A stretch of 36,852 nt of DNA from the NCBI GenBank assembly GCA_003158895.1, contig PMLO01000058.1, forward strand, positions 13,013-49,864, written 5' to 3'. Numbering within the stretch: position 1 is the stretch's first letter; the number at the start of each line of letters is the position of its first letter. Below, piece by piece: positions 1-36,852 of this stretch. Under the pieces are notes generated by a model. That model ran no database searches. It worked only from the letters and a program-made list of their open reading frames with translations, and had not been told where the DNA came from. The position numbers were made by a program, and so were the translations under genes. This stretch comes from Propionibacteriaceae bacterium (GTDB lineage Bacteria; Actinomycetota; Actinomycetes; Propionibacteriales; Propionibacteriaceae).

Positions 1-19
1 GGGACCTCGGTGGGGGAGT

Positions 20-97
20 TGTGGACAGCCTTGAGAGGTGGGTTTTCCACAGGTCGGTGATTGCGTGACGCGATCGGGGGTCGCGCGCACATGGTCA
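20..97 (+). promoter_or_regulatory. Upstream element A of the tad locus (shared with 3883-3955)
   Basis: Contains TGTGGACAG (20-28, reverse complement CTGTCCACA), TTTTCCACA (43-51), TCCACAGGTC (46-55), GTGACG (65-70), GCACATGGTCA (87-97) in nearly the same spacing as upstream of the pilin gene. Confidence 0.5.
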
Positions 98-101
98 TGG
101 T

Positions 102-1157
102 GTGGAGCAGTCGATGAGTATCGAGACGCTGCTGTGCACGGCCGACGATGCGATCGCGGCGGCCGTGTCCGCGGCGGGGGCAGCGGTGCAGCGATCCGTG
201 GTGCGTATCAGTGATGCCGAAACGCTGATCGGCCGCTGGCGTGAGGCGCGCGTGGTGCTCGTCGGTGCCGATCTCGCGGTGCGCGCGGGGCGGATGGGCT
301 TGTCGCCGAGACAGGGGGTGTACGTGCTGGCCGACGCAGCGGCGCCCGCGTCGGCGTTGTCGGCGTCCGTGCCGCTGGGCGCAGGCACGATCGTGTTGCC
401 CGAGGGCGGGGCCTGGCTCGCGGATGTGCTGGCGGGACGTACGGGGGCGTCGCAGGGCACGTCACGGATCTCCGTGCTGGGCGGGTCCGGCGGTGTGGGT
501 GCGTCGACGCTGGCGGTCGGGCTGGCGTGCGCGGGTACGGCGTTGGGTGCGTCGGCGCTCGTCGATCTCGATGCCCTGGGCGGCGGCGTGGACCTCTTGC
601 TCGGTGCCGAGCGCGTGCCCGGCTGGCGTTGGGACAGGCTGCGGGCTGCCCGCGGGCAGATCGGGGAGCTGAGCAGTCAGGTGCCTGCCGCCGCGGGCGT
701 GACGTTGGTCTCGATGGGCCGCGAGGATGCAACCGCGGTCACCCGGGACGCGGTCACGGCCGTGCTGGCGTCGCTGGCGCGCTCCAGCGAGCTCGTGGTG
801 ATGGACGTCGGCCGATCCCTCGACGCGGGTGCCCGCGAGGCGCTCCGCGGGTCCGACCGGACAGTGCTGGTGTGCGCTCAGGATGTACGAGGGGTGGCGT
901 CGGCACGGATGACGCTCGCCGCCGCGGAGCCCCCTGGCGCAGGGGTTGTGGTCCGGATGCGGCGTGGTGGTGCGATTCGGCCGGCCGAGGTCGCGGGCGC
1001 GCTGGGGCTGCCGTTGCTCGGCACGATCCCGCACGACGCCGCCCTGGTCCCGGCCGCAGAGCGGGGAGTGCCGCCGGACAGAGCGGCTGGTCGCGCATGG
1101 TTGCGGGCGTGCGCCGCTCTCCTGGCGGAGCTCGGCGCCGGGAAGAGGCTGTCGTGA
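102..1157 (+). CDS. ssd: Septum-site-determining (Ssd)/CpaE-like P-loop protein of the actinobacterial tad locus
   Basis: 351-aa ORF; MinD/CpaE-like 'SVLGGSGGVGASTLAVGLA' deviant Walker A; directly upstream of tadA. Actual start may be the in-frame ATG at 114. Confidence 0.85.
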   Translation: MEQSMSIETLLCTADDAIAAAVSAAGAAVQRSVVRISDAETLIGRWREARVVLVGADLAVRAGRMGLSPRQGVYVLADAAAPASALSASVPLGAGTIVLPEGGAWLADVLAGRTGASQGTSRISVLGGSGGVGASTLAVGLACAGTALGASALVDLDALGGGVDLLLGAERVPGWRWDRLRAARGQIGELSSQVPAAAGVTLVSMGREDATAVTRDAVTAVLASLARSSELVVMDVGRSLDAGAREALRGSDRTVLVCAQDVRGVASARMTLAAAEPPGAGVVVRMRRGGAIRPAEVAGALGLPLLGTIPHDAALVPAAERGVPPDRAAGRAWLRACAALLAELGAGKRLS

Positions 1158-2299
1158 ACACGGCGGAATGGGATGCGGTGCGTACGAGGATCGCAACGCT
1201 CGGCCGCGAACCGGATGCGACGGACATCGCTGATGCGCTGCGGTGGTGCGGACACGTCGTGTCCGACTCCAGCGTGCTCGCGGTGTCGCAGACGCTCCAC
1301 CGCGACAGTGTCGGAGCGGGCCCGCTCGAGCCGCTGCTCGCGCTACCGGGCGTCACCGACGTCCTCGTCAACGGACCTGACGACGTGTACGTGGACACCG
1401 GCGACGGACTCCGTACGGTGGCTGTCCGCTTCGGCTCGGACGAGGATGTCCGGCGCCTGGCCGTACGACTCGCTGCCTCCGTCGGGCGGAGACTCGACGA
1501 CGCCAGCCCGTTCGTCGACGCGAGGATGGCCGACGGGACGCGCGTGCACGCCATCCTCGGAAGCCTCGCCGATGCCGGTACGTGCCTGTCGCTGCGGATT
1601 CCGGCACGGTCCCGGCTGACGCTCGACGACTGGGTGGCATCAGGGACGTGCCACCCGGAGGTCGCCGACATGTTGAGGCGCATGGTCACCGCACGGGTCG
1701 CGTTCCTCGTGTCGGGTGGTACCGGCAGCGGCAAGACCACACTGCTCGGATCGCTCCTTTCCCTTGTGCCGCCTGAGGAACGCATCCTGATCGTCGAGGA
1801 CTCGCGGGAGCTCGATCCGGGTCACCCCCATTGCGTACGGCTCGAGGGTCGCGTGGCCAACGCCGAAGGCGCCGGGGCGGTGACGATGACGCAGCTGGTG
1901 AGGCAGGCGTTGCGGATGCGTCCCGACCGGATCGTCGTCGGCGAGGTGCGCGGGGCCGAGCTGGTCGACCTGCTGATCGCGCTGAACACCGGCCACGAGG
2001 GCGGGTGCGGGACCGTCCATGCAAACGCCGCCGAGACCGTCCCCGCACGGCTCGAAGCGCTGGCGGCGCTCGGGGGCCTGGGCCGGGAAGCGGCCCACAG
2101 TCAGATAGCAGCGGCTGTACGGGCGGTGGTGCACGTGGCCCGGGATGGTGGCCGGCGTCGGGTCGGCGGCATCGCAATCCTGGCTCGCGGCGCGGACGGC
2201 TTCGTCGAGACTCGGCGCGCACTCGAGGTGACGGCCGACGGTCGACTGCTGCGGCATGGCGGCATCGACGAGTTCGAGGCGATCCTGGGAGCGACATGA
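1154..2299 (+). CDS. tadA: TadA-family type II/IV secretion ATPase
   Basis: Walker A 'VSGGTGSGKTTLLGSLL', Asp/His boxes 'ILIVEDSREL', 'MRPDRIVVGEVRGAE', 'LIALNTGHEGGCGTVHAN'. Start taken at GTG 1154, overlapping the ssd stop; the 527 start in the ORF track is an upstream extension. Confidence 0.93.
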   Translation: MNTAEWDAVRTRIATLGREPDATDIADALRWCGHVVSDSSVLAVSQTLHRDSVGAGPLEPLLALPGVTDVLVNGPDDVYVDTGDGLRTVAVRFGSDEDVRRLAVRLAASVGRRLDDASPFVDARMADGTRVHAILGSLADAGTCLSLRIPARSRLTLDDWVASGTCHPEVADMLRRMVTARVAFLVSGGTGSGKTTLLGSLLSLVPPEERILIVEDSRELDPGHPHCVRLEGRVANAEGAGAVTMTQLVRQALRMRPDRIVVGEVRGAELVDLLIALNTGHEGGCGTVHANAAETVPARLEALAALGGLGREAAHSQIAAAVRAVVHVARDGGRRRVGGIAILARGADGFVETRRALEVTADGRLLRHGGIDEFEAILGAT

Positions 2300-3138
2300 C
2301 GATGGTGGCGGCAGTCGCGACGGGATTGCTGGTCTGGCTTCTGGTGACACACCCCGGGGCACGGCGCCTGATGCTGCGCTTGCATCAGCGTGGCTCTCCG
2401 ACGCGGCACGTCGTGGGCGGGGCGACGCTCGCAGCCCTCGCCGTGGGTGCCACCGGGCTGGTGGCACTGCTGGGCTGGGGCGCGGGGGCGGGAGCGGTGG
2501 CTACCTCCATCGGCTGCGTACTGCTCACCGGGGCGTGGACTGTACGGACATCGCTTCACGGTCGACGGGTGAGTCGGCGCTCGGCGGATGTCGCCCGCGC
2601 GTGCGACCTCATCGGTTCGCTGGTAGCCATCGGCCACATTCCTTCGGCCGCGCTCACGCTGGCGGCCGAGGACTGCCCGGTGCTGGAACCCGTAGCTGCT
2701 GCTCACCGAGTCGGGGCCGAGGTGCCGGCCGCGCTGCGAGCTGCCGGGGCCATGGCCGGCGGCAAAGGCCTGGTGCGGCTGGCCCAGGCATGGGAGGTGG
2801 GCGGGCGGACCGGCGCGCCGCTGGGGCAGGCGCTCGGAGCGGTCGCGGAGGCGGTACGGCGTGATCGGGAGATCGAACAGGTAGTGGCGACAGAGCTGGC
2901 AGGTCCGCGTGCGAGCGGTCAGGTGCTGGGCGTCCTGCCGATCCTGGGGTTGGCTGCAGGCTTCGCCATGGGCGGCGAGCCGGTCCAGTTCTTCCTGACC
3001 GGCTTCCTGGGGCCGTTGTGCTTGGTCCTCGGCACAGGTCTTGCCTGTGCGGGAGTCGTTTGGACCGACACGCTCGTGATGCGCGCGACGCCGGGCGCGT
3101 ACACGACTCAGGCACAGCTGCGTGGGGGTCCGGGATGA
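2296..3138 (+). CDS. tadB: TadB-like type II secretion system F-domain membrane protein
   Basis: ATGA overlap with tadA; TM segments and T2SSF-like 'DLIGSLVAIGHIPSAALTLAAED...GGRTGAPLGQALGAVAEAVRRDREIEQVVATELAGPRAS'. Confidence 0.85.
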   Translation: MTMVAAVATGLLVWLLVTHPGARRLMLRLHQRGSPTRHVVGGATLAALAVGATGLVALLGWGAGAGAVATSIGCVLLTGAWTVRTSLHGRRVSRRSADVARACDLIGSLVAIGHIPSAALTLAAEDCPVLEPVAAAHRVGAEVPAALRAAGAMAGGKGLVRLAQAWEVGGRTGAPLGQALGAVAEAVRRDREIEQVVATELAGPRASGQVLGVLPILGLAAGFAMGGEPVQFFLTGFLGPLCLVLGTGLACAGVVWTDTLVMRATPGAYTTQAQLRGGPG

Positions 3139-3881
3139 CGACTGTATTGGTGCTGGCTGCTGCGCTGGGCGCTGTCTTCGCCGTCCTGCTCGCGTGGCGG
3201 CCCGTCGCTCTTCGCCGCTTGACGAGCCCGCCGATCGTGACGTGGCCGGGTTGGCTGACGGCCAAGCCGTCCGCACTTCCCGTACGGACACGGGGAATCG
3301 CATCCGCCGGCGCCGCCCTGGCCGTGCTGCTGGTTCTCAGTGGACCGCTGCCGGTCACAGTCGGGCTAGGGGCGGCACTGGGCTCCGTCGTGTTCTTGGT
3401 CCTGGGCAGGGTCGAGACCTGCGGGGCCGCGGCGACACGTGCGGAGCTCGTGGCGGAGCTGCCGGCGGCCCTTGACGTCCTAGCGGCCTGCGTGGCTTCC
3501 GGCATGCCGTTGCGGAGCGCCACGAGCGCTGTCGCATCAGCTTGCGGAGGGCCGCTGGGGGCACGACTCGCCGCGGTCGTGTCACGAACCTCCGCAGGTT
3601 TCGGTGATGGCGATGCCTGGGCCGCCCTGAGGGACGATGGCGTCCTCGGATCCGTGGCCCGAGACCTGGCACGGGCGGCTGATGCCGGCACGGCGATCGG
3701 TGCTCTGCTGGCACGTCATGCCGAGGCAGCGCGCTCAGCGGCGCATGCTGCGGCCCTGGCCCGCGCGAAGGCGGTGGGGGTACGGACGATCATTCCCGTC
3801 TCCGTCTGCTATCTCCCTGCGTTCTTTCTGCTCGGCGTCGTACCCGTGATCGCCGGCGTCCTCGCGTCGCTGCTGCGGTGA
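3135..3881 (+). CDS. tadC: TadC-like type II secretion system F-domain membrane protein
   Basis: ATGA overlap with tadB; 'ELVAELPAALDVLAACVASGMPLRSA...' and C-terminal TM helix typical of T2SSF. Confidence 0.85.
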   Translation: MTTVLVLAAALGAVFAVLLAWRPVALRRLTSPPIVTWPGWLTAKPSALPVRTRGIASAGAALAVLLVLSGPLPVTVGLGAALGSVVFLVLGRVETCGAAATRAELVAELPAALDVLAACVASGMPLRSATSAVASACGGPLGARLAAVVSRTSAGFGDGDAWAALRDDGVLGSVARDLARAADAGTAIGALLARHAEAARSAAHAAALARAKAVGVRTIIPVSVCYLPAFFLLGVVPVIAGVLASLLR

Positions 3882-3882
3882 C

Positions 3883-3955
3883 TTCTCCACAGCCTTCATG
3901 GCTGTCCACAGGTCTCGGATCGGGTGACGGATCCGCGCCTGCGTGCACATGGTCA
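3883..3955 (+). promoter_or_regulatory. Upstream element B, before the pilin/tadE genes
   Basis: TTCTCCACA (3883-3891), CTGTCCACA (3902-3910), TCCACAGGTC (3905-3914), GTGACG (3924-3929), GCACATGGTCA (3945-3955); small ACAGCC/GGCTGT hairpin at 3889-3905. Confidence 0.5.
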
Positions 3956-3998
3956 CGGGTGAGGCGCGATCCGGCGCCGCAGAAGAAAGGAACACCTC

Positions 3999-4229
3999 AT
4001 GTCCGATCTCGTTGCCACTTCCCCGCTGCCTTCGCGCAGGACGCGTCGGCAGCTGCTGGAGCGGGGAGCCGTCTCGGCGGAGTACGCGCTCCTCACCGTC
4101 GGGACGATCACGTTCGGGGGCGTCCTGCTCAAGATCATCACCGACGAGACGATGCGCAACCAGCTCCTCCAGATCATCCTCGCGATCATCAAGTTCCTCC
4201 TCAGCAACTTCGGCGTCTTCGCGGGCTGA
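3999..4229 (+). CDS. Flp-pilin-like small membrane protein (DUF4244 type)
   Basis: 76 aa; prepilin-like 'RG|AVSAEYALLTVGTITFGGVLLKI' followed by hydrophobic helix; tad-locus context. Confidence 0.85.
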   Translation: MSDLVATSPLPSRRTRRQLLERGAVSAEYALLTVGTITFGGVLLKIITDETMRNQLLQIILAIIKFLLSNFGVFAG

Positions 4230-4292
4230 CGCGCAGGCGGAGGGTCGGCGGTCCGAGGGACGCCGACCCCCGCCCCGAGGAAGGGATGTGCG

Positions 4293-4649
4293 ATGAAGGC
4301 GACGAGACGCTCAGATCGGGGTGCCGTGACCGCCGAGGCGGCATTCGCGTCGGTGGGACTCGTGGCGCTGCTGGCGGTGCTGGTCTCCAGCATCGGCGTG
4401 GTGCTGGTACAGGTCCAGTGCGTCGACGCAGCTGGGGCCATCGCCCGCCAGGCCGCCCGGGGAGATGCGACCGGTGTTGCCGAGGCCGAGAGCCATCTGC
4501 CCAAAGGAGGCCACCTCGTGATCCGTACGACCGCGACCACGGTCACGGTCAGAGTCGAAGCCCAAGCGTCAGTCGTTCCGGGGAGCCCGGTGACGATCGA
4601 CCTGGCGGCGGAGTCGACCGCGGTGCTTGAGCCCGGAGGTCCCTCGTGA
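4293..4649 (+). CDS. tadE: TadE-family pseudopilin-like protein
   Basis: 'RGAVTAEAAFASVGLVALLAVLVSSIGVVLVQVQCVDAAGAIARQAARGD' typical of TadE; tad context. Confidence 0.85.
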   Translation: MKATRRSDRGAVTAEAAFASVGLVALLAVLVSSIGVVLVQVQCVDAAGAIARQAARGDATGVAEAESHLPKGGHLVIRTTATTVTVRVEAQASVVPGSPVTIDLAAESTAVLEPGGPS

Positions 4650-5014
4650 GCATCAGGGCCGACACGGACCGTGGATCGGCCACGGTGTTCGCGGCCGCTA
4701 TCTCCCTGGTGCTGGTCATGGCTGCTACTGCGGCCGTTCTCGTCGTGGCCGTCGTCCTCGCCGGCCATCGAGCGAGAAGTGCAGCGGACTTGGCAGCCCT
4801 GGCCGGTGCCACGGCTGAACTCGGCGGGGGCGATGCCTGTCAGGCGGCTCGTGCCAATGCCCGTACGAACGATGCGGAGGTCACAACCTGCCAGGTGAAC
4901 GGGGAGATGTCGTCGTTCGTCGTTGCCGTGAGCGTCACCGTACCCACAGGGCTGCGCTCGCCACTGCCGGTGGCGGTGGGCGTCCAGGCGCACGCCGGCA
5001 ACGTGGCGGGGTGA
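4646..5014 (+). CDS. TadE/TadG-like protein (Rv3654c-like, 'helicase/secretion neighborhood')
   Basis: 'DRGSATVFAAAISLVLVMAATAAVLVVAVVLAGHRARSAADLAALAGA...' ; overlaps tadE stop (GTGA). Confidence 0.83.
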   Translation: MSIRADTDRGSATVFAAAISLVLVMAATAAVLVVAVVLAGHRARSAADLAALAGATAELGGGDACQAARANARTNDAEVTTCQVNGEMSSFVVAVSVTVPTGLRSPLPVAVGVQAHAGNVAG

Positions 5015-5042
5015 GCATGTCAACAGTCATCAAGGGGTCGGC

Positions 5043-5249
5043 ATGAGCGGGCGAGTCACAACGGTCCGCGTCCTCAACGGGAGGGGCGCAGTCACGGCAG
5101 AGAAGGCGATCCTCCCGGTGCTCGTGATCGTCTTCGTATGGGCAGGGGTCCACTTCCTGGGCGATCCGATGCGGGACCAGTTGTTCCGCATCGTGTTCAC
5201 GATCTGTGAGCGCGTCTATGAGGCCATTGCGGCCGTCTTCTCCCGATGA
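5043..5249 (+). CDS. Second, divergent DUF4244/Flp-like pilin
   Basis: 68 aa; 'GRGAVTAEKAILPVLVIVFVWAGVHFLGDPMRDQLFRIVFTICERVYEAIAAVF' aligns by eye with the pilin at 3999 (RGAVxAE..., MRxQL..I). Confidence 0.6.
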   Translation: MSGRVTTVRVLNGRGAVTAEKAILPVLVIVFVWAGVHFLGDPMRDQLFRIVFTICERVYEAIAAVFSR

Positions 5250-5281
5250 GGAGGCTGCTCCTGGACAGGTGGCGCTGGCCG

Positions 5282-7753
5282 CTACGGTGCCGGCCGTCCC
5301 TCCAACTGGCGGATGTCGATGCCGTCCACGTCCTGAGGTTGGGCCCAGGAACGGAGGAGGGCGAGCGCGGATGCCTTGTCGACGTCGTCGTTAGCGACGG
5401 GGCAGCCGGGAGTGATGCAGCACCGGGGACAACCGGCCTCGCAGGAGCAGTGGTGCACCCGATCCAGCGCGATCGCCAGCCACGAGTCCGCGCGGTCGTA
5501 CCCGGCCGCAGCGAAGCCGGCACCACCGGGCGCCGTGTCGTAGACGAAGACGGTCACCGCATCGGTGTCGGGGTGCCGTGCCGAGAAGCCCCCGGCGACA
5601 TCGCTTTTGTCGGAGCCGGCGACGGAGGCGAGCAGCGAGACGAGGACATGCTCGGCGCCGTGTGCGCCGGCGCGGATGCGAGCTGTACGACGAGGGGGTG
5701 GAGGCAGCGTGAACCAGACGGCCTGAGTGCGAAGCGTTCGTGCGGGGAGATCGAGCGCAACCCGTTCGATGATCCGTCCCGTCTCGAGGTCTCGCCGGAG
5801 AAAGGCCACCACGCGGGTGCGCACGTCGACGACACCGCGATGTACCTCACCGAGGCCGACGGGATGCGACCGCTGGTCCGTACAGATCGTGACGTCCGAC
5901 TCGGTCACAGGGATCGTGTCGTACTCGCCGGATGCGGCGCTGGCGTACGCCTCGGATGCCTCGCCGTCGAGTTCGGTGACGAGCCAGTACTCGCCCTGGT
6001 GGAGGTAGATCGCACCGGGGTGCACGACTCGGTCGGCCGTCACCGGGTCGACGGTTCCCAGGATCCGGCCGGTGGATTCCTCGATGATCTCGATCGGGCG
6101 CCCGCCCGCCGAGCGGATGCTGATGGTGTCGACGGCGCGGGCCAGGTGCGGCCAGTACCACCCGGTGGGGCGGTGCCGAAGGGTCCCATGGGTGGTGAGC
6201 CGATCGAGGAGGAGGGGGAGCATGGGGCCGAACCATCGGTCGTCGGCCTCGGCCAACGGAAGTTCTTGCGCCGCGGCGCCGAGGTGCGGGCCGAGGATCG
6301 CGGGGTTCTCCGGGTGGAGCACGGTCGCCTCGACCATGGTCGAGAACAGCTGGTCGGGGTGGTCGAACAGGTACGCGTCGAGCGGGTCGTTGCGCGCCAC
6401 GAGCACCACTGTCGCATCGGCACCACGTCGTCCCGCGCGCCCCGCCTGCTGCCACAGCGAGGCGATGCTGCCGGGATATCCGCCGATCACGACCGCGTCG
6501 ACACCGGCGATGTCGACACCCAGCTCGAGGGCGTTCGTGGTCGCCACGCCGCGCAGCGCGCCGGACCGGAGCGCGGTCTCGAGAGCGCGCCGCTCGCGGG
6601 CCAGGTAGCCGCCTCGGTAGGCGCTGATGGTGTGGGACGGGGCCATCGCTGTCGCTTGGCGTGCGACCTGTTCGGCCGCCCGTCGCGACGTGACGAAGGC
6701 CAGCGTCTGCTGGCCTTCAGCCACGAACCGGCCGAGCAGCTGGGCGACATCGGCGTCCGTGGAGTCGTACGGCTGCCAGAGCACGACGTCGCGCGCCGCG
6801 CGCGGGGAGGCGTCCTCGTCGATCGCGACGATCGCGGTGACCGGCTCACCGATGAGGCGCCCCATCGCCTCGGCCGCATCGATCGAGGTCGCGGACGAGC
6901 AGAGGAACGTCGGCGAGGCACCGTACCGGGCGCACAGCCGGCGCAGTCGCCGGAGCACGAGCGCCACGTGGGCACCGAAGACCCCTCGGTAGCGGTGCGC
7001 CTCGTCGACGACGACGTACCGCAACCCACTGAGGAACGAGGCCCACGCCGCATGGTTCGGCAGCACGGACGCGTGCAGCATGTCGGGGTTGGTGAGGACC
7101 ACCGTGGCGTAGTCGCGCGCGAACCGCCGCTCGTCGGTGTCGGAGTCGCCGTCGAGCGGGGTGATGCCCCAGCCGTGCGGTCCCAACGGCCAGGCGTTGC
7201 GCAGCTGGTCGTGGGCGAGCGCCTTGGTGGGGGCGAGGTACAGAGCCGTGGTTCGCCGGGACCGGGACGCCTGAAGAAGGTCTGCCAAGTCCGGCCGTTG
7301 GTAGTCGGGATCGTCGGGAAGCAATTCGTCGCCGACCCCCGGGAGCCGGGGATGCTCATCGGGCGCATCCGCCGGGATCTTGGGTGCAGGTCGCAGCCCG
7401 GGTTGGGCCGTGACCTCGAGGATGGGAAGGAGGTACGCGAGTGACTTGCCCGAGGCTGTACCCGTCGAGAGGGCCACGTGGTGACCCGCTCTCAGCGCTT
7501 CGGCGGCATCCACCTGATGACGCCAAGGGAGGGCCATGCCCTGCGACTGGGCGCGGCGAACCGTGTCGGCCGGAACCCATGCGGGCCAGTCGACCTGTTC
7601 ACCGTCGGCACCCGGGAAGTGCTTCGCGTGTACGACGCGAGGGTCGCCAGACAACCAAGTCGGGAGCACAGCGACACTGTAGGTCCGTCCTGCGACAGTT
7701 CCGCTGGCGTGGATCATGAGCGAAACGCGCGCGACGGGTCGAGCGTCGGCCAT
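5282..7753 (-). CDS. DEAD/DEAH-box helicase, MrfA/YprA-like with C-terminal DUF1998-type Cys cluster
   Basis: Walker A 'STGTASGKSLAYLLP', 'VVVDEAHRYRG', 'QQAGRAGRRG', C-terminal 'CSCEAGCPRCC'. Start taken at ATG 7753 (MADARPVARVSLMIHAS); the ORF track start at 8302 would overlap the divergent gene. Confidence 0.9.
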   Translation of the reverse strand: MADARPVARVSLMIHASGTVAGRTYSVAVLPTWLSGDPRVVHAKHFPGADGEQVDWPAWVPADTVRRAQSQGMALPWRHQVDAAEALRAGHHVALSTGTASGKSLAYLLPILEVTAQPGLRPAPKIPADAPDEHPRLPGVGDELLPDDPDYQRPDLADLLQASRSRRTTALYLAPTKALAHDQLRNAWPLGPHGWGITPLDGDSDTDERRFARDYATVVLTNPDMLHASVLPNHAAWASFLSGLRYVVVDEAHRYRGVFGAHVALVLRRLRRLCARYGASPTFLCSSATSIDAAEAMGRLIGEPVTAIVAIDEDASPRAARDVVLWQPYDSTDADVAQLLGRFVAEGQQTLAFVTSRRAAEQVARQATAMAPSHTISAYRGGYLARERRALETALRSGALRGVATTNALELGVDIAGVDAVVIGGYPGSIASLWQQAGRAGRRGADATVVLVARNDPLDAYLFDHPDQLFSTMVEATVLHPENPAILGPHLGAAAQELPLAEADDRWFGPMLPLLLDRLTTHGTLRHRPTGWYWPHLARAVDTISIRSAGGRPIEIIEESTGRILGTVDPVTADRVVHPGAIYLHQGEYWLVTELDGEASEAYASAASGEYDTIPVTESDVTICTDQRSHPVGLGEVHRGVVDVRTRVVAFLRRDLETGRIIERVALDLPARTLRTQAVWFTLPPPPRRTARIRAGAHGAEHVLVSLLASVAGSDKSDVAGGFSARHPDTDAVTVFVYDTAPGGAGFAAAGYDRADSWLAIALDRVHHCSCEAGCPRCCITPGCPVANDDVDKASALALLRSWAQPQDVDGIDIRQLEGRPAP

Positions 7754-7768
7754 GCGAGAGTGTGACCC

Positions 7769-9256
7769 GTGCCAGCAGACGACTTCAGCCTGTCCGATGA
7801 CGACCTCGTACGGCTCCGGGCCGCGCTCCGGGGCTACACGGTCGACGCCGTGGTCGAGGCCATCGGTGACGAGGGCCAGGCCGCTCTCGGTCGCAACCAC
7901 GCCGTCGCAGCGCAACGAGCGCTCGGGCGGCGGGACGACCCGATCGCAGCGCTGACAAGGCTGTTCATACTGCAGGATGCGGTTCCCGACGGCGTCGCGA
8001 GGCAGGCTCTCCCGCTCGAGGCGTTGTTGGCCGCGGGTGTGCTCGAACATGACGGCGATCAGTGGCGGGCGGTCGTGGACATCCGTCCGTACGGGTCCCC
8101 CGACGACGGCGCGGACGGCTGGCTCGTCAGCGATCACGCGGCGACGCTGGACACCGCGCGGGGCGCGCCTCGGGAAGACCACGTCCTCGGGGTCTCTCCG
8201 GCGTCGACCACGCTCGCGCAGCTGACGATCCGCCACCCCATCGGGCGCGCGCTCGACCTCGGCACCGGCTGCGGGGTGCAGTCGCTCCATCTCGCGCGGC
8301 ACGCGCAGTCGATCGTTGCGACCGACCTGAATCCGCGTGCGCTGCGACTCGCTGATCTGGGCCTTCGCCTCAGCGGAGTGAGCGCCGAGCTGAGACTGGG
8401 ATCTCTGTACGAACCGGCCGGCAACGACCCGTACGACCTCATCGTCACCAACCCGCCCTTCGTCATGTCGCCACCGTCATCCGCCCGGCTCACGTACCGC
8501 GAGGGCGACTTCACGGCCGACGGGCTCATGCGAGCGGTCGTCACCGGCGCGGTCGACCACCTGGCGCCTGGTGGCGTCCTTCACGTGCTCGGCAACTGGG
8601 CGCACGTCGCGGGCGGGCCGTGGGATGAACGACTCGGGAACTGGATCACCGACACGGGCTGCGACGCGCTCGTGATCCAGCGAGAGGTCCTCGACCCGTA
8701 CGAGTACGTCGAGATCTGGCTCGCCGATGCCGGGCTCGCGGGGACCCCGGGCTACAAGCAGGCGTACGAGACGTGGCTCGACTACTTCGACCACCTCGGC
8801 ATCACCGGCATCGGCATGGGCTGGATCACGCTCGTCAACGCGGCTCGCGAGGTGCCGGACGTACGGATCGAGGACTGGCCGCACGCGGTCGAGCAGCCGG
8901 TGGGGCCGGCACTCGCCGCGCACTTCGACGCCATCGACCCTGCTCATTGGCGTGATGACAAGGTCCTCGACTACGCCTGGCGGCTCGCCGATGATGTCGT
9001 GCAGGAGACACTCGGCGCCCCCGGCGCTGAGGACCCGACCCACATCGTCCTGCGTCAGCAGCGCGGACTCCGCCGCGCGATCGAGGTCGACACGGCGCTC
9101 GGCGGCGCACTCGGCGCATGCGACGGCGACCTCACCCTCCGCGAGATCCTCGGTGCGATCGCCCAGCTGCTCGATGTGCCGGCGAACGACCTCGTCGCCG
9201 ACGTGCTCCCGCGCTTCCGCCCCCTCGTCGCAGACGCCTGGTTCGCGACCACCTGA
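7769..9256 (+). CDS. SAM-dependent methyltransferase (HemK/RsmC-like small-domain methyltransferase)
   Basis: 'ALDLGTGCGVQSLHLARHA' motif I and 'DLIVTNPPFVMSP' NPPF motif in a 495-aa protein. Confidence 0.88.
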   Translation: MPADDFSLSDDDLVRLRAALRGYTVDAVVEAIGDEGQAALGRNHAVAAQRALGRRDDPIAALTRLFILQDAVPDGVARQALPLEALLAAGVLEHDGDQWRAVVDIRPYGSPDDGADGWLVSDHAATLDTARGAPREDHVLGVSPASTTLAQLTIRHPIGRALDLGTGCGVQSLHLARHAQSIVATDLNPRALRLADLGLRLSGVSAELRLGSLYEPAGNDPYDLIVTNPPFVMSPPSSARLTYREGDFTADGLMRAVVTGAVDHLAPGGVLHVLGNWAHVAGGPWDERLGNWITDTGCDALVIQREVLDPYEYVEIWLADAGLAGTPGYKQAYETWLDYFDHLGITGIGMGWITLVNAAREVPDVRIEDWPHAVEQPVGPALAAHFDAIDPAHWRDDKVLDYAWRLADDVVQETLGAPGAEDPTHIVLRQQRGLRRAIEVDTALGGALGACDGDLTLREILGAIAQLLDVPANDLVADVLPRFRPLVADAWFATT

Positions 9257-9543
9257 GGAGAGCACCTGTGCGCGCAAGGAGAGGAAGTATCCGCTCGGGG
9301 AGAGGATCTGTGCGCTGGGAGAGAACCTGTCCGGTCGAAAAGAGCATCTCGTGCACGCGCAAGAGGTCACCAGCTCCTCTCCCGGAGTGGATATCTCCTC
9401 TCCCCGAGTGGATATCTCCTCTCCCCGACTGGATATCTCCTCTCCCCAACACGCATGGGGTGTGTCGCGGGCAGTACGAGGTGTCTCGCGGGCAGTACGA
9501 GGTGTCTCGCCGAGCGGTGCAGGACCTCTCGCCGGGGGGTTTC
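9257..9543. repeat. Array of ~21-bp tandem repeats with inverted left/right halves upstream of topA
   Basis: GGAGAG-type units begin at 9257, 9278, 9299, 9318 with degenerate AAAGAG/CAAGAG at 9339, 9360; CTCCTCTCCC units at 9374, 9395, 9416, 9437; GTGT(C/G)TCGC-type units at 9460, 9481, 9502. Unit ggagaggaagtatccgctcgg is a near reverse complement of gagtggatatctcctctcccc. Confidence 0.85.
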
Positions 9544-9574
9544 CTGTCCGTTCAGATGAGCCCTGAAACGGGGG

Positions 9575-9596
9575 TTTAGACGTTCTGGTCTACAGT
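9575..9596 (+). promoter_or_regulatory. Putative topA promoter -10 region with overlapping dyad TAGAC-N6-GTCTA
   Basis: TAGAC (9577-9581)/GTCTA (9588-9592) dyad overlapping TACAGT (9591-9596), about 30 bp before the topA start. Confidence 0.35.
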
Positions 9597-9620
9597 GACG
9601 ACGTTTCCGTACCCGAAGGA

Positions 9621-12392
9621 GTGCCAGTGGCTGGCCGCCGACTTGTGATCGTGGAGTCGCCTACAAAGGCGACCAAGATCGCTTCGTACCTCGGCGCGGG
9701 CTACGTCGTCGAGTCGAGCCGCGGGCACGTCCGCGACCTGCCGACGAGCGCCGGAGAGGTGCCGGACAAGTACAAGAAGGAGCCCTGGGCTCGTACCGGC
9801 ATCGACGTCGACCACGGCTTCGCCCCCCTCTATGTCGTCACCGCCGACAAGAAGGCGACGATCAAGCTCCTCAAGGCGAGACTGGCTGACGCCGACGAGC
9901 TCCTGCTCGCCACCGACGGTGACCGCGAGGGCGAGGCCATCGCGTGGCACCTGCTGCAGGAGCTCAAGCCGAAGGTCCCGGTCCAGAGGATGGTCTTCCA
10001 CGAGATCACCCCGCAGGCGATCGCGGACGCCGTCGCCAACACCCGCGACCTCGACACCGATCTCGTCGACGCGCAGGAGACCCGCCGGATCCTCGACCGG
10101 CTGTACGGCTACGAGGTCAGCCCGGTCCTGTGGCGCAAGGTGATGCCGCGCCTCTCGGCCGGTCGTGTCCAGTCGGTGGCAACACGACTCGTCGTCGACC
10201 GTGAGCGCGAACGCATCAGCTTCGTCGCCTCCTCGTACTGGGACGTCGACGCCACGCTCGACGCCGGTCCCACGGCCACCCCGAGCACGTTCACGGCCCG
10301 TCTGACGTCCGTTGGCGGTACGAGGGTGGCGCAGGGCCGCGACTTCACCCCAGCAGGCACCATGCGGGGCACGCTGGTCCACCTCGACCAGACCGCCGCC
10401 GAGACCGTCGCCACCGCAATCCGTGGCGCGAAGGTCACTGTGACAAGCGTCGACGCCAAGCCGTACACGCGCCGCCCGTACGCACCGTTCCGCACCACGA
10501 CGCTCCAGCAGGAGGCCGGCCGCAAGCTCGGCTTCACCGCACAGCGGACGATGTCGGTCGCGCAGGACCTGTACGAGGGTGGCTGGATCACCTACATGCG
10601 TACGGACTCCGTGACGCTGTCCGACACCGCGGTCGCCGCGGCGCGCGCCCAGGTGCTCGCCCTGTACGGACCGAGCTACCTCCCGGCGAAGCCCCGCGTC
10701 TACGCGTCGAAGGTCAAGAACGCCCAAGAGGCGCACGAGGCGATCCGTCCCGCCGGCGAGGTCTTCGCGACCCCTGCCGAGACCGGGCTGAACGGCGATC
10801 AGCGCCGACTGTACGAGCTGGTCTGGATGCGTACGGTCGCCTCCCAGATGAACGACGCCACCGGCGAGTCCATGTCCGTACAGATCGCCGCCACCCACGC
10901 CGCAGTGCAGGTGCTTGGCAACCCGATCACCGAGTGCACGCTCACGGCATCCGGCCGTACGATCACGTTCCCGGGCTTCCTCAAGGCGTACGTCGAGGCG
11001 CACGACGACCCCGACGAGACCTCGGACGACTCCCAGGCCCGGCTTCCGCAGCTGGCCGCCGGCAAGGGACTGGACGTTCTCGACGTCGTCCCCGCCGGCC
11101 ATGAGACGCGGCCGCCGGCCCGCTACACCGAGCCGAGCCTCGTGGCCAAGCTCGAGGAGCTCGAGATCGGCCGCCCGAGCACGTACGCGTCGATCCTCCG
11201 TACGATCACCAGCCGCGACTACGTGTTCAAGAAGGGCTCGGCCCTCGTACCGACCTGGCTCGCGTTCGCGGTGACTCGTCTGCTCGAGGAGCATTTCGGA
11301 CACCTCGTCGACTACGCGTTCACCGCCGACATGGAGCAGACGCTCGACGAGATCGCCAACGGCGGCGCCGACCGGAAGGCCGTGCTCAGCGACTTCTACT
11401 TCGGCGGCGCGGGCGAGGGTGCCGACGAGGGCCTCCGTGACGCGGTCTCCGAGCTCGGCGATATCGACGCGCGCGCCCTGTCGAGCTTCCCGGTCCCCGG
11501 AGACCCCGACATCACGATCCGCGTCGGCCGCTACGGCACCTACATCGAGACCACCGACGGGCGCCGCGCGAACGTGGCAGAGGACCTGCCGCCCGACGAG
11601 CTCACCGCCGACCACGCCCACCAGCTGCTCGACGCACCGGTCACGGTTGAACGCGAGCTCGGCACCACCCCCGACACGAACCTGCCGGTCGTCGCGAAGG
11701 ACGGCCGCTACGGCCCGTACGTCACCGAGGTCCTCGGAGAGGACGCCCCGAAGAACGCCAAGGCGCGTACGGGGTCGCTGTTCAAGTCGATGTCGATCGA
11801 CACGGTGACTCTGGAGGACGCGATGCGGCTTCTGAGCCTCCCGCGCACCGTCGGCGAGGCTGACGGCGAGCCGATCACGGCCCAGAACGGCCGCTACGGC
11901 CCGTACCTCAAGAAGGGCGCCGACTCCCGCTCGCTGACGACCGAGGACCAGATCTTCGACGTGACGCTCGACGAGGCCCTCGCGATCTATGCGCAGCCCA
12001 AGCTGCGGGGCCGGGCTGCTGCCGCCGCGCCGCTCAAGGAGCTCGGCAACGACCCCACGACCGGCACGCCGATGGTCGTCAAGAGCGGCCGCTTCGGACC
12101 GTACGTCACCGACGGTACGACCAACGCGACGCTCCGCAAGGACGACGACGTCGACGACCTGACGCCCGAACGCGCCGCCGAGCTGCTCGCCGAGAAGCGC
12201 GCCAAGGGGCCGGCGCCCAAGAAGACGCCAGTGCGTCGTGCGGCTCCGGCGAAGAAGGCAGTCGCGACGAAGGCGGCCGCGCCGAAGACGACCACGGTGA
12301 AGAAGCCGGCGGCCGCGAAGAAGGCCACGACAGCCAAGAAGCCACCCGCCCTCACCGCGCGCACGGTCTCGGCCCGGGCCAAGAAGAGCTGA
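9621..12392 (+). CDS. topA: DNA topoisomerase I
   Basis: 'RRLVIVESPTKATKIASYLG', 'ATDGDREGEAIAWHL', 'ITYMRTDSVTLS', 'HEAIRPA', repeated 'GRYGPY' C-terminal modules, Lys/Ala-rich tail. Confidence 0.97.
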   Translation: MPVAGRRLVIVESPTKATKIASYLGAGYVVESSRGHVRDLPTSAGEVPDKYKKEPWARTGIDVDHGFAPLYVVTADKKATIKLLKARLADADELLLATDGDREGEAIAWHLLQELKPKVPVQRMVFHEITPQAIADAVANTRDLDTDLVDAQETRRILDRLYGYEVSPVLWRKVMPRLSAGRVQSVATRLVVDRERERISFVASSYWDVDATLDAGPTATPSTFTARLTSVGGTRVAQGRDFTPAGTMRGTLVHLDQTAAETVATAIRGAKVTVTSVDAKPYTRRPYAPFRTTTLQQEAGRKLGFTAQRTMSVAQDLYEGGWITYMRTDSVTLSDTAVAAARAQVLALYGPSYLPAKPRVYASKVKNAQEAHEAIRPAGEVFATPAETGLNGDQRRLYELVWMRTVASQMNDATGESMSVQIAATHAAVQVLGNPITECTLTASGRTITFPGFLKAYVEAHDDPDETSDDSQARLPQLAAGKGLDVLDVVPAGHETRPPARYTEPSLVAKLEELEIGRPSTYASILRTITSRDYVFKKGSALVPTWLAFAVTRLLEEHFGHLVDYAFTADMEQTLDEIANGGADRKAVLSDFYFGGAGEGADEGLRDAVSELGDIDARALSSFPVPGDPDITIRVGRYGTYIETTDGRRANVAEDLPPDELTADHAHQLLDAPVTVERELGTTPDTNLPVVAKDGRYGPYVTEVLGEDAPKNAKARTGSLFKSMSIDTVTLEDAMRLLSLPRTVGEADGEPITAQNGRYGPYLKKGADSRSLTTEDQIFDVTLDEALAIYAQPKLRGRAAAAAPLKELGNDPTTGTPMVVKSGRFGPYVTDGTTNATLRKDDDVDDLTPERAAELLAEKRAKGPAPKKTPVRRAAPAKKAVATKAAAPKTTTVKKPAAAKKATTAKKPPALTARTVSARAKKS

Positions 12393-12394
12393 CG

Positions 12395-13072
12395 ATGTCC
12401 GGGCTGTTCGTCGTCCTCGAGGGCGGGGACGGTGCCGGGAAGTCGACGCAGCTCACGCGGCTCGCGGCGTGGTTGCGCGAGGCGGGCCACGAGGTCGTCG
12501 TCACGTACGAACCGGGCGACACACAACTTGGCGCGACGCTCCGGAAGCTGCTGCTCGACCCCGCGTCCGGTGACGTGTCACCCCGCGCCGAGGCTATGCT
12601 GTACGCCGCTGACAAGGCGCAACACGTGTACGAGCTCGTACGTCCCGCGCTCGATGCCGGCAAGGTCGTCGTCTGCGACCGTTACGTGGACTCGATGATC
12701 GCCTACCAGGGCGCGGGCAGGGTGCTGGACGCCGACGAGATCCGCGGCCTGGCCGACTGGGCAACCGGCGGCTTGGTTCCTGACCTCACCGTGGTGCTCG
12801 ACGTTCCCGTGGAACGCGCCGTGGGGGAGAAGGTCGACCTCGACCGCCTCGAAGCGGCCGGTACGGACTTCCACGAGCGCGTCCGCTCGTACTTCCTCGA
12901 CCTCGCCGGCCAGGACCCTTCCCGCTACCTGGTGCTCCCCGGCCGCGAGGACCGCGACACTATTGAGGCCGCGATCAGGGCCCGGCTCGAACCCCTCCTG
13001 CTGCAACCGCAGCTACGCAGGCAGGATTTTCGCGGAACCCTGCACCCACCGAGGGGGGTCGCAAACGCGTGA
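12395..13072 (+). CDS. tmk: Thymidylate kinase
   Basis: 'FVVLEGGDGAGKSTQLTRLAAWL', 'VVVCDRYVDSMIAYQGAGR'; immediately downstream of topA. Confidence 0.95.
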   Translation: MSGLFVVLEGGDGAGKSTQLTRLAAWLREAGHEVVVTYEPGDTQLGATLRKLLLDPASGDVSPRAEAMLYAADKAQHVYELVRPALDAGKVVVCDRYVDSMIAYQGAGRVLDADEIRGLADWATGGLVPDLTVVLDVPVERAVGEKVDLDRLEAAGTDFHERVRSYFLDLAGQDPSRYLVLPGREDRDTIEAAIRARLEPLLLQPQLRRQDFRGTLHPPRGVANA

Positions 13073-13408
13073 TGACAGATCGGTTAAGGTGATCTCGACG
13101 TTGGCGCTGAGGCGTCCGCGTCTTCTGGCCAAAAACTGGTCAGAAGCACACAATCGGAGGTCAACGGTCGCAATGGGTCGTGTCATCATCCTGAAAATGG
13201 GCGATGGGCAGGTCCGCATCGGCTCGGTGGCTGGTCCGACACGCGGCGCAGATAGGGAACCACAGGCGATTCTCGCTGGAGCGATTACCGTCGGTGGTTC
13301 CGCGATGGCCGGCAGTTCGCCTGCGAGGTCCGACTTTGGCGTTGGCGCGCAGCACCTGAGCCAGCGTGGTCCCTTCGCGAGCCGTACATCGAGTGGAGAT
13401 TGATTGCC

Positions 13409-14329
13409 ATGGAAAGAGTCCTGATCACGGGCGTGTCAGGTGTCGCTGGGCGAGCACTCGTGCAAGAGCTGACGGTCTCCGGGTACGAGGTGATCGGCGC
13501 CAACTCAGCACGAGCCGACCTGACACGACGGGACCAGGCCGAGGAGCTCCTCGACGCCATACGGCCAACCTACGTCGTTCACCTCGCAGGGCGGGTGCAC
13601 GGGATCATGGGCAACATCCATTCGCAGGGCCAAGCCTTCTACGACAATATCCAGATCAACACGAATGTTGTCGAGGCGAGCCGCAGAGTCGGCGTCAAGA
13701 AGATCGTCGCCATGGGGTCGACCGCCATCTACTCCGACATTGTTTCGCTGCCGATGCGTGAGGACGACCTCTGGCTCGGAGCACCTCACTATTCTGAGGG
13801 CGGCTACGCCCATGCCAAGCGCGCGATGATCGCTCAGCTTGAGGCATATCGTGAACAGTACGGGATGGACTATTCGTTTGCCGTGTCGACAAATCTGTAC
13901 GGCCCGGGTGACAAGTTCGACGAGGCGCACGGTCATGTGCTCCCTTCGCTCGTGTCGAAAGTCCACCGCGCGCAGACGTTGGGGATACCGCTGGAGGTCT
14001 GGGGCACAGGGACCGTCACACGGGATTTCTTGTACTCGGCAGATGCCGCGTCGGCGATCCGGTTGATTCTCGAGAACTTCTCCGGTGTCATCAACCTTGC
14101 CACCGGGACGTCCGTCACGATCCGCGAGGCGGTCGAGACCCTGGTTCGGGTGGCCGGCTTTGACGGGACGATCAATTGGGACACGTCAAAGCCTGACGGG
14201 CAGCACGCGCGCGCCTACGACGTCTCGCGGCTCAAAGCGCTGGGCTGGGCACCTAAGTTCACGCTGGAGCAAGGGCTCGCCGAGACGTATGAGTGGTACG
14301 CGGACAACTTCTCGACAGCCCGCCGCTAG
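13409..14329 (+). CDS. GDP-L-fucose synthase-like NAD-dependent epimerase/reductase
   Basis: 'MERVLITGVSGVAGRALVQEL', 'MGSTAIYSD', YAHAK catalytic motif, 'STNLYGPGDKFDEAHGHVLPSLV', 'WGTGTVTRDFLYSADAA', 'WDTSKPDGQHARAYDVSRLKALGW'. ATG at 13409. Confidence 0.85.
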   Translation: MERVLITGVSGVAGRALVQELTVSGYEVIGANSARADLTRRDQAEELLDAIRPTYVVHLAGRVHGIMGNIHSQGQAFYDNIQINTNVVEASRRVGVKKIVAMGSTAIYSDIVSLPMREDDLWLGAPHYSEGGYAHAKRAMIAQLEAYREQYGMDYSFAVSTNLYGPGDKFDEAHGHVLPSLVSKVHRAQTLGIPLEVWGTGTVTRDFLYSADAASAIRLILENFSGVINLATGTSVTIREAVETLVRVAGFDGTINWDTSKPDGQHARAYDVSRLKALGWAPKFTLEQGLAETYEWYADNFSTARR

Positions 14330-14330
14330 C

Positions 14331-15635
14331 ATGAGCAGCGCCGCCGGGATGGCGAGCCTGAGGCTCGACACGCTGACGCCCACGAGACCCAATCTGATCG
14401 GACGACTGGAGATGAACGTCAGTTCGCCCCCCACGACTCTCCCCGGGAGCAAGTCCATGACTGTGAGATCCTTCGCCCAGAACTTCGAGGACGTGCTGCT
14501 CTGGCGCGCTCTTCGGCACGTAGCCGGCGGACGATACGTCGATGTCGGAGCCGGTCACCCCGAGTACCACTCGGTGACCAAGCTCTTCTACGACGCAGGC
14601 TGGTCGGGGATCAACATCGAACCGCTCCCAGCGCTTGCTGCTGCGCTCACGGTGAAGCGGCCACGCGACGTCAACATCCAGGCCGCTGTCACCTCGCGGG
14701 ACGTCGATTCCGTCGAACTCTCGGTCGTCGACTCGTGGGATGAACTCTCCTCGATCGCGGAAGACCGCGTCGAGGAACTGCGGGCCGAGGGTCGATCTGT
14801 CTCAACGACGACGGTTCCCGTCGTCCGACTGGACGACGTGCTCGCCGCGCACAGCCTGCGCGACGTTCAGTTCCTCAAGATCGACGTCGAGGGCGCCGAG
14901 CTCGACGTCTTGCTGACGCTCGACCTGGCACGGACGCGACCATGGATCATTGTGATCGAGGTCATCTCCGGAAGCGCCGTATCAAGCGCCCGACAAGCGA
15001 TCCGTGACCATCTCGAGCTCCATGACTACGTCCACTCCTACTTCGATGGCCTGAACGACTTCTACGTCGCCGGAGAGTTCGCAGACAACCTGCTCGAGAG
15101 CTTCGCCACACCGGTGAACGTGACCGACGACTTCATCGTCGTCTCAGACACGGATTACGTCATGGTGGATCTCATCGGCGAGAAGCTGGGCATGACGTCC
15201 CCCGTCCAGGCGAGTGAAGCACTGCAGCGGGTCGAGGCCGTCGTACGTGACCGGATCGGATTCGAGTCCCAGTTGCGTGAGCTCGAGACCGAGCTGGCGC
15301 CGGCGGCCGAGGCTGAAAAGACTCGTCACGAGGAGCGAGTGCACGAGCTGGAGACAATCATCAGAGGCTGGCGACTCAAGGCGGAAGCACTCGAGCAGTC
15401 GTCGTTCGAGCGCGAGCGGATGGTGGCTTGGTATGCCGCCGAGGTGGCCAACCTACGGAGGAGCGCGCAGCGTCACGAGGAGGCCACTGCGCGCGCACAC
15501 GCAGAGGACCTCAACGCGCGCGAGATCCAGAACCGTCTTGACGCTGTTCTTGCGAGCAACTCATGGCGCATCACGCTGCCGCTGCGAGCGATCCGCCAGC
15601 CCGGGGCGTACCTCAAGGCATTGAGGCGTCGATGA
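14331..15635 (+). CDS. FkbM-family methyltransferase with C-terminal coiled-coil-like extension
   Basis: 'RSFAQNFEDVLLWRALRHVAGGRYVDVGAGHPEYHSVTKLFYDAGWSGINIEPLP' and 'VQFLKIDVEGAELDVL'; Glu/Arg-rich C-terminus. Start 14331 or ATG near 14457. Confidence 0.85.
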   Translation: MSSAAGMASLRLDTLTPTRPNLIGRLEMNVSSPPTTLPGSKSMTVRSFAQNFEDVLLWRALRHVAGGRYVDVGAGHPEYHSVTKLFYDAGWSGINIEPLPALAAALTVKRPRDVNIQAAVTSRDVDSVELSVVDSWDELSSIAEDRVEELRAEGRSVSTTTVPVVRLDDVLAAHSLRDVQFLKIDVEGAELDVLLTLDLARTRPWIIVIEVISGSAVSSARQAIRDHLELHDYVHSYFDGLNDFYVAGEFADNLLESFATPVNVTDDFIVVSDTDYVMVDLIGEKLGMTSPVQASEALQRVEAVVRDRIGFESQLRELETELAPAAEAEKTRHEERVHELETIIRGWRLKAEALEQSSFERERMVAWYAAEVANLRRSAQRHEEATARAHAEDLNAREIQNRLDAVLASNSWRITLPLRAIRQPGAYLKALRRR

Positions 15636-17809
15636 GAGCCCCGGTCAATTCCTCGGGGGGCAGCGGGATATGCGTGATGGGCCGACGTGCCTTCGGCACA
15701 GGTATCGGCCACCTCACCGAGAGCCTTTTCGAGCTCCTCTCGCGCGCCTATGACATCCGACTCTGGGACATCCATTCCCCCTTCGGCCCCGACGAAGTCG
15801 TGAGACTGACGAGCGGACGTGAGATCTCGCTCGCGCGTGACCTCGACGGCTTCGCCGTGTACATCTACGCCGACGTGCTGTGGAACGGCGTGAACTTCAC
15901 GCAGTACGTCGCCCCCCCAACCTCGGGTTACCGGATCGCCTACCTGGCATTCGACTCCGACCGTCTTCCGCCCGAATGGGTCGAGATCCTCAACCGCGAC
16001 TTCGACGCGGTCTACTTCACGTCGGATCACCTCATCGATATCGCCCGAGACTCTGGTGTGGCGATCGAGATCGGGGCGTTGCCGCTGGCATTGGACATCG
16101 AGGCGCAAGTCGCTCGGAAGTACCGCCCGGTCGCCGGCAGCCGTGTTCGTTTTGGCACTCTCTCGGCGTATCACCCGCGTAAGGGACTCGAGGCGCTCGT
16201 CTCGGCGTTTCTCCGGGAGTTCGGGGATGCGTCAGACGCGGAGCTCGTCATCCACTCGAATATTGCCCTCGGTGAGACGGCTGAGTCGATCAAGTCGATG
16301 GTTGCGGTCGCTCGCACCGGCAACGTCATTCTCTCGATGGACAACCTCACGGAGTCCGCCAAGAATGAGCTGCTCGAGAGCTTTGACGTCTATGTGAACG
16401 CGTCGGCCGGGGAGGGTTTTTCCGTCGGGCCACGCGAGGCGCTTGCTCTGGGGAAGAGCGTGGTGATCACCGACCTCGGCGCTCACAGAGCGCTGTTCGG
16501 ACCGGCTGGGGTGTTCAAGGTGGAGACGCTCCACGACGCCCCGGCGATCTACCCCGAGATCGACAACCGCCAGTTCGGCTTCCAGCGCGTACCAGACCCT
16601 GAGTCGCTGCGCGCTGGACTCCGGTCGGCCTTCGACTTCGTGCGCTCGGATGAAGCCGTCACCTCCGCTGGGGATCGGAAGCTGCTGGCTGAAGAATTCG
16701 GCCTGCAGTCTTTGGAGCGCTCCTACTGGGGGCTCGTCGACCCCGATTCTCAGATCATGCGGCCAGAGAAGGGGCTGAGCCCGCACGCGCAGATGCCGCC
16801 CGGGCATCAGGCGCGCGTGCGCGCCTTCTCAGGGCGACATGGCATTGCGCTCGGCGCGACCAAACTCGTCGTGCCCGCGCACGACGGCGGCTTCTTCTCG
16901 CTCTACAACGCATACGTCAGCCACCTCGCGTGGAGCTTGCACGACTCGCCCCAGCGACTTGTCCTCCCGGACTGGGACTCGGGTCGGCTGCTAGAGCGGA
17001 TCAGCCCCAAGGACCCTGTCAGCTTCTGCTACAGCCGGCCGGAGCATGGCAACCTGTGGAACCACCTGTTCGAGCCGCCGTACGGTCTCAGCAGCGACGA
17101 TCTCGAAGACCCCGACTTCCTGTGGGAAGGCTCGCGCCAGGCGGCGCCACACTTCAACGAGTCCCGCGAACCGTTGCTCACCTACGTGAACGCCTATCGC
17201 CTTTACCAGAGCCCGGACTTCACGCGGATCCGCCGCCAGTACGAGGCGGTCATCCGGGAGCACGTTCGCTTGCTCCCCCCACTCCAGGCGGAGCTCGACG
17301 GCTTCCTGCGCCAGAGTCGCGACGGCAGATTCCTTGTCGCCGCGCACGTCAAGCATCCGAGCCACGCTATCGAGCAGCCCGATGGGAACATGGCGGACCG
17401 CCACACGTACGTAGAGCTCGTCCGTCGGGCTGTCGCTGAGCGTGGCATCCGCGAGGCCAGCGATGACTGGGCCGTCTTCCTAGCCACCGAGCAGGAGCGC
17501 GTCGTCGAGCTTTTCGACGAAGAGTTCGGTGATCACGTCATCCAGTTTCCCGACGTGCAGCGCATCCCGAGCGAGACGGACTCTCGCTTCGACGAGCTCG
17601 GCGCCGACGAGAAGATCGCGGACGGCCACCAGCTCCAGCACATCATGGCGACAGACACCACCCTGTGGTCGCCACGTCTGGCTTGGGAAGTGGTTCGCGA
17701 CGCCGAGGTCATGGCGTCAGCCGATGTGCTGTTCCACGCCGTGTCCAATGTCGCGACGGCGGTCTCGTTCATGAACCACCGTGTCGACATGAGGTTTGCG
17801 TCGGCATAG
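15563..17809 (+). CDS. Fusion protein: N-terminal GT4-like glycosyltransferase plus C-terminal NodZ/fucosyltransferase-like domain
   Basis: GT4-like 'FGTLSAYHPRKGLEALVSAFLREFGDA...NASAGEGFSVGPREALALGKSVVITD'; C-terminal 'FLVAAHVKHPSHAIEQPDG...DDWAVFLATEQERVVELFDEEFGDHVIQFPDV...ADVLFHAVSNVATAVSFMN'. The true start is likely downstream of 15563 (e.g. ATG 15632, MRAPVNSSG). Confidence 0.65.
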   Translation: MAHHAAAASDPPARGVPQGIEASMRAPVNSSGGSGICVMGRRAFGTGIGHLTESLFELLSRAYDIRLWDIHSPFGPDEVVRLTSGREISLARDLDGFAVYIYADVLWNGVNFTQYVAPPTSGYRIAYLAFDSDRLPPEWVEILNRDFDAVYFTSDHLIDIARDSGVAIEIGALPLALDIEAQVARKYRPVAGSRVRFGTLSAYHPRKGLEALVSAFLREFGDASDAELVIHSNIALGETAESIKSMVAVARTGNVILSMDNLTESAKNELLESFDVYVNASAGEGFSVGPREALALGKSVVITDLGAHRALFGPAGVFKVETLHDAPAIYPEIDNRQFGFQRVPDPESLRAGLRSAFDFVRSDEAVTSAGDRKLLAEEFGLQSLERSYWGLVDPDSQIMRPEKGLSPHAQMPPGHQARVRAFSGRHGIALGATKLVVPAHDGGFFSLYNAYVSHLAWSLHDSPQRLVLPDWDSGRLLERISPKDPVSFCYSRPEHGNLWNHLFEPPYGLSSDDLEDPDFLWEGSRQAAPHFNESREPLLTYVNAYRLYQSPDFTRIRRQYEAVIREHVRLLPPLQAELDGFLRQSRDGRFLVAAHVKHPSHAIEQPDGNMADRHTYVELVRRAVAERGIREASDDWAVFLATEQERVVELFDEEFGDHVIQFPDVQRIPSETDSRFDELGADEKIADGHQLQHIMATDTTLWSPRLAWEVVRDAEVMASADVLFHAVSNVATAVSFMNHRVDMRFASA

Positions 17810-17898
17810 CATTCGTATCGTCATCACCCGCAGGGCTGCGGCAAGAGCGCACCCTCAGGCCCCGACTGCGCCTTCGATTCTCTGCGGTGAGGCCTTGA

Positions 17899-18206
17899 TC
17901 ACAAAGCCGACCGGTGGGCCTGGTCAGCTACACCGTGATCCTGCTCGCGATCCCGACGCCGAAATATCAGACGGTTCAGCAGTAGGTAGTTCCAGCACGC
18001 AATAAGTGCCATACAGCCCAGTTTGGAGATCCACGGTTTCACGCCGGCTGTGGTCATCGCATGGATGATCAAGGACGATGCCGCGGCGTTGATGAGAGCG
18101 AGAGTCAGGTCGGCTGCGAACTGGCTTCCAATTCCGGGCCGGTGATCCCCACCGAACGACCACATCCTGTAGCCCAAGAAACTGGTCGTCATGCCCAAGG
18201 CAAAAC
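17899..18206 (-). pseudogene. GtrA-family flippase fragment, 5' part missing
   Basis: Only the C-terminal region ('VTTSFLGYRMWSFGG...LGCMALIACWNYLLLNRLIFRRR') remains; interrupted at about 18206 by the IS end. Confidence 0.65.
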
Positions 18207-19020
18207 GGCTCTTCGCAGTTGAGAGTGGGTGGGTGAGCCGCGCGGGGTGAGATGGGGCGAGCCTTGCGCTGTCAGGATGTGGTTGTTCACGCCGCTTCCA
18301 TCAGCAACAAGGCTCATGACTGACGCTACCTCAACTGCTTCGACTACGCCCTTGGTGACCGTGCCGGATCTGGACCGGTTTGCCCGGTTGGACTCGCTCG
18401 GGCTGACCGTGGCGGGCCAACAGATCTTTCCCGACCACGCCGTGTTGTTCTGCGAGGTCACCGACGGCGACGACCGGTGTCCCGGCTGCGGTGGGCAGGG
18501 CCGACGTCATGACACGGTGTCGCGGCGCTTCACGCATCTGCCGTTGGGGCATCGTCCGACCTGGTTGCCGGTCGCGGACCCCACGCTATGAGTGCGCTGG
18601 CTGCGGCAAGGTGTGGCGGCATCGGCTGCGGGCGGTGGCTCGTCGGCGGTCGCGGTTGACCCGGGCAGCGGGGATGTGGGCGTTGGCGGCGGTGGTGCTA
18701 GACCATGTCGCGGTCTCCAGCGTTGCCCGGATCCTCGGCATCGCCTGGCACACGGCTCACACTGCGGTCGCCGAGTTGGGCCTGGAGCTGCTGATCGGGC
18801 ATCCGGCACGGCTCGACAACGTGGCGGTGGTCGGGGTCGATGAGCACTGTTGGCGACACATCGGGTTCGCCTCCGACCGGTTCGTGACCGTGATCGTGGA
18901 CCTGACTCCGGTCCATGATCGCAGCGGCCCGGCGCGGCTGCTCGACCTCGTCGAGGGCCGATCGGCGAGTGTGTTCCAGACCTGGCTCGACGCCCAACCC
19001 GCGACGACGCACCCATCTCG
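18207..19020 (+). mobile_element. ISL3-family insertion sequence remnant, left end present, right end lost
   Basis: GGCTCTTCGCA terminal-like sequence at 18207; transposase reading frames 18316-18591 and 18491-19020 are frameshifted ('CPGCGGQGRRHDTVSRRFTHLPLG' then 'YECAGCGKVWRHRLRA...VVGVDEHCWRHIGFASDRFVTVIVDLTPVHDRSGPARLLDLVEGRSASVFQTWLDAQP') and end abruptly. Confidence 0.8.
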
Positions 19021-19029
19021 GTCACCGCC

Positions 19030-19188
19030 ATGCGCTTACAGGCCGACGACCCGGTCCGGCTCCCCGGTCCGGCCGTCGACTGCTACCTCGACGCCATCAA
19101 CTCTGTACGGTCGTCAGGGGAGGCGTGCGTCGTCCCCTGCGACTCGCGCAAGCTGATGCGGGCGCTCGTGGATCTGAAGGCGGACTGA
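19030..19188 (+). pseudogene. Orphan C-terminal ORF fragment, possibly Gfo/Idh/MocA-type oxidoreductase tail
   Basis: Own translation MRLQADDPVRLPGPAVDCYLDAINSVRSSGEACVVPCDSRKLMRALVDLKAD*; lies at the truncated IS edge. The family guess is weak. Confidence 0.3.
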
Positions 19189-19280
19189 CTCGCGTGGACG
19201 GCGGGTCGGCAGGCTCGCTGACCACTAGTCCTGAGTCGGGATAGGCTGAAGCGTTGCTCGACACCGCCACGAGGAGATCT

Positions 19281-20606
<1,326 letters not shown>

Positions 20607-20607
20607 C

Positions 20608-21645
20608 ATGCACTACCTCGTGACGGGCCACACCGGCTTCAAGGGCGCGTGGCTCGTGCTCCTGCTGACTCGGCTCGGCCACACCGTGTCGGGGATGGCG
20701 CTTGACCCGGTGCCCGGTTCGCTCTACGAGCGAGCGCAGGTAGGTGACCTGCTGCGTGACGACCTGCGGGTGGACATCCGCGACGCCGCGACGACCGCAC
20801 GTGCTCTGTCGGACATAGCCCCCGACGTGGTCGTGCACCTTGCCGCCCAGGCTCTCGTCCGGGAGTCCTACCGCGACCCGCGGGCAACGTACGAGACGAA
20901 CGTCCTCGGCACGTTCAACGTGCTCGACGCTGTCCGCGGCACCCCATCGGTCAAGGCACAGGTCATCATCACAACCGACAAGGTCTACCGCAACGACCAC
21001 CAGATTTGGGGCTACCGGGAGACTGATCCGCTCGGCGGTGTCGACCCTTACTCGGCGTCGAAGGCTGCTGCTGACCTCCTCGCCCAGTCGTGGATCGCGA
21101 GCTCGGGCTGTGCCGTTCCTACCGCGATCGCACGCGCCGGGAACGTCATCGGCGGTGGCGACGTCTCGGCGGACCGGCTGATGGTCGACCTCGTTCGGTC
21201 GTTCTCGAGCGGGTCCCCTGTGCGGCTGCGGTACCCCGACGCGGTGCGGCCGTGGCAGCACGTCCTGGATTGCCTGAACGGCTACCTCAAGCTCACGGAC
21301 GCGCTCCTGTCGGGCCGGTGCGCCGGCGAGGCGTTCAACTTCGGCCCGGGAACTGAGGCGTTCGTCCCGGTCGGTCGGGTAGCGCGAGAGGTCGCGGCGC
21401 TGTGGGGACCTGGCTCCGTCGTGTCGTTGGACGACGCGACCCACCCCCACGAGGCCGAGCTGCTCGCGCTCGATGCTCGCAAGGCCGAGCTGCGGCTCGG
21501 CTGGCACAACCGTCTGCCGTTCGAGGAGACCCTCGCCTGGACGGTCGGGTGGGCCCGGCAGGTCGAGGACGGCAGCGACCCGCGGGCGGTGACGCTCGCG
21601 CAGATCGACGCATTCCGTGCCCTCACAGCGGGCCCTGCGCAGTGA
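20608..21645 (+). CDS. rfbG: CDP-glucose 4,6-dehydratase
   Basis: 'YLVTGHTGFKGAWLVLLLTRLGHTVSGMALDPV', 'VVHLAAQALVRESYRDPRATYETNVLGTFNVLDAVR', 'TTDKVYRN', 'DPYSASKAAADLL', 'VRPWQHVLDCLNGYL'. Confidence 0.93.
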   Translation: MHYLVTGHTGFKGAWLVLLLTRLGHTVSGMALDPVPGSLYERAQVGDLLRDDLRVDIRDAATTARALSDIAPDVVVHLAAQALVRESYRDPRATYETNVLGTFNVLDAVRGTPSVKAQVIITTDKVYRNDHQIWGYRETDPLGGVDPYSASKAAADLLAQSWIASSGCAVPTAIARAGNVIGGGDVSADRLMVDLVRSFSSGSPVRLRYPDAVRPWQHVLDCLNGYLKLTDALLSGRCAGEAFNFGPGTEAFVPVGRVAREVAALWGPGSVVSLDDATHPHEAELLALDARKAELRLGWHNRLPFEETLAWTVGWARQVEDGSDPRAVTLAQIDAFRALTAGPAQ

Positions 21646-22676
21646 GCGACCCGATCGACATGCGCGACGTGCGCGACGTGACCGTAGTCGGCGCGGGGCC
21701 GTCCGGGCTCTTCGCGACGTACTACGCAGGGTTCCGCGGTCTGTCGGTCACGCTCGTCGACGCGCAGCCGGAGGCGGGGGGCCAGGTCACCGCGTTGTAT
21801 CCCGCCAAGACGATCCATGACGTCGCCGGCTTCCCAAGCGTCACGGGCGCCGACCTCATCGCCGGCTTGACGGCCCAGGCGCGTGAGCACGCCCCACACA
21901 TGCTGTTCGACGCGGATGTCGTCGACCTCGGGCGCGATGAGCAGACGGGTCTGTTCAGAGTCGTTCTCAAAGACGGGCGGGCCATCAGGACGCGGACCGT
22001 GGTGATCGCCACAGGGGTGGGCGGGATCCACCCACGCAAGCTCCCGGTCGGTCATGAATGGCACGGACGCGGTGTCGTCTACATCGTGACAGACCCCGAC
22101 GTCCACGCCGGTCAGGACATCGTCGTCGTCGGTGGCGGTGACAGCGCGCTGGACTGGGCGCTCCAGCTGCGCCCGATCGCCCGTTCGGTCACGGTCGTCC
22201 ACCGGCGTCGGGCGTTCCGGGCGCATCCTGCCTCCCTCACGCGTGCGGCGCGCGAGGGCATCGTGCTGCTGACCGAGTCCGAGCTCCAGTCAGTCGACGG
22301 CGTACACCGCGTGCGGAGCGTGGTCGTGCGCGACAAGCAAGCCGTCGACGTCGAGCTCCCGGCTGACACTGTGGTCGGGGCGCTGGGTCTGCTCAGCGCG
22401 CCGTCGCCCTTCGAGGCCTGGGGTCTGGACGTCGAAGGACGCCACGTCGTCGTCGACCCGACGATGCAGACCAACGTGCCTGGTGTCTTCGCGATCGGAG
22501 ACGCCTCGTCGTACCGCGGAAAGGTCGCGCTCATCGCCACCGGATTCGGCGAGGCAGCGACAGCGGTCAACAACGCGGCCGTACACATCGAGCCGGGCGC
22601 GTCTCTCGTCCCAGGTCACTCCACCGACGACGACGTCGCACTACCGCAGACAGCGACGACCCGGCAGGAGGCGTGA
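21642..22676 (+). CDS. Ferredoxin/flavodoxin-NADP+ reductase, thioredoxin-reductase-like (YumC-like FNR)
   Basis: 'VTVVGAGPSGLFATYYAGFRGLSVTLVDAQPEAGGQVTALYPAKTIHDVAGFP', 'VVVGGGDSALDWALQL', 'GVFAIGD'; lacks the TrxR CxxC. GTGA overlap with rfbG stop. Confidence 0.9.
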   Translation: MSDPIDMRDVRDVTVVGAGPSGLFATYYAGFRGLSVTLVDAQPEAGGQVTALYPAKTIHDVAGFPSVTGADLIAGLTAQAREHAPHMLFDADVVDLGRDEQTGLFRVVLKDGRAIRTRTVVIATGVGGIHPRKLPVGHEWHGRGVVYIVTDPDVHAGQDIVVVGGGDSALDWALQLRPIARSVTVVHRRRAFRAHPASLTRAAREGIVLLTESELQSVDGVHRVRSVVVRDKQAVDVELPADTVVGALGLLSAPSPFEAWGLDVEGRHVVVDPTMQTNVPGVFAIGDASSYRGKVALIATGFGEAATAVNNAAVHIEPGASLVPGHSTDDDVALPQTATTRQEA

Positions 22677-22680
22677 CCGC

Positions 22681-23022
22681 GTGACGTACGTGATCGGCAA
22701 AGAGTGCATCGACGCGCAGGACAGGTCGTGCGTCGACGTGTGCCCGGTCGACTGCATCTACGAGGGGTCGCGGAAGAACTACATCAATCCGGCCGAGTGC
22801 ATCGACTGCGGTGAGTGCGAGCTCGTGTGCCCAGAGGTGGCTATCTTCCCGGCTCGCAAGGCCACCAACGACGAGTGGAAGCAGTTCACCGCCGACAACG
22901 CCGCGTTCTTCACCGAGCAGCTCCCCGGTCAGGATGCCCCCCTCGGCGACCCGGGCGGCGCCGAGCCGCTCGGGTCGGTCGACGCGGACACGCCGCTCGT
23001 CGCGGGCTGGCCGCAGCGCTGA
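22681..23022 (+). CDS. 7Fe-type (3Fe-4S/4Fe-4S) ferredoxin
   Basis: 'YVIGKECIDAQDRSCVDVCPVDCIYEGSRKNYINPAECIDCGECELVCPEVAIF' matches FdxA-type layout; GTG 4 nt after the FNR stop. Confidence 0.93.
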   Translation: MTYVIGKECIDAQDRSCVDVCPVDCIYEGSRKNYINPAECIDCGECELVCPEVAIFPARKATNDEWKQFTADNAAFFTEQLPGQDAPLGDPGGAEPLGSVDADTPLVAGWPQR

Positions 23023-23030
23023 CGCGCCGG

Positions 23031-23047
23031 GCGGACCACACGTCCGC
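23031..23047 (+). terminator. Small hairpin just downstream of the ferredoxin gene
   Basis: GCGGAC-CACAC-GTCCGC, 9 nt after the stop; no U-tract, so only a candidate. Confidence 0.25.
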
Positions 23048-23476
23048 GGTCGTCGCGTGCTGTCCCCGCGCGCAGCGCACCTGGAAGCCGTGCGGACGAC
23101 GGTTCACGACTGGTGGGTGAGATCAGCCGGTACTCTCTCTCCTCTCGGGCGTGCACGGTGTGCGCATCTGGTGCACACGCGTGCGCACCTCCCGATGAGA
23201 ATGGGGAACGGTGGAACTCGCATCTCCGGCTGAGGATCTGACGACCGAGGTGCCGATCGCTCCGGCACCCCCCGCGCCCGCTAGTCAACTGCGGGGCCCA
23301 CGCTCACCGGTGCATCAAGGCTGAGTCACACCGGACGTCTCGCGAGTAGCGTCATTCTCGAGATTGATCCCTTCGGCCGCACTGGCGGCACCTGTGCGTT
23401 GCGCTTCGAGGCCGCGGTCGATTCCGTGAAGTTCAGTGTTGCTCTCGATCGCGGCGGGCGATGAAGCGACGGTCGG

Positions 23477-23819
23477 CTACGCCCAACGACTGGCCCGCCA
23501 ACGCTCGTGGATGTCTTGTGCCGTCGCGGCAATCCCGGCCGGGAGCGGCATCAGGGATCGCTGGTCGATCTCAGGCCAGACAACCGAGCGAAGTCGCAGG
23601 TCCCTGGCCTGAGCCGCGGCGAACGGGGACGCCGCGACGAGGACACGGATCGGGCAGTGGAACACCCGCCCCGGCTCCCTGAGCAGCGCGCCGACCAGCA
23701 GAGGACGCCAGGAAGACCGATCCGGACCGGCTGCCGCGAGCCTGGGTGAGCGCAGTCAGGTCATCGAGGAAGGGCCAGGTGCTGCGGTGCTGCCTGGTTC
23801 GGCGAATGAGTGCCGTCAC
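23477..23819 (-). pseudogene. Possible decayed ORF between the convergent operons
   Basis: Two overlapping minus frames ('...STWPFLDDLTALTQA...' and 'VFHCPIRVLVAASPFAAAQARDLRLRSVVWPEIDQRSLMPLPAGIAATAQDIHERWRASRWA*') look like one protein split by frameshift; family not recognised. Confidence 0.25.
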
Positions 23820-24832
23820 AATGGAGGGCTCGCCGCCTGGAGGGCGGAATCACTGGAACGCCGAAGCCACTGAGCGGTTCTGGCGATCAGATCTTCGAGA
23901 GATGCGAGCGGCAGCCCAGCATCCATGGCGATCGCCTCCATAGACGCAGGGTCGCCCACGTAGCGCGACGGGGGGCCGTCTGGGTCCCAGATGCGCACGA
24001 CCGACGCCTCGTCGAGGCCCTGAACACGCGCGACTGCCTGAGCGAGAGCACCCATCTCGACCACGGCGCCGCCACTGTCGAATACCAGATCTCCGCCATG
24101 GGTCGCCGCCCAGAACGCGAGCGCGACGACCTCGTCGACACCGCAGTACGCACGGAAGACCGGCCGCTCGGCCTGCACGACGATCGGGCCGCCCACAGCC
24201 GCCATTGCGATCATGCTCCCCATCGCGTACAGCTCCGGCTTCGTCATGCGCGGGCCCGCGACCGAGAACACGCGCGGAATGACACACGTGCCTCCGACAT
24301 CCCGCACTGCGGCGCGAAACGACAACTCATCGAGCCGCTTCAGCGCGCCGTACGGGTCGCCGAGGTTCGCCGACAGCCTCCCTGGCGCCCCGCCGTACAC
24401 GGCTCCCGAGCTCGTCATGACGACGGCCTTGGGCCTGTGCACCGCGATCGCGTCGATGACGGTCGCGGTGATAGCGACGTTGGCAGCGATGTACTCTGCC
24501 GTCCCGAGCTGCGCCACCTTGTCCCGGGTCAGGTACGCAAAGTGCAGGAGCACGCTCGGAGACTCGGCTGCGTCGGGCAGCTCCGCCAACGGACGGACGT
24601 CGACGACGCGCCCGTCGGCGACAGCCACGCGATGCTCTCTGCTTGCGTAGGCCGTCACCAAACCAGGCGCATCGTCACCCAGCGCCTCGTACAGCAGATC
24701 CAGCGCGACTGCTCCGAACCAGCCGGTCGCACCGGTGACAGCCACGGGCCCGGTGGCCGCAGCACATGCAGCTGCGACCACCTCGACGGCACTCAGCGAT
24801 CCGCCCGCAGACGGCAGCGGCGCTCGGTTCAC
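23816..24832 (-). CDS. Extended SDR NAD-dependent epimerase/reductase (CDP-sugar reductase candidate, YerF/RfbJ-like role)
   Basis: '[20 protein letters not shown]', 'SSGAVYGG...[17 protein letters not shown]' YxxxK; GTG start 24832 overlapping the aldolase stop. Confidence 0.78.
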
Positions 24833-25638
24833 GCCGGCTTGTTCAGGAGTTGCCACCGGCTCTCGAGCATCTCGATGCGCTTGTCGTCCTCGCGGTGGGC
24901 CGCCCCGTAGTACTCGCGCTTGTTGAGCAGCCACAGCAGCTCGAAGTGGACCGCGTTCAAGAGCCCGTCGTGCACGCCGGTACCGTCACCGTCGAGCGCC
25001 TCGGCACCGAAGACCACCTTCCGGGTCTCGAACCGCGTGAGGTACGACTCACGGAAGGACCGGAGGTTGTCGAGCGCGTCGATCGAGACTGCGCCTCCGA
25101 CCACGAAGTCCAAGCCCTTCTCCTTGCACAGCGCCGACATCGTCAGCACCTTGTCGGTGATCTCCGGGGTCTCGATCCCCGCACGCCCCAACCCCATGCT
25201 TCCCGTGAAGTCGACCCGCCCGAAGACGATGCCGTCGACACCCGGCTTGCTGGCGGCCAGGTCGGTAATCTCCTCACGGTGCTCGAATGCGGTGATCGTC
25301 TCCATGTTGAAGAGGAAGTCTGTGTCGATCGACTCGTCGGCGTTGTAGATCTTCTCCTTGGCATCGATGTACTTCGAGAGTGCATACGGCGTCTCGACCA
25401 TCGGGGCGACGACGTAGCGGACGCCGATCTGCTTGGACTCGAGGAGGTCCCTGATGGCCTCGCAGCCACCGATCTTCACAGTCAGCGGCAGTCCCGCGGC
25501 GTGGGCGATCTCGACGAGTCGAAGCAACTCGTCGACGCGCGTCCCCTCCGCCTCGAACTCGGCCTTGACGGCCGCGTAGCCGTACTCCAGCCGCCCCTTG
25601 CGCAGGATCTCGGTCATCTGGCGTTCGGTCCTGTTCAT
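24829..25638 (-). CDS. HpcH/HpaI-type aldolase/citrate-lyase-family protein
   Basis: '[15 protein letters not shown]', '[15 protein letters not shown]', '[17 protein letters not shown]', '[18 protein letters not shown]'. ATG 25638 overlaps the ThDP-gene stop. Confidence 0.8.
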
Positions 25639-27431
25639 CGGGCAAATTCCTTCTTCTCGAGCGGCAGGTGCCGGTTGACACGTGCGGCGAACTCTTCCGG
25701 AAGCTCTGGCGACATCCGGTGCAACGGGTTGGACTCCATGCCACCTGTCGGCGTGACCCGTGACGCGATCTTCGGGAAGTACGTCTGTTCCGGGTCGACG
25801 GGGACGACGAAGAAGGCTGGCCCGTCCGATGCGAAGAGGTCCTCGAAACCCTCCGTCTGGAGGCCCTCTGCGCCCAGCGTCAGCACAGGCACACCATAGG
25901 CGCGGGCGAACAGCTCCCAGTTCGGGAAGCCCAGCCCGGTACTCGTATCGCAGCCAAGGTAGGCGCCGTCGAAGTAGCCGCGCTGCGTCATGCGGATCGA
26001 GGCGTAGCCCTCGTTGCTGAACAGGAAGATCTTGATCGGCAACCCGTTCACTGCCACCGTCGCGAGCTCCTGGCAGTTCTGCATGAAGCCACCGTCGCCC
26101 TCGATGAGCACCGTGCGCCGACCAGGACTCGCCAGCGCCGCCCCGATCGCGCCGGACAGGCCATAGCCCATGCTCGCGAGGCCGTGGTCCGTGATCATCG
26201 TCTGCCCCGCCTTCAGGTCGAAGGCCTGCATCGTCACCGTGAAGGCACCGCCGCTGCTGCACGGGACGATGACATCGTCTGCCGTGCACTCGTCGGACAG
26301 CCGGCTGACGAATCGGTATGGGTCCACGAATCCCGGGCCGGTGACGTTGACGTCCTCCACCGTGGGCAGCAGCTCCCGGATCTCACGGCACTCGGCGAGC
26401 CAGCCGGCCCAGCCTGGCAGGTCTTCGCTCAGGACAGCTGTCAGGGCCTCGTCGGCGTCGGCGAGCCAGGGCTCATCGACCTTGGGGTGACCCTTCGCGA
26501 GCTCAGCAGGGTCGAGGTCGACCTGGACCACGTGGGCGAGTGGCGCGAACTCCTGCCAGTTGAACCCGGTCTGCTGCAGGCCCAACCGCGTTCCGAGTGC
26601 CAGCACCAGGTCACTCTGCTGAATGAGGACGTTGGCTCCTCGCTGGCCCCAGGTGTTCGGCCTTCCGGCAAACACCGGGTCGTCCGACCCGATCCTGTCG
26701 GCACCGTTCCAGGTCGTCATGACGGGCAACGAGAGCTCGCGCAGACGCCCAAGAGCGGCCGCCGCCGCCGCACGGCCTACGCCGCCGCCGAGCAGGACCA
26801 CGGGCCGTTCGGCTCGGCGGAGCGCCGCGACGACGCGATCTGTCACAGCGTTGTCGAGAGCCGGCGTGCCTGCGGCCGATTCCTCGTCATCCTCCAGCTC
26901 GCTGGGGTCGACGGGGGCGCCTTGCGCGTCGAGGCACATCTCGATGAAGACCGGACCGCGGCGCCCTGACTCACCCTCGCGCACCACCTTCGAGAACACG
27001 CCGCGCCCCACCGGAGCCTCGATCCGCAGCGTGGCACTGCAGACCGGGGCGGTCAGGGCCATGCCATTGACCTCCTGGATGCCGCGCTGACGCAGCGGAC
27101 CCCGCGCGAGGTCGGTGGACTTCACCTGTCCGCCGATCACCAGCAGCTCTCTGGACTCAAGATACGCGCCAGCCATCGCGGTGAGGATGTTCGTCAGCCC
27201 CGGGCCCGCCGTGACAAGGGCGAACGCTCGCCGCGCCACGCCGGTCGCCCGTGCCTGCTCGTTGAAGTACTCGACGGCGATGCCTGCGGCGACCTCGTGG
27301 ACCACCGGGGTGCACGACATCGTCTTGCGTGCGCCGTCGAGCAGGTGCATCGAGTTGCCACCGGCCACGAAGAAGCAGTGCGTGTACCCCAGGTCCTCGA
27401 GCCACGTCATGACGACGTCGGAGTACTTCAT
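25635..27431 (-). CDS. ThDP-dependent acetolactate-synthase-like enzyme (YerE-like candidate)
   Basis: '[19 protein letters not shown]' catalytic Glu region, '[21 protein letters not shown]', ThDP motif '[36 protein letters not shown]'. Confidence 0.88.
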
Positions 27432-28495
27432 GCATGCTCCCCAAGTGCCGTGTCTATGGTCTGCCGCGTGACCGCGGCGATCACGTCCCAGTCCTTCGCG
27501 GTTGCGCCGGTCTCCACCTCGGCCACCCCACCATCTGGTGCAGGCAGAATCAGGCGGAAGGCGTCGGCCGAGTGCTTCTTGTCCGCGCGGAACGCCTGCT
27601 CGAACCGCTCCCAGTCGAATCCGAGCAGCGCCTCGTCGACGGTGCCGGCACCCGCGAGCAGCGAGCGACAGTGCTCACCGAGCGCGTTGACCAGAGGGCC
27701 CTTGGCGCTGAGGGGGTGGTTGATCGCGCACAAGACTCCAAAAGCCACCGCAAGACCGTGGCTAAGTCGGTGATCGACGGCGCTCTCGACGGCGTGGCCG
27801 AAGGTGTGGCCGAAGTTGAGCAGCCGCCGCTCGAGCTGGTCGTGCTCGTCGACCTCGACGAACCATCGCTTGCAGAGAAGGACGTGCTCGATGAGTGCAG
27901 CAGGGTCCTCGGCGAACCGCGCATGGAGCCACAGGTACTCGTTGAACGCCTCGGGGCCACGGCAGTAGGCGATCTTGACGGCTTCGCTCAGCCCGGCCGC
28001 TATCGCCGAGCCGGACAGCGACGCAAGGAAGACCGGGTCGATGATGACGGACTCGGGCGGGTAGATGCCGCCGACCAGGTTCTTGACTTCGCCCACGTTG
28101 ATCGAGCTCTTGCCGCCGATGCACGAGTCAGCCATCGCCATCAGCGTCGTCGGGACGTAGCTCCACGCCAGACCGCGCATGTAGACGTCAGAGACGAACG
28201 TCGCGACGTCCTGGACGACACCGCCACCGACAGCGAGGACACGATCGCCGCGCCGGACGCCGGCCTGACGCAGCTCCAAGATCAGACGCTCGCAGCCCGC
28301 AAGGGTCTTCGTGTGCTCCGACGCCTCGACAACCAGGACCGGCGCATCGCGCTGCGGCACCATGGCGCGCACGGCGCTGTCGACGATGACGACGTCACGG
28401 GTGCCGGCGACAGATCTCAGGAACCCGCCGGAGCCGATCCGGACGTCATAGCTACCGACCGAGGTCGTAACGTTGAACTCAGAGTGTGCGACCAA
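27428..28495 (-). CDS. 3-dehydroquinate-synthase-like sugar-phosphate cyclase
   Basis: 'GGGVVQDVATFVSDVYMRGLAWSYVPTTLMAMADSCIGGKSSINVGEVKNLVGGIYPPESVIIDPVFLASL', 'GLSEAVKIAYCRG', 'ERRLLNFGHTFGHAVESAVDHRLSHG'. Start likely TTG 28495. Confidence 0.85.
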   Translation of the reverse strand: MVAHSEFNVTTSVGSYDVRIGSGGFLRSVAGTRDVVIVDSAVRAMVPQRDAPVLVVEASEHTKTLAGCERLILELRQAGVRRGDRVLAVGGGVVQDVATFVSDVYMRGLAWSYVPTTLMAMADSCIGGKSSINVGEVKNLVGGIYPPESVIIDPVFLASLSGSAIAAGLSEAVKIAYCRGPEAFNEYLWLHARFAEDPAALIEHVLLCKRWFVEVDEHDQLERRLLNFGHTFGHAVESAVDHRLSHGLAVAFGVLCAINHPLSAKGPLVNALGEHCRSLLAGAGTVDEALLGFDWERFEQAFRADKKHSADAFRLILPAPDGGVAEVETGATAKDWDVIAAVTRQTIDTALGEHA

Positions 28496-29222
28496 CAGAG
28501 AACCCCAGATCGACGGTGATTGACTGGCCGGTGATGGCGGTGTTCCGGCTCGATGCAAGATATCCAACCACGTTCGCGACGTCGTCGGGGCCCACGATTC
28601 TTCCGGCGGGAGTGGCCGACTCGACACGCTCGATCTGCTCGGCCGAGAGCATCGACCGTGTCATCGGGGTGTCCACCACGCCTGGCAGTACGGCGTTGAC
28701 GAGGATCCCTAAGGACGCGAGGTCCATCGCCGCGGCCCGGACAAGACCGCCGACGGCCGCCTTCGAGATGGTGTACGAGTACTTGTCCGGGCGAGCAAGG
28801 TCTTGCCAGATCGAGCTGAGCACCACGACTCTTGCCCCGGGGGCGAGGCGTCCTGCGGCAAGAAGATCGCGAAGACCACGGGCGATGACTGTCACGTTGA
28901 CGTGGAGCAGCCGGTCGAGGTCGTCGTCGTTGAACGTCGCGGCGCTGTCGTTCACGTTGATGCCATGGGCCCAGACCACAGCATCGAGCATGGGGAGCAC
29001 GGCCGTGTCGATCTCGTCGGCGAAGACGACCGCATTGGGCGCTTCCTGCCTGACGCTGCGCGAGGATCGAAGCACGGTGAAGCCGTCGATGACCAGCTGT
29101 GACGAGACAGCGGATCCGAGTGCCCCAAAGCCTCCGATCACGAGCGCTGTCTGCGTGCGCTGGCGCATGCCGACCGGTATGCGGTCACTGCTCGGCGCGC
29201 CGTCGATGCGCTGCATCGTCAC
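28479..29222 (-). CDS. Short-chain dehydrogenase/reductase
   Basis: 'ALVIGGFGALGSAVSSQL', 'VVWAHGINVND', 'YSYTISKAAVGGLVRAAAMDLA', 'LVNAVLPGVVDTPMT'. GTG 29222 or ATG 29216. Confidence 0.85.
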   Translation of the reverse strand: MTMQRIDGAPSSDRIPVGMRQRTQTALVIGGFGALGSAVSSQLVIDGFTVLRSSRSVRQEAPNAVVFADEIDTAVLPMLDAVVWAHGINVNDSAATFNDDDLDRLLHVNVTVIARGLRDLLAAGRLAPGARVVVLSSIWQDLARPDKYSYTISKAAVGGLVRAAAMDLASLGILVNAVLPGVVDTPMTRSMLSAEQIERVESATPAGRIVGPDDVANVVGYLASSRNTAITGQSITVDLGFSVGRTL

Positions 29223-29719
29223 GCCTGATCACGTAAGGGGAGGGCGTCGAGGCTCGGGGCCGGACGCTTGAAAGTGAACATCTTGTGCGCGACATACGTC
29301 CCGAACGCCTGAAGTGCCATCACGATGGCCTGTGCCGGCAGGACCTGCATGTGCAGAAGCTCGACCAGGACAGGTAGGAGCGCAAGGTTCACGCCGAGCG
29401 ACACCAGGTAGACAGACCAGAACCGAGCGAGGTCCCGCCACCAGTGCCCGCGGACCCGGAACACGAGCCAACGTTGCAGGACGTACGCCTCGAGAACGCC
29501 GATCACGTGAGAGATGACGAGCACTACAAGGTAGTGGACGACGTGTCCGAGAGTCGCCTGGAGCCCAGCGAAGACAGCGAAGCTGAACGCGGTGTTGACT
29601 ACCCCGACGAGGCCGAAGTGAACCAGCTCCTTGACCGGAAGGGCCCGAACACGGACGGTGAGTCCCCCCTCGGACGGTTGGAGCGTCATGTCGACTGGCC
29701 GCGCAATCTCAGAGTTCAC
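29219..29719 (-). CDS. GtrA-family membrane protein
   Basis: 'ELVHFGLVGVVNTAFSFAVFAGL...YLVSLGVNLALLPVLVELL...GTYVAHKMFTFKR'; ATGA overlap with upstream GT2. Confidence 0.87.
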   Translation of the reverse strand: MNSEIARPVDMTLQPSEGGLTVRVRALPVKELVHFGLVGVVNTAFSFAVFAGLQATLGHVVHYLVVLVISHVIGVLEAYVLQRWLVFRVRGHWWRDLARFWSVYLVSLGVNLALLPVLVELLHMQVLPAQAIVMALQAFGTYVAHKMFTFKRPAPSLDALPLRDQA

Positions 29720-30699
29720 AGACCGACCCGGTGTCGCACGATGTAGTTCGGCCGCTGCTTGACCTCTTCATAGATCAACCCGACGTACTCGCTGACGATG
29801 CCGATCATCGTGAAGAGGATGCCGAACAGCAGGAGGATGAAACCTATCAGCGTGCCGAACCCGTTGAACGGGACACCGGCGACGACGAATCGCACCGACA
29901 GAACCACGAGAAGAAGCAACGAGAGGAACGACACGCCGATCCCGGTGACCGTAATCATCCGTAACGGGACGTACGAGTGCGCGAAGATGCCCTTGAATGC
30001 GAGGTCGAGGACTTTGAGGGAATGGGCCTTCGACTCACCACCGAATCGTGGAGGGCGCTCATGCGCCACTCCGATCGACCGATACCCGACCCAGGCGAAC
30101 AGACCACGGATGAATCGATTGCGCTCCTGCATTCCGTTGACGGTCCGATAGACCTCGCGGTCCACCAGGCGGAAGTCGCTGGCATTGCGCGGGATCGCCC
30201 CGTCGGTGAGCTTGCCGGCAAGCCAGTAGAACGCCTTGCTGTTGAACGTCCGCAGCGGGCCCGTGCCTTGGCGTTCGCTCACCACCATGTAGACGTTTTC
30301 GTACCCATCCTCCCACTTGCGCAGGAATGTGGGGATGAGCTCCGGGGGGTCCTGCAGGTCGGCGGTCATCACGACCGCCGCGTCACCCGTCGCGTGTGCG
30401 AGCCCCGCCGTCAGCCCGCCATCCATGCGGAAGTTGCGTGCGAGCTGCAGGATCTTGAACCGGCTGTCGTCCTCGTTGATGCGTCGGAGCTTGGCCCAGG
30501 TGTCGTCAGTCGAGCCATTCTCGACAACGATGATCTCGAAGTCGTACTGAAGCTCGCCGGCCATCACGCCTTGAAGCCGACGAGCAAGCTCATCGACGCA
30601 GTCCGACTCGTTGTACGCCGGTATCACGACAGAGATCAGCTTGCGCGACACGAGGGCTTCATCCGCCTCGACCTGCGCCGCCACCTCGCCCACTGTCAC
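29716..30699 (-). CDS. GtrB-like family 2 glycosyltransferase with two C-terminal TM helices (polyprenyl-phosphate sugar transferase)
   Basis: 'LISVVIPAYNESDCVDELARRL', 'VENGSTDDTWAKL', 'MTADLQDPPELIP', 'RNASDFRLVDREVY'. GTG 30699 overlaps the rfbF stop. Confidence 0.88.
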   Translation of the reverse strand: MTVGEVAAQVEADEALVSRKLISVVIPAYNESDCVDELARRLQGVMAGELQYDFEIIVVENGSTDDTWAKLRRINEDDSRFKILQLARNFRMDGGLTAGLAHATGDAAVVMTADLQDPPELIPTFLRKWEDGYENVYMVVSERQGTGPLRTFNSKAFYWLAGKLTDGAIPRNASDFRLVDREVYRTVNGMQERNRFIRGLFAWVGYRSIGVAHERPPRFGGESKAHSLKVLDLAFKGIFAHSYVPLRMITVTGIGVSFLSLLLLVVLSVRFVVAGVPFNGFGTLIGFILLLFGILFTMIGIVSEYVGLIYEEVKQRPNYIVRHRVGL

Positions 30700-31475
30700 G
30701 GCCACACTTTCCACGGAGCGTTGCCACCGTCCCACATCTCATTCAGCAAGACGGACTCGCGATAGGTGTCCATCGGTTGCCAGAAGCCGTCGTGTCGATA
30801 CGCGGCGAGCTGGCCCTCGGCGGCGAGCCGTGCGAGGGGTTCGTGCTCGAGCATGACGTCGTCGCTGTCCAGGAGGTAGTCAAAGATCGAAGGCTCGAAG
30901 ACGAAGAACCCGGCGCTCACCCAATCGTCCATCTGCGGCTTCTCGCGGAAGCGCGTCACGGCGGAGTCTCGGTTGACGTCCACAAGACCGAAACGTGACA
31001 ACGGGCGCACAGTCGTGATCGTCGCCTTGCGCCCCTGCGCCTCATGGAATCCCACCAACGCGCTCACGTCGATGTCCGCCAAACCATCGCCGTAGGTCAC
31101 GATGAACCGCTCGTCCTGCACGTAGCGTTGAATTCTCTCCACACGTCCACCGGTCAGCGTGTTGGCGCCGGTATCTGCGACTGTGACCTTCCAGTCGCTC
31201 TCGAGGTGGTCATCGTGGAAGATGATCTCACTGGACTTTCCGAGCGTGATCGTGAAGTCGTTGTTGTGCGCCGCGTAGTTGAGAAAATACTCTTTGATCT
31301 GCTCGCCCTTGTATCCGACGCAGATGACAAACTCCGTGACACCCTGCGTCGCGAACGACTTCATGAGATGCCACAGGACTGGCTTTCCGCCGATCTCGAC
31401 CATCGGTTTGGGGCGGAACTCCGTCTCCTCCCGCATCCGGGTGCCAAGGCCCCCGGCGAGCAGCACTGCCTTCAT
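30696..31475 (-). CDS. rfbF: Glucose-1-phosphate cytidylyltransferase
   Basis: 'MKAVLLAGGLGTRMREETEFRPKPMVEIGGKPVLWHLMKSF', 'FIVTYGDGLADIDVSALVGFHEAQGRKATITTVRPLSRFG', 'DGFWQPMDTYRE'. ATG 31475. Confidence 0.94.
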   Translation of the reverse strand: MKAVLLAGGLGTRMREETEFRPKPMVEIGGKPVLWHLMKSFATQGVTEFVICVGYKGEQIKEYFLNYAAHNNDFTITLGKSSEIIFHDDHLESDWKVTVADTGANTLTGGRVERIQRYVQDERFIVTYGDGLADIDVSALVGFHEAQGRKATITTVRPLSRFGLVDVNRDSAVTRFREKPQMDDWVSAGFFVFEPSIFDYLLDSDDVMLEHEPLARLAAEGQLAAYRHDGFWQPMDTYRESVLLNEMWDGGNAPWKVWP

Positions 31476-31710
31476 CGCGGCTGTACACCTCTCGTCATCG
31501 AGCAGCATGTTCCGCCCGGATCAAACCAGGGGAAGTATACCCGTCTGAGCCCGCAGACGCTTGCAGGCATGCGCGCATCTCACGGTCCGATCTGCGTGTC
31601 GACCAGCGTGGCGGCGGCCGTCGTTCACCACACCGCATCGGCCGATGTCTACCCGCCCGAGGGCTTACCCGCGATCATCCGAGGCTTCTGCACCACGCGG
31701 GTCGAGACTG

Positions 31711-31771
31711 AACCTCGATCCACCGGTGAGGGTGGTCTTCTCGGCGGGTCGTGACACGAAAGATCGAGGTT
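31711..31771. repeat. 10-bp inverted repeat AACCTCGATC ... GATCGAGGTT at the edge of the IS630-like fragment
   Basis: Exact arms at 31711-31720 and 31762-31771. Confidence 0.5.
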
Positions 31772-31960
31772 AGTGGACGTGGATCCGCGGGTTCGCGGCG
31801 AGCCACTCCTTCACGGCTGGGTGCATGTGGGCGGCGTAGTTGTCCATCACCAGGTGCAGATCGACGCCCGGGTAGGCGCGGGCGACCTGACGGCAGAACA
31901 CGAGGAACTCTTGGTGGCGGTGCCGCGGGGGTCGCACCACGAGGCCCGCCGCAAGAGTTG
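31770..31960 (-). mobile_element. IS630-type transposase C-terminal fragment
   Basis: 'RHRHQEFLVFCRQVARAYPGVDLHLVMDNYAAHMHPAVKEWLAANPRIHVH*' typical DDE endonuclease segment; the rest is missing. Confidence 0.75.
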
Positions 31961-32282
31961 AACTTTCCGGTTCGTGACATTCGAGACGCCGACGCAGGGC
32001 TCCGGGGCCGGTTTGGTCGGCGGCAGAGTGTGGGCATCGGTGGGCCATCTGGGCTCTGATCGCCTGACCGCGTTTGGTCTCTACATTCCACAGGCGGGAA
32101 TGGAAGAGTCCTGCTGACAGAATCCGGTGGCGTCGTCTGGCGTGGCCGTTGTTGCGTTCTGCGGGACAGGACGACGACGCGCAGACACGCTGTGCTAGGC
32201 CCTGCCCCTCGCGCATTCATCCGTGGCTTCCGGGTCGAATTGCCTGAGCGTGCAGCACCATGAGAAAGAACGTCGCTGCCGG

Positions 32283-34610
32283 TCACCCGGCCTGGGTGAC
32301 AGAGAGATCCACGACCTGCTGGCGAAGGTCGCGGGTCTCACCGGCACCCGTCGTCGGTGCCGAATTCGTCCAGAGGACGAGTGACGTTGCTCCGCTCGGA
32401 ATTGTCACGCGCTGCAGAATCTCCGCATGGTGGTCGGTGACGTGCAATTGCCGCACGTCGGCACCAATGGTGAGTGTGGCAGCCGCGTCCGGCGTGTGCA
32501 CGTTGATCGACCCCTGAATGAGGACCGTCACATCGTGGTTGGTTGGGTTGAACAAGGTCGCGCGCGCGCTCGCCTGAGCCCAGCGCCAGGTCTTTCCGTC
32601 GGCTGATTCGGTGTCGTAAAAGCCATCGCCAAACTCGAGACGCGCGGGTCGCAGAACCGAGTCAAGTGACGGGAGTTTCGCGCCGCTCTGTCGCAATGCG
32701 GCCGCATAGGGGCGGAGGTCGTATATTGCGATAGTCCCGTCCGGGCTGACGAGTGGTGTCTGGGCGCCGATGGTTGCGATGATTTCCGCCTCGACTGCCG
32801 CACCACCGTCTCCGTAGCCGAGTCGATTCACGTAGAGCGCGTCGAACCCGGCAACAATGAGCTTCGGTATCGCCGCGGTGATGCCCGCTTGCAGCGCTAG
32901 AGGCTGCCAGTAGCTCTCCTGGCCCTTGATCCCGCCGAAACTCCAGGCTAAGTCGGAGTGCACGTACCCCAGCAGAAGGGCGTTATACGGGATGGACCCG
33001 ACAGTCCCTCCCTCCGGGAAGGCGATGTACGGAAGCTGGAAGACAGCGGCCCCCGCCCCGAACACCTCTTGCGCGTGGTGGAAGTACGCCTGATCTGCGA
33101 TCCAGGTGGTCGTGATGACAGCCTCGTTTGGGGTGAGGGCCGGGCTGGTCTGGTCGTAGGTGGCAACCGCGAGAACGAGCAGTGACGCCGCGACCGCGGC
33201 AGCTGGTCGGCGGCTCCATCGCCACCGGACGCGTGCCCTGCGCAACGCCTCGCCAAGCCCGACCCCGAGACCTGCAAGTGCGAAGAACGCGACGTAGACC
33301 GAGATCCGGTCCCAGGCACGCAACTGGGAGAGGCCGAAGACCGCGAGGACGCCATTGAGCCCGGCAACTGTCCCGCAGAGCACGGCGGTCAGGGCGAAGA
33401 CAGCGAACATGCGTAGACGTCGGCCCGGGCTTGCGGAGTTGGCCACAGACGGCAGCAGCAGCGCCACGGTGATCAGGACGAGGCCTGCCACGCCGAGCAT
33501 TCCGAGTGACTCCGTGCGCTCGCCGCCAATCAAGGAGTCGTTGGTGACCGAGGTCAGGTTCGCTAGCCACGGCAGACGGTGGTACGAGGGGGGCAGCAAG
33601 AGGTTGACAATCTTCAGACTGAAGAACTCGCTTTGTGCGTACGAGCGACCAGTGATCGCATCGGCGGCGCTCGGAGTACCCCGGAAGAGGAGCGTCGGTA
33701 AGGCAGACACGGCGAGGCCGATGCCAACCACCACGCTCACGGTAGTGGCGGTCAGGAGTGGTCGCAGCGATTTTGTGGCGATCAAACGGAGGATGGCCGC
33801 TGCGAGAATGAGGACGAGTGCGAAGACGGCGTAGTACAGCCCTGTTCCCAGCAGCGCGATGGACGCCGCGACCGTGCACCACTCTCGCCAGGAGTAGCGA
33901 CGTGGTCGCTGCGCAAGATCGACGTCCCCGTTGTAGATCCAGAAAGCGACCAGACACGCGAGAGGGACGACGGAGTACTCGGAGAGAAGCAGGTGGGACT
34001 CGTTGCGCAAGAAGTGGTAGGGGAGGAGTGCGTAGGCAGCGCCGAGCGGCACACTGAAAATGCGTGACACACCTAGTCCGCGCAGGCAGAGGTACGCAAC
34101 CGCTGCGATGGCAGGGAAAGTCATGACGTAGAACACGTTGAGCGCCCCGGCAGGTGAGAGGAGGAGCGACAGCAGCTTCAGAGTGAGCAGGTGCCACGTG
34201 TCGCCGACGGCGGACGGCCAGGGAGAGAGGTCTTGGCCGAACGGCGCGCCGAGCAGAGGTGTGTGTGTCAGCCAGCCCGTGGACTGCATGTTGCGTAGGC
34301 TCATGAGGTTGAGCGCGATGTCGCCGCCGGTACCCATCAGGGGTATGTTCAGGTGTGCCGACCACAGCTGCATCGTGACGGCAGCAATGCCACCGGCAGC
34401 CACGGCGCTGGCGAGCGCCGCGAGTCCTTCGGTTCGCGCGGCGCGCCAACGCGCCGCGCGTACGGACGTCCGACCGGCCAAGGGTGCCGGTGGACCAGAG
34501 CGGTGGGTGGTGGTCGGCTGAACTGAGGGCTCAAGCTCGGGCCCCACTGCGTCGACACCCATCTGGCTCCATCTTTTGACTTGCTTACTGTCCCGCGACG
34601 CGCTCAGCAT
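32283..34610 (-). CDS. Large polytopic membrane protein, putative GT-C-type glycosyltransferase with C-terminal extracytoplasmic domain
   Basis: 775 aa; multiple TM segments; 'GTGGDIALNLMSLRNMQSTGWLTHTPLLGAPFGQDL' large first loop; 'YNALLLGYVHSDLAWSFGGIKGQESYW'; C-terminal beta-rich region. Confidence 0.65.
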   Translation of the reverse strand: MLSASRDSKQVKRWSQMGVDAVGPELEPSVQPTTTHRSGPPAPLAGRTSVRAARWRAARTEGLAALASAVAAGGIAAVTMQLWSAHLNIPLMGTGGDIALNLMSLRNMQSTGWLTHTPLLGAPFGQDLSPWPSAVGDTWHLLTLKLLSLLLSPAGALNVFYVMTFPAIAAVAYLCLRGLGVSRIFSVPLGAAYALLPYHFLRNESHLLLSEYSVVPLACLVAFWIYNGDVDLAQRPRRYSWREWCTVAASIALLGTGLYYAVFALVLILAAAILRLIATKSLRPLLTATTVSVVVGIGLAVSALPTLLFRGTPSAADAITGRSYAQSEFFSLKIVNLLLPPSYHRLPWLANLTSVTNDSLIGGERTESLGMLGVAGLVLITVALLLPSVANSASPGRRLRMFAVFALTAVLCGTVAGLNGVLAVFGLSQLRAWDRISVYVAFFALAGLGVGLGEALRRARVRWRWSRRPAAAVAASLLVLAVATYDQTSPALTPNEAVITTTWIADQAYFHHAQEVFGAGAAVFQLPYIAFPEGGTVGSIPYNALLLGYVHSDLAWSFGGIKGQESYWQPLALQAGITAAIPKLIVAGFDALYVNRLGYGDGGAAVEAEIIATIGAQTPLVSPDGTIAIYDLRPYAAALRQSGAKLPSLDSVLRPARLEFGDGFYDTESADGKTWRWAQASARATLFNPTNHDVTVLIQGSINVHTPDAAATLTIGADVRQLHVTDHHAEILQRVTIPSGATSLVLWTNSAPTTGAGETRDLRQQVVDLSVTQAG

Positions 34611-34804
34611 ACTCGGCCGGGAAGCCTAGTCCCTGGCCTTACGGACCAGGCCAGCGACCAGTGCCACCTCGTCCGGGCTCAACTTCGTCTCGAGCAACGA
34701 CTCGTCCAGCACCTCAGGTGCCCGGCCGAACGGCTCCTCATCACATGGCTCCACAACATCCAGTGTCTTGGTCGTCACGACCCTTCCTGCCCAACCGGGC
34801 GGTA

Positions 34805-35071
34805 GAGCCACTTACACCGTTACTGCGACAGTCCGGCTATGTAGGCGCGTCGGTTCGTGGGTTCGATGCACTCGCCCGGCGTCGAGGCCTTGTGTTCGTC
34901 GGGTGTGACCGTAAGCGCGTCAATGGATTTTGGGTCCGTCGTGGAGCGATCAGTGCCGTCCCCGATGGAGTGCCGTTGGACAGAATCTGGACCTGGGACC
35001 GCGTCGAGAGCGAACTGCTCCACCAACAGCACCTGCTCGATGACTTCTCTTGGACTCAGATTCCAGACTGA
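34805..35071 (+). pseudogene. Orphan C-terminal fragment resembling SAM-methyltransferase-like polysaccharide proteins
   Basis: 'LLRQSGYVGASVRGFDALARRRGLVFVGCDRKRVNGFWVRRGAISAVPDGV...DFSWTQIPD*' reads as a protein C-terminus without an N-terminal domain. Confidence 0.35.
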
Positions 35072-35326
35072 TACGAGGGTTTAGTGGTGGTCTGGTGAGT
35101 CTGTCCAGGGTGGGCGGCGCGTCGGTGCGGGGGTGAGGGTCGATGTCTTCCGATGATGGAGGTTCTCACGCCTTCCGCCCGAAAGACCTCGACGTACCCC
35201 CCGACCCGAGTTGATGTCAGCCACCACCTCGAGCCGGTGCCCCGATGTGAGACTGGGGCGCAACGGACCGATGCTCAGATGCCCGACCAGTGCCATCTCC
35301 GAGCAGCAGGGCTACCGCATCGCCGG

Positions 35327-36811
35327 TCAGGAGTAGAGCTTGTCGTTCTTGCGGCGGAGGCGGCCGGTGTGGATGGCGCCGTCGAAGGCGACACGACCGC
35401 CACCGACGGTGGCGAACAGGATGCCGGCGCCGGTGAGGAGCACGTCGACGACTCCGATGAAGTCGGCTGCGCCCGGCTGGAACGGGCTGACGACACCCCA
35501 CTGCACGAACACGAGCAGGGCGATCGACAGGACCAGGAGCGCCAATCCGGCGATGCGCGTGCCGAGACCGATGACCAGCATGACCGCGATCGCGATCTCC
35601 AGCCCGATCTGCGTCCAGGCGATGATCCCGGGGCTCGGCACGATGGTCGCCGCCCACATGTCGCGGGTCGCGGTGAGGTGCGTGATGTGCTGCCAGGCCC
35701 GAATGCCGATCACCGCGGCGATGACCAGGCGGAACAACAGGAGGCCGAACGAAGGGAGCGCCTTGTACGTGCTGGGCGAGGCGAACTTGGAGACCAGCGG
35801 CTCGTCAGAGTCGTCGGGAGCGGCGATCACCTTGCCGAGCTGGCGGTCGCGGGCTGCGCGCTCCTCGCGACGTACGCGTGCCGCCTCTTGCGCGTCGAGG
35901 ACAGCTGTCTGCTCCACCGCCGGAGCGGCTCCGGCCACAGCGGCCGCGCCGAACGGCAGTGCCACCGTGGGAGCCTCGTCGCGGAACAGCGAACGCTGCG
36001 AACCGGTCGTCGCGGCCTCTGAGTCGACCGCATCCTGGGGAATCCCCTTCGCCTCCGGATGGACCTCAGCCCAAGAGGAGGGAGGCTCGATCGGATGGAT
36101 GCGGGTCGGCTCGTCGACCGAGCTCGACTCGACCTGGTCGGCGACCGGCTCGGTCTCGACCAGCACTGGCGCTACCGGCTCCGCGTCGACGACCACGGGC
36201 TCGGCCGCAGCGTGGGAGGGCATGAAGTCGTCAGCCTCGCTGACGCGTTCGGTGGCCACCGTCGTCGGAGCGGGCTCGCTGGGAGCGGGTACCACGGGGT
36301 GAGCGCTGAACTCGTCCGCCTCGTAGACGCGCTCGGGAGCGACCTCCGCCGCGTCGAGGGCCGGCTCGGTCGCAGGAACCTCGGCTGCAGCGGGCTCAAC
36401 CGCAGGCAGGACCTCGGTCGCAGCGGGCTCGGCTGGAGCAACCTCGGCCGCAACGGGCTCGACCGCAGGAACCTCGGTGGCTTCGGGCTGACCTGCGGCG
36501 GCGAAGGGGTCCCCGGCACCGTAATGGGACGACACATCGACGGGAGCGGCCTCGTTCCCCGGGAGCTTGGCTGCGACGGGGGTGTCCAGTGGTGTGTCCA
36601 GCGCCTCCGCGTCGGGGACTACGCCCGTCACGGGCTCGGCAGCGTGCGTGCCCTCCTCGACCACCGGCGCGTCCTCGTTCGCCATGGGTGCGCGCTCCTC
36701 GGCGACCGGCGTCGCGGCAGGCTCGGGCGGCTCATCGGTGTGGGTGAACCACGAAATGGCGTCGTCTACGCGATCGCGCAGGGGGTGCGACTCGTCCGGT
36801 TGGTTCGTCAC
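35327..36811 (-). CDS. DoxX-family membrane protein with long acidic Pro/Ala/Glu/Val-rich N-terminal region
   Basis: C-terminal DoxX-like 'LLLFRLVIAAVIGIRAWQHI...TIVPSPGIIAWTQIGLEIAIAVMLVIGLGTRIAGLALLVLSIALLVFVQW'; N-terminal about 300 aa low complexity. Confidence 0.82.
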   Translation of the reverse strand: MTNQPDESHPLRDRVDDAISWFTHTDEPPEPAATPVAEERAPMANEDAPVVEEGTHAAEPVTGVVPDAEALDTPLDTPVAAKLPGNEAAPVDVSSHYGAGDPFAAAGQPEATEVPAVEPVAAEVAPAEPAATEVLPAVEPAAAEVPATEPALDAAEVAPERVYEADEFSAHPVVPAPSEPAPTTVATERVSEADDFMPSHAAAEPVVVDAEPVAPVLVETEPVADQVESSSVDEPTRIHPIEPPSSWAEVHPEAKGIPQDAVDSEAATTGSQRSLFRDEAPTVALPFGAAAVAGAAPAVEQTAVLDAQEAARVRREERAARDRQLGKVIAAPDDSDEPLVSKFASPSTYKALPSFGLLLFRLVIAAVIGIRAWQHITHLTATRDMWAATIVPSPGIIAWTQIGLEIAIAVMLVIGLGTRIAGLALLVLSIALLVFVQWGVVSPFQPGAADFIGVVDVLLTGAGILFATVGGGRVAFDGAIHTGRLRRKNDKLYS

Positions 36812-36852
36812 GGCTTCTCCTCGGTCCAGATCCTAGGGTGGTCAGACACAGC

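Follow-up and report, generated by a model that had tools for sequence, protein, structure and literature searches.

Dispersed repeats in bacterial genomes are usually either palindromic, as REP elements are, or neutral-looking VNTRs. REPs need a stable hairpin to stall ribosomes. Among Actinobacteria, the mycobacterial MIRUs are tandem intergenic repeats directly adjoining stop codons, with open frames and with units of about 40–100 bp that are not helically phased. The REP, BIME and REPIN elements of Gammaproteobacteria are dispersed and intergenic, sit at the 3' ends of genes, often no more than 15–20 nt from the stop codon, and can form opposed pairs (PMC12306157); in E. coli, REPs lower translation when the stop codon is fewer than 16 nt away (PMC12306157). 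Genomes of marine Beggiatoaceae contain numerous short intergenic direct-repeat arrays of the heptamer TAACTGA, which lie in forward orientation shortly before start codons and were proposed to be regulator binding sites (PMC4679880).

The array at 9257–9543 of the window, by which we mean the whole analysed stretch of 36,852 nucleotides, belongs to a repeat family that resembles each of these systems in part. Like REP-type elements, the family is dispersed, intergenic and found at 3' ends (its arrays begin at a median distance of 13 bp behind the stop codon and are enriched between convergent genes), but its unit is a tandem direct repeat of 21–22 bp whose conserved core is not palindromic, its single-orientation arrays lack excess structure (median folding z −0.25 and −0.14 on the two strands), and its units have only a partial, species-dependent dyad. 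Mobilisation as a REP by a RAYT transposase was rejected, as PF01797 (Y1_Tnp) was found in none of the seven genomes of the genus, with control genomes positive. As in MIRUs, the arrays are tandem and intergenic, abut stops and show open frames, and as in MIRU/VNTR loci their copy number differs between orthologous sites of different species; they are set apart from mycobacterial MIRUs, by description, by the 21–22-bp unit instead of one of 40–100 bp, a 6-bp near-invariant core and confinement to one Propionibacteriaceae genus. They differ from the TAACTGA repeats in their longer unit and in following stop codons in either orientation. With arrayed operator sites on one helix face they share short recognition cores repeated at integral helical turns, although here tens of arrays per genome lie at gene ends, not at promoters or a single locus, and the binding protein is putative.

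The array between a methyltransferase gene and topA

The array is preceded by a methyltransferase gene (7769–9256, plus strand; DUF7059 and MTS class I, Pfam PF23186 and PF05175), whose TGA stop codon (9254–9256) abuts it at 9257, and followed by topA (9627–12392, plus strand; PF01131, PF13368 and PF01751), which likely starts at the GTG at 9627, judging from the ribosome-binding site GAAGGAG ahead of it. The 21-bp repeats reported in a preliminary description of this DNA were confirmed by TRF, which finds three arrays of 21-bp period at 9257–9324 (3.2 copies), 9374–9447 (3.5 copies, 96%) and 9459–9510 (2.5 copies, 96%). The left arm (9257–9361, plus strand), delineated from the sequence, TRF and PWM hits, consists of units in sense orientation, whose cores lie at 9257, 9278, 9299 and 9318, followed by a degenerate core AAAGAG at 9339; the single 19-bp step pointed out before is present, from 9299 to 9318. 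The right arm (9371–9448, minus strand), delineated by TRF (96%) and the inverted repeat I1/I2, is inverted with respect to the left one and comprises three full units of the type GGAGAGGAGATATCCACTCGG and part of a fourth. The inverted pair 9257–9310/9371–9424 extends over 54 nt with 74% complementarity, in agreement with the earlier remark that left units are near reverse complements of middle ones. Both strands of 9257–9543 accordingly fold more strongly than shuffles (z −6.9 and −4.4), as any inverted array would. The array edge (9449–9543, minus strand; TRF 9459–9510, 96%) contains diverged variant units of the GCGAGACACCTCGTACTGCCC type, and the edges of other arrays carry similar variants (GCGAGACACC..GTAC). 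Three unit families had been distinguished previously, but all are one unit rather than separate elements, found on the plus strand as the GGAGAG type (9257–9361) and again on the minus strand (9371–9448), the 'GTGTCTCGCGGGCAGTACGAG' family at 9449–9543 being a diverged minus-strand variant of the GGAGAG unit (GCGAGACACCTCGTACTGCCC).

The array ends ahead of a conserved block upstream of topA, GTTCTGGTCTACAGTGACGACGTTTCCGTACCCGAAGGA (9580–9620, plus strand), recognised from orthologous sequences. This block is nearly unchanged in the congeners for which the topA upstream region was fetched, while the adjoining array varies. It includes the −10-like hexamer TACAGT and is probably the topA promoter and leader.

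A genus-specific family with a conserved core

The array is a member of a dispersed intergenic repeat family and not a local feature. A search for further copies, as suggested earlier, gave 47 BLASTN matches on more than 20 contigs of the source assembly (3.59 Mb, 286 contigs), and the family is present in all seven genomes of the genus that were searched. A lack of other copies and of length variation, which the preliminary description named as counter-evidence, is not what is seen: copies are found genome-wide and array lengths differ between orthologous sites. A two-unit pattern is matched 85 times in G000 (the genome of the window), 84 times in G005, 30 in G001, 17 in G002, 13 in G006, 11 in G004 and twice in G003, all of these counts being minima, since the assemblies are in pieces and an array forms the end of several contigs (such as G000:C19, G005:C190 and G004:C154); the genomes are MAGs of 69–98% completeness. 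Six of the seven congeners have 15–158 matches each to the three-core pattern GGAGAG-N14-17-GGAGAG-N14-17-GGAGAG; G003 has no match to it but carries CGAGAG-type units at 22 bp. A 'reversed' pattern is not a valid null here, because it reads GAGAGG, which is contained in the same GGAGAG units.

BLASTN with the array found nothing in 51 relatives outside the genus (58 genomes searched in all). In the wider search the three-core pattern turned up sporadically and at low counts in 8 of 192 other genomes of the family and 12 of 394 other genomes of the class, and these matches, among those listed, look like unrelated local repeats; across these genomes the repeat family is essentially absent outside the genus. 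Carriage by phages or plasmids was rejected for lack of matches to the exact two-unit pattern in viral contigs and of any match in plasmids. No description of such a family was found in the literature searched, which lay mostly outside subscription journals.

Each unit is built from a 14-bp core with the consensus GAGAGNACCTGTNC, within which GGAGAG alone is near-invariant, and a 7- or 8-bp spacer. The consensus units are GGAGAGGAgcTaTcCgcgcga in G000, GGAGAGGACCTgTgCGCTCgg in G005, GGAGAGCACcTgTGCGggtgg in G001 and GGAGAGAACCTGGCcggtCcg in G006, with 22-bp versions in G003 (CGAGAGgACCTGTACgcGtCcG) and G002 (gGAGAGgtcTcgtacCCcTcgg), and comparison of these consensus units places the extra base of the 22-bp units in the spacer, not in the core. 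Two unit types occur in G002 (loci L193, L199 and L206), GAGAGGTCTSGTACCCCTCGG of 22 bp and CGAGAGAACTTGTGCGCTTGG of 21 bp. When distances between same-strand GAGAG motifs were tallied with no selection for any spacing, all seven genomes peaked at 21 or 22 bp, with harmonics at 42–44 bp, and spacings of 20 or 23 bp were nearly absent: G000 has 81 at 21 bp, 23 at 22 bp and two each at 20 and 23 bp, and G002 has 98 at 22 bp, 20 at 21 bp and again two each at 20 and 23 bp. The 22-bp period dominates in G002 and G003, and the 21-bp period in some other species.

Since selecting units by GAGAG makes the core look conserved by construction, conservation was measured on core pairs two periods apart, scoring the middle unit where the outer units agree. 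Core columns of the middle units were conserved in 411 of 415 cases (99.0%) against 89.7% elsewhere for the 21-bp units and in 471 of 475 cases (99.2%) against 90.0% elsewhere for the 22-bp units, with Fisher P values (6e-12 and 1e-13, respectively) that are indicative, as triples within one array are not independent. With the control anchors TACCC (22 bp) and TATCC (21 bp) the GGAGAG columns were again near 1.00, and with CCTGT and GCTCG their conservation was less clear, all four on smaller samples. Such conservation could in principle stem from an amplification process that needs GAGAG and not from a host function. Together with the genus-wide spacing of 21–22 bp, it makes phased protein binding the best supported of the three ideas put forward in the preliminary description, whose interpretation overall is partly supported.

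Location behind stop codons and turnover at orthologous sites

Gene positions were taken from our own simple codon-usage gene finder, as no curated annotation exists, and arrays of G000, G005 and G002 were taken partly from loci picked for their hits and partly from loci picked blindly; the blindly sampled loci of G000 and G005 contained few strong arrays. The 73 intergenic arrays with both neighbours lie much closer to adjacent stop codons (quartiles 7–36 bp around the median of 13 bp) than to start codons (median 92 bp, quartiles 75–140). Convergent gene pairs hold 27 of them (37%), compared with a baseline of 179 in 1149 (16%; P 1e-5), and divergent pairs hold six, which is not a clear depletion (P 0.10). 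Between tandem genes, 31 of 40 arrays are nearer to the upstream stop (P 7e-4). The commonest distance between the stop codon, counted from its first base, and the start of the first core is 10–11 nt (16 of 53 sense-first ends). The unit nearest the stop is sense in 51 cases and antisense in 28, so that orientation is weakly biased and there is no strict polarity. Predicted genes overlap 10 of 99 arrays; about half of these are two-core pairs, which could be chance, and the rest may be gene-call errors. Where arms are opposed, the order '><' is commoner than '<>' (16 versus 5). In one orthologous pair (L039 2861–3030 and L060 1147–1310) two species both keep the '<>' order, which shows that the order of the arms can be conserved.

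Of 17 G005 arrays, at least 7 occupy a site that also holds an array in G000, the arrays of both genomes having been found by motif and not by orthology; we estimate that random placement among more than 1000 intergenic gaps would give less than one such coincidence. The flanking proteins at shared sites are ~70–95% identical across species. In the methyltransferase–topA gap, arrays are found in G000, G001, G002, G004 and at locus L009, with at least one core, at a contig end, in G003; G006 keeps scattered cores, and in G005, where none of note is left, the array has been lost. Therefore no single array looks indispensable. Copy number and orientation differ between orthologous sites, and outside GGAGAG orthologous arrays are no closer to each other than non-orthologous ones (likeness 0.56 versus 0.57). 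Thus array positions and cores persist at shared sites while the unit sequence turns over.

The long RNA hairpin suggested previously applies only to a minority of arrays: 23 arrays with both orientations fold very strongly (median z −7.9 and −7.0 on the two strands), whereas the 43 single-orientation arrays, as given above, do not. RNA hairpins thus characterise some of the arrays and are not what unites the family, and the unstructured single-orientation arrays argue for an action on DNA rather than RNA. A hairpin within the unit was also considered and rejected, since an imperfect palindrome is present in some species but is not kept in G001, G003 and G006. The G005 consensus unit is ~60% complementary about a centre at 10.5, and covariation across the dyad, notable in G002 only (z 5), is lower in G005, at z 3.2. 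Intrinsic terminators, defined by a hairpin followed by a U-tract, were likewise rejected: a T5/A5 run was found near one of 72 arrays, and otherwise no U-tracts were seen. Searches for known RNAs in Rfam gave only sub-threshold matches to miRNA precursors (26–29 bits versus gathering scores of 94–168), look-alikes that any long hairpin would produce.

A proposed role as protein-bound gene boundaries, and alternative explanations

What could be the role of these arrays? We propose, with a probability of roughly 45%, that the array at 9257–9543 is one of many genus-specific, helically phased binding-site arrays for a putative protein marking the 3' ends of genes. The recognition core would be GGAGAG (extended approximately to GAGAGNACCTGTNC), repeated every two helix turns. 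Since 21–22 bp correspond to two turns of DNA, neighbouring cores lie on the same face of the molecule, and a non-palindromic core repeated at this distance, whatever the strand or the transcript structure, fits a protein coating one helix face. Such a sequence-specific DNA-binding protein might coat arrays cooperatively, covering the gap between the stop codon of a gene and the next promoter. That arrays lie after stops and between convergent genes points to a role as boundary or roadblock: the coated array would form a boundary between transcription units, which may slow or stop read-through and convergent transcription or, alternatively, may anchor nucleoid or supercoil domains. A more specific version is a system of transcription-unit boundary elements common to the genus, in which one candidate protein polymerises on phased GGAGAG sites behind stops all over the genome and each species has adjusted the spacing (21 versus 22 bp) and the flanking bases; it appears rather unlikely to us as it stands.

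The main rival, which we regard as a real possibility, is a dispersed MIRU/VNTR- or REP-like repeat that has no host function. It would spread by slippage, recombination or an undescribed mobiliser, GAGAG would serve the amplifying process and not the host, and copies would survive mainly where they are harmless, just after stops and away from promoters. The arrays do lie where insertions are tolerated, they vary freely in copy number, orientation and unit sequence from one orthologous site to the next, and some are lost, as in G005 at the methyltransferase–topA site. Such a repeat is harder to reconcile with cores far better conserved than spacers, with sites persisting between species whose flanking proteins have diverged to ~70–95% identity, and with spacing confined to 21–22 bp where neutral indels should scatter it; the Y1_Tnp/RAYT transposase is also missing from all seven genomes. 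Strong folding of the opposed arrays, the excess of '><' over '<>' order and the enrichment between convergent genes would all be expected if the arrays were bidirectional RNA terminators or 3'-end stabilising hairpins, the opposed arms making a long stem in either convergent transcript. We consider this improbable, however, because about two thirds of the arrays are in a single orientation and without excess structure, T5/A5 runs are as rare as described, and it is the core that is conserved rather than compensating pairs, with covariation notable in one species and weaker in a second.

The narrow post-stop position (median 13 bp, mode 10–11 nt) is also where translational regulators of the REP kind would act, stalling terminating ribosomes from no more than ~15 nt past the stop; this is in our opinion very improbable, since REP stalling requires a stable hairpin, which the single-orientation arrays do not form, and the mechanism has no need of a long multi-unit array. 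Least credible, and rejected here, is that the array encodes a heptapeptide-repeat peptide, as raised in the preliminary description, or a C-terminal extension. All three forward frames are indeed open across 9257–9543 (five of six in total), but this is unremarkable because 51% of random 21-mers of like composition leave three forward frames open when tandemly repeated. Codon scores at 9257–9543 are negative in all frames (−0.38 to −0.75 per codon; +0.27 and +0.42 in the flanking genes), two ORFs through the array have no Pfam match, arrays follow stops in either orientation, and the period of 22 bp dominant in G002 and G003 means that as a family the unit is not under coding constraint.

Binding-site arrays at gene ends, if the binding protein exists, would be a directly testable case of protein-coated gene boundaries in an actinobacterium of high GC content whose array sites show no U-tract terminators; otherwise the family would be a clear case of a core-constrained tandem repeat with no obvious mobiliser. 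It is unusual in its short, non-palindromic constrained core, two-turn spacing, post-stop position, persistent sites and restriction to one genus.

Some minor observations concern resemblances and neighbours of the arrays. The units carry TRTNC, which we take to be the middle of the DnaA box, with the following ACA mostly missing. Outside the genus the two-unit pattern matches mostly 23S rRNA (GAGAAGAGCTGTCCTTAGTACGAGAGGA): the sarcin-ricin region of other family members (L102–L120) fits it with one mismatch at 21-bp spacing. An origin of the repeat from this region was set aside as unconvincing, the profile score being 4.7 against null 3-kb maxima with 90% at −3.6 and a maximum of 15 (64 windows). 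Near the end of the window a 30-bp repeat (36363–36477, 3.7 copies) lies within a minus-strand ORF (35327–36811) and encodes a low-complexity stretch rich in Ala, Pro and Glu. Another array of the family, made up of seven units, is found on the contig of the window ~3.5 kb before the window start (L050, G000:C43:9384–9530), and it has orthologous arrays in G001 and G002.
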